From: a virus
IMG/VR virus record: IMGVR_UViG_3300009124_000039
Span: 1-37,766 of that record
Length of the DNA: 37,766 bases
Strand: one strand, 5' to 3'
Shown here: piece after piece, positions 1 to 37,766 of the stretch
Layout: every line of letters starts with the position of its first letter
Position numbering within the stretch: position 1 is the first letter of the stretch
The notes under the pieces: generated by a model
Database searches by the model: none
What the model saw: only the letters and a program-made list of their open reading frames with translations
Told to the model about the DNA's origin: nothing
Program-made: the position numbers and the translations under genes

Positions 1-31
1 GTCGGCAGCGTCAGATGTGTATAAGAGACAG
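1..31 (+). other. Nextera/Tn5 sequencing adapter remnant
   Basis: The first 31 bases match the end of the Nextera read-1 adapter from memory. Bases 13-31 are the 19-bp Tn5 mosaic end (AGATGTGTATAAGAGACAG). This is library-preparation sequence, not phage DNA, so the biological sequence starts at about base 32. Confidence 0.97.
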
Positions 32-121
32 GTGGGGACGTCCTTTGCATTTGCACCCGCCCGCCGAATCGAAGGGGGGGGTCATTTGCGCTGAGTGCAT
101 AGGTCACTCCGATAATGTCGA
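32..121. other. left-end non-coding stretch, G-rich
   Basis: No convincing gene is visible between the adapter and the first candidate ORF. The stretch holds a run of eight G at about 75-82, and the right end of the contig (37754-37766) is also G-rich, which fits assembly breaking in low-complexity sequence. If the genome is circular, this stretch would lie just upstream of the large terminase on the minus strand. Confidence 0.4.
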
Positions 122-310
122 TTATGTTAAATTCCACTTCTTGCATGCGACATATAAATAAGGCGTTTGCGCGATGCCACGCGCCAGCGAGCCATGCAAA
201 TAACGCAATGGCACAAGATGTAGTGTCAAACGATTGTAATTGAACGCTCGTTCTGTTATTCGCGCGCACGCGTGTGCGACTGTGAGCCAATGTGCGATTT
301 CGCCACTCAC
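122..310 (-). CDS. possible 62-aa protein of unknown function (doubtful)
   Basis: This open frame starts at a GTG that overlaps the TGA of the preceding 56-aa gene (GTGA), an arrangement seen at many junctions in this operon. The product is rich in His, Leu, Ala and Arg and has very few acidic residues, unlike its neighbours, and I recognise no family. It could be a real gene between the small and large terminase genes of a circular genome, or a chance frame. The overlap is the main support. Confidence 0.3.
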   Translation of the reverse strand: MSGEIAHWLTVAHACARITERAFNYNRLTLHLVPLRYLHGSLARGIAQTPYLYVACKKWNLT

Positions 311-477
311 ACGTCATCACGACCCTGCTCCTGTTCGAGAGCGCGCATAAGCACCTGACGAAAGCCGTGCTCAAAGAAGAACGCGTAAAGCTCTTTCGAC
401 ATGTCCACGCTCAGCGTAGCAGAGCCATCCTCGTGCTCAGTGATCTCGATTACCTTTACCTCGTTAGACGTCGTCAT
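307..477 (-). CDS. small conserved-looking phage protein (56 aa) after the small terminase
   Basis: An ATG at 475-477 lies inside the 3' end of the small terminase gene (14-nt overlap) and opens a 56-codon frame ending in TGA at 307-309. The product has an acidic, beta-rich first half (about residues 6-25, with repeated Val/Ile/Glu) and a helical, hydrophobic second half (about 28-50). This looks like a small globular protein and not a random frame. Its place between terS and, across the contig ends, terL suggests a packaging or late accessory role, but that is inference. I do not recognise a named family. Confidence 0.65.
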   Translation of the reverse strand: MTTSNEVKVIEITEHEDGSATLSVDMSKELYAFFFEHGFRQVLMRALEQEQGRDDV

Positions 478-907
478 CGTCTACCTCTACCGCTTCACCG
501 TCGATCACGTCGCCAAGTAACGCCGCAGCCTGAGCGTGCAAGTCGTTGACGCTGATGTTGATCGCCACGTCACGTTGTCTCGTGTCGTACTGCGCGTTCA
601 GCTTGGACGCCATCCACTTGTCCGTATCCACTTGCAAGCGCGCTACGTTGACCATCGACGGATCAGTTGTCTGCGCCGTATCGACTGCACGCTCGGCGTA
701 ATAGTGTCCAGCCTCTAGCTGTGCAGTCGCGTAACGATCACGTCGACCGGCTTTAGCGTCCAACCACTTCGCCCACAGCTTGTACCCGATGTTCTGCTCC
801 TTCATGATGTTACGCACGCTCTTGCCCTGCGCTATCTGCTCAAACAGCTCATCCTCACCGACCGCTTCTAACGCTGCGATCTTTGTCTTGCCTACTTCAC
901 CGCCCAT
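464..907 (-). CDS. terS: terminase small subunit (Sf6 gp1-like)
   Basis: Small terminases bind phage DNA and present it to the large terminase motor for packaging. The 147-aa length is typical. Residues about 15-50 form a helix-turn-helix of the 'GKSVRNIMKEQNIGYKLWAKWL' kind (shown here only as a motif type). Residues about 75-105 carry the Sf6-type segment 'VARLQVDTDKWMASKLNAQY', matching the family pattern of a helix followed by K-W-x-x-S-K. The C-terminus is very acidic (about seven Asp/Glu before the end). It overlaps the DUF6378 gene upstream by 11 nt and the 56-aa gene downstream. The large terminase is at the other end of the contig on the same strand, so the two would be near neighbours in a circular map. 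Confidence 0.75.
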   Translation of the reverse strand: MGGEVGKTKIAALEAVGEDELFEQIAQGKSVRNIMKEQNIGYKLWAKWLDAKAGRRDRYATAQLEAGHYYAERAVDTAQTTDPSMVNVARLQVDTDKWMASKLNAQYDTRQRDVAINISVNDLHAQAAALLGDVIDGEAVEVDDDDV

Positions 908-1169
908 CGCTCACAATTTCTCCTGTTAATGCTGCATAGCCGCAGATGTCGACCCAGTGATCCTGTTTCCGCGGCGACGTCTTACTGCGTGCTATCTTTA
1001 GCAGTATCATCATGTTGGCCACGTCCACTACTGTGAAGTCGTGATCCAGATAGGACGACCACAACGCTGCGATCGTCTCAAAGTTATCCTTTGCGTCTCC
1101 GTAATCCTTGTTGCGATCCCCACTGATCACGCCCTCTGCTATCGCCAGTATTTCTTCTCTCGTTACCAT
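897..1169 (-). CDS. DUF6378-type phage protein
   Basis: This 90-aa protein has the layout I associate with DUF6378: 'REEILAIAEGVISGDRNKDYG' near the N-terminus, then 'DNFETIAALWSSYL', then 'DVANMMILLKIARSK' and a closing 'WVDICGYAAL'. The family is common in tailed phages and has no established biochemical role; the paired helices resemble all-alpha nucleotide pyrophosphohydrolases, but no metal-binding motif is clear. It starts inside the end of the 197-aa gene (7-nt overlap) and its end overlaps terS, so it is translated as part of the same operon. Confidence 0.7.
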   Translation of the reverse strand: MVTREEILAIAEGVISGDRNKDYGDAKDNFETIAALWSSYLDHDFTVVDVANMMILLKIARSKTSPRKQDHWVDICGYAALTGEIVSDGR

Positions 1170-1756
1170 GGTATTTCATCTCCACCTAAATCCCAGTTGA
1201 TGCGATCGTCTCCATCACGCACCATCCGCGTTACCTTTGCATTCGGAAACGCATTGAACGCATTGTTCAGGAAAGTCTCCGTCCAGTCAAACCTGATCAC
1301 GCGCGCAGCATCCTCGAAGCTGTACACGATCCAGCTTGGATGCTTCTTCCGTAGCTCCGCCCACCCGTGCAATGCAAAGCACACGATCACGTCATCGATC
1401 TCCACGCAGTACGCGTGCGGCGGCAGCGGCTTGTGCCCTGCATCCTCCGCAGCCTTCTCCAAGACGTCCCACGCCCTCATGAGCTGCGTTGCGATCTGAT
1501 TAGTGCCAACCACGTCATCCGCATCCACACGCTCTCTGAGCGCCTCGTATGCCGCCTCGAAGCGTCCAGCTAAATCCGGAGACACTAAGTCTGGCAACGT
1601 GTCACCCCACTTCGCAATCTTCTCTCTTGCCTTTTCATCGAGCGGACGCAACTGGCCCCATACGCCAGCACTGATCTTAGTCCCCTCACTATTCAACGTC
1701 CCTCTCGCCTTCGCTTCCCTATGGTTAGCCAGCGAACGCTTCCCTTTCTTTGCCAT
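1163..1756 (-). CDS. 197-aa phage protein with an SSB-like C-terminal tip
   Basis: I do not recognise the fold. The N-terminus (1-20) is basic (MAKKGKRSLANHREAK). The middle (about 45-105) is helical and charged, and the second half is a mixed alpha/beta domain with conserved-looking aromatic residues. The last residues, 'GGDEIPW', resemble the acidic-plus-hydrophobic tip used by single-stranded DNA-binding proteins to recruit partners. A purine-rich Shine-Dalgarno (GGAGGAG) lies upstream of the ATG. It is the first gene after the 156-bp repeat region, so its translation and perhaps transcription depend on that element. A replication-linked role is inferred from position only. Confidence 0.6.
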   Translation of the reverse strand: MAKKGKRSLANHREAKARGTLNSEGTKISAGVWGQLRPLDEKAREKIAKWGDTLPDLVSPDLAGRFEAAYEALRERVDADDVVGTNQIATQLMRAWDVLEKAAEDAGHKPLPPHAYCVEIDDVIVCFALHGWAELRKKHPSWIVYSFEDAARVIRFDWTETFLNNAFNAFPNAKVTRMVRDGDDRINWDLGGDEIPW

Positions 1757-1912
1757 GCTACAACTCCTCCACTTTCCTCAGTTACTTTCACCTCAGTCCG
1801 AAGTTACCTCCTCAGTTACGTATATATACGTAATAACTGAGGAGGAACTAAAATCGGCCTCTTTTACCTCACTTCCTCACTCCACCTCAGTTCAACTGAG
1901 GAAACTGAGGAA
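1757..1912. repeat. CCTCAGT repeat cluster with two large palindromes (possible origin or operator)
   Basis: Forward copies of CCTCAGT(T) start at 1776, 1791, 1810 and 1885. Inverted copies end at 1842, 1901 and 1910. Degenerate copies CCTCACTT and CCTCACTC start at 1867 and 1875. Two form hairpins: 12-bp arms at 1807-1818 and 1834-1845, with an internal 18-bp perfect palindrome TTACGTATATATACGTAA at 1816-1833; and a second near-perfect palindrome CCTCAGTTCAACTGAGG at 1885-1901. The AT-rich centre and clustered motifs fit a replication origin or an operator, inside an otherwise gapless operon. On the minus strand the same motif reads ACTGAGG and partly supplies the Shine-Dalgarno for the next gene. 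No factor-independent terminator T-tract is seen. Confidence 0.8.
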
Positions 1913-2173
1913 CTAATGCAAAGTGCCATTCGACCCCTCTCTAAGCAACGCAATATTCAGCGCCTTGGCCATCGTCACGTCGGTGTCGATGCCTTGCAGC
2001 ACCTCCATCACGAATGCCACGTCATCACCCGCCGATGACATCATTGGCATCTCATCTGCGCACCACTCGATCACGGCGCCTCCGATTTCCTCGTCCCATA
2101 CGATGCGCCCAAGCTCCAGCTTGTTTTCGTCTTCTTCTATTTCACGTATTGGCGTTGGTAGTGTCATTGTCAC
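1913..2173 (-). CDS. small acidic protein of unknown function (86 aa)
   Basis: The ATG at 2171-2173 overlaps the TGA of the preceding nuclease-like gene (ATGA), so translation is probably coupled. The product is acidic, with runs such as 'REIEEDENKLELG' near the N-terminus and a helical C-terminal half. I recognise no family. It is the last gene before the 1757-1912 repeat region. Acidic proteins of this size in phage early regions are often host-takeover or DNA-mimic proteins, but nothing specific supports that here. Confidence 0.6.
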   Translation of the reverse strand: MTMTLPTPIREIEEDENKLELGRIVWDEEIGGAVIEWCADEMPMMSSAGDDVAFVMEVLQGIDTDVTMAKALNIALLREGSNGTLH

Positions 2174-2592
2174 AGCTCCTTAAACTTAGCTATGTCGAAG
2201 TGTACCATAGGCTCGATGTCTTGTGGATCGTCTCGTCGCGTCGTTCCGCCGACCTCAACGTAAAAATCCTCGAGCGACGGCGGCAGCCGCACCATGCCAG
2301 CCTTGTCCGTCCACTGCACGGCGAGGAAGCACGGCAGCCCCGTAGTCATCGTTAGCAGGCGCGCCTGCGTCGCCTTGTAGAGCGACAGCATGTACGTCGG
2401 GTACGTGTTCATTGCGATCTTGCGTTGCCTAGCTTCGATGAACGCGACCGCTTTCCCGTCGCGCATCGCCATGAAGTCTAGGCTCAGCTTCATTGGCATC
2501 TTTGTGAGCATGCAGTTGTAGTGCTTCTCAATCTTTGCCGCGAGGCGGCGCTCGTTGTTGCGGTCGACTTGCGTTTCGTATGTTGGCCTCAT
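2170..2592 (-). CDS. probable PD-(D/E)XK-superfamily nuclease (VRR-NUC or resolvase-like)
   Basis: The 140-aa protein reads as a compact restriction-fold domain: an N-terminal helix (about 10-25), then a strand with an acidic residue in 'LSLDFMAM', then 'KAVAFIEARQRK', which would place the E-x-K/R catalytic pair in the next strand, followed by a helix and 'PCFLAVQW'. The catalytic Lys of the classic E-x-K appears as Arg, so activity is uncertain. The gene overlaps both neighbours by 4 nt (ATGA). In this operon a small nuclease would serve recombination or genome-end processing. It could instead be an inactive member. Confidence 0.5.
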   Translation of the reverse strand: MRPTYETQVDRNNERRLAAKIEKHYNCMLTKMPMKLSLDFMAMRDGKAVAFIEARQRKIAMNTYPTYMLSLYKATQARLLTMTTGLPCFLAVQWTDKAGMVRLPPSLEDFYVEVGGTTRRDDPQDIEPMVHFDIAKFKEL

Positions 2593-2780
2593 AATCCAAG
2601 CCCCGCGCGAATGTTTCTTTTAGCTTGGTTTTGCCATTCTTCTAACTCGTCTATAGCCATCAAAGTTAACTTAAACGCTTGCAGAGCATCTAACATCTCT
2701 ACGTGCTCTTCATAGATTAGCTCAAATTCGTCAGTACCTTCTTTATGCACGATGCTAATAACTTGCTTTGTGTTACTCAT
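2589..2780 (-). CDS. small protein of unknown function (63 aa)
   Basis: A longer frame reaches 2828, but the start at 2780 fits better: its ATG overlaps the stop of the preceding gene by 8 nt (ATGAGTAA), like the other junctions here, and it removes a poorly coding Arg/Ser-rich N-terminus. The product has a short beta segment, then a helix rich in Glu, Leu and Gln (about residues 25-55) that could form a coiled coil. Family not recognised. Confidence 0.55.
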   Translation of the reverse strand: MSNTKQVISIVHKEGTDEFELIYEEHVEMLDALQAFKLTLMAIDELEEWQNQAKRNIRAGLGL

Positions 2781-2997
2781 TGATCTGCTCCTCCAGCTCC
2801 TTAATACGTTTCTGCATCCGCTTTCCATGCGCTGCGAGCTTCAGCGTTAAATGCCACAGCCCGCGAATGTGTAGTGACCCTTCCCTTGGCCAGTATAGAT
2901 GCTCCTTGCAGTGCATACTCTCAACGCCGTCCGCGACCTCGATGCTGTCTTTGTACACTTCCAAGCGATCGTAGTAATAGTCGAAATCTTTACTCAT
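2773..2997 (-). CDS. small protein of unknown function with C-terminal helix (74 aa)
   Basis: The protein begins with a Tyr/Asp-rich stretch (MSKDFDYYYDRLEVY) and contains a Cys-His-Trp-rich middle. It ends in a charged helix with heptad-like Leu/Ile spacing. Its ATG overlaps the TGA/TAG end of the gene before it by 4 nt. No family recognised; the position in the early operon is the only functional hint. Confidence 0.6.
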   Translation of the reverse strand: MSKDFDYYYDRLEVYKDSIEVADGVESMHCKEHLYWPREGSLHIRGLWHLTLKLAAHGKRMQKRIKELEEQINE

Positions 2998-3233
2998 AGT
3001 TCCCTCTCCAATTGTCTGAGCCTGAACGCCAGCTCACGTAGCTGCTCGCTCATGCCCTTTTCTATGTGCGCGCTAAACAGCGGCCGGCGATCCTTTGCGC
3101 TGTACGCCTGCCCCGCTATGAGCGCGAACGTCTTTGCGTCCGGCGCAATCTCGAATGTTATGTGCGCCACCTCAAAGTGCTCGCGCGGTGCGTCGGGATG
3201 ACGCTGCTTAGATTTCTGGCTGTGACGGCTCAT
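2994..3233 (-). CDS. small basic protein of unknown function (79 aa)
   Basis: The start chosen is the ATG at 3231-3233, which overlaps the TGA of the primase-helicase gene (ATGA). A longer frame to 3278 lies wholly inside that gene and is not needed. The N-terminus is basic (Ser/Arg/His/Lys-rich), the middle is a likely beta segment ('FEVAHITFEIAP'), and the C-terminus is a charged helix ending in Glu-Leu. Function unknown; co-translated with the primase-helicase. Confidence 0.6.
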   Translation of the reverse strand: MSRHSQKSKQRHPDAPREHFEVAHITFEIAPDAKTFALIAGQAYSAKDRRPLFSAHIEKGMSEQLRELAFRLRQLEREL

Positions 3234-5425
3234 CACCCCACCTCCGACGCGTTGATCCATTCCCCGACGACGACGCACTGCACGTCCCGCCCCTGCCGTT
3301 TATCTGGCCACTCTTCGACCTTCAGCACGTTTGTCTCGATCCACTTCTTCAGGATTGCCTTAGCGCGCGCCTTCTCGTGCTGCTTGTCCAAGTCTAGGTC
3401 GAGCTGCACGGCCACCGCATTGCCCGCCCACGACTTAGCGCGTGCATCTGCGCGCATTGGCTCGCCCCGTTCCGCGGCCGCCCCGATGAGACGCTGCACG
3501 GCCTGCGCGTCTTTTGCGCTGACCCCGTCGAACAAGTCTGGCATTTTGAACGGCACGCAGACGCCCACGTATTCGCCGTTTGGCAGCTCCACCCCGTGCA
3601 TACGCCGGTACAGCGCCTTTGCGGCCGGCGGTGCGAGGTTTGCCTTTCCGTCGTCTACGCGGAATATGCCGAGCGCCTCATGCTCCGACACGCCCAGCTT
3701 CATCGCGTCTTCTTGGCTAACACGATTGATGACGCGTGCTGCGCGAGCTGCACCGATCAACGATCCGGCGCCGCGGACGCTGTCGACCGTTGCGTCTTCG
3801 CCGTTTGTCTTGCGAATGTGGTGCGTTAGCACGATCGCGGCGTCGGTCTTGTCTGCGACGTAGCGCGCCGCTGCGACCGCCGCGTTCATTGCGACGTTAT
3901 CGTTTTCGTTGATGTCGTTGAAACCTACCCACGGGTCTATGATGACCAGCCCAATGTTGTGGCGTTTTATCTTTTCGATCATGTACTCTAGCATATCTTC
4001 GTCCGTTACGATGCCGTCACGCGTTTGCTTTGCGAACTGGATCATGAGATCACGGCCAGCGTCGAGGAATAGCTTGCCGCGTATGTCCTCCGGCTTGATG
4101 CCATAGTGGATGAAGATGGCCGCGAAACGTCGCTGCATTTCCTCGTATGGGTCTTCGCCGTTGATGACCCACACGTTGCACTGCTCGCGAACCGGCTCCT
4201 CCAGTAGCGGCTTGCCCAGCGCAATGGCGCACGATTCTACTTGCTGCATGGATGTCTTACCCACGCCGCCCATCGACGCCAGCACGCTCACGTATCCGCG
4301 GATGTAGTGCGTGCCATATATCCAACGCCGCTTTGGTATAAGCGACGGGTCGATAACCTCGAACTCAGTTGGCCACTGGCGCTCGCTCTCGAGCTGTATC
4401 TGCTTGGCCTCTTCATAAAGTTGCGCGGTTGCTAGTGCTTCACGCAATTTTGTTTCGCCGGCCTCACGTAGGTAGTCGTTTGCGTCCTTGACGTTTTCGG
4501 CGTCTAGCTGGTCGAAGCGTATGACGTGCACCTGCGTGCTTCCGTCGCCCTTCAGGACGTCGACGCACTTTTCGATGTCGAGGTCAGGGTCTGCGCATAT
4601 CGTCACGTCTGAGGCGCGTGGAGGCGTGTACGTCGCCATTCCCGCTTTGCCGAAGGTGCAGATCACCGCCGCATCGTCTTTGGCTGCCTGCCGTATGCTG
4701 AGCGCGTCCTCCGGCCCCTCGACAATGACGATTGGCTTTTCGCCTTGCGTTTCTCCGATCTGCATTACGTTGCCGGCAATCACGCCGCGCGAATATTTCG
4801 CAATGCCGTTGACCTCGCGCTTCTTTCCCTCTGGCGTTATGAGAACGCTCTGGATGCCCTCGATTTCGCCCTCCGGTGTTGTCGCTGCGAAGATAATCGC
4901 GGGCCCGTCATAGACGTTGGGGCTAAACTTTGCCACGTTGACCGCTGCGCTCGCTCTGAGGCCGCGTGAATTGAGGTAAAGAAGCGCAGGCTTTACCGCG
5001 TCTAGGTTTTCTCTTGTGATCGGTACGGCGCGCTCCCACGCCTCCTGCGCCTTCTTGATTTTGTCTCTGCGGCTTTCCTCGTCACGTATGATTAAGTCTT
5101 TACTGGCCAGACGTGCAACCAAACGCTCCAGTTCACTTGGTATATACGGTTGTATATCCGAGTTCTCGAGTTGCTTTGGGTTTTCGCCGCCGCGCTTAAA
5201 GCCGCTGCCAATTGTTGACTTTATCTCGAAATCCTTGAGCCCGATCTGACGCGCCGCCGCGTGCAGTTGCAGGATGGCCGCGTCAATGTTGGCCGGCGAC
5301 ATGTGTGCGTGCCTGCCGATTGAAAATGCTGCTTTGTTTAAGTTTTCGTTTCTGCCGCCCTTCATGGACGCAATGACGTCGCCTACTGCTCCATCGACGA
5401 CCTTATTAAAATATGCTTCTGACAT
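3233..5425 (-). CDS. primase-helicase: Toprim domain fused to RepA-type AAA ATPase
   Basis: This 730-aa protein probably unwinds DNA and lays primers at the phage fork. Residues 1-130 are a helical N-terminal domain. Residues about 230-325 are a Toprim domain, with the acidic motif 'VEGPEDALSI' (235-244), 'CADPDLD' (277-283) and 'DANDYL' (314-319). Residues about 365-600 are a RepA/AAA_25 ATPase: Walker A 'ASMGGVGKTS' (383-392), Walker B 'LVIIDPW' (493-499), 'LTHHIRK' (533-539) and 'RGAGSLIGAAR' (551-561). The C-terminal 130 residues look like a linker plus a winged-helix-like domain. No N-terminal zinc-binding Cys cluster is present, unlike T7 gp4. No DNA polymerase is encoded in the window, so it presumably recruits host enzymes. 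Confidence 0.9.
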   Translation of the reverse strand: MSEAYFNKVVDGAVGDVIASMKGGRNENLNKAAFSIGRHAHMSPANIDAAILQLHAAARQIGLKDFEIKSTIGSGFKRGGENPKQLENSDIQPYIPSELERLVARLASKDLIIRDEESRRDKIKKAQEAWERAVPITRENLDAVKPALLYLNSRGLRASAAVNVAKFSPNVYDGPAIIFAATTPEGEIEGIQSVLITPEGKKREVNGIAKYSRGVIAGNVMQIGETQGEKPIVIVEGPEDALSIRQAAKDDAAVICTFGKAGMATYTPPRASDVTICADPDLDIEKCVDVLKGDGSTQVHVIRFDQLDAENVKDANDYLREAGETKLREALATAQLYEEAKQIQLESERQWPTEFEVIDPSLIPKRRWIYGTHYIRGYVSVLASMGGVGKTSMQQVESCAIALGKPLLEEPVREQCNVWVINGEDPYEEMQRRFAAIFIHYGIKPEDIRGKLFLDAGRDLMIQFAKQTRDGIVTDEDMLEYMIEKIKRHNIGLVIIDPWVGFNDINENDNVAMNAAVAAARYVADKTDAAIVLTHHIRKTNGEDATVDSVRGAGSLIGAARAARVINRVSQEDAMKLGVSEHEALGIFRVDDGKANLAPPAAKALYRRMHGVELPNGEYVGVCVPFKMPDLFDGVSAKDAQAVQRLIGAAAERGEPMRADARAKSWAGNAVAVQLDLDLDKQHEKARAKAILKKWIETNVLKVEEWPDKRQGRDVQCVVVGEWINASEVG

Positions 5426-5484
5426 TCGTTTCCCCGTGCGTCGTTGTACGTAGGGCGCCGCAGCGCCCCACGTTATTACATTTG

Positions 5485-6063
5485 TTAGAACCCGAAGTTA
5501 TTGTCTCCGGCTGGCGCCGCCGCTGGCTCCGGTGCAGGAGCTGGCGCCGCTGCCACAGGCGCTTCCGGTGCAGCGTCTGCCGCGGGCTTGTCGATCCATG
5601 TGCGGATGTTGAAGCCTACGTCATACGACGTGCCCTTGCCTACGACGACAGGTGTTGTCGACGTCACTTGGACGACCGGAACTTTGCCAGCAGTGAACTC
5701 TGGCATTGTCTCAGCTTGGTTGTACAGCTTTGCAATGAACTGGCCCAATCCGTATGAATTGCCAGAAAACTCCGCAGCGCGCCCATCACTGAGCCAGCAA
5801 TTGACGCTAAAGCCTTGCTTGTGGCTTTCGCTTGGACGCTCAGTGCGCTGAGCTGGCGACGGCCACGGCTGCCAATCGCGGACGCCGATGTCAATGTGAA
5901 GCCACCCGAAGGTAACGTCTTTAATGTCGATCGCAAAGCCGCGATCCATGTCGATAGCTTCATCGCCTGCCTCCGTCTTAGCCCACCAGCGGTTTTGCGG
6001 TAGGTTGCCGCGTATGTAAACGCCGGTGTTTTCGCCGTCAGTTGATCCGAATGAAATTGGCAT
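5485..6063 (-). CDS. probable single-stranded DNA-binding protein
   Basis: The 192-aa product has a beta-rich N-terminal domain (about 1-145, rich in Trp, Tyr and Phe, as in OB folds). It is followed by a 30-residue Ala/Pro linker (about 150-185) and a short tip 'GDNNFGF'. This architecture is that of phage SSB proteins, whose acidic-aromatic tail contacts the primase-helicase and nucleases. Placement between the exonuclease and the primase-helicase agrees. The Shine-Dalgarno AAGGAG lies about 8 nt before the ATG. No family-specific motif was matched, so the call rests on architecture and context. Confidence 0.5.
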   Translation of the reverse strand: MPISFGSTDGENTGVYIRGNLPQNRWWAKTEAGDEAIDMDRGFAIDIKDVTFGWLHIDIGVRDWQPWPSPAQRTERPSESHKQGFSVNCWLSDGRAAEFSGNSYGLGQFIAKLYNQAETMPEFTAGKVPVVQVTSTTPVVVGKGTSYDVGFNIRTWIDKPAADAAPEAPVAAAPAPAPEPAAAPAGDNNFGF

Positions 6064-6079
6064 AATGTGTCTCCTTGAC

Positions 6080-6874
6080 TTAATTTGCCTGAGTAAATTT
6101 AAACGACCAAGGCGGAATACGGATCGTAGTTAACTCTCCGTAATCGTAACCCCAATCGTCGTTTGCTTGCGCTATTGCGTATTGCTCTAACGCGTACTGG
6201 ACAGCCGCATCGCCTTCGTTAAGGCTTTCGGTGTCGAGTTCGTAAATACCTACTTTGTATGGTGCGTCTTTGCCGACAGCTATAAAGATAAACCGATCTA
6301 CCTCATGTCCGTCAAGCTCCATTACGCGACGATACCAGCTTTCCTGTATGTGGTAGCCCAAATTTGCCGCCTGCTTTGCAAAGCCATCAGGCGATGGATC
6401 GATCGTCGTCTTCAAGTCTAACAGGCACGCTATGTCAGTGCGCCACCCGTCAGGACGTGCGCGCATGTCAACGCCTGTGAGCGCGTCTGTCGTTAATATG
6501 CTAGCCTCGCACACAAGTTTACCGGATAGCAACTCAGCGGCCGCGCTATTAGCCCTGACGGCCTCCGCCATGCGGTGCACCTTGTCGTATTCCTGCGTGT
6601 TTAAGATGATCGCACCGGCAGCGTCTGCGCTTTCTTTTAGCTCGTTGTATTCTTTTCCGGCGCGTCTGCCGCCCCACTCCCAGATTGTATCTGCGAGATG
6701 CGGCTCAAAGGTAAGCGTGTGCGCCGCTGACCCCATCAGCATCGCCGTCGTCTCCTTACGCTCGCCGTGCTTGTAATCGGCCAGCGATTGCAGCGCGATC
6801 GTCTTTGCGCCTGACGACGATAGGTGGTGCAATTGGTGGTAGTTTTCGTTTGGTATGTCGTAGTGTACTGGCAT
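6080..6874 (-). CDS. RecE/ExoVIII-like PD-(D/E)XK exonuclease
   Basis: This probably degrades one strand of duplex DNA from an end to feed recombination or packaging intermediates. Motifs fit the ExoVIII-like PDDEXK family: 'GSAAHTLTFEP' (48-58), 'RARPD' (138-142), catalytic 'LLDLKTT' (151-157, giving D142, D153 and K155) and the downstream 'YHIQESWYR' with Gln177. The 264-aa length equals a stand-alone nuclease domain. Its ATG overlaps the stop of the RuvC gene (TAATG). No RecT-like annealase is next to it; the neighbouring SSB-like protein may act instead. Confidence 0.8.
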   Translation of the reverse strand: MPVHYDIPNENYHQLHHLSSSGAKTIALQSLADYKHGERKETTAMLMGSAAHTLTFEPHLADTIWEWGGRRAGKEYNELKESADAAGAIILNTQEYDKVHRMAEAVRANSAAAELLSGKLVCEASILTTDALTGVDMRARPDGWRTDIACLLDLKTTIDPSPDGFAKQAANLGYHIQESWYRRVMELDGHEVDRFIFIAVGKDAPYKVGIYELDTESLNEGDAAVQYALEQYAIAQANDDWGYDYGELTTIRIPPWSFKFTQAN

Positions 6875-7320
6875 TAGTTCTTTCCCTTTCCGTAAAGCGC
6901 AATCAGAAGCGCCTCCGCACGGTGTTCGTCCTTCTTGCGTTTAAGCTGGCCAGCTAAATTAGGGAACCATTGCTGCGCCAGCCTACGTGCGGCGTCCTTG
7001 TCGCGCGGCAGGTTGAGAGAACGCTTCCAATTGTTAGGCGTCACTAGCGTATATGGCGAGCGCGATAGCGCGCACGTCGTCACGATCTGACCGAACCCGT
7101 ATCCAAGTTTAAATGTCGATGACACGCCCTGCTTTGGCATGGCCTGCTGTTTCTCGATGTAAATGTGATCCACGCGCTCGACCGACGTTAATATGTCCAT
7201 CAGTGCTACTACGTCGACGCCGCCCTCATCGTATGTTGGTAAGTCGTGAACCTCTGCCCAATCGTCGCCGACGATGGCAACGCCGCCTGTACGGTATCCG
7301 CAATCAACTCCGATGATCAT
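6874..7320 (-). CDS. RuvC-like Holliday junction resolvase
   Basis: The RNase H-fold signature is clear: 'MIIGVDCGYRTGG' at the start with catalytic D6, 'HIYIEKQQ' with E56, and 'KKDEHRAEALLIALYG' near the C-terminus with D131 and E136. It should resolve branched DNA before or during packaging. The start at 7320 was chosen because it begins directly with the core strand; an in-frame ATG at 7332 adds four residues. The 5' end overlaps the ribbon-helix-helix gene by 17 nt. Length 148 aa is close to the phage RuvC-like norm. Confidence 0.85.
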   Translation of the reverse strand: MIIGVDCGYRTGGVAIVGDDWAEVHDLPTYDEGGVDVVALMDILTSVERVDHIYIEKQQAMPKQGVSSTFKLGYGFGQIVTTCALSRSPYTLVTPNNWKRSLNLPRDKDAARRLAQQWFPNLAGQLKRKKDEHRAEALLIALYGKGKN

Positions 7321-7471
7321 CAGACACCTCAAAGCCTTGTCTCTGCAAGTACTCCTTTACAGCGTCCTCGACTATCTTCGACATGGATAGCCGTGTCATA
7401 GCGCTGTAATTGTGCAGCGCGTCGTACACATGCTCACGAATGCGTGGGCCGATTTGTTTAAGTTTATACAT
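7304..7471 (-). CDS. ribbon-helix-helix DNA-binding protein (55 aa)
   Basis: The protein reads MYKLKQIGPRIREHVYDALH, then a loop, then a helix pair ending 'MSKIVEDAVKEYLQRQG'. This matches Arc/CopG-type ribbon-helix-helix repressors, which bind DNA as dimers through an N-terminal strand (here KLKQIGPR). It is the promoter-proximal gene of the replication operon, with Shine-Dalgarno GGAGGAT 3-5 nt before the ATG, and it lies about 16 nt after the predicted start of transcription. Autoregulation of that operon, or control of the divergent lysis genes, is a natural guess but not shown. Confidence 0.75.
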   Translation of the reverse strand: MYKLKQIGPRIREHVYDALHNYSAMTRLSMSKIVEDAVKEYLQRQGFEVSDDHRS

Positions 7472-7493
7472 AAAATCCTCCGTCTTTCACACT

Positions 7494-7522
7494 TTGTTAA
7501 CATTGAAGTGATTATGGTGCAA
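7494..7522 (-). promoter_or_regulatory. promoter of the replication operon (TTGCAC-N17-TAACAA)
   Basis: Read on the minus strand, -35 TTGCAC is at 7522-7517 and -10 TAACAA at 7499-7494, with a 17-bp spacer and a preceding TGT (extended -10). Transcription would start near 7487, about 16 nt before the ribbon-helix-helix ATG. The same architecture occurs upstream of two other minus-strand operons. Confidence 0.65.
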
Positions 7523-7568
7523 GTGGGTTGCATGTGTTATGTTGATAAAAAGTTTCTTGAGGTTAGAC

Positions 7569-7796
7569 ATGCTGGATATGATTGAGCCTATTCTGCGTTG
7601 GCTTGTGGCGCCCTTAGTGGCGTTTGTGTGGCTTATGCATACACGTTTAAATAAGCACGATACGGAGATTGCTGTGTTGAAATCTAAGTATGAGGCGGAC
7701 AAAACCGCGCACGACCGCGAGATGAAAGAGATGAAAGAAACCATCAAAGCCATCTTCCAGAAACTGGATAACATCGAACAAGCATTGAGAAAGTAA
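7569..7796 (+). CDS. small membrane protein with coiled coil, possible holin-like accessory (75 aa)
   Basis: The start at 7569 follows a fair Shine-Dalgarno (TGAGGT, about 6 nt away); a start at 7539 would add ten residues without one. Residues about 2-22 form one membrane helix ('MIEPILRWLVAPLVAFVWLM') and residues 28-70 a highly charged coiled coil. The layout is that of small phage lysis-associated membrane proteins, though the order helix-then-coil differs from the XhlA family. It heads the plus-strand lysis cassette and its TAA overlaps the next ATG (TAATG). Confidence 0.6.
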   Translation: MLDMIEPILRWLVAPLVAFVWLMHTRLNKHDTEIAVLKSKYEADKTAHDREMKEMKETIKAIFQKLDNIEQALRK

Positions 7797-7954
7797 TGCT
7801 TTGGGTGCTGATCCACGTTGCTGTAACGTGGGTCACGATGCCAATGGGGCCAGTGCCCGTGATTGTCTGCGTTTATTCTTCACCGGAAATAGAGTATAAT
7901 TTACAAAAATATCAGCCGCTGTGGGAGCCGTGTGCGGAGTATAGGAATGTCTGA
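7796..7954 (+). CDS. small exported-looking protein with two cysteines (52 aa)
   Basis: The ATG shares bases with the stop of the preceding gene, and the frame stops 2 nt before the next gene, so the whole unit fits between its neighbours. The first 26 residues are hydrophobic (signal peptide or membrane anchor). Cys25 and Cys46 in the short polar tail could form a disulfide in the periplasm. No family recognised. Two more proteins in this genome have the same plan. Confidence 0.55.
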   Translation: MLWVLIHVAVTWVTMPMGPVPVIVCVYSSPEIEYNLQKYQPLWEPCAEYRNV

Positions 7955-7956
7955 CT

Positions 7957-8424
7957 ATGGCCATACTGGAATCCATTGCCGCCGCGAACGCAGCGTATTC
8001 TGTGATTCGCACCGCTCTCTCTAACGGAAAAGAAACTGCCAGTCTAATGGGCTCTATCGGGAAGTTTTTGACAGCCGAGGAGGACATCAAGTCCGCCGTC
8101 GAGCGCAAGAAGAAGAGCCCGCTTACAGCGATCACAGGCGGCTCAGAGGGCGACTGGGAAGAGTTTCAGGCATTGGAGGACATTCGCCAGAAAAGGGTTG
8201 AGCTTGAAAGCTGGTGCCGGCTCTACGCTCCGAGTGGCACTTGGGACAGGTGGGTGTCCTACGAGGCCAAGGTGCGCACGCAGCGCGCTGAAGCGAAGAA
8301 GGCGGCCGTGAAGGCGCGAGAGAAACGCAACGAGCAGATCGCGATGGCACTGGCAATCACGGTGGCGTTCGCCACATGCGTGGCCGGCTTGTATTACCTT
8401 GGCCAGTACATGGGTAAGTGGTGA
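7957..8424 (+). CDS. phage membrane protein of the lysis region (155 aa), unknown function
   Basis: The N-terminal third is small-residue-rich and helical (MAILESIAAANAAYSVIRTAL). The middle contains 'EEFQALEDIRQKRVELESWCRLYAPSGTWDRW' style sequence (positions about 68-100) and a charged helix. The C-terminus has one membrane segment (about 128-150). I believe similar proteins sit beside holin and endolysin genes of many marine phages, but their role is not established. Location and the membrane anchor suggest a part in lysis or virion release. Confidence 0.65.
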   Translation: MAILESIAAANAAYSVIRTALSNGKETASLMGSIGKFLTAEEDIKSAVERKKKSPLTAITGGSEGDWEEFQALEDIRQKRVELESWCRLYAPSGTWDRWVSYEAKVRTQRAEAKKAAVKAREKRNEQIAMALAITVAFATCVAGLYYLGQYMGKW

Positions 8425-8528
8425 TTGCAGAGCGCAACGGTAAATACGTCGTCTACGACGCTACTGGTAAGGTACTCCTGATCACCAGAAATAAGAGGAT
8501 CGCAGAGCATTATGCCAATAACTCCTGA
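8421..8528 (+). CDS. 35-aa protein bridging two lysis genes
   Basis: A GTG at 8421-8423 overlaps the TGA of the previous gene (GTGA), and the frame ends at TGA 8526-8528, inside the start of the holin gene. The translation contains 'NGKYVVYDATGKVLLITRNK', a beta-hairpin-like 'GKYVV..GKVL' pattern followed by a short helix, unlike random sequence. Overlap with both neighbours argues for a real, coupled gene. No function is known to me. Confidence 0.5.
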   Translation: MIAERNGKYVVYDATGKVLLITRNKRIAEHYANNS

Positions 8529-8763
8529 ATGGCTCGACAAGTGGCGCATCTGGCCGCGCATGATTATCACGCTGTACGGCGTGGCGTTCTATCAGACGAC
8601 GACTTGGTTCATGGCGCTCGATACGCCCACAAACGCCCAGAGCGCCTTCGTAAGCGTCATCGTGGGCGCCGGTGCAGGCTTCTTCGGCATATATACAAAT
8701 AGCAAGTCATCTGTTAACGTAACGCCAGCCAAGAAGGAGGCTTGTGAGAAATGCGGAAAATAG
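8512..8763 (+). CDS. holin (two membrane segments)
   Basis: Holins form lesions in the inner membrane and let the endolysin out. This 83-aa protein has a short charged N-terminus, a first membrane helix (about 15-37, 'RMIITLYGVAFYQTTTWFMAL'-like), a loop around 'DTPTNAQ', and a second helix (about 44-60). The tail is polar with two Cys, 'CEKCGK'. Two segments and the position directly before the amidase (13-nt overlap) fit a class II holin. Confidence 0.75.
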   Translation: MPITPEWLDKWRIWPRMIITLYGVAFYQTTTWFMALDTPTNAQSAFVSVIVGAGAGFFGIYTNSKSSVNVTPAKKEACEKCGK

Positions 8764-9407
8764 ACACGATTATAGTTCACTGCACTGCGACACGCGCGGA
8801 GTGGTGGGAGAGCAGATCAGCGGAAGACAAGATGGCCGAGTGTAAGAGCTGGCATTTAGACCGCGGCTGGTCAGACATTGGATACCATTACCTCATTGAC
8901 CGCGACGGTACGGTTACGGAAGGGCGCCCGATTGAAAAGTCTGGCGCGCACGCGAAGGGATATAATAAGACATCAGTTGGCATCGCATTATGGGGCGGAC
9001 ACGGTGGCTCTCAGGACGATAAGTTCGAAGAGCACTTCACGCCTCAACAAGATCGCGCGCTACGCCGGCTGATTGCACAACTCCGCATGGAGTACCCCGC
9101 AATCGCAACCATCATTGGGCATAATTCAGTATCTCCGAAAATGTGCCCGTGCTTCGAGGTGTCAGCATGGCTCAGCAACGCAGAACCGGAACCCAAGAAA
9201 CAGAAGACGCGGATCATCCAGTCGAAGACGGTACAGGCATCAACCATTGCAAAGGTTACGTCTGCCGCTACACCCCTTGTTGGTGTTATCGGTGGGCTAG
9301 AGTGGCAGAAGCTGGCCCTGATGGGGGTGTTCGCTCTGGTGGGTATGGTAGCGTTAGGGGTGGTCGATATGGAGCGCCTGAAGAAGTGGAATAAGGGCGA
9401 CCGCTGA
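8751..9407 (+). CDS. endolysin: T7-type N-acetylmuramoyl-L-alanine amidase with C-terminal membrane segment
   Basis: It cleaves the amide bond between muramic acid and the peptide stem of peptidoglycan. The amidase_2 fold is clear in residues 1-145. Zinc ligands by comparison with T7 lysozyme are H10 ('IIVHCTAT'), H124 ('IIGHNS') and C132, with catalytic Y46 and K130 also present. Beyond the T7 length there is a basic linker (about 147-170) and a hydrophobic segment (about 176-205) ending in 'WNKGDR'. This tail may anchor the enzyme in the inner membrane, so its release could depend on the holin. Overlaps holin and Rz genes by 13 and 1 nt. Confidence 0.85.
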   Translation: MRKIDTIIVHCTATRAEWWESRSAEDKMAECKSWHLDRGWSDIGYHYLIDRDGTVTEGRPIEKSGAHAKGYNKTSVGIALWGGHGGSQDDKFEEHFTPQQDRALRRLIAQLRMEYPAIATIIGHNSVSPKMCPCFEVSAWLSNAEPEPKKQKTRIIQSKTVQASTIAKVTSAATPLVGVIGGLEWQKLALMGVFALVGMVALGVVDMERLKKWNKGDR

Positions 9408-9649
9408 TGTTTATATTGGCCAGACTGAAGATGTACCTGTGGATCGTTGGGGCCGCACTTGTGGCCGTTGTCACCGTGTACTTCCGTGGCAAGGCGGATG
9501 GACGCCACGATTTGGAATACGAAATCAAAGATAAGCGCCTCGAAGACATTATGAAGGCGAAGGAGATAGAAGATGAAGTTGAAGCTCTTGACGACACTGG
9601 GCTTGCTGAGCGTGCTTCTAAGTGGGTGCGCAACGATAACGGGCGGTAG
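9407..9649 (+). CDS. Rz: i-spanin (Rz-like)
   Basis: Inner-membrane spanin subunit that joins the outer-membrane lipoprotein to disrupt the outer membrane at the end of lysis. The 80-aa protein has an N-terminal membrane helix (about 6-26) followed by a charged coiled coil (about 30-70). It begins on the last base of the amidase gene, and the o-spanin starts inside its 3' end in another frame. Confidence 0.75.
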   Translation: MFILARLKMYLWIVGAALVAVVTVYFRGKADGRHDLEYEIKDKRLEDIMKAKEIEDEVEALDDTGLAERASKWVRNDNGR

Positions 9650-9782
9650 CTACTGCGACTTAGCCAAGCCGCACATGTTTAAGTCTAGCGATACAGTGGA
9701 TATTCTGATGCAGTACGACCGCGGATTATTGACCGATACGATCGTACATAATGAGACGTTCGAAAGAATTTGCGGTCAATAG
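9573..9782 (+). CDS. Rz1: o-spanin lipoprotein (Rz1-like), partly embedded in Rz
   Basis: The 69-aa protein has a clear lipoprotein signal: Lys-rich start, hydrophobic core and lipobox 'LLSGC' (about 15-19), then a periplasmic tail with three further-spaced Cys/charged residues. The gene starts 77 nt before the end of Rz in a different frame, the classical overlapping Rz/Rz1 layout. It would sit in the outer membrane and bind the i-spanin. A start with a Shine-Dalgarno (AGGAGA) lies inside Rz. Confidence 0.75.
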   Translation: MKLKLLTTLGLLSVLLSGCATITGGSYCDLAKPHMFKSSDTVDILMQYDRGLLTDTIVHNETFERICGQ

Positions 9783-9822
9783 CATTTTGCCGTTGACCGC
9801 GCCGCACGCTACTTTAGAAAGG

Positions 9823-9916
9823 CGTGGCGGAGAGCAGAATTAACGTGCCGCGTCCCTACCACGGGCGGTTTTGTTGGTTCCCCAGTATAGCCCGACACTT
9901 GCTGGCTCTCCGCACG
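9823..9916. other. long inverted repeat in the convergent gap (structured RNA or bidirectional end signal)
   Basis: Arms CGTG-g-CGGAGAGC (9823-9835) and GCTCTCCGCACG (9905-9916) pair over 12 bp with one bulged G and enclose 69 nt. Inside, CCG..CCC (9852-9862 region) can pair with GGGCGG, giving a nested stem. It fills the gap between the lysis cassette and the convergent HNH gene. No oligo-T follows either arm, so it is not a standard terminator. I tested and rejected a tRNA. Confidence 0.5.
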
Positions 9917-9918
9917 AT

Positions 9919-10275
9919 TTACTTCTCCTCGTCGTGAAGCACTCGATGACAGTTTGCACATAGAACGATGCAACGCTCCAATGCTTCCTTCTGAGCCGCG
10001 CCGAACCGACCATTGCGGACAAGGTCGGTGACGCGTTGGTTGTCATCGCTTTTGATGACGTGATGAAAGTCTATCGCTGCTGGGTGGGAGAATCCGCACT
10101 TGACGCACGATAGCGTTGCCTTCCACTCACGATATTCCACGCGCTTCTTGCGGCGATAGCTATTGATTCGGTCTTGGATTTTCCTTTTGTTTTTTTGGTA
10201 ATACTTTTTGCGATACTCTTTATTATACGCCTTTTGGCGCTCCTTATCGGCATAGGGAATGGCTACATCCTCCAT
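9919..10275 (-). CDS. HNH homing-type endonuclease (118 aa)
   Basis: The first 50 residues are strongly basic and helical (Lys/Arg/Tyr-rich, DNA-binding). The HNH domain follows: zinc pair C57/C60 ('CVKC'), catalytic 'DFHHV' (69-73), and second zinc pair in 'CANCHRVLH' (C106, C109, H110, H114). Stand-alone HNH proteins of this size are usually homing endonucleases. The gene starts 5 nt after a factor-independent terminator that would stop transcription from the upstream operon, so it depends on read-through or its own signal. The ATG at 10273-10275 has no Shine-Dalgarno in front; GGAGG lies inside the first codons. Confidence 0.8.
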   Translation of the reverse strand: MEDVAIPYADKERQKAYNKEYRKKYYQKNKRKIQDRINSYRRKKRVEYREWKATLSCVKCGFSHPAAIDFHHVIKSDDNQRVTDLVRNGRFGAAQKEALERCIVLCANCHRVLHDEEK

Positions 10276-10277
10276 AG

Positions 10278-10300
10278 AAAAAGGCTCCCGTAGGAGCCTT
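10278..10300 (-). terminator. factor-independent terminator of the accessory operon
   Basis: On the minus strand an 8-bp stem (AAGGCTCC / GGAGCCTT, arms 10293-10300 and 10281-10288, loop 4 nt) runs into five T. It lies 3 nt after the stop region of the HTH gene and just before the HNH gene. Confidence 0.8.
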
Positions 10301-10303
10301 ATA

Positions 10304-10594
10304 TCATATTTTATGCTTAGATCGAAACTCGTATAACCGCTGTCGCGTTATATCTAACCTTCGCGCAATTTGGTCGTTGCTGTATCCCTGCGCAGCCATC
10401 TCCTTGATCGTCTGGTAGTGGCGCTCGTTACGCTTACGCCCACCCCTTTGACCGGCTGCACGCTGCGCGTTAGTCATATTTACCTTTTTCTGCAAAATCT
10501 TGTTTTCGATGGCGCACGTTGCGTACAAATGGTGCAGGCACTTTAGCCAGCGTTCCTCCGTTGGCGGCACACCCTTTGGCCAAGTGAAACTCAT
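10304..10594 (-). CDS. helix-turn-helix protein (96 aa)
   Basis: The last 35 residues are a clean helix-turn-helix: 'IKEMAAQGYSNDQIARRLDI' followed by 'TRQRLYEFRSKHKI', resembling resolvase/transposase-type or transcription-regulator HTH domains. A basic linker with 'RGGRKRNERH' precedes it, and the N-terminal 35 residues contain 'WLKCLHHLYATCA'. Its ATG overlaps the stop of a 31-aa membrane gene (TAATG) and its 3' end meets a terminator. It may be a late regulator or a DNA-binding accessory; the target is unknown. Confidence 0.65.
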   Translation of the reverse strand: MSFTWPKGVPPTEERWLKCLHHLYATCAIENKILQKKVNMTNAQRAAGQRGGRKRNERHYQTIKEMAAQGYSNDQIARRLDITRQRLYEFRSKHKI

Positions 10595-10689
10595 TACATT
10601 ACCCCCATTACTAGCATCTCAAACATACGTGCCACTGAGGCGCCCGCTAAGGCGCACAGAGTGATCAGTAGTGCATTAGACAGTGACAT
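10594..10689 (-). CDS. 31-aa hydrophobic peptide (likely single membrane segment)
   Basis: An ATG at 10687-10689 inside the end of the upstream gene opens a 31-codon frame whose TAA overlaps the ATG of the HTH gene (TAATG). The translation, MSLSNALLITLCALAGASVA followed by eleven residues with four Met, is a typical single membrane helix with a short tail. Overlap with both neighbours makes a chance frame unlikely. Function unknown. Confidence 0.55.
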   Translation of the reverse strand: MSLSNALLITLCALAGASVARMFEMLVMGVM

Positions 10690-10909
10690 CTATTCCAAGC
10701 TCCTTCTGTAGCTGGCGCAGCTCTGCGCGGTCATCTAAGAGCAATGCCTGCTCTATTCCGATGTCTGCGCTGTGGCCGCTCCAGCGCACGCCTCTAACTT
10801 CGTTCAGGCGCTCAATCTTAATCAGGCGCTTCTTGATGCGGTCAACCAGTTGCTCCATGCGCTCCTGCGGTGTCATGACGTATTCGCCAGTTGTGATATC
10901 GTAAGTCAA
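10676..10909 (-). CDS. small helical protein of unknown function (77 aa, TTG start)
   Basis: The start proposed is TTG at 10907-10909. It overlaps the TGA of a 31-codon gene upstream (TTGA) and lies about 9 nt after GGAAGAGGAG. The open frame extends to an ATG at 10945, but that would cover the upstream small gene. The product is charged and helical, with a Lys/Arg-rich segment ('RIKKRLIKIERLNEVRGVRW') and a C-terminal Asp/Leu/Gln helix, so it may bind nucleic acid or dimerise. No family recognised. If the longer start is used the protein has 89 aa. Confidence 0.55.
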   Translation of the reverse strand: MTYDITTGEYVMTPQERMEQLVDRIKKRLIKIERLNEVRGVRWSGHSADIGIEQALLLDDRAELRQLQKELGIDVTV

Positions 10910-11001
10910 AATGGACACTCCTCTTCCGGTGTTGTTGGGCGCCACACAACATCGACGTTGTGCAGCGCTTTGATAAAATCTACTAGGTTACTGGGCCACA
11001 T
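10906..11001 (-). CDS. 31-aa protein between two overlapping genes
   Basis: The ATG (10999-11001) lies in the last codons of the 189-aa gene and the TGA overlaps the TTG of the next gene. The peptide starts MWPSNLVDFIKALHN and ends in a Pro/Glu/Cys-rich tail 'EEECPF'. This is an amphipathic helix plus a short polar tail. Support is the double overlap; it could also be a leader frame whose translation delivers ribosomes to the TTG start. Confidence 0.42.
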   Translation of the reverse strand: MWPSNLVDFIKALHNVDVVWRPTTPEEECPF

Positions 11002-11557
11002 TGATCTCTACCTTTGTGGGGCGTTGGATGACGGTCTGTTTGACGCCTTCGCGCAGATCATGCGCCTTCACTTTGGCCATGCATGTGATCTTGTCGCCAG
11101 CGTTCCAAGGGTTTGAGCCTTTGTAAATTATGATGTTGCCATTAGCGTCACGGCAAACGTGCAGATATGTGGTTCCATACATGCCATCCCAACTGGAGAC
11201 GATTGTGACATTAAAGGTAAATCGACCGCGCATACCTACCTCACCAATCCATGATGACTTGGCATCCTGAGACGCCCATTCAGCGACCTTAGCTTTGCGA
11301 TCGTCTAATATCTCGACCATCTTGTCACGCATGGTGTCGGTTGGCTTACCAAAGGTAAGGATGCCGTACTTTACCGCGCAGAAAAAGCCTGCGTCTTGCT
11401 CCGCTGGGTAGCCTTCCAGAAAGTCGATGATTTCTTGTGCGCGATCGTCAGCCGCGATCCATTCACGTTGCTTTGTGCGCGCGGCGTTAGCCATCTTGCG
11501 TGCGCGGATGGCTGGCTCGTAGCGGTGCTCGTATTCATGTGTAGGGTCGTATGCCAT
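10988..11557 (-). CDS. phage protein with OB-like C-terminal domain (189 aa)
   Basis: The start at 11557 has a good Shine-Dalgarno (AAGGAG, 9 nt); the longer frame to 11689 runs through a terminator and promoter and is rejected. Residues about 1-60 are a charged helical region. Residues about 105-185 read 'GEVGMRGRFTFNVTIV', 'GTTYLHVCRDANGNIIIYKG', 'AGDKITCMAKVKAHD' and 'GVKQTVIQRPTKVE'. This strand pattern is seen in phage and plasmid proteins next to helicases and looks like an OB fold. A nucleic-acid-binding role is plausible. It heads the accessory operon under a matched promoter. Confidence 0.6.
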   Translation of the reverse strand: MAYDPTHEYEHRYEPAIRARKMANAARTKQREWIAADDRAQEIIDFLEGYPAEQDAGFFCAVKYGILTFGKPTDTMRDKMVEILDDRKAKVAEWASQDAKSSWIGEVGMRGRFTFNVTIVSSWDGMYGTTYLHVCRDANGNIIIYKGSNPWNAGDKITCMAKVKAHDLREGVKQTVIQRPTKVEINVAQ

Positions 11558-11583
11558 TTTTGATTCTCCTTCTGTACTCCCTC

Positions 11584-11612
11584 TTGTTAACATTGTGCTA
11601 ACACATATGCAA
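11584..11612 (-). promoter_or_regulatory. promoter of the accessory operon (TTGCAT-N17-TAACAA)
   Basis: On the minus strand, -35 TTGCAT (11612-11607) and -10 TAACAA (11589-11584) are 17 bp apart, with TGT before the -10. The start of transcription would be near 11577, about 20 nt before the ATG at 11557. Same plan as the promoters at 7494-7522 and 33896-33924. Confidence 0.7.
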
Positions 11613-11613
11613 G

Positions 11614-11643
11614 AAAAAATGCCCCACGCTTTCGCGCAGGGCA
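11614..11643 (-). terminator. factor-independent terminator of the virion operon
   Basis: On the minus strand a 10-bp stem (arms 11634-11643 and 11620-11629, two G-T pairs) closes a GAAA tetraloop and is followed by six T. It stops transcription arriving from the virion genes that end at 11948, two bases before the -35 of the next operon's promoter. Confidence 0.85.
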
Positions 11644-11710
11644 GTACAGGGAGGCGAATGAGGAACATGGTGTGTCCTGTGCATTCCACTGCACTATATT
11701 TAGTTCCGAT

Positions 11711-11739
11711 TTGCTTTACAATCCCTATGCGTGTTAAAA
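11711..11739 (+). promoter_or_regulatory. plus-strand promoter for the 60-aa gene
   Basis: TTGCTT (11711-11716), 17-bp spacer, TTAAAA (11734-11739). It lies 30 bp before an ATG that has a strong Shine-Dalgarno (GGAGGA at about 11757-11762). The gene is otherwise isolated on this strand. Confidence 0.5.
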
Positions 11740-11768
11740 GTTAACTAGCATTTAACGGAGGATTACCC

Positions 11769-11951
11769 ATGCTAACTGAAGAACAACGCGAACTTGTCCG
11801 CATCCTGAACCAGCCGCACCGTGTACACAACATGCTGGCGCTGTTCCGCTCATGCGAAAAAGCCGCGACCCTGATCCAAGATCAATCCGCTGAAATCGAT
11901 AAGCTAAACGAAACGAAGCCGGCGCCGAAGAAGCGCGCGGCGAAGTCTTAG
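11769..11951 (+). CDS. small helical protein with basic C-terminus (60 aa)
   Basis: A lone plus-strand gene with its own promoter and a strong Shine-Dalgarno. Residues 1-45 form charged helices ('EEQRELVRIL', then 'LIQDQSAEIDKLNE') with coiled-coil-like spacing. The tail is Lys/Arg/Ala/Pro-rich ('PAPKKRAAKS'), as in small DNA-binding proteins. It converges on, and overlaps by 4 nt, the end of the long virion operon. Such a separately driven small gene could be an early host-interaction protein; no family recognised. Confidence 0.6.
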   Translation: MLTEEQRELVRILNQPHRVHNMLALFRSCEKAATLIQDQSAEIDKLNETKPAPKKRAAKS

Positions 11952-14170
11952 CGCATACGGTTTACGAATGCATCAAGGCCCAGTTGACGCATTAAGTTGA
12001 CCGTCATTGGGTCTTGCTCTTCACGTCTAGCCTGCTGGCGTCCTGCGCCCTGCGCGATGCCCGCAGTCACATCACGAGCTGCACGCGCGCCTTGGCTTGC
12101 ACGATCGATGTAGCCCGTCATCTGCTGCATCATCTGCGCCTGACGACGTAAGTCTTCCGGCGTCATACGCTGCGTAAGTACAGGCGCAATTTCGCTTGCC
12201 AGACCGGCGATACGCTCGCGCTGGCTTGGCCCACTGAGCACGGTATCTGCGACACCACCCGCAATAGTAGGAATGATGCCTTGGCGCCCCACGGTCGCTC
12301 CCAGCGGCTCTCCGACCACTTCTTTGAGACGATCATCGACTAGGCGTCGAATGTTAGTGCGTGACCCTGCGGCAACCTGTGCCTGCTGTAGCAGTGCGCT
12401 AGATGTCTGCGCGATCTGTTCGCCAAGTGCATCCGCTGCGTCCTTGCCAAGTGCAAGCTGCAATTTCTGTGCAACCGCGCGGTTGTTCATCGCCTTCAGC
12501 GCTGCAAGCGCCTCGACGACCTCCGCCTCATTGCGTGCGCGAGGGTTAATCTTTGCGTTGGCCATTAGTTCATCAATACGATTGCGTAGTGCAAGTTTGA
12601 GCTGCTTCGCGCCAACCTCATCTACGTTCTTCATAGCCAGTGCTACGTCTTCGCGTGTTACGCGTGGGCTTAGGATGTCGTTACCCAAGTCCGCTGCGAG
12701 CTTCTGGTCAATCGCATCCTTACCGGCTGCGCGTGCTTTTGCATAATCTGGGTTGATCTCATCCAACGCTGACCGCAGCTCGCGTGCAAGGTTCATCTTG
12801 GACTGCGCCGCGCGCGCCTGACCTTGTCGCTTTAACGCTTGGCCAGCATCGTAAAGCTGCTGAGTGACATAGTCGATCGTGGCCACAGTTGGATTCTCTA
12901 GTAAGTCTGGGTTCTCACCAGCTTCACGTAAAAGTGTTTTAGCTCCAGCTAAGTCTGACGGATCAACACGGCCAAACAGGTTAAGCACCGCCGCACCGCC
13001 TTCGGTGTCTGCGTCAATTTGGAAGTCGTAAGCTGCGTCATACGCCTCACGACGCTCCGCGGCTGTCGAGATCATAATGTCAGACTTCTGCGTCAGTATG
13101 CCTTCGCCTACTGGTGTTGGCTCGCCAAGTACGTTATTTAAACGATCGTTCAAATCGCGTGACGCTGCAAGTGCAGTCTCGTCAAGGTTCTGCTTTGCGA
13201 TCCGCGCACCTTCGCTTGGCGTGTTTGCCACTGCGTCTAGCAGAGCCTCTGTATTCGGGCCTAGCGTTGAGATCGATCCATACGGGCCAACTTGCTCTGC
13301 GCTCTCTACGGCCTGCGCCGCATCCATGGCCAAAAACTCTTCGACGACGTTTGCTGCGTCCTTCTTGAATCCGATCTTCTCAACAATGTTGCGAACGGGC
13401 TCACGTAGATAGTTGCCATACAGCGCACCTAAGCCTTCCGCGGCTGGTTGACCGGCCATACCAAACCCTAGACCAGCGACGCCACCGATTCCCGCTTGGC
13501 GAACTGCGGTATCCGCTGCCCTTTGGAAATCTACATCTCCAGAAAACAAGCCCTCACCAAAGCCGCCTATAATCCCCTCTAGGACACCCATACCACCACC
13601 ATAGCCCGCCGCTTGAGCGGTGCGTCCTACAACTGTCTTTGCTGTCATAGAGGGCGCTGTGGCTGCCGCTGTAGCAATGCCTGTACCAAGGCGGGATGCG
13701 GCGACGGTAAGTGGCGCCTCTTGCTCACGGCGTGCGATTGCCTCGCGTATCGTATCCATGGCAGTCGTTGGCGACATACCCTGAGTAACTGCACGCGCTC
13801 CGGCGAATGTCGGCTCAACATAGCCACGCACAAACGGAATGCCTTTTGCCATAGACGCCGCGCGTGTTGGCAACTCTCCGGCGATCTCTTGTGCGATTTC
13901 ACCTCGGTAGATGTCGCCGGCTCGTTGGCGTCCACCCTTAGACTTCGCAATCTCAGAAATTTTGGCTATGTCTGATGTTGTGTAGCCAGAAATCTGGTCA
14001 ACAAATGTCGGCTGACCGCTTGTGCCCTCAACGATGAAGCTGCCATCGCCAAAATCGGTAATGACTTTAGTTGCATCCGCGGGGGGCTGCGCTTGCGCTT
14101 CTTTTGTCCAAGATGGGCCGCTTTTAGGAGCCGCTTCGCTGTCTTGTTTTGTCCATGATGGGCCAGCCAT
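11948..14170 (-). CDS. large internal virion protein (probable DNA-ejection protein, 740 aa)
   Basis: The chosen ATG (14168-14170) overlaps the stop of the preceding gene (TAATG); a start at 14191 adds seven residues. The N-terminus holds two copies of 'GPSWTK' (about 3-8 and 18-23). Residues about 150-260 are Gly/Ala-rich and hydrophobic, suited to membrane insertion. The rest (about 280-700) is long charged helix with heptad-like Ala/Leu spacing, and the tail is basic and Gln-rich. Last in the virion operon after two other helical proteins, it matches the third of the ejection proteins of short-tailed phages, released into the cell with the DNA. No lytic transglycosylase motif seen. Confidence 0.65.
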   Translation of the reverse strand: MAGPSWTKQDSEAAPKSGPSWTKEAQAQPPADATKVITDFGDGSFIVEGTSGQPTFVDQISGYTTSDIAKISEIAKSKGGRQRAGDIYRGEIAQEIAGELPTRAASMAKGIPFVRGYVEPTFAGARAVTQGMSPTTAMDTIREAIARREQEAPLTVAASRLGTGIATAAATAPSMTAKTVVGRTAQAAGYGGGMGVLEGIIGGFGEGLFSGDVDFQRAADTAVRQAGIGGVAGLGFGMAGQPAAEGLGALYGNYLREPVRNIVEKIGFKKDAANVVEEFLAMDAAQAVESAEQVGPYGSISTLGPNTEALLDAVANTPSEGARIAKQNLDETALAASRDLNDRLNNVLGEPTPVGEGILTQKSDIMISTAAERREAYDAAYDFQIDADTEGGAAVLNLFGRVDPSDLAGAKTLLREAGENPDLLENPTVATIDYVTQQLYDAGQALKRQGQARAAQSKMNLARELRSALDEINPDYAKARAAGKDAIDQKLAADLGNDILSPRVTREDVALAMKNVDEVGAKQLKLALRNRIDELMANAKINPRARNEAEVVEALAALKAMNNRAVAQKLQLALGKDAADALGEQIAQTSSALLQQAQVAAGSRTNIRRLVDDRLKEVVGEPLGATVGRQGIIPTIAGGVADTVLSGPSQRERIAGLASEIAPVLTQRMTPEDLRRQAQMMQQMTGYIDRASQGARAARDVTAGIAQGAGRQQARREEQDPMTVNLMRQLGLDAFVNRMR

Positions 14171-15372
14171 TAGAATTGCACCTCTTGCCAACTTGACGCA
14201 CTATCGCGGTTTCCACCTAAGAATTTGTAAACTTTATTGTCTTCAGGGTCGACAACTAGCTCGCCAATAGGTGCGTTTTCAAATGAGAACGACGGTAGCT
14301 CTGCGGTTTCTCCCCCAGCCCAAGCTGGACGCCCGCCAAAGATGTCGTCTAGCTTGCTTGGATCGTCTGCGCGATTGTAGGTGTTAATCACTAGCTGCTT
14401 GTAGTAGCGGTCAATCTCTTCAAGCGATTTAAGAACGGCCTCTGTTGATCTGTTTAGGTTCAAGTTTGCAACTTTAGCCTCTAGCAACGCAAGCTCTGGA
14501 GCACTAACTGACCCAAGTGTAGCACCGCCAGCCTTGATGTTGCGCAGTGTATCGAACGCCAAGTTAGCACGCAGTGTTTCGATGTTTAATCGAGCTTCGC
14601 CGGCTTCAGTAAACGGCAGGACACCAAGTATCATACCAATTGGGCCGGTGATATTTGGGTTTGCTTTAACGGCTTCAGATAAATCACTTACAGTGTTAAG
14701 TACTGTCGATGCCCCCATTGCCGTATCTTGGCTGGCAAACTCTTCTTTGCGTAGGCGCTCAATTTCAGCGTTAATGTTATCAATTGACAGCTTAATTGAT
14801 GGGGCCAAGTCGGGGTATAAGTACGCCTGCTGAAGCATAGCCTCCCTACGCGCTTCAAGTTGCGCAATCATGTCGCCGCCAGCCGCTGCCGGCATTGCTC
14901 CACCCATCATAGATTGCACCGCTTGTTGGCGCGCTACGGCCGCTTGGCGCTTACGCTCCATGTCGGCGCGCTCGCGGAAGCCAGTTAATGTAGCTTCAAG
15001 AGCGCCACCCTCTTTACCCTGTAATGCAAGTCCGGCATCTTTTATGCCAGCAAAAGCCAGCATTAATCTCTGATTACGAGACAGCCCTTCAAATGGGTCT
15101 TGTGGGATTGGTTGTGTTAAAGGAGAATTGGGCGCAGGCGGTACATTTGCATTAGCGTTCATCGTGGCAACTAATGGAGCCCCTACAGGCGTAACTAACG
15201 GTTTACCAGTGTCAACTGTTAGCTCTGAATCATTTGCTGTTGGGAAGCCACTATTAAATATGTCACCTTGCTCGCTTATCGGAACCGCTGGAGGCTCAAT
15301 TTTTGTCCCTTCCGGCATGATGGAAGGAGTCCTAATTAACTCGCCTGTTATTGGGTCTATTTGAAATCCCAT
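14170..15372 (-). CDS. internal virion protein (probable ejection protein, 400 aa)
   Basis: The N-terminal 120 residues are Pro/Thr/Val-rich and low in structure. A central segment (about 125-225) is a coiled coil rich in Ala, Arg, Gln and Glu. The C-terminal half mixes helices and ends in 'VYKFLGGN', a short beta element. Genes on both sides encode similar helical virion proteins, so this is likely one of the set carried inside the capsid and injected with the DNA. Specific family not recognised. Confidence 0.55.
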   Translation of the reverse strand: MGFQIDPITGELIRTPSIMPEGTKIEPPAVPISEQGDIFNSGFPTANDSELTVDTGKPLVTPVGAPLVATMNANANVPPAPNSPLTQPIPQDPFEGLSRNQRLMLAFAGIKDAGLALQGKEGGALEATLTGFRERADMERKRQAAVARQQAVQSMMGGAMPAAAGGDMIAQLEARREAMLQQAYLYPDLAPSIKLSIDNINAEIERLRKEEFASQDTAMGASTVLNTVSDLSEAVKANPNITGPIGMILGVLPFTEAGEARLNIETLRANLAFDTLRNIKAGGATLGSVSAPELALLEAKVANLNLNRSTEAVLKSLEEIDRYYKQLVINTYNRADDPSKLDDIFGGRPAWAGGETAELPSFSFENAPIGELVVDPEDNKVYKFLGGNRDSASSWQEVQF

Positions 15373-15382
15373 TTCTTAACTC

Positions 15383-16525
15383 CTAATTGCCCAAACTAAA
15401 TGGATTGAAGCCTAAACCTGATCCTTGAAGCCCCGAAAGCGGCCCTAATCCAGCCATACCAAAGCCCATACCAACTGAACCCAATGCACCTAGCGCTGGC
15501 CCCAGACCGCCAGTTCGCGTCGTCGTTGTGCCGTAGCCTTGTGGAATAGCACCGGCTGTGCCCGTAAGAACGCCAAACTGTGTAAGCGGATACTGCATCT
15601 GCGCAAGGTAATCTTGGTACGGCACGTCAAGCTGCGCCTGCCCCAGCGCACGCTGCGCCTCTCCGGCGGCTGTCTGCGCGCCAAGTCCGGCAAGCTGCGA
15701 CTGTAGCTGCTGGCCTGCAATCGAGCCAAGTCCGGCCGCGCCCGCTCCGCGAACGCCCGCAGCGGATAGCGCCGCCTGCTGGTTGGCCAAGTTGGCTTGC
15801 TGCTGAAGCTGCGCTTGCTGCGCTGCAAACTGATTAGCCGCCGCCATGTTGCCTGATCTAGCCGCTTGCTCACGAGCTGCCGCAGCTTCCGCCGCTCGCT
15901 GATTAAGCGCCTGTGCTTGTGCTTGCTGGCCAATATCAAACTGAGCTGCACCCTGCGCTTGCTGGAACGCTTGCTGCATTTGCTTTGATACTAAGTCAGA
16001 GGCTTGCTCCCCGTATGCCTTGCGCGTCTCAGCTTCCGCGAGCGCTTGGCGAGAGCCGCCAAATGCGCCTGCGGCCTCGGCTTGCGCAGCCTGTTTATTT
16101 AACGCCATTTCCTGCGCCCCACCTAGCGTGCGCAGACTACTCTCAATTACGCCCTGTGTATATGGCGACATGTAGCGACCAATGTCTGCTGACGCAAGTT
16201 GGCCGGCTGTTACGTCGCCGACTTGACCAACGCCGCCCATGCGCTCTGCCGCACCAATATCAGCCGCCTGCGCCTCTGGCGTACCCATTCCAGCGAGCTG
16301 CCCATAAGTGCTGGCAGCTTGCGCGTATTGTGGGCCGCCCATACCTAGTGAGCCGTAGCCGCTCATCGCCTGCTGCTGTAGAGGCGTCATGCCGGCAACG
16401 CGTTCTCCGGTGTAGGATTCATATGGCGTAGCGAGAAAGTCTTCTGCGAACGGGATTACCGTTTCCTTCAGGAAGTCCTCCTGAAACTGCGGCATCTTTG
16501 CTGTTTCTGTTTTAGTCGAGCCCAT
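15383..16525 (-). CDS. Ala/Gln/Gly-rich internal virion protein (380 aa)
   Basis: Residues about 60-300 are strikingly Ala/Gln/Gly-rich, with the segment 'GAFGGSRQALAEAE' around 153-166 that I associate with internal proteins of short-tailed phages. The C-terminal 60 residues are Gly/Leu/Phe-rich and hydrophobic, possibly membrane-inserting. The N-terminal 30 residues ('MPQFQEDFLKETVIPFAEDF') are a conserved-looking head. Probable role: first ejection protein, extending the tail channel through the envelope. The gene's start overlaps the end of the GNAT-like gene by one base. Confidence 0.6.
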   Translation of the reverse strand: MGSTKTETAKMPQFQEDFLKETVIPFAEDFLATPYESYTGERVAGMTPLQQQAMSGYGSLGMGGPQYAQAASTYGQLAGMGTPEAQAADIGAAERMGGVGQVGDVTAGQLASADIGRYMSPYTQGVIESSLRTLGGAQEMALNKQAAQAEAAGAFGGSRQALAEAETRKAYGEQASDLVSKQMQQAFQQAQGAAQFDIGQQAQAQALNQRAAEAAAAREQAARSGNMAAANQFAAQQAQLQQQANLANQQAALSAAGVRGAGAAGLGSIAGQQLQSQLAGLGAQTAAGEAQRALGQAQLDVPYQDYLAQMQYPLTQFGVLTGTAGAIPQGYGTTTTRTGGLGPALGALGSVGMGFGMAGLGPLSGLQGSGLGFNPFSLGN

Positions 16526-16977
16526 CAGGTTAACTCCATCACATAGTGTCTGTAGATTTCGCGAAACGGTGACGCGTCTACGTATTTATCAAATCCCATT
16601 CTGCCGTCCGCTTCGACAGCTCCCAGATCGGCTTTGCGGGCGAGATTGGCAAATGTTGCGATCGCATCGTTCATCCACTTCTCCATTTGCGTTCCGCCCA
16701 TAAACTCAATCTTCAGGGTGTTTCTCTGAGGGTGCTTTACGACGGACGTTGTCACGGCCGCTACCAGCGTGTCCTCGACGTGAACCAGCCACATGACTGC
16801 GCCCCCGCCTCTTATGTCGTCTTCAACGTCCTGCATGGTGACGTTGTTTGCTTGCCTTGCGACCGCCGGAGCTATCAGCTCCATGCCTGCGCCCAGAAAC
16901 CGGTCAAAGTCATCCTCTAGCACTGGCAAAATCGTCACGCGTGGCGTTGGGTATAAATGTACAACATTATCCGTCAT
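16525..16977 (-). CDS. GNAT-like virion protein (T7 gp13-like, 150 aa)
   Basis: The start at 16977 (MTDNVVHLYP) replaces a longer Arg-rich frame to 17061 that lies within the neighbouring gene. The fold pattern is acetyltransferase-like: strand 'AVMWLVHVEDTLVAAVTTSV', strand 'TLKIEFMGG', helix 'WMNDAIATFANLARK', then 'FREIYRHYVMEL'. No clear R/Q-x-x-G-x-G/A acetyl-CoA loop is seen, so it is probably not catalytic. T7 and related phages have a small virion protein of this fold near the ejection proteins, which fits this position. Confidence 0.5.
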   Translation of the reverse strand: MTDNVVHLYPTPRVTILPVLEDDFDRFLGAGMELIAPAVARQANNVTMQDVEDDIRGGGAVMWLVHVEDTLVAAVTTSVVKHPQRNTLKIEFMGGTQMEKWMNDAIATFANLARKADLGAVEADGRMGFDKYVDASPFREIYRHYVMELT

Positions 16978-16987
16978 ATTAACACCC

Positions 16988-17647
16988 CTAGCCATGCATC
17001 CTCGTAATCGCAAGCGTTGTCGCTGGTGCCGATGGTATTGGCGATGCCGCCGCAGTCGCATCTAAAAAGCCTGACGTGCTATCCACCGCCCACATAACTT
17101 GCAAGTAGTCTCCAGCCGAAACGTCAAACTTTGCCGCACGTGATACAACAAGCGTTGACCCATTCTGGTGCAAACTGTTTCTCATAGTTGAGCCTTCGGC
17201 GTCTGTGCCGTTTAAGCGAGGCCAGAAGTAGAAGTTGACCGTGCTAGATGACGTTGAGCTAATCTGCGCTGAGAACATCAGCAAGTATTCACCACCCTCA
17301 GCAAATACGATCTTCGTTGGATCAGTGCCATCTAGTGAAATACCAACATTACCTGTCGGAGTGTCATACTGTATTGCGTAGGCTGTGTTTACTGCCGCAG
17401 CCGTTACGTCTGTCGTGCGGATCAGGTTGGCGTGACCATCCTCTAAGACGATCTGCACAAACGCGCCATCCTTGGACACAACAGGGTACTTGTTTGTCTC
17501 ATCCCACAAGATAACGCCATTCTCCGCTGGGCTGTCTGTAGACGTTTTAAAGTACAAACGCGGCAACTGACGCTGCAAATACGTTGTAAGCTCACGCCCC
17601 CACGTTTTGAGGTTGTCCGTGATTGGCGGTAATACGGGGGCTGCCAT
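16988..17647 (-). CDS. virion surface protein with C1q/TNF-like jelly roll (219 aa)
   Basis: The N-terminal 45 residues are a helical anchor ('DNLKTWGRELTTYLQRQLPRL'). Residues about 80-219 form a beta-rich domain: 'YAIQYDTPTGNVGISLD', 'GGEYLLMFSAQISSTSSSTVNFYFWPRLNG' type strands, and a final 'GDYLQVMWAVDST'. This strand order is that of C1q-like trimeric knobs common on phage fibres. It is likely a tail accessory or capsid-exposed fibre. Not recognised to family level. Confidence 0.5.
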   Translation of the reverse strand: MAAPVLPPITDNLKTWGRELTTYLQRQLPRLYFKTSTDSPAENGVILWDETNKYPVVSKDGAFVQIVLEDGHANLIRTTDVTAAAVNTAYAIQYDTPTGNVGISLDGTDPTKIVFAEGGEYLLMFSAQISSTSSSTVNFYFWPRLNGTDAEGSTMRNSLHQNGSTLVVSRAAKFDVSAGDYLQVMWAVDSTSGFLDATAAASPIPSAPATTLAITRMHG

Positions 17648-19140
17648 TACCTACGCCCACCCGCTTTAGCATCAACGCGCATTGTGCCAACCTTCCAGTT
17701 TGCCAGTGTCTGACCTTCCACCTTCATGCGCACCTGACGACCTGAGAACCGCACAGACGTTGGGTCTGAGGGAGTGTATGGCCCGTGCGTATACTCAGTG
17801 TCATTCGGGTAAAAGCGGCTTTTGAACGTCACGTTGACATCGCCCTGCGTCTGCTCGTCAGTGATGAGGTCAGTAACCTGCATGATGTTGTCGCCGTTGC
17901 CAATGCTGATTGGCCCGCTTTCTGCGTAGACTGTCCCGCCACTGTGCGCCAAACCGCGCTCATGGTCATAAACTACCGCACTTCCATCAATCAGCATGGG
18001 ATAGGTAAACACGCCGCGCTCAACACCGCATGTGCGGGATAGATTGCCGATTAGCCAGTGGCCCTCTTTGTAATCATATGCCACATAGCGATCAATCTCG
18101 TTAGAGCCTGACGAACAGTAGAACCACCAGATTTCGCCAAACTGACCATTTGCCAAGGCCCATGTTTTGCTAACCTGAGAGGTGTTCAGATCACCAAAAA
18201 CATAATCGTGAACCTCGCACGGTATCTCTGAAACGGTATTGCCGTTGAAGCCAAAGAAGCCGCGCTGACCCATCCAGAACGTGCCTGCATCAACATCTGC
18301 CACAGCGTTTCTGGCAATCAGGCCGCATGACGTTCCAACACGTTCAAAAGAGTAAACGTAGGGTGGGCCAATGTATCGCGCCGTATGTGCCGATGTTGTA
18401 GTCAGGATTAGCGTCTGCCCGCGTGTGCGGATCGCTGTCTGTATCTCGCCAGAGCTTTGCAACTCAATGTCGCCAGCCTCGTTTGTGGATGCTGGTGTCC
18501 ATGTTGTGTTGTCCTCGCGATCACTCCACTGCACCTTGCGGGGATTGCCGCCCGCGCCCAGCGCAAACAGGAAGCGCTCCTCTGTAACGATTAAGCCAAG
18601 GTTGTCTATTGGCGCGTTTGAGATTTGTGCTGCTGTAACTGCGCCGTTTAGCTGCCATTCGTACAGCTTACCGTCAGCAGATGAGCAGGCAACGAGATAT
18701 TCGCCCCAGTTGTCCAAGCTCCACGTTGTCGCTTCAGTCAACGTGCCAGTTGTGCGGGCTGTGCCGTATGTCTCGCGCCCGTATGCACCGTATCCGTAGC
18801 CAGTATTGAATACTGCATCAACCTGACCCGCTGTCAGACCAGTCGGCGTGATGTCGTATGTCGTGTTGCTCGCAAGTGCCGCATAAAGCTGATTGTTTGA
18901 CGCAGCCGCTATGTAGCGCGTGCCATCAATCGCCTGCCAAGTGTGCATGGCGCGTGGGGTGTTTGTCATGCCCAAGTCGCCATCTGTGCCAATCAGCGTG
19001 TTTTCAGTCCACCCACCAATCGGTCTAAGCGAGTTATTACGCCATCGAACAAGCGACCCGTCGCGCCAGCGCCCCGCAGCGTCAAGGTCAGTGCCTGTTC
19101 TGTAAAACCCCGCTGGGATTTTGAGGGGTATTAGAGCCAT
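17647..19140 (-). CDS. tail hub / packaged-DNA stabilisation protein (P22 gp10-like)
   Basis: The 497-aa length and the sequence of beta-propeller blades ('YIAAASNNQLYAAL', 'YLVACSSADGKLYEW', 'FWMGQRGFFGFNG') match the P22 gp10/Sf6 family. In P22, gp10 plugs the connector after packaging and carries the tailspikes. The N-terminus 'IPAGFYRTGTDLDAAGRWRDGSLVRWRNN' type opening (5-35) is characteristic. It starts 2 nt after the S74 fibre gene and overlaps the next gene by one base. Confidence 0.7.
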   Translation of the reverse strand: MALIPLKIPAGFYRTGTDLDAAGRWRDGSLVRWRNNSLRPIGGWTENTLIGTDGDLGMTNTPRAMHTWQAIDGTRYIAAASNNQLYAALASNTTYDITPTGLTAGQVDAVFNTGYGYGAYGRETYGTARTTGTLTEATTWSLDNWGEYLVACSSADGKLYEWQLNGAVTAAQISNAPIDNLGLIVTEERFLFALGAGGNPRKVQWSDREDNTTWTPASTNEAGDIELQSSGEIQTAIRTRGQTLILTTTSAHTARYIGPPYVYSFERVGTSCGLIARNAVADVDAGTFWMGQRGFFGFNGNTVSEIPCEVHDYVFGDLNTSQVSKTWALANGQFGEIWWFYCSSGSNEIDRYVAYDYKEGHWLIGNLSRTCGVERGVFTYPMLIDGSAVVYDHERGLAHSGGTVYAESGPISIGNGDNIMQVTDLITDEQTQGDVNVTFKSRFYPNDTEYTHGPYTPSDPTSVRFSGRQVRMKVEGQTLANWKVGTMRVDAKAGGRR

Positions 19141-19142
19141 TT

Positions 19143-20816
19143 TTATGCTCCCATTGCATCAATCTGTGCCTGTAGGCTATCACATTTTGCTGAAAGCTGC
19201 TTGATCGCATTTACCATAACTGGCAGCAATGCGCTTTCTTTTAGCTTCAAGTTTTCAACATCACTGTCGTCTACGATGGTTTTTGCTGGTGCGCCCGCTG
19301 CATCAAAGATGGTTTTTAACTCTTGCGCGGAGAAACCAAGGTACTCTTGTTCTTTTTTATAGGTTCCATCTGGGGTTGGCTTTTCTGTAACATTGCCATT
19401 TTCATCAAACTCATAATAATCAGATCGCATATCCCACTTGAATGAAATAGGATTAATCTGGTTAATCTGGTCTAAACCAAGATTAAAATTAGTCTTATCC
19501 GCTTTATCGCGCTCATCTGATGTAACTGTCCAAGAAACACGAATGTAAGCATCTGTGATGCTGTTATTACCCAGACATATTTTGTTACTACTTCCAGTAA
19601 TGTTGCCAGAGGGTGATTGTGAAGTGCCCGCGTTATAACCTACAGCAGTATTGTTTGACGTTGTACCGCCGCCGTTGCCACTGAGGGCCGAACGACCAAT
19701 ACCTGTGTTGTAAGTTGCGGTGCCATTGCTAGTTGCGTTTATGCCAGAAAGAATATTATTGCCAACCGCAACATTATATGAGGCGTCATAGGTGTAATTG
19801 CTGGCAATGTATCCGTTGAAGTTAGAAGAGCCAATCGCGTAATTATATTCTGTGGTGTAAGCGCCTGTTGAATTGAGCCACGGGCTATAATTTCCATATC
19901 CAACGCCTACGCTGTAGTCCACAGTCATGTTTCCAGTTCTTTGCGTACTCATATTTGACTCGCCAATAAGAACTGTGCTTTGTGCTGATACTGTAGTCGG
20001 CACTTGGGTTGAGGAAGCTATATTATCATATCCGATAACAACAGACTGCCTTAAGTCAAAACTCACTCCTGTTGTTGTGACTGACGACTGATATACGTTT
20101 GCCTGTCCGATGTTTACGGACGGGAACCGCGTCATTGTCGGGCTACCAGTTGATTGCGACCAGCTACATAAGTCCCTACCTAGAAACGCCCCGCCGCCAT
20201 TGTACGCTCCGACTGTTGTGTAACCCATCATAATGTCGTGACCGACTGAAGCAATATAGGCATTTGATTGGGCGGCACTATTATCAAAATTGTTGACACC
20301 TAATAAAGTTGCATAACTACCGCCTGTTTCGGCACCTTCAGGCACAATTACAATCCCAGTTTGTGCATTTATTACTGCACCACTGCCCTCAAGATCATCG
20401 CCCGTTGTACCGTTAAAACGTGGAATCTCCCAATCTGTAGAGGATGCTGGGCCAGTGACGCCTCCACTACTATCAGCGAAAGAAAGACCCCCAGAACCAT
20501 CTGTTTGCAAAACTTGACCGCTTGTTCCGTCAGAAGTTGGCATAGTGAATATGCCCGCAAAGTCTCCAAGCTCAGTAAGCTCTGCCGTTGTAATATCCGC
20601 GCCAGCCAAGATGTTCAACTCAGCCGCAGTTGCTGTAACCGCAAAGCCACCAATCTCCCAAGAACCCGCAGTCAGGTTTGGAGCAATAGGCGTAGTTCCA
20701 TCAAGAAGATCATCAATGGTGTCTAGGTTGGTATTGATTTTGTCACCCCAACTGTCAGCAGAAGCTCCCACTTCTGGCTTGGTTAGACCATACGTTGTTG
20801 TCGTTGTATCAGCCAT
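19143..20816 (-). CDS. tail fibre with C-terminal S74 intramolecular chaperone (557 aa)
   Basis: A receptor-binding fibre that matures by self-cleavage. The N-terminal 40 residues ('YGLTKPEVGASADSWGDKIN') are a tail-attachment segment. The shaft (about 60-420) has YadA-head-like repeats ('AVGNNILSG', 'GIGRSALSG', 'AVGYNAGT'). The last ~130 residues are a peptidase S74/ICA domain: catalytic Ser433 and Lys438 in 'TSDERDK', and 'EYLGFSAQEL' further on. The chaperone helps trimerise the fibre, then is cut off before Ser433. The dyad and spacing are intact, so cleavage is expected. Confidence 0.85.
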   Translation of the reverse strand: MADTTTTTYGLTKPEVGASADSWGDKINTNLDTIDDLLDGTTPIAPNLTAGSWEIGGFAVTATAAELNILAGADITTAELTELGDFAGIFTMPTSDGTSGQVLQTDGSGGLSFADSSGGVTGPASSTDWEIPRFNGTTGDDLEGSGAVINAQTGIVIVPEGAETGGSYATLLGVNNFDNSAAQSNAYIASVGHDIMMGYTTVGAYNGGGAFLGRDLCSWSQSTGSPTMTRFPSVNIGQANVYQSSVTTTGVSFDLRQSVVIGYDNIASSTQVPTTVSAQSTVLIGESNMSTQRTGNMTVDYSVGVGYGNYSPWLNSTGAYTTEYNYAIGSSNFNGYIASNYTYDASYNVAVGNNILSGINATSNGTATYNTGIGRSALSGNGGGTTSNNTAVGYNAGTSQSPSGNITGSSNKICLGNNSITDAYIRVSWTVTSDERDKADKTNFNLGLDQINQINPISFKWDMRSDYYEFDENGNVTEKPTPDGTYKKEQEYLGFSAQELKTIFDAAGAPAKTIVDDSDVENLKLKESALLPVMVNAIKQLSAKCDSLQAQIDAMGA

Positions 20817-20825
20817 CTAAGTCTC

Positions 20826-21518
20826 CTATGCAGCTTCTGACCATGTGTCGGTTGGGTCAGTAACATCAGTCCATATATCTGTTGGCTCCGTAGCTTCCGT
20901 CCAAGTGTCGCTACTGTCAGCCTGCGTTGTCCATACACTATCATCATCGGCCTGATCTGTCCAACTGTCGGTGGGAGGCTCCTGATAGTCCCAAACAAAT
21001 CGTGCGGGCAGTGTCGGTACGCCCGCAGTGATCTCTACCATCGTCAGCGCGTATTCTTGGAAGAATGGCAGTACGTCAACGACAGGCGTTGTTTCTATTC
21101 TGACAGGGGCAAAGTTAGAGATAACCGCGACAGTTGCAGCCTCTACTGTAGGTGCGCCAAGAATAATTCCTTGCGGTACAAAGTTAGAGGTTATTGCCGC
21201 AGCAACATCATCCACAATGGGTGCGCCAAGAGTAATCTCTTGAGGCGTAAAGTTACTTATTACTGACGCATTCAGGCTGTCAACGACAGGCGTTGTGCTT
21301 ATGTCATCCGCGCTAAAGTTATAAACAACCGTTACGCTTGCACTGTCTACAACAGGAACACCAGCCGTAATGTCGGTGGCAGGGATCGTTTCATTTTCAA
21401 AGACGGACGCGCTGTCAACGACAGGTGTTGTGCTTATGCTATCAAGTGTAAGGCTGACAACGCTACTTGGGCCATCATCACCTATTGCAAGTTCAGCTAA
21501 TGCGGAAAAACCAAACAT
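20826..21518 (-). CDS. repeat-built virion protein with two repeat families (230 aa)
   Basis: Residues about 22-175 hold seven imperfect repeats of 22-25 residues with the pattern I-[ST]-x-[GT]-x-P-x-V-[DE]-x-A, most ending in a Asn-Phe ('NF') pair. Residues about 185-230 hold five ~10-residue repeats centred on Trp ('DSWTDQAD', 'SDTWTEAT', 'TDIWTDVT', 'TDTWSEAA'). The DNA shows the same: a near-identical segment recurs at about 21273-21299 and 21413-21439. Such proteins are likely elongated fibre stalks or neck proteins that can vary in length. No family recognised. Confidence 0.6.
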   Translation of the reverse strand: MFGFSALAELAIGDDGPSSVVSLTLDSISTTPVVDSASVFENETIPATDITAGVPVVDSASVTVVYNFSADDISTTPVVDSLNASVISNFTPQEITLGAPIVDDVAAAITSNFVPQGIILGAPTVEAATVAVISNFAPVRIETTPVVDVLPFFQEYALTMVEITAGVPTLPARFVWDYQEPPTDSWTDQADDDSVWTTQADSSDTWTEATEPTDIWTDVTDPTDTWSEAA

Positions 21519-21526
21519 CTATGCAC

Positions 21527-21994
21527 CTACGGCTTTGTGGGCCAGCTAACGGAGTATGGAAATCCGTCTTGTTGCGGGACATTCCTTAATGCATTTCTAT
21601 AGTCTGACTGCGCCTGTGTCATGGTGTGATCGCTTCCAGCCCACCAATCTGTTTCGGCAATAAGGAAATTCCGATGTGATCTAACGCTTGCCTCCGCTTC
21701 TTCTTGTGACTTGTTTTCTACTGTATAAGTCAACTTCCACTTACCATCTATTAACTCAGGGGTTGTTGAAGAGACTAAGTTTTGAGAAAATTTATCGTAT
21801 TCTGGAGCATCAGCATATGAAACGCTGTAAACACCGCGACTGTTTAGGTCTGCCTCTGTGTGATCTGACGGCAAAGATTGCCCATACCTTGCCAAGTCAG
21901 AAACTAAGTCTTTTAGGTCATAGGGGTAAACAATGCCCCCGCCAGTTTTTGTTCCATCTTGCCTTAGTGTCGGCATTTCTAAATATAAATACAT
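21527..21994 (-). CDS. tail-fibre assembly/chaperone-like protein (155 aa)
   Basis: The C-terminal 55 residues read 'VRSHRNFLIAETDWWAGSD' and 'YRNALRNVPQQDGFPYSVSWP'. This is the pattern of phage tail-fibre assembly proteins (R-x-x-L-L...D-W...Y-R-x-x-L-R...P...W-P). The N-terminal half is a variable domain. It lies between fibre genes, as expected for a helper that folds or attaches one of them. The start of the gene is at an ATG preceded by a weak AGG. Confidence 0.6.
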   Translation of the reverse strand: MYLYLEMPTLRQDGTKTGGGIVYPYDLKDLVSDLARYGQSLPSDHTEADLNSRGVYSVSYADAPEYDKFSQNLVSSTTPELIDGKWKLTYTVENKSQEEAEASVRSHRNFLIAETDWWAGSDHTMTQAQSDYRNALRNVPQQDGFPYSVSWPTKP

Positions 21995-22004
21995 CTTGGA
22001 ACCC

Positions 22005-22664
22005 CTAGGTAAATGTAAAGCCGCAACTCATAAGCCTATTATAATTACCAAAATCACCATTAATAGAAATAGTGTAAGGTCTAGCAATAGTGTTGTTTTC
22101 GAAATGATACATCCTTATTTGGTTGCCGTTTTCGCCTATCGCTCTAATATTTCCGTAGGATGAGAGTGGAGTGTTTCCACTTAAGATGTCACCGTCATTG
22201 CTGTAGCTGGAACCGTAACATCCCGAAACAAAAACAACGACGGACGGATAACCAACATCTACCGTCTGATCCGCTGGTATCCCACTTGTTTGCCCCGCAT
22301 TATTTATGTCTGATACTGTCACCGATGTGAAACTTCCCTTAACCGCACGATAGAAAATCATCATCGCAACATCATAACTGTCATTCGTTCTGGTAAAGGT
22401 TGCACCTAAATCAGCGTCAGTCATAATTTTATACTGAAACATATCCTCGAATGTTGAGTTCAAACTGGCAATCTGAGTAAAACCTGAATAAACAGTTGGG
22501 CTTGGCCCTGTCGCCGTTGAGGAGTACGCAATTGCTAGATCACCAGCGTTTACATTTGATGGAACAGTCAAACTAAGACCCGCAGTGTTTTGGGCATCAG
22601 CAACGAAATCCATCGCCAATTCATCATACGTACCTTTTGCGATATGCCTATGAGCGTTATACAT
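22005..22664 (-). CDS. probable receptor-binding or fibre protein (219 aa)
   Basis: A beta-rich protein with Ser/Thr/Asn/Gly-rich loops and few charged residues. It includes 'GLSLTVPSNVNAGDLAIAY' near 30-48 and 'YPSVVVFVSGCYGSSYS' near 140-156, both typical of phage adhesin strands. Its ATG overlaps the stop of the 792-aa fibre (TAATG), so the two are made together. The gene is AT-richer than the rest of the virion operon, as is its upstream partner. Family not recognised. Confidence 0.5.
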   Translation of the reverse strand: MYNAHRHIAKGTYDELAMDFVADAQNTAGLSLTVPSNVNAGDLAIAYSSTATGPSPTVYSGFTQIASLNSTFEDMFQYKIMTDADLGATFTRTNDSYDVAMMIFYRAVKGSFTSVTVSDINNAGQTSGIPADQTVDVGYPSVVVFVSGCYGSSYSNDGDILSGNTPLSSYGNIRAIGENGNQIRMYHFENNTIARPYTISINGDFGNYNRLMSCGFTFT

Positions 22665-25042
22665 TATGTATCCAGTGGCCCAAAATAGTCCAATGTGGGC
22701 TGGTGGGCAGTCTTAATGGCGTAGAAAGTAGGCGACCCTGAATGCTTTATGAATGTATAAATATCAGGAGCGATTGACGTACTTGACGCGGGTTGGGCAT
22801 TTTCAAATCTAATATTGCCAGACATGTGCGAGAAATAAACGCGCTTTGGGCGACTGCCAGAATATGTATAGCGATAAATAGTGCCGTTGCTGTGTAAGGA
22901 GAAAAAATAATCAAACGCGGCAAACATGGCGTAACATACGTTAGTGGCAATGGAAGAGTGGTCAAATCCTTCTTTTCTATAGCTCAAGGTGGGATTGCCT
23001 ATACTAGCATCGCTTCCCATATAAGGATATTTACTAACAGTCATATAAAAACTGCTTCCTTGTTCAGAGTGATACACTTTATATCCGTCCTCCGACATGA
23101 AAAAAGCATAGGCATTTGTTGAAATGCCACTTGTCCCTCTTGTATGATCCTTCACTGCTGTGGTTATGTCCCAAGGTGTGGTTAGTTCGTAGGTATATAT
23201 ATCACCCCCATAAGCGGATGGAGTAGCTTGCCTGTAAGCAACAAAAAGCAATTTTCCATCTTCACTAAGACTTATGCCAACTGCATCTACATGAGATGTC
23301 TCGCTTGGCCCGCTCCCTGCGTGTGATAAAGTACTTAAGTCCCAAGCAGTTGATAAATCATATTGGTGCGTTGACTCGTCGTTATAACCAGTTACATAAA
23401 CCCTTGTTCCATCAGGCTTAAAGTGTAAGCCCCAAACCCTACTGTGCTGCGAAGTATCAAGCGTGTAGCCCGCGCTGTAAGAAAGAGTTGCTAAACTCCA
23501 AGCTGTAGACAAAGTATATTTATCTATTTGGCAATTTGTATAGTCAGTGACATAAAGTTCAGTTCCATCTGGTTTGAAAAATATATCTCTTGGTAGACTT
23601 GTGTTTGTTGTTAAACCAGAAGCCGTTCCATCATATGCTAAGTTGTCAAAAGTTTTGGTCTTAGTTGACGTACTTATGCCCGCAACCTTTACGCTGAACA
23701 CAAGAGGAGCGCCATGCTCTGGTATATTGGTAAATTCAAAAATTTGATCTTTTGCCTTAAGTGTGTATTTAGGCTCAAAGAAAGTCCCGCTACTCAAGTC
23801 TAACTTATGTACTTCAAAATCGTCCGTAATCGTTGTCGTGACATTACCCTGCACCACTCCGTTAAAGTCAGATTGATTTGGGGTCACAAAAACTTTTGCG
23901 CTTCCTGACAGGTTTATTCTATTGTTGTTGTTTGAACTCGATATGACCTTTCTAGTCATGCTTGTTTGATTAAATTCACAATTTGTATCAAATCTAACTA
24001 ATTCCCAGAATCTAAAAGTCCCCCGTCTTATCGCGTAAAATAACTTCTTACCATTGTCTGCAAGCCAAGGATCGCCGTAAATACTATCTGCTTCATTGAT
24101 AGGCTTGTCCGTAAGTTTTTCTCTTATATCTGTAATTATTCCTGTATTAGCAATATTAGAACTGTCGTTTTTATCACCGCGATATTGGCATAAACCCTGA
24201 TCTATGAATGAAGATAAATTAGCCATAAGGCCAACTTTTAAATCGTTAAAAAATCTTGCCCCCGCAATACCCATCAGAGCATGTGAGTCATTACCGTTTG
24301 AAGTTGTTAAAGTAGTAGATGTTAAATCTGCATAGTAATCAACTGTGCTTGTTACATCCCAAGCCGTTGATAGAGTGGCGTAACCAATAAAATATTCGTT
24401 TTGCTCTAACTCACCAGAATACTCTGGCTCATATTCCCCTACATAGAAAAATTTAGTCCCGTCATCCGAGAAACTTATCGGCAAGTAATATGTATAAAAG
24501 CCATTGATGTCTACTGGCCAATACGCCAACGATGCACTTGATGCAGTAGATAGGTCATATGGAGTGGATAAAGTTCTTTGCCTTATCCCGTTAGACTGGC
24601 CATAATATAGCTTTCTCCCAGAGTCTCCGATTATCCACCAGTATGAACTGGCAATTGATACAGAGGATGTAGCAGCCCCAATTGATGTTGGATCATATGC
24701 CGTCGATAATGGTCTGCAAATTAAATAAGAACTCTGATCTTTGTAAAATAATTTTGTTCCATCATCTGAAAGCTGAATAGCCCCGAGTGTATCAATTGAT
24801 CCTGCGGTGCCAAGAGACTGCGAACTATGCTCTTCTAGCCCAAGTATGTTAAAGCCGTAAGCACCTATCCCTACTTCCCAATTTCCATTGTCATCCTCTA
24901 TAGCGTATGGAAATGTGTCGCCTTCCTTGTAGCCCGCATCAGCAAAAGACTGAAAGCCAGACTCAGCCGCACCTAGTGCAATTGTCCAACCATCACCAGT
25001 TGCAGATGTCGCTACCTTAACGCGGCTTTCATACTTATGCAT
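22664..25042 (-). CDS. large beta-propeller-like tail fibre or tailspike (792 aa)
   Basis: The N-terminal 70 residues ('WTIALGAAESGFQSF', 'FPYAIEDDNGNWEVGIGAY') are an attachment module I associate with phage fibres. From about 95 on, repeated blades read 'LSDDGTKLFYKD', 'FSDDGTKFFYVG', 'FKPDGTELYVTDY', 'FKPDGTRVYVTGY', 'LSEDGKLLFVAY', each followed by 'PLSTAYD', 'TLSTAWD' or 'ELTTPWD'. These are beta-propeller-type repeats (at least eight DG-x-x-x-[FV] units). It probably binds, or degrades, the host surface. The region is markedly AT-rich compared with flanking genes, a sign of exchange of the host-range module. Confidence 0.65.
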   Translation of the reverse strand: MHKYESRVKVATSATGDGWTIALGAAESGFQSFADAGYKEGDTFPYAIEDDNGNWEVGIGAYGFNILGLEEHSSQSLGTAGSIDTLGAIQLSDDGTKLFYKDQSSYLICRPLSTAYDPTSIGAATSSVSIASSYWWIIGDSGRKLYYGQSNGIRQRTLSTPYDLSTASSASLAYWPVDINGFYTYYLPISFSDDGTKFFYVGEYEPEYSGELEQNEYFIGYATLSTAWDVTSTVDYYADLTSTTLTTSNGNDSHALMGIAGARFFNDLKVGLMANLSSFIDQGLCQYRGDKNDSSNIANTGIITDIREKLTDKPINEADSIYGDPWLADNGKKLFYAIRRGTFRFWELVRFDTNCEFNQTSMTRKVISSSNNNNRINLSGSAKVFVTPNQSDFNGVVQGNVTTTITDDFEVHKLDLSSGTFFEPKYTLKAKDQIFEFTNIPEHGAPLVFSVKVAGISTSTKTKTFDNLAYDGTASGLTTNTSLPRDIFFKPDGTELYVTDYTNCQIDKYTLSTAWSLATLSYSAGYTLDTSQHSRVWGLHFKPDGTRVYVTGYNDESTHQYDLSTAWDLSTLSHAGSGPSETSHVDAVGISLSEDGKLLFVAYRQATPSAYGGDIYTYELTTPWDITTAVKDHTRGTSGISTNAYAFFMSEDGYKVYHSEQGSSFYMTVSKYPYMGSDASIGNPTLSYRKEGFDHSSIATNVCYAMFAAFDYFFSLHSNGTIYRYTYSGSRPKRVYFSHMSGNIRFENAQPASSTSIAPDIYTFIKHSGSPTFYAIKTAHQPTLDYFGPLDT

Positions 25043-25051
25043 GTTTTACAC

Positions 25052-25423
25052 CTATGCTGGATCAGGGATTTCCACATCAAACGTGGCTACAGTAAAAGTA
25101 TTACCAGACACAACTGACTGTGACGTTGTAAGCGAACCTGTGCAAAGCAGGCGGCTCTCAGATACGTCTGTGATCGCGTAATGCGTTGCAGTGCCTGTGC
25201 CTGTCACAGTGCCGTCTGAGATCGCTGCGCAGGCTGTCTTGCGACCTGACGTATCACCGTCCTCTGGCGTACCAAACGATACTGAGGTGCTGTTGCCTAG
25301 CGTGTAGGTGCTTGTCGCCTCTGTGTATGTCGTAGGCTCCTGTGAGCAAATGTCTATGCGATCTGCCTCTAAGTCCAGCTTGGACAGTGCGGCGTCTAGC
25401 ACATAATCTGAAATGGTTGCCAT
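25052..25423 (-). CDS. small virion protein (123 aa), possible decoration or tail component
   Basis: The N-terminus 'TISDYVLDAALSKLDLEADRIDICSQEPTTYTEAT' (2-36) is typical of a protein family that I see next to connector and fibre genes in marine podophages. The rest is Thr/Ser-rich beta. It lies between the adaptor and the large fibre. Role unknown; a fibre-connecting or capsid-decorating role is a guess. Confidence 0.55.
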   Translation of the reverse strand: MATISDYVLDAALSKLDLEADRIDICSQEPTTYTEATSTYTLGNSTSVSFGTPEDGDTSGRKTACAAISDGTVTGTGTATHYAITDVSESRLLCTGSLTTSQSVVSGNTFTVATFDVEIPDPA

Positions 25424-25432
25424 GTCTTTCTC

Positions 25433-26050
25433 CTAGAATGTGTTGACCTGCATGCGCAAGCCTGAGCCGCCAAACTTGGCCTTTTCGTTGTTAGCGTTTA
25501 TACCATCGATTGCGTTTTGGTACAACGACGCCCACACTTGCGTGCGCTGATCGTCAACAAGGTAAGGCGCTGAGTGCACGAGCGCGCCGTACAGATATGC
25601 ATCTGGAAAATAATCAAGTATCCAGTTTGTAGTGTTGCTATCATCGAGCGGCGTTGTGCGCGCATAATAGTACAGCTCGCCTGTGTATGCACTATCAGGT
25701 GTTGGCCACACTTCAATCTGACCAGCGATTATTGAGTAATACAAGGGGCGCCCAGACGTGTCTGAGTTTGACTGCCTCTGCTTTTGCATGAACACCGGCG
25801 TCACGAGGTCAATTGGGCGCTCATCAAAGTCTAAGTGGAAACGCACAGCCTCCATAAAGCCGCTTGGCAATTGCGTATAGCGCGCGTCGATGTCTGCTGT
25901 ACTACGCTCTTCCATACGCCAGTGACGTATCTTGCGATCCATGTCGGCTTCAGTAAGAGCGATAAAATCCGGAATGACGCTTGTAAGGTCGTCACGATTT
26001 AACCAGTTAGCGACCGCAGTCTTTAGCTCGGAATAAGTTGTAATGCTCAC
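25433..26050 (-). CDS. head-tail adaptor / connector protein (P22 gp4-like position, 205 aa)
   Basis: The opening 'ITTYSELKTAVANWLNRDDL..VIPDFIALTEADMDRKIRHWRM' (about 3-45) is characteristic of adaptor proteins that bind beneath the portal of short-tailed phages. A beta segment with 'YYSIIAGQIEVWPTP' and 'LYYYARTTPL' follows. The length fits. It lies between the capsid and tail genes and overlaps the 101-aa gene by 4 nt. T7 gp11-like annotation is an alternative. Confidence 0.65.
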   Translation of the reverse strand: MSITTYSELKTAVANWLNRDDLTSVIPDFIALTEADMDRKIRHWRMEERSTADIDARYTQLPSGFMEAVRFHLDFDERPIDLVTPVFMQKQRQSNSDTSGRPLYYSIIAGQIEVWPTPDSAYTGELYYYARTTPLDDSNTTNWILDYFPDAYLYGALVHSAPYLVDDQRTQVWASLYQNAIDGINANNEKAKFGGSGLRMQVNTF

Positions 26051-26352
26051 AGCGTGCCCGCCCTTGTCCTAAATACTCTGTTGTCTCGATCGTTGAGCCA
26101 CTGCTTAAACTTCTTCGGATCGTCCGCAATACCTCTTCGCTTGAGGTCATAATACACGTTTAATGGTATTGACGCCACCTTGTTGACGTCGCGGTGTTTG
26201 TCGGGGGTATCGTTGTACTGACGCTTATTTGCTTCCGCGATCGCTGTGACGTCTTGCTGCGTCTCGATCACGTACTCGCCCTTATCAGTAACGTGCCAAT
26301 ATTGTGTGATGCCGGTGAGCGGATCGTGTCCAAATAATCTCTTTTGTGGCAT
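26047..26352 (-). CDS. small conserved-looking virion-operon protein (101 aa)
   Basis: The sequence opens 'PQKRLFGHDPLTGITQYWHVTDKGEYVIETQQDV' (2-35) and has a basic C-terminal half with 'RDNRVFRTRAG'. I associate this arrangement with a family found after the capsid gene in marine podoviruses, without known function. The gene follows a hairpin after the capsid stop and is coupled to the adaptor. Confidence 0.6.
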   Translation of the reverse strand: MPQKRLFGHDPLTGITQYWHVTDKGEYVIETQQDVTAIAEANKRQYNDTPDKHRDVNKVASIPLNVYYDLKRRGIADDPKKFKQWLNDRDNRVFRTRAGTL

Positions 26353-26373
26353 GCCTATCTCCCAGAAGTGAGA

Positions 26374-26393
26374 GGGGCGACCGAAGCCGCCCC
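26374..26393 (-). promoter_or_regulatory. UUCG hairpin after the capsid gene (partial terminator or mRNA stabiliser)
   Basis: On the minus strand an 8-bp stem (26386-26393 / 26374-26381, one G-T pair) closes a UUCG tetraloop just after the capsid stop. No run of T follows (TCTCACTT), so it should not terminate fully; it may protect or tune the abundant capsid mRNA. Type chosen as the nearest available. Confidence 0.7.
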
Positions 26394-26400
26394 GTCAGTC

Positions 26401-27354
26401 TTATGATACGTTCAAGTCCGCAACAACTGCGTGTGCCGCTTCGTTGGTTACCTTTAGGCCGAACTCGGCGATAACCATTGACTTCTCGGCGTCACCAGTT
26501 TTCGAAAGCTCGACGTTCTGGATTGGACGTAGGTAGCATACAGATGCGTACTCTGGGTCAAGTAGATATGCTGTACGCTCTGGGCTAAAGCGGTTTGCAA
26601 CCACATTTAGCGTCCCAAAGTCTGACAGATACACGTCAGCCGCACCGATAATAGTTGTTGGCGCGTCTGATGGCGCTTGGTAACGCTGTGCCGCGATACC
26701 CGCAAAACCTGACACAACTGTCTTGTTGTGTGGGCCTACCATCAAGATGCTTGGCTGACCGCCAGAAACGAATGCCTGCTGCATTGCGTCTTTCAGCATT
26801 GTCTCAGTGAAATCACGCTGAGTGCCGTCTGTACGTGCAGTAGTACCGTTACCAGTTGCCAACGCACCGCCTGTACCAGCGTTTGCGTTTGACGCGATCC
26901 ACGCGCCCAAGCCACCTGTCTCACGAGCTGTTGAAGAGTTGCCAGCAACTTGCGCGTTGTTTGCAGTCAAAACTGCTTCTATGTCGCGCTTAAGCTCTTT
27001 ACCGCGCTTTGCGATTTGGTAGCTTAGTTCGTCGTTGCGACCAGCAGTATCTAGCGCTGAGAAGTTGTCTGCAACGATAGTTGTGCGGCGACGGATGTGT
27101 GTGTAGTTACCCACACGAGTTGTCGCTGAAGTGCTGTCGAAAGATGACACGTCATCACCATCGATTACACCTGTTGTCGAAGTTGCCGCCAAGCTGTCAG
27201 TCTGCCACTCAAAATATGTGTTGGCTACGTTTTCTGAGCCGACGTTTGACTGAAATGGCACCTCTTCAGGTGAAATGTTCGCGATCACATCTGCAAGTGA
27301 TTCACGGATACCTACACCGTCGTGCGATGTAAATGTATTTGCTACGATTGCCAT
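26401..27354 (-). CDS. major capsid protein (DUF5309 / SU10-type, 317 aa)
   Basis: HK97-fold shell protein. Features of the DUF5309-type family: N-terminal 'TFTSHDGVGIRESLADVIANISPEEVPFQSNVG' style start (about 7-40), 'FEWQTDSL' (about 48-55), a helix 'YQIAKRGKELKRDIEAVL', the flexible Ala/Gly/Thr-rich insert (about 145-180), 'ILMVGPHNKTVVSGFAG' and the C-terminal 'AEFGLKVTNEAAHAVVADL'. Length, abundance-type codon pattern and the position after the scaffold support the call. The same fold family includes BPP-1-like podovirus shells. Confidence 0.8.
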   Translation of the reverse strand: MAIVANTFTSHDGVGIRESLADVIANISPEEVPFQSNVGSENVANTYFEWQTDSLAATSTTGVIDGDDVSSFDSTSATTRVGNYTHIRRRTTIVADNFSALDTAGRNDELSYQIAKRGKELKRDIEAVLTANNAQVAGNSSTARETGGLGAWIASNANAGTGGALATGNGTTARTDGTQRDFTETMLKDAMQQAFVSGGQPSILMVGPHNKTVVSGFAGIAAQRYQAPSDAPTTIIGAADVYLSDFGTLNVVANRFSPERTAYLLDPEYASVCYLRPIQNVELSKTGDAEKSMVIAEFGLKVTNEAAHAVVADLNVS

Positions 27355-27363
27355 AATGGCCTC

Positions 27364-28365
27364 CTAGAGTAAGGTTTTAATTGCAGCCGCAGCGTCTGCG
27401 ATGCGGCCAGTACTTCGTGCGCGCTGTAGCGCTTGTTGTTGCCCTGTCTTTGGTCGAGGCTGCGAGCCACGAGAACCAGCTTTGAGTGTCTTGGTCTTCT
27501 GCGTCTTCGGCTTTTTCTTGGCCTCCGTTGCGCGTGTCTGACCTTGATCGTATAACATCGCTTTCCTCGCTAACTTCACAAGCGTAGCATTCGTTAGACC
27601 ATTGACATCTTGTTCGCTGAAACCCTCCTTCAGGAGGAAACCGCGGATGTCTTTGGCCTCTTTAGACGCGACGGAATTGTCACGCCATTCAGGAATGAGT
27701 TCAGGCAGTAATTCGCGCTGCTGTTCGAAGTATTGAGCTTGCATCTGTTCCAGACGCTGTTGTTCTAACCCCGCCATGCGCTGACGCTCAGCTTCAACCG
27801 CCTGCAATTGAGCTTGACGCTCGCCTTGCTGCTTTTTCCACTGGCGCTCTGCCTTCGCTGCCATCACGGGGTCTGTATCGTACAGAGTGTCCCAGTCTGG
27901 CTCCTGTTCGACCGGCTGCTGCAAACGCTCCTGCAACGCAGGCAACATCTGAGCATATTGAGCACGTTCACGCTGTATCTCTTCGTAGTTTGCTTCGAGC
28001 TCCTTGCGGGCTTCAGCTAACTCTTGAGTTTTGCGTGTATAATCCCGCTGCCTTAGATTTCCGCGTTTAAGCTCTTCGACGGTAATCTCTTCTCCATCTA
28101 CTTCGACCGTGGCCGATAGTAAGTCGAAGGATGCGTCGTCCTGCTCGCTGGCATCTTCTTCAGCTTCAGAATCGCCTTCGTACTCTGTATCGTACTCTTG
28201 AGAGTACTCTTCAGCGTCCTCTGGCATTTCGGCGTCCGCCTCTACGGCTTCGGCCTCAAGCGCATCAGGCTCCGTCACGGTATCCTCTTCAGGCGCGATC
28301 ATGGCTCTGATTGCATTTTGTGCGGTATTCAGATCAGTCCCTAACGGGTTGTTGGCTTCTGACAT
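27364..28365 (-). CDS. scaffold protein (333 aa)
   Basis: A very acidic N-terminal region (about 25-85, Glu/Asp/Ala runs) is followed by a long coiled coil rich in Gln, Glu, Arg and Leu (about 100-215). A basic C-terminal tail (about 275-333, with Lys/Thr/Gly/Arg) should contact the inner face of the shell. Position between portal and capsid genes is the usual one for scaffolds. The protein guides shell assembly and leaves before packaging. Confidence 0.75.
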   Translation of the reverse strand: MSEANNPLGTDLNTAQNAIRAMIAPEEDTVTEPDALEAEAVEADAEMPEDAEEYSQEYDTEYEGDSEAEEDASEQDDASFDLLSATVEVDGEEITVEELKRGNLRQRDYTRKTQELAEARKELEANYEEIQRERAQYAQMLPALQERLQQPVEQEPDWDTLYDTDPVMAAKAERQWKKQQGERQAQLQAVEAERQRMAGLEQQRLEQMQAQYFEQQRELLPELIPEWRDNSVASKEAKDIRGFLLKEGFSEQDVNGLTNATLVKLARKAMLYDQGQTRATEAKKKPKTQKTKTLKAGSRGSQPRPKTGQQQALQRARSTGRIADAAAAIKTLL

Positions 28366-28386
28366 CCTTAAACTCCATATTATGCG

Positions 28387-28638
28387 CTATTTTGTCTTTT
28401 TTTCAATAGTCGCATTATCTTCCATTGCACGCAGCTTCTGGCGAACCGCCTGTACGCCGCGCAGTTTCATGTAAATGCCCTCTCGGGCACCGTTATCGCT
28501 GGCTTCAGTTGCCTTGAACTCCTCCCAGCAATCCTGCTCGATCTCATCCATGAAACGAATGAAATCTGTGTCACGCATAAGACGGGCAGCCTCGTGCCCG
28601 TCGTCTATGATTTGTTGCTTACTCTTCACGCGCTGCAT
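28387..28638 (-). CDS. small helical virion-operon protein (83 aa)
   Basis: The gene starts 20 nt inside the end of the portal gene and stops 21 nt before the scaffold. The product is almost wholly helical and charged, with 'FIRFMDEIEQDCWEEF' in the middle and 'LRGVQAVRQKLRAMED' near the end. Similar small proteins follow portals in many podovirus operons; the role is not established. Confidence 0.6.
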   Translation of the reverse strand: MQRVKSKQQIIDDGHEAARLMRDTDFIRFMDEIEQDCWEEFKATEASDNGAREGIYMKLRGVQAVRQKLRAMEDNATIEKKTK

Positions 28639-30742
28639 CCTTAATCAGATCGGCTTGCGCCTTCATCACTTCGCGATTAATCGCCATATCCGACCGGATT
28701 TTCTCGACGTTAAGCTGCGTGCCGTATTTCGCCTGCATCTCTTCTGCCTTGACGTATAGCTCCGCCTCCAGCTCGTCGCGCTTGCGATCGTCCTCCATAA
28801 ACATCTTCTCGCGGCCAAGTTGCAATTCGGCAGCCTTCTTCTGGATGTCCGCCTGAATTTGCTGGATTTGCACTTGAATAAGCTGCTCGTTGATGTCTGG
28901 CTTGTCCTCTTGTGGTGGCGCTTGGAACTGTGAAGGGTCTGACCAGAATTGAGAGACGTCCTTGAAGCCTGCAAGCTCTGTCATCGCCTTCAGCGTGTTT
29001 GACAGCTTCTGCATGTCGGTCAACGGATTAACTGGCCCCATGGTCGCCATGGCCTCTTTCTGCATCTCGCCAATTTGTCGCAGCATCATCATGCGCTCAG
29101 TGTCCGTACCGCGGCCAAGTGCTACGTTGATTGAGACGTCCATGTTGGCGTTCCAAGTGCGCGGGTCAATCGGGATAAACTCGTTTGACAGGCGAACCAT
29201 ACGCGGCTGATCCTGATGCGTCGTGATTAAGTGCAACACGATACGATAGAGCTGCTTCATGCCTGTCTCGGCAAAAATACGCGCAATCATCTCAATGTGC
29301 TGCTGAGCGCTCGACACAGTCGCGTTTACCGCTGCCGCGGTGGATGACTGCAAAGCACCCGCGTCTAAGCCCATAGACGCCTTTGAGATGCCTGTGCGGG
29401 CCTCTTTGATCTCGTCCATGTATTGCAGAACTGGGAATGCCTGTTGGCCAACAAATGGCATAGACAGTGGCTGCACCTGACCGGCGGAACGTTGGCGGAT
29501 GATGGCGCCGACCTCTGTCGACATGACGTCATCGATGTTGACCATGCCCTCGGTTACTGCGACGCGTGGGTGGATCGACATCGCCAAACTGTCAAGCGTG
29601 TTACGCATGATCGACGATTTAATACGCTGGATGTCCATGACGGTATCCGCGATTGACATGCCGAAGAAGTCGTGGGCCTCGGGATCGGGGCAGAACACGG
29701 CAAACGGCAGCATCGCGCACGGCTCGTTCATGAGTATCTTCTTGCCGTCGCCGGCGGTGCAAATTTTACGCAGCTCGGCAATGCCGTCGCCGTCGTAGTC
29801 AACGCGGATATAGTTTTCGACGTAGAGCACCTTCTTCATTGCCGGATCGTTGCGCTCGTTCATTTCGTTCGCTAGAGCGCGGTTTCGCGTGCTGCGCTCG
29901 ATGTTGGTTTCCATGTCGTCGTATGACGATCCAAGCGACGCGACGTCGTCGTACTCGTAGCCCATAGCCACAAGCTCAGAAACCGTCACAATGCGTCGGT
30001 GCGCGACGTAGTCGGCGTCCTCAAGGGATTTACTTTCACGCGAAATTAGGAACTCTTCCGGTGGCACAGCCTCTAGCTTCACACGGCCATCCGGATATGT
30101 GTAAGTCGCCCGCACGGCGTGCATCATAGGCGGGGGCATGATCTGGCCGGTCATGGGGTCAATCTGGGGCTCTCCGATAGGCTCAGATGCGACAATGTCT
30201 ACTTCGACATCAGGGTCGGCCATAATCGCGCTGAGCGCGTTGTCGTCAAGTCCGGTAAGCTCGTGCGTCTCGAAGCGCGTCTGGTCGTCCCAGTAGCACT
30301 TCAGTATGCCAGCCTTCCGGATCAGCGCGTCCTTGAACGCCGCGTGGATGTGCAGGAAGCCGTTGTTGTCGCGGTTGATGATGTAGTTCGCGTATTCTGT
30401 CGCCTGCTTCGCAGCCGCGACATCTTCCGGCCCTTGGGGCGCGTACTCAACAGTGCGGTCAGTGCCGTGGAATATGCGCATCAGCGACGGCATGATCGCC
30501 TGCACGGTGTCGCGCACGTCCATGCTAACAACTTGGCTGCGGCCCTCTTCCTCATTGCCAAACGGCTCGCCGCGGTAGTACTGCGTGGCTGTCGCGCGTG
30601 TGGGGCTGATCCAGTTGTCGATAAAATCGATTGCGTCGTCGATCTCTTTGCCGACGATGCCTTGCAGCTCGTCGTCGTCCATCTGGTTAGGGTTTAGCTC
30701 GGCTTCTAGTTGCGCCGCCAGTTCGTTGATTTCGTAGTCCAT
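28619..30742 (-). CDS. portal protein (P22-like, 707 aa)
   Basis: The portal forms the dodecameric channel for DNA entry. Evidence: 'SPTRATATQYYRGEPFGNEEEGRSQVVSMDVRDTVQAIMPSL' type N-terminal region (about 45-90), 'PPEEFLISRESKSLEDADYVAHRR' in the middle, 'CPDPEAHDFFGMSIADTVMDIQRIKSSIMRN' (about 340-375) and 'FAETGMKQLYRIVLHLI' (about 493-509). The last ~120 residues are a long Gln/Glu/Lys helix comparable to the P22 barrel. The length, 707 aa, is close to P22 gp1 (725 aa from memory). It lies before scaffold and capsid as expected. Confidence 0.85.
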   Translation of the reverse strand: MDYEINELAAQLEAELNPNQMDDDELQGIVGKEIDDAIDFIDNWISPTRATATQYYRGEPFGNEEEGRSQVVSMDVRDTVQAIMPSLMRIFHGTDRTVEYAPQGPEDVAAAKQATEYANYIINRDNNGFLHIHAAFKDALIRKAGILKCYWDDQTRFETHELTGLDDNALSAIMADPDVEVDIVASEPIGEPQIDPMTGQIMPPPMMHAVRATYTYPDGRVKLEAVPPEEFLISRESKSLEDADYVAHRRIVTVSELVAMGYEYDDVASLGSSYDDMETNIERSTRNRALANEMNERNDPAMKKVLYVENYIRVDYDGDGIAELRKICTAGDGKKILMNEPCAMLPFAVFCPDPEAHDFFGMSIADTVMDIQRIKSSIMRNTLDSLAMSIHPRVAVTEGMVNIDDVMSTEVGAIIRQRSAGQVQPLSMPFVGQQAFPVLQYMDEIKEARTGISKASMGLDAGALQSSTAAAVNATVSSAQQHIEMIARIFAETGMKQLYRIVLHLITTHQDQPRMVRLSNEFIPIDPRTWNANMDVSINVALGRGTDTERMMMLRQIGEMQKEAMATMGPVNPLTDMQKLSNTLKAMTELAGFKDVSQFWSDPSQFQAPPQEDKPDINEQLIQVQIQQIQADIQKKAAELQLGREKMFMEDDRKRDELEAELYVKAEEMQAKYGTQLNVEKIRSDMAINREVMKAQADLIKDAAREE

Positions 30743-30751
30743 GTACGGCTC

Positions 30752-31306
30752 CTATCTGCTCAAATAACCTTCGACGTCGGCAAGTAGGCCAGAGCTAAGC
30801 TGTGGCTGCCTCCGCATCGACATAGGTGTTTTTGCCATTTTAGCGGCGTCGTTTTTCATTGCCCTGCGCCCAAGCTGCAATCCTTTGAATCCGCCGTATA
30901 TCAATGGCGCGGCATCTAGGCCAAGCATTGCAATGTGGCCAAGCATGTCGAGCTGGCGTCCCTCTTGGTATGCGTCTCTAACTTTTCTAGAGCCGCCATA
31001 GAGATCGTCTGCAACGTATGGGGCATTTGCAACCGGCACCATCTCAGCAACCTTGGACATCGCGACAGCTTCCATAGGATCACGCCCCTGATCGATAAGC
31101 GACTGTACCGTACCGCGGCGTGCGTTGAACATGTTAGGCTCGGCGTTCATGTAATCCATGAAGCTGGAAAGCTGGTCTTCGGTGTATAGGTAGTCGCCAA
31201 AATCGCGGTATGTGCGACCTTGGTCGTCGGTTTTGTAAACTAGCTTACGGGCGTATGGATCGATCTGGTCGTATGCTAGGGAAATCTTCTTGCGGATGTC
31301 ACTCAT
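30752..31306 (-). CDS. hypothetical virion-operon protein (184 aa)
   Basis: The N-terminal half is charged and helical ('DIRKKISLAYDQIDPYARKL'). Residues about 125-150 form a small-residue-rich hydrophobic stretch ('DMLGHIAMLGLDAAPLIYGGF') that may cross or touch a membrane. The C-terminus is basic. The ATG overlaps the stop of the small gene before it. Family not recognised. Confidence 0.5.
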   Translation of the reverse strand: MSDIRKKISLAYDQIDPYARKLVYKTDDQGRTYRDFGDYLYTEDQLSSFMDYMNAEPNMFNARRGTVQSLIDQGRDPMEAVAMSKVAEMVPVANAPYVADDLYGGSRKVRDAYQEGRQLDMLGHIAMLGLDAAPLIYGGFKGLQLGRRAMKNDAAKMAKTPMSMRRQPQLSSGLLADVEGYLSR

Positions 31307-31460
31307 CAGGCCTCTCTTCAGTCACCTTGACTTTGTATTTTAAGAGCAGTGGCTCTTCGCTGTCTAACGTTTCAAGTATTTCTATTTTAAAAGATGGATC
31401 GCTTTCCAGAAGTGATTTCCCAAAATCATCCATCTCCATTTCGTAAACAAGTGTCGTCAT
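31299..31460 (-). CDS. 53-aa acidic protein of the virion operon
   Basis: A 53-codon frame fits exactly between neighbours: its ATG at 31458-31460 overlaps the upstream TGA (ATGA) and its TGA at 31299-31301 overlaps the next start by 8 nt. The protein starts MTTLVYEMEMDDFGKSLLES, is acidic and has a beta-like C-terminal 'LLKYKVKVTEE'. The double overlap supports it; function unknown. Without it the operon would have a 150-nt gap. Confidence 0.65.
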   Translation of the reverse strand: MTTLVYEMEMDDFGKSLLESDPSFKIEILETLDSEEPLLLKYKVKVTEERPDE

Positions 31461-32026
31461 TTCTCTAATCCTTCCAAATAATCGAGAATACTCATAAACT
31501 GACCCTCCGGAGGCCTCACAAACTCCGGAACGACAGGGTTAAACTGGGTGTAAACATTTGGCCGTGCTTTGCGGTTTTGCAGGCCGAGGTATTTTGCGAC
31601 TTTTGCCATATCCATCGTTTCAGATATGATCAAGTCTGCACGCTCATTCGGAGGGATGTTTATCCCAAACGTAGAAAGAACGTCATCAACTTTTTCACGC
31701 GCGACAGGTAAAAATTTGTCAGCGTCTTCACTTACATCATAGAACCCTTCGACCGGCTGGCGTGTCGTGTGAATTGCTTCACCTAAACCGCGCTCTTTCT
31801 TATAACCTTCAGACGCCCAATAACTTTGCGGCGGGTAGGGATCGTAAAACTCTTTTGGCTCCTGCCGAAAAGGCGATGTTCTTACTTTAGAGCGGGCAAG
31901 CGAAGCCTCTGCCCCACGAATATTAGGGTTCGTTAAATGCTTCATTGGGTCAATGACAGGCCGCACTTCATCTGAGAAGTGTAACAAATCTAGTAAACCG
32001 CGTGCATATTTTAACGGGTTAGCCAT
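31457..32026 (-). CDS. hypothetical virion-operon protein (189 aa)
   Basis: The first 20 residues ('MANPLKYARGLLDLLHF') resemble the start of the next protein (MANLLDDIIKFALR), suggesting a shared short N-terminal signal for capsid incorporation or peptide removal. The remainder has Pro/Tyr-rich loops and a helical segment 'ERADLIISETMDMAKVAKYLGL'. No family recognised. Late-operon position before the portal suggests a cargo protein of the particle. Confidence 0.5.
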   Translation of the reverse strand: MANPLKYARGLLDLLHFSDEVRPVIDPMKHLTNPNIRGAEASLARSKVRTSPFRQEPKEFYDPYPPQSYWASEGYKKERGLGEAIHTTRQPVEGFYDVSEDADKFLPVAREKVDDVLSTFGINIPPNERADLIISETMDMAKVAKYLGLQNRKARPNVYTQFNPVVPEFVRPPEGQFMSILDYLEGLEK

Positions 32027-33114
32027 CAGGAACCGTTGCCCTCTATATTAGAGAAGTAGTTAAGAATATCGTTTGTCATTGGCGCGGCAGCTCCAACACC
32101 GAAAACAGGAATAGAACCCTTGACCATACCGCGGACAACCTCTTTTGGCGTTAATCCGGTGATAGCGCTGGTGCGCTCGATCGCTTCATTGACGAACTGA
32201 ATCATAGGCTTACCCTCTTTTCCAGTTCCTCCATGCCAGACGACTTCTTGAAACTTCATGGGCGTAACACCCTTTTTGTCGGCAAGCTCCATAGCAACCT
32301 CTTCGACGGCGCCATATGTTTTTGGCGTCGGCACCTGCATGCCATAGCCAATAGTCATCATCTGCTCATCCATCGTCGCACGATCGCCGGCGCCTTGGAA
32401 ATTTGTAGAGAAGTTAAAGCGTTTTGGGTTTGTCGTTGGGTTGATACCGCCTGCCGCTTCAATTTTGGATGCCGATTTAGCATTATTACCCAAAAAACGA
32501 CCTCCGATTGGGTACGGATAGTTGAACGTATTTTCCGGTAAATTAGAGCCCTGCGCCTTACGATAGTTGTCAAAAGACGCCATTAAAAAGTTTGCCTGCG
32601 GATCGGCGCCACCAGTCCATGCGGCCATAGGATCGGCAAACATTTCTTGGAATTTTTTACGGCCCAACTCTTCACCGTATTCATTGATGAATTCTTGCTC
32701 AAGCTGCCCCATAAAATACCAGTCAGATGTGTCTGGTCGATCGATGCCTTTTTCGTATGCCTCAAGAAGGTTTCTTTTCGACTGAGGATTGCCATAAAGT
32801 TTCCGATATTTATCAATCGTCTCTTGTTTCGCCGGCAATACGGAAAGCGTTTGGTTTGGCTGCGATGCGACCGGATACTTGTACCGGTCAACAGTGAAAC
32901 GATCGGCGATGTTGAAATAAGGATCATAGTCGCCAGCATTAATCCGACGCTGCGTGGCGTCGCGTAATTGCTTTACAGCTTTGGCTTCTGGGCTTTCGCT
33001 TTTAGCTAAGTACTCTTTGCCTTTTTTCTTGTCGAATTTAGTGACCGGCGGCGTTACTTCAGGATAACGCTGGCGCAATGCAAATTTTATAATGTCATCA
33101 AGTAAGTTTGCCAT
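32026..33114 (-). CDS. hypothetical virion-operon protein (362 aa), DUF7178-like C-terminal segment
   Basis: The protein starts MANLLDDIIKFALRQRYPEV. Residues about 40-130 are charged and helical. Residues about 245-320 contain 'RATMDEQMMTIGYGMQ' and 'VAMELADKKGVTPMKFQEVVWHGG', a pattern I associate with DUF7178 in large polyvalent phage proteins and toxins. The C-terminus has a small hydrophobic stretch ('GSIPVFGVGAAAPMTNDIL'). It may be carried in the capsid and delivered with DNA; this is inference. Confidence 0.5.
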   Translation of the reverse strand: MANLLDDIIKFALRQRYPEVTPPVTKFDKKKGKEYLAKSESPEAKAVKQLRDATQRRINAGDYDPYFNIADRFTVDRYKYPVASQPNQTLSVLPAKQETIDKYRKLYGNPQSKRNLLEAYEKGIDRPDTSDWYFMGQLEQEFINEYGEELGRKKFQEMFADPMAAWTGGADPQANFLMASFDNYRKAQGSNLPENTFNYPYPIGGRFLGNNAKSASKIEAAGGINPTTNPKRFNFSTNFQGAGDRATMDEQMMTIGYGMQVPTPKTYGAVEEVAMELADKKGVTPMKFQEVVWHGGTGKEGKPMIQFVNEAIERTSAITGLTPKEVVRGMVKGSIPVFGVGAAAPMTNDILNYFSNIEGNGS

Positions 33115-33115
33115 A

Positions 33116-33382
33116 TCACCACTTCACCTTGTTTGCCCAATAAGCCGCGGACATCTTGCCCTTGGCTATGTTCTTCGCATGGCGCGCCTTAAACGACTTG
33201 CTGCGCGCCGTAGACTTCTTGTCACCGCTGACACCCTGCTGGCCAAAGCGGATCGTCTTAACTTTGTCGCCTTCTTTTGCCACCACGACGTGCGATTTCG
33301 TCGGGTGCTTGGGGGTGCGCTTCGGCTTGTTGTAGCCAGATACGCCGACACGAGATAGCCGAGCATCTTTTTGCTTAGGCAT
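33116..33382 (-). CDS. small basic conserved-looking phage protein (88 aa)
   Basis: The sequence (start 'MPKQKDARLSRVGVSGYNKP', later 'TKSHVVVAKEGDKVKTIRFGQQG', end 'KGKMSAAYWANKVKW') is one I recall in very similar form from many marine phages near the portal genes. It is highly basic and probably binds nucleic acid. No biochemical role is known to me. The ATG overlaps the TAA of the preceding gene. Confidence 0.7.
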   Translation of the reverse strand: MPKQKDARLSRVGVSGYNKPKRTPKHPTKSHVVVAKEGDKVKTIRFGQQGVSGDKKSTARSKSFKARHAKNIAKGKMSAAYWANKVKW

Positions 33383-33573
33383 TACGATTCAACTTTCTTT
33401 TCCCACTCGTAGCACTTCACTTGCATGACGGTGTATGTCGGATAACGCACTTGCATCGAAATGACGCCGTTTTGCATAAAATCCGCAATGCATTCGTTCT
33501 CGCTTGCAAATGCTGGCCCGCCAACAGCGAAACAGTAATTTTGCGCACATAAGAGAACAAACGCCGTAAACAT
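33382..33573 (-). CDS. small exported-looking protein with Cys pair (63 aa)
   Basis: The start at 33573 is chosen because the longer frame is an Arg-rich shadow of the next gene. The N-terminal 24 residues are hydrophobic ('MFTAFVLLCAQNYCFAVGGP', signal-peptide-like). Cys28 and Cys54 in the tail may pair. The role is unknown; two other genes in this window encode similar small proteins. It lies in the virion operon between two basic proteins. Confidence 0.55.
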   Translation of the reverse strand: MFTAFVLLCAQNYCFAVGGPAFASENECIADFMQNGVISMQVRYPTYTVMQVKCYEWEKKVES

Positions 33574-33577
33574 CACA

Positions 33578-33730
33578 TCACTTCTTACCCTTCTTCTTCG
33601 GTTTCTTCGCAGTCTTCGCGGCAGCTTTAAACGCCTTCGCGCTCGGCGCGCCCTTACTTCCAGCCTTGCGCATCTTCTCGCCCCGCTTACGCTTAGCGTG
33701 TATGTTCGCATACAGCCCCTTCTTCGGCAT
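33578..33730 (-). CDS. lysine-rich small protein (50 aa), DUF6321-like
   Basis: The ATG at 33728-33730 has a good Shine-Dalgarno (AGGAG, 7 nt). The product contains 'MPKKGLYANIHAKRKRGEKM', then 'GSKGAPSAKAFKAAAKTAKK' and a poly-Lys end. I recall near-identical proteins in many phages (DUF6321-type). With over 40% Lys/Arg it should bind DNA or RNA. It is the first gene of the virion operon, after a leader of about 160 nt. Confidence 0.7.
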   Translation of the reverse strand: MPKKGLYANIHAKRKRGEKMRKAGSKGAPSAKAFKAAAKTAKKPKKKGKK

Positions 33731-33785
33731 CGTGAGCTCCTTTAACACTTTATCCACATAATACAGCATTTTCGCTACTAAGGAA

Positions 33786-33811
33786 CCCCGCGCGTGGGAG
33801 GCCGCGCGGGG
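33786..33811 (-). promoter_or_regulatory. strong hairpin in the leader of the virion operon
   Basis: Arms CCCCGCGCG (33786-33794) and CGCGCGGGG (33803-33811) give a 9-bp all-GC stem with an 8-nt loop. It lies in the transcribed leader, 56 nt before the first ATG. No T-tract follows on either strand. It may stabilise the mRNA, attenuate transcription or block antisense read-through. Confidence 0.7.
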
Positions 33812-33887
33812 GAGCCAGTAGCTCTTGCGGTGTGGAAGGAAGAACCGCATGGTCGGAATATGCCTGAAAATAGCGCTTGTGTCTATG

Positions 33888-33915
33888 TTCACAATTTGTT
33901 AACATAGGGTATAAA
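33888..33915 (+). promoter_or_regulatory. plus-strand promoter of the peptidase-like/ParB-like genes
   Basis: TTCACA (33888-33893), 16-bp spacer, TATAAA (33910-33915): a good host-type promoter about 30 bp before an ATG with Shine-Dalgarno GGGAGG. It occupies the same DNA as the virion promoter facing the other way, so only one RNA polymerase could bind at a time. Confidence 0.6.
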
Positions 33916-33924
33916 CCGAATCAA
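33896..33924 (-). promoter_or_regulatory. promoter of the virion operon (TTGATT-N17-TAACAA)
   Basis: On the minus strand -35 TTGATT (33924-33919), 17-bp spacer and -10 TAACAA (33901-33896) preceded by TGT. The -10 block TGT-TAACAA is identical to the two other minus-strand promoters. Start of transcription near 33889. It overlaps the oppositely directed promoter at 33888-33915. Confidence 0.65.
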
Positions 33925-33948
33925 ACTCGTGCTGGGAGGCACACAACA

Positions 33949-34350
33949 ATGTCAAAACATTACACACACAACGACGGCGGGCGCGCAGCGTCAGGACGCA
34001 AAGGCACAGCAGGCGACTGCGCTGCCAGAGCAATGGCCATCGCGCTCGATCTCGACTACGACTATTGCTACAAAGCTTTGGCGCAAGCCAACAAAAATAG
34101 CGGTCGCCCAAAGTCAGTGCGCAACGGCATTATGAGGGGTGACTTTGACGTAGTCCTCGTCGAGCACGGTTGGATGTGGCATAAAGCACCCAAGTTTAAC
34201 GGGCGTAAAGCGCGTTGCTCAGACATGCCAGCCGGCACAGTGATCGCGCGTCAAGCTCGCCACTTCGTTGCAGTCATCGACGGCGTACCGCAAGACATCT
34301 TCGACAGCTCTGAAAAGATGGTCTACGGGTACTGGCAGAAGGTAGCATGA
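33949..34350 (+). CDS. cysteine-peptidase-like phage protein (133 aa)
   Basis: The start at 33949 (MSKHYTHND) follows GGGAGG by about 9 nt; a longer frame to 33877 lies in the promoter and is rejected. Residues include 'GTAGDCAARAMAIAL' with Cys24, 'ARHFVAVIDGVPQDIFDS' with His105 and Asp116/119, and 'YGYW' near the end. This Cys-His-Asp order suggests a papain-fold (C39/NlpC-like) peptidase or deamidase. The target (host protein, peptide or cell wall) is unknown. Confidence 0.55.
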   Translation: MSKHYTHNDGGRAASGRKGTAGDCAARAMAIALDLDYDYCYKALAQANKNSGRPKSVRNGIMRGDFDVVLVEHGWMWHKAPKFNGRKARCSDMPAGTVIARQARHFVAVIDGVPQDIFDSSEKMVYGYWQKVA

Positions 34351-34574
34351 CAATGACTTTCTTCTACGCGCTCATCATCGAATACGCTTTGCAGGGGCAC
34401 ACCCTGCAAGCACGCATGTACCTCGAAAGCTCAAAGGCGTGTACCGACGCTCTGAGAGCCGCGGAGGCGCTGTCAGACGCAATGCCGGCGGACTTGTTCT
34501 GCGAGAACACCGGCAAGCTGTCTGGCTCAATCCGGCCGATGCTACGGCCAAGTAACCCAAGTACAGGAGAATAA
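34347..34574 (+). CDS. small exported-looking protein with two cysteines (75 aa)
   Basis: The ATG overlaps the TGA of the upstream gene (ATGA). The first ~17 residues are hydrophobic ('MTMTFFYALIIEYALQG'), a likely signal peptide or membrane anchor. Cys32 and Cys52 in the soluble part could pair. It shares this plan with the proteins at 7796-7954 and 33382-33573. The tail is Pro/Ser/Arg-rich. Function unknown. Confidence 0.55.
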   Translation: MTMTFFYALIIEYALQGHTLQARMYLESSKACTDALRAAEALSDAMPADLFCENTGKLSGSIRPMLRPSNPSTGE

Positions 34575-34577
34575 AAC

Positions 34578-35435
34578 ATGGGTATTACATCTGAAGTCAA
34601 AAAAGCACCACGCTCAAATGAGATTGAGCAACGTGTACTAACGGTCACACCGGCGCACGCTGAAAAGTGGCTAACTATGAATAGCCCCGACAATCGCCGC
34701 ATACGCCCGTCGCATGTGCGCCACCTCGCCAAGCAAATGGAGCTTGGGCGGTGGATGCTAAGCCCAGAACCAATCGTGTTCAGCCCGCAGCACCTACTAG
34801 ACGGCCAGCATCGGCTATCCGCCGTGCTTATGAGCGGATGCACGATCGAGGCATCTGTCGCGCTCGTGCAAAATGAAGACGTGTTCCGCGTGCTCGATCA
34901 GGGCGTTAATCGTAATAACAGCGACCTAACGGGAATACCATCAACCGTGCTACAGCCTCTACAATGGCTACTGAAGCAATGCGTTAAATCTTTACGCGGA
35001 CAGAAAGTCGTCATCGACGATATTGAACGCCTCCAAGAAACAAATGTCTTTGCGCTATCAAATCGCATCAACGACGTTATTAAGCCAAAGGATCGTCGCT
35101 TCAAATCTGCGCCGTTCCGCGCTGCATACGTCATGGCCGTTGAGCTTAAATTATGCGACCTCGAAACCGCGGATCGCATCTACACTGACCTGTCGCACAT
35201 GAATATGACAGAGTGGTCACGCATGATGCAAAGCACCTTCCATCGCTTTGAGACAGCCAAAATACACGGCACAGTCAACAGCTTAAGAAGCGAGTTTTTC
35301 ATGACGGGGATGTATTTATTTTCTCAAGCAAACAGCAAGAAAACAAAAATCATCTTGACTGAAAAATTTCTTGAAGAAACGGAAAAACGGGTTCGCAATC
35401 GCATAAATCTGCTTTACCGTAAAAACGAAAGCTAA
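34578..35435 (+). CDS. ParB-like nuclease-domain protein (285 aa)
   Basis: The N-terminal domain matches the ParB/Srx fold: 'VTPAHAEKWLTMN' (23-35), 'RIRPSHVRHLAKQMELGRWML' (41-61), 'PIVFSPQHLLDGQHRLSAVLMSG' (65-87) with the conserved 'DGQHRL' (75-80), and 'FRVLDQG' (103-109). The rest (about 120-285) is helical. In phages such proteins may act as nucleases, NTPases or DNA-modification helpers. No ParA partner or parS site is evident, so partition is unlikely. It is the last gene before a strong terminator. Confidence 0.7.
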   Translation: MGITSEVKKAPRSNEIEQRVLTVTPAHAEKWLTMNSPDNRRIRPSHVRHLAKQMELGRWMLSPEPIVFSPQHLLDGQHRLSAVLMSGCTIEASVALVQNEDVFRVLDQGVNRNNSDLTGIPSTVLQPLQWLLKQCVKSLRGQKVVIDDIERLQETNVFALSNRINDVIKPKDRRFKSAPFRAAYVMAVELKLCDLETADRIYTDLSHMNMTEWSRMMQSTFHRFETAKIHGTVNSLRSEFFMTGMYLFSQANSKKTKIILTEKFLEETEKRVRNRINLLYRKNES

Positions 35436-35565
35436 AGAACACCATGGGCGCCTCACAAGCGCCCACCGTAAGCCATGAGTGCGGAGGCGGGTTTTTACCT
35501 CATTATTTTTACCGCCAAACCATGGCAGCGTGAGCCGGTGCGACATTCACCAGTGATCACGCACT
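35436..35565 (+). other. 130-nt hairpin-rich untranslated stretch after the ParB-like gene
   Basis: A hairpin TGGGCGC / GCGCCCA (35445-35451 and 35459-35465) is followed by weaker pairings (GGCGG...CCGCC around 35477-35514, GGTG...CACC around 35536-35552) before the terminator. No T-tract follows the first hairpin. It may be a structured 3' end or a small RNA; no convincing ORF is seen. Confidence 0.4.
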
Positions 35566-35596
35566 AGAGGGGCGATTGGTTCACGCCCCTCTTTTT
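35566..35596 (+). terminator. factor-independent terminator of the ParB-like operon
   Basis: Perfect 9-bp stem (AGAGGGGCG 35566-35574 / CGCCCCTCT 35584-35592) with a 9-nt loop and T5 (35592-35596). The HNH gene begins 23 nt after it. Confidence 0.9.
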
Positions 35597-35618
35597 ACCA
35601 ACGCAACGGGAGGACGAT

Positions 35619-36317
35619 ATGATTAAACAGAGAAGAAAACTAACGCAATCAGAGAAAAACGCGATCAGGCATGCATGGAATAATAAATGTGCATATTGCA
35701 GAAACGAGGTCGCTGTTAATGAATACCACATTGACCACATCGTACCTAAGTGCGCCGGCGGGAGTTGTGATATTGAAAACCTCGCTCTAAGTTGTCTAAA
35801 ATGCAATTCGCAAAAAGCTGGAAACAGGCTGCCGCGCATGCACGAGGGGCTGCTACTCTCCACAGCAAGTAGAAAAGCCGAAAAAGTGCGCAATGCAATG
35901 AAGTCAACGCAGGTATCAACTGGCAAACTTTTAAACGTGCTTATATCTAGCATCGCAGACACTATAGACGGATACGGATACGAGATTGAAAGTATCCAAG
36001 TGCCAATAAGAATAAGCACAAACGATGGCGTCGAGGAAAAGCTTGTTACCGTGCCCCTTGGGGGCGAGGTTTACGAAAAAACTAAAGTCCACGAAATGCG
36101 TTCATTCAACAACCGTGAAGACTATTTTTTCGTGATCAAGCAAGTAATGTCAGCGCATAACGGAGAAGTTAAGAGAGCGCAGCTAAAAAAAGAAGCAAGC
36201 GCTCAAATTGGCGCATCCGAACGCACTATAAATAAGTTTATCAAGTTGATGGTCGATGAGGGATTAATGTTTTACTGGAAAAAGAACTGCTACCTGCAAA
36301 ACCCATTCCAGCACTAA
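35619..36317 (+). CDS. HNH endonuclease with C-terminal winged-helix region (232 aa)
   Basis: N-terminal HNH domain: zinc pair C24/C27 ('CAYC'), catalytic 'EYHIDHIVP' (H37, D39, H40), 'GGSCDIENLALSC' and second zinc pair C59/C62 with N63 ('LKCNSQKAG'). The C-terminal 70 residues ('VKRAQLKKEASAQIGASERTINKFIKLMVDEGLMFYW') look like a winged helix for DNA recognition. Shine-Dalgarno GGGAGG precedes the ATG. It sits just after a terminator and converges on the large terminase, overlapping its stop by 4 nt (CTAA). It may be a homing endonuclease; a packaging role, as for HNH proteins beside terminases in HK97-like phages, is less likely because it is on the other strand. Confidence 0.85.
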   Translation: MIKQRRKLTQSEKNAIRHAWNNKCAYCRNEVAVNEYHIDHIVPKCAGGSCDIENLALSCLKCNSQKAGNRLPRMHEGLLLSTASRKAEKVRNAMKSTQVSTGKLLNVLISSIADTIDGYGYEIESIQVPIRISTNDGVEEKLVTVPLGGEVYEKTKVHEMRSFNNREDYFFVIKQVMSAHNGEVKRAQLKKEASAQIGASERTINKFIKLMVDEGLMFYWKKNCYLQNPFQH

Positions 36318-37738
36318 ACCACTCCACGAATACTACGCTTCAGCGGCTTGCTCCAGCTTCCCGCAGACGCGCGACCAAACGCCATCGTCGTGTGGTCATT
36401 GGCCAGCGACAAGCACACAGCATCCGCGCGGTCGGGCGAATTAACGCCGCGCTTCTTCATCGCCTCCTTCGATTCAACTTGCATCTTGCCGGAGCTGGTA
36501 AAGTGATACCGTGGCGCCGCAAGATCCGCATACAACGCGTCATCCTTCGGCAGCTTAACGTCGAGCCCCTCGAGCCACGCCTTCGCCTTAAACCACAGCT
36601 CAGCGCGCAAGTTGATGTACGTGTCCTTCTGCGACGACCTCTCCGCGACATTCAGTCCACGCGCCGGCAGCTCAAGCTCCCGCAAGCGATCGAGCACCCC
36701 AGCCCCGAAGCCATTGCTGTCAACGATGATCTCGATCGGGCGCTTGGACGGCGGCAGCGCATCGTATTCCGCCTTCACAGCGCCCGTGAGCTGCATCAAG
36801 TCGAGATTTCGCCAGACCGTCAGAGGATGGATCACCGGCCCCTGCCGCTTGCACAACACGCTGCTGTCATTTCCTTGCCGTGCGACGTCCAAGCCCCATA
36901 TGGCAGGCGTATCCTCGTCAATGCGGATTTCGTTGTTCATCGCGTGCTCAATCAGCGACACCGGAATAACCGTGTCCTCCTCAGACGGGGGAAAGTTGCC
37001 AAGTACACGCACATGATACGCGGGGCTGTCCTCGCCGTACCGCTTCTTCATGTCATCAACGAAATCCTCGCTCACGCGCGGGCTACTAACGCAGCTCACG
37101 TGCATCGTGTACCAGTCGTCGCGCAGCCGATTGTGCGTGTCGTAAAAGAAGCCCGTGTTACGCGTCGGGTTGCCCGTTAGCACCGTCGTCGCGTTGTGGC
37201 CGGACATCGAGCCAGACGCAGCCTCGAAGACCGCGTTGGGAACGCCAGACGCCTCGTCGGCAATCAGAAGCACGTTCTGGCTGTGAACACCAGCCAACGC
37301 CTCCGGCTGCTCCGCGCGCGACGTCCTGCACGAAATAAACGTGCTCTCCGGCTGGCTCTTCAGCTCAATGCGATCACTCTTGATCTCGAGCAAATCGTTG
37401 AACGGCGGCTTCAGGCGCTTGGCGACGTTCTTCATCTCCGCGAAACACGCGTCAAACAACTGCGACGACGTGGGCGCCGTGACAACCGTCTTGCTCGGGA
37501 TGCGCATCAACACATGCCACACAGCCGCCATCGCGACGGCCGTCGACTTGCCAACTCCATGGCCAGAGCGAACGGATATGCGTCGCTCTGCGGGCGCGGC
37601 GATCGCGTCTAAGAGCTCCGTCTGCCACTCGTCAGGCTCGATGCCGATCACCTCGCGGGCAAAGGCAACCGGATCATCGCGGTAGCGACGCATTAACGTA
37701 ATAAACGGGTTTTCGTGGGATTTTTTTTGCGGGGTCAT
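36314..37738 (-). CDS. terL: terminase large subunit
   Basis: DNA-packaging motor with ATPase and nuclease domains. Walker A 'SGHGVGKST' (58-66), Walker B/catalytic Glu 'VLLIADEASG' (156-165, E162), coupling motif near 'LTGNPT' (187-192). Nuclease (RNase H-fold): D284 in 'GLDVARQGND', D340 in 'EIIVDSNGFGAG', D436/D439 in 'SPDRADAVCL'. Length 474 aa agrees with P22/Sf6-type large subunits (499 and 470 aa from memory). Only 28 nt of contig remain upstream, with AGGTG as a possible Shine-Dalgarno 5 nt before the ATG, so its promoter or upstream genes are off the end, probably at the left end of this contig. Confidence 0.9.
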   Translation of the reverse strand: MTPQKKSHENPFITLMRRYRDDPVAFAREVIGIEPDEWQTELLDAIAAPAERRISVRSGHGVGKSTAVAMAAVWHVLMRIPSKTVVTAPTSSQLFDACFAEMKNVAKRLKPPFNDLLEIKSDRIELKSQPESTFISCRTSRAEQPEALAGVHSQNVLLIADEASGVPNAVFEAASGSMSGHNATTVLTGNPTRNTGFFYDTHNRLRDDWYTMHVSCVSSPRVSEDFVDDMKKRYGEDSPAYHVRVLGNFPPSEEDTVIPVSLIEHAMNNEIRIDEDTPAIWGLDVARQGNDSSVLCKRQGPVIHPLTVWRNLDLMQLTGAVKAEYDALPPSKRPIEIIVDSNGFGAGVLDRLRELELPARGLNVAERSSQKDTYINLRAELWFKAKAWLEGLDVKLPKDDALYADLAAPRYHFTSSGKMQVESKEAMKKRGVNSPDRADAVCLSLANDHTTMAFGRASAGSWSKPLKRSIRGVV

Positions 37739-37766
37739 GTTAACACCTGTTTACGGGGTACGGGGG

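Follow-up and report, generated by a model that had tools for sequence, protein, structure and literature searches.

The phage contig and its repeat element

The window analyzed here is the whole 37,766-nucleotide stretch of the IMG/VR virus record IMGVR_UViG_3300009124_000039. The contig is that of a podovirus-like phage, with an Sf6-type small terminase subunit (TerS), a terminase large subunit, portal and coat families and a tail spike, and it also encodes an exonuclease, a Holliday resolvase and a TOPRIM/AAA_25 primase-helicase. Its first nucleotides (1-31) resemble a remnant of the Nextera transposase adapter, which makes an assembly artefact at the left end probable. The element under study fills a 156-bp gap between an 86-aa ORF (1913-2173, minus strand) and the 197-aa ORF listed in Table 1. 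As described in the initial annotation, the genes neighboring the element overlap or abut. One of the readings offered there was control of terS expression; this gene is not adjacent to the element but comes third in the downstream direction. A DUF6378 protein is encoded between it and the 197-aa gene (897-1169), for which the matched PHROGs families are labelled phosphofructokinase. The primase-helicase gene is located 1.3 kb upstream of the array in the operon, with small genes in between, and its product matched only AAA_25, Toprim_3 and DUF7146 in Pfam. The modeled 197-aa protein is helical (pLDDT 68), and structure comparison of this model gave no clear fold match. A search of annotated phages returned two remote matches for the primase-helicase and none for the 197-aa protein, with no close relative of either. 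Farther along the contig, 7304-7471 encodes an Arc-like ribbon-helix-helix (RHH) protein with an N-terminal strand conserved across clades; its own target is probably constant and was not found.

The element contains four exact copies of CCTCAGT, three of ACTGAGG and two of CCTCACT, which amount to nine TGAGG cores. When read as extended units, these are seven copies of ACTGAGG and two of AGTGAGG, placed in both orientations around an 18-bp TA palindrome that is also present in the elements of most relatives. The hairpin arms of the central dyad (1807-1818 and 1834-1845) are 12 bp long and 100% complementary, and each arm carries an extra half copy, GGAGG, the variable base of which switches as well. 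The commonest 7-mer occurs seven times in the 156 bp; over 2,000 dinucleotide shuffles the corresponding count averaged 1.9 and did not rise above 4. Elsewhere in the 37.8 kb only four more copies of ACTGAGG are found, and no second cluster of this motif was seen in the window. A search of the element region identified no promoter-like site and one weak terminator-like site on the other strand. The coordinates, motif copies, hairpin and both palindromes reported initially for this repeat-dense element were all confirmed. The repeats, first described as CCTCAGT-like, are real; however, the conserved unit is the TGNGG core and not the whole CCTCAGT. A GC-skew check for origin activity, which had been suggested with the annotation, was uninformative when run on the window and gave no origin signal.

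Table 1 Positions of the iteron element, its parts and the proteins considered as its readers (window coordinates)
Feature	Position	Strand	Remark
Terminase small subunit (Sf6-type), tested as rival reader	464..907	-	no motif-tracking column
197-aa protein, no clear fold match, beside array in relatives	1163..1756	-	not the reader
Iteron array, proposed replication origin (whole element)	1757..1912	.	nine TGAGG cores and central palindrome
Iteron core TGAGG (ACTGAGGAA)	1776..1780	-	
Iteron core TGAGG (ACTGAGGTG)	1791..1795	-	
Central dyad, 12-bp inverted arms CCTCCTCAGTTA/TAACTGAGGAGG	1807..1845	.	full core per arm (1810-1814, -; 1838-1842, +)
18-bp TA-rich palindrome TTACGTATATATACGTAA, candidate unwinding centre	1816..1833	.	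AT-rich region within iterons
Iteron core TGAGG (ACTGAGGAG)	1838..1842	+	
Iteron core TGAGG (AGTGAGGTA)	1867..1871	-	unpaired in RNA model
Iteron core TGAGG (AGTGAGGAA)	1875..1879	-	unpaired in RNA model
17-bp palindrome CCTCAGTTcAACTGAGG	1885..1901		
Iteron core TGAGG (ACTGAGGTG)	1885..1889	-	17-bp palindrome, left arm
Iteron core TGAGG (ACTGAGGAA)	1897..1901	+	17-bp palindrome, right arm
Iteron core TGAGG (ACTGAGGAA)	1906..1910	+	
730-aa primase-helicase (Toprim_3 and AAA_25), proposed origin-binding initiator	3233..5425	-	Pfam and PHROG matches, covariation
C-terminal domain, residues 612-730, predicted winged helix	3236..3592	-	AlphaFold mean pLDDT 74
Wing tip D708-K-R-Q711-G-R713, proposed reader of variable core base	3287..3304	-	
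R662, proposed reader of base before core	3440..3442	-	

Concerted switching of the array in related phages

Relatives were collected by searching IMG/VR with the 197-aa neighbor, which gave 72 loci, and by searching with the central palindrome and loosely matched arms, which gave 65 matches. All of the latter except a chance hit (L120) lie beside the same neighbor genes. In well over 100 related phage contigs the array was found at the same place, with few exceptions. The core is TGAGG, TGTGG, TGCGG or TGGGG (A-, T-, C- and G-type below), with one type dominant in each phage, and the copies change together. Including the preceding base, the units observed were CTGAGG, CTGTGG, CTGCGG, GTGAGG, GTGCGG and GTGGGG. 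The extra GGNGG half copies of the relatives switch as well, and in one clade (L033-36) the core is degenerate. Where copies are scarce or missing, as in a few contigs (L166, L188, L196-198), the automated array finder selected the wrong cluster. In one contig (L029 upstream of position 5001, also sampled as L121) the left half-array is gone, with the break inside the central palindrome, reflecting either a deletion or an assembly error.

Pairwise alignments illustrate how selective this change is for the cores. The C-type phage L092 and the T-type phage L086 differ in core type, yet their primase-helicases, TerS proteins and 197-aa proteins are 96-97% identical. All nine marked core positions differ between the two, each to the base of the other class, compared with 40 of 191 other alignment columns (end gaps counted). 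Between the A-type window and the T-type L015, 12 of 12 marked positions have changed, 10 of them to the T-class base, against 33 of 182 other columns. In a same-type control, L027 versus the window, none of 11 marked positions has changed while 43 of 185 other columns have. Loss of the motif from relatives had been named at the outset as evidence that would count against the element. The exact motif is indeed often gone, but an array of concertedly changed motifs is found instead.

Primase-helicase residues that follow the switching base

In order to identify the protein that reads the array, 2,121 columns in 11 neighboring proteins were scored for following the switching base. The best tracker was residue 711 of the primase-helicase, which is Gln in 55/55 phages with TGAGG, Asp in 17/17 with TGCGG, Ala (15) or His (3) with TGTGG, and Gln (3) with TGGGG. 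The last group, the clade L070-72, keeps Q711, and within its wing the only change is D708A, which is unique to this clade. On a tree built from the first 600 residues, residue 711 again heads the 2,121 columns, sharing its changes with the base on four of seven branches; columns of two other proteins tie this count, although they follow the base much less purely. When the T- and C-type sister groups are compared, the primase-helicase shows 13 fixed differences, which are confined to residues 646-715 of 728, whereas the 197-aa protein and the 192-aa protein show one each and TerS none. The C-terminal domain also differs in same-type contrasts, but never at 711; the domain therefore varies in any case.

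A second residue follows the base preceding the core. Position 662 is Arg with C-TGNGG in 69/69 cases and Gln with G-TGNGG in 21/21, while R662 occurs with mixed C and G preceding bases in L199 and L203, and 2 of the 9 copies in the window itself have such a mismatch. Around 711, K709 and R710 are invariant and R713 is nearly always present; one clade with K713 has a degenerate core. Pairings such as Gln with A and Lys with G are chemically sensible from what is known of protein-DNA contacts in general.

Additional clades were reached by another route after the 711 rule had been stated. Among their members, L189, L190, L192, L194, L201, L204, L205 and L207 combine H711 with TGTGG. L212-L215 and an Opitutae contig (L217) combine D711 with TGCGG, and a contig from Verrucomicrobiota (L218) has K711, a residue new to the set, together with ten copies of TGGGG. 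Every one of these contigs has Q662 and a G preceding the core, so that both residue rules are obeyed. Most of these contigs retain the 197-aa and TerS genes, which indicates new clades of a related lineage and not unrelated phages. A permutation at the level of 13 clades found the mapping pure in 10 of 540,540 label arrangements (p = 1.9e-5), a value that becomes borderline once the choice of 711 from 2,121 columns is counted and to which some of the clades that helped define the rule contribute. Because 711 was preselected and the rule was defined in part on these clades, the assignment of the reader rests on the new clades and the contrasts rather than on the permutation.

Among the other proteins screened, TerS, the DUF6378 protein, the SSB-like 192-aa protein, the exonuclease, the resolvase, PDDEXK_14 and the 86-aa and 94-aa proteins have no column comparable to 711. 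Columns that reach full purity on few sequences, such as column 25 of the RHH protein, were discounted as small samples. The 197-aa protein was rejected as the reader, with one to three fixed differences per type-changing contrast and none tracking the motif. The likely binder named in the initial annotation was the RHH or the 197-aa protein; the evidence points instead to the primase-helicase.

Residues 662 and 711 both fall in the C-terminal domain, which is predicted to be a winged helix. Its AlphaFold model consists of three helices and a beta hairpin, with residues 708-713 forming the hairpin loop. Structural matches were to winged helices (RecQ/BLM, MecI and the FtsK gamma domain) with Z up to 7.7; as the winged helix is a common fold, these matches support the fold class and no closer kinship. 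P4 alpha did not appear among the top structural matches, an uninformative result for a comparison covering top matches only. No Pfam match to the domain was obtained at E ≤ 1, nor any sequence match to a solved structure.

Arrays beside homologous genes in prophages

Behind the homologous gene of alphaproteobacterial prophages and related virus contigs there is often, within about 60 bp of the stop codon, a similar array that includes a central palindrome. Of 116 distant loci, 48 contained five or more copies of one TGNNG in the 230 bp past the stop, compared with 0.5% of mononucleotide shuffles. In distant homologs such as L218 and L223 the array lies directly downstream of the gene. A genome scan using the C-terminal domain alone as query returned nothing, while a longer query gave matches. 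Across the distant loci, wings with RK or HK accompany TGGCG at several unrelated loci, RH accompanies TGACG and RE accompanies TGCGG; this pairing is descriptive, the wing alignment being loose and exceptions being present. No array is visible behind the gene in a primase-helicase subfamily with the wing DPVRRELAVFVRAA (L280-L300 and similar), and the homolog of a Rhizobium phage showed no obvious array in the stretch searched. Two further loci are of separate interest. About 400 bp past the primase-helicase stop, Microvirga aerilata (L228) carries an unusually long array of several TGGGGCA modules, each with a palindrome, and a Rhodoblastus prophage (L252) has kept a TGCGG array beside a primase-helicase gene that is apparently frameshifted.

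Proposed origin function and alternative explanations

We conclude that the element is very probably the replication origin of the phage, with its iterons bound by the winged-helix C-terminal domain of the phage's own TOPRIM/AAA_25 primase-helicase. The nine TGAGG iterons, direct and inverted on either side of the TA-rich palindrome, would be the sites bound by this domain. The wing tip (K709, R710, Q711 and R713) would read the core, with 711, helped by 708, setting the variable base, and residue 662, which precedes the domain's second helix, would set the base preceding the core; R710 and R713 are predicted to lie on the guanines. Bound copies could then assemble on the two inverted halves and the TA centre would open, after which the same polypeptide may load as a helicase and prime synthesis. 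DNA binding, melting, helicase loading and priming are proposed here on the model of SaPI Rep, Cch2 and P4 alpha, and the covariation would by itself identify the reader of the array, not a start of replication at that place. Several observations run against an origin read in this way. Q711 is retained in the G-type clade L070-72, where residue 708 has to be invoked to account for the base; R662 goes with mixed preceding bases in some phages, the L033-36 core is degenerate, GC skew shows no origin signal, and in the window clade the array is not adjacent to the primase-helicase gene.

That gap, about 1.3 kb of small genes, would also suit an arrangement in which the primase-helicase binds the array for copy-number control, autoregulation or incompatibility and the true origin lies elsewhere. 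In phage P4, iterons are found not only at ori but also at a second site, crr, which is a precedent for binding of this kind. We consider it unlikely, however, since the window lacks a visible second ACTGAGG cluster, distant homologs have the array directly behind the gene as in SaPIs, and the AT-rich dyad at the centre is of the type usual for unwinding elements. Even less likely is a pac or cos site that the terminase recognizes through its small subunit. On the coding strand the array does precede terS by about 850 bp, with terL following terS if the contig is circular, which is the usual place of pac. However, TerS has no fixed difference between the T- and C-type sister groups although all marked cores switch, it offers no tracking column, and in distant prophages it is the primase-helicase gene that the array directly follows. 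A protelomerase or cos-like role for the central palindrome was also considered and set aside, since all copies in the array switch with the primase-helicase.

Of the three readings put forward in the initial annotation, the iteron-bearing replication origin with its AT-rich centre has strong support, and the other two, an operator for the RHH protein and RNA control, are disfavored. An array of short repeats in direct and inverted orientation would fit an RHH repressor of the omega kind, and the RHH gene is present in 22 of 32 records. Nevertheless, the predicted DNA-contacting N-terminal strand of the 55-aa protein, LKQIGPRIR, is the same across A-, T- and C-type phages apart from one I/L exchange. 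Because this contact strand is essentially invariant, the RHH protein cannot explain the switching base, and we regard an operator array as highly improbable. There is equally little to recommend a structured RNA leader controlling the downstream genes, terS among them in the annotation's version. The minus-strand RNA folds 5.65 SD better than shuffles (z = -5.65), but a strong fold is expected of any array with inverted copies, and the window has no Rfam match. Moreover, the two AGTGAGG copies, which are unpaired in the RNA model, switch in concert with the rest, and the switching tracks the wing of a protein domain. The origin bound by the primase-helicase accordingly remains our preferred explanation of the element.

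Significance and comparison with known systems

To our knowledge, the replication origins of most metagenomic phages are not known. In this case sequence alone was enough to propose an origin, the protein that reads it and the residues in contact with it, and a simple rule predicted the repeat from the protein in later clades. More tentatively, with the odds slightly against us, we suggest that the element represents a large family of phage and prophage replicons, undescribed so far, whose TOPRIM/AAA_25 primase-helicase reads its own iteron origin by a small, largely modular winged-helix code. Under this proposal, specificity would drift fast, all origin copies would be rewritten between close relatives, and phages would be split into origin-compatibility groups. 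The code, as part of the same suggestion, would pair residue 711 with the variable base (Gln with A, Asp or Glu with C, Ala or His with T, Lys with G), residue 662 with the preceding base (Arg with C, Gln with G), and the wings RK, RH and RE with TGGCG, TGACG and TGCGG, respectively. No paper describing this TOPRIM/AAA_25 iteron system was found in the open-access literature searched. Iteron origins with self-encoded initiators are known already, as is covariation of initiator and iterons in PLE RepA (PMC8263062) and geminiviruses (PMC12548392). As far as the open literature shows, what is new lies in the enzyme family, in how widely it occurs and in a natural code of two residues that runs through most base combinations. 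The natural matched protein-DNA pairs, which differ at single positions, make recognition and the joint change of an initiator and many sites directly testable. They also raise the question of what drives origin switching, for which rivalry among co-infecting phages, satellites and nucleases that cut origins, Odn being an example (PMC8263062), are candidates. Applied more widely, the rule could help to locate origins in many alphaproteobacterial prophages.

The combination of iterons with an AT-rich region in a phage origin is shared with systems of the lambda O type, in which, however, the O protein is neither helicase nor primase and the origin lies inside the O gene. P4 alpha unites primase, helicase and an origin-binding winged helix in one polypeptide; the enzyme described here may be of comparable build, its domain order and predicted fold being in agreement, with no sequence match of its C-terminal domain to a solved structure. 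The primase and helicase families of the two enzymes differ, and the iterons of P4 ori and crr differ from those of the window. A fused helicase-primase is noted in PMC7145576.

Both SaPI Rep and SCCmec Cch2 use a C-terminal domain to bind iterons located immediately downstream of their own genes (PMC7581432). SaPI Rep resembles the primase-helicase, as proposed here, in being an initiator helicase encoded by a mobile element, with short iterons recognized by its C-terminal domain (PMC7581432). It differs in having a DUF927 or Primase_Cterm/D5-type helicase, usually with a separate primase, whereas here a TOPRIM primase is fused to an AAA_25 helicase, and in an origin placed downstream of its gene rather than 1.3 kb away as in the window. 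Cch2 likewise recognizes short (5-nt) iterons immediately downstream of its gene through its C-terminal domain (PMC7581432), but with a D5-type helicase, three iterons and a separate primase-polymerase. The primase-helicase most likely works like these two initiators but, by its Pfam matches, is not a member of their helicase families. In PLE RepA of Vibrio cholerae, the initiator's DNA-binding domain and the origin iterons covary as exchangeable modules, and the PLE origin is targeted by an origin-directed phage nuclease (PMC8263062). That initiator, however, is of the RepA_N type and not a primase-helicase, its iterons are about 30 bp long, and whole modules are swapped instead of single bases. 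Finally, geminivirus Rep reads iterons of 5-6 nt that differ between close relatives, and amino acid-base pairs have been proposed for it by comparison (PMC12548392 and reference therein), although this rolling-circle Rep of plant ssDNA viruses is an unrelated protein.
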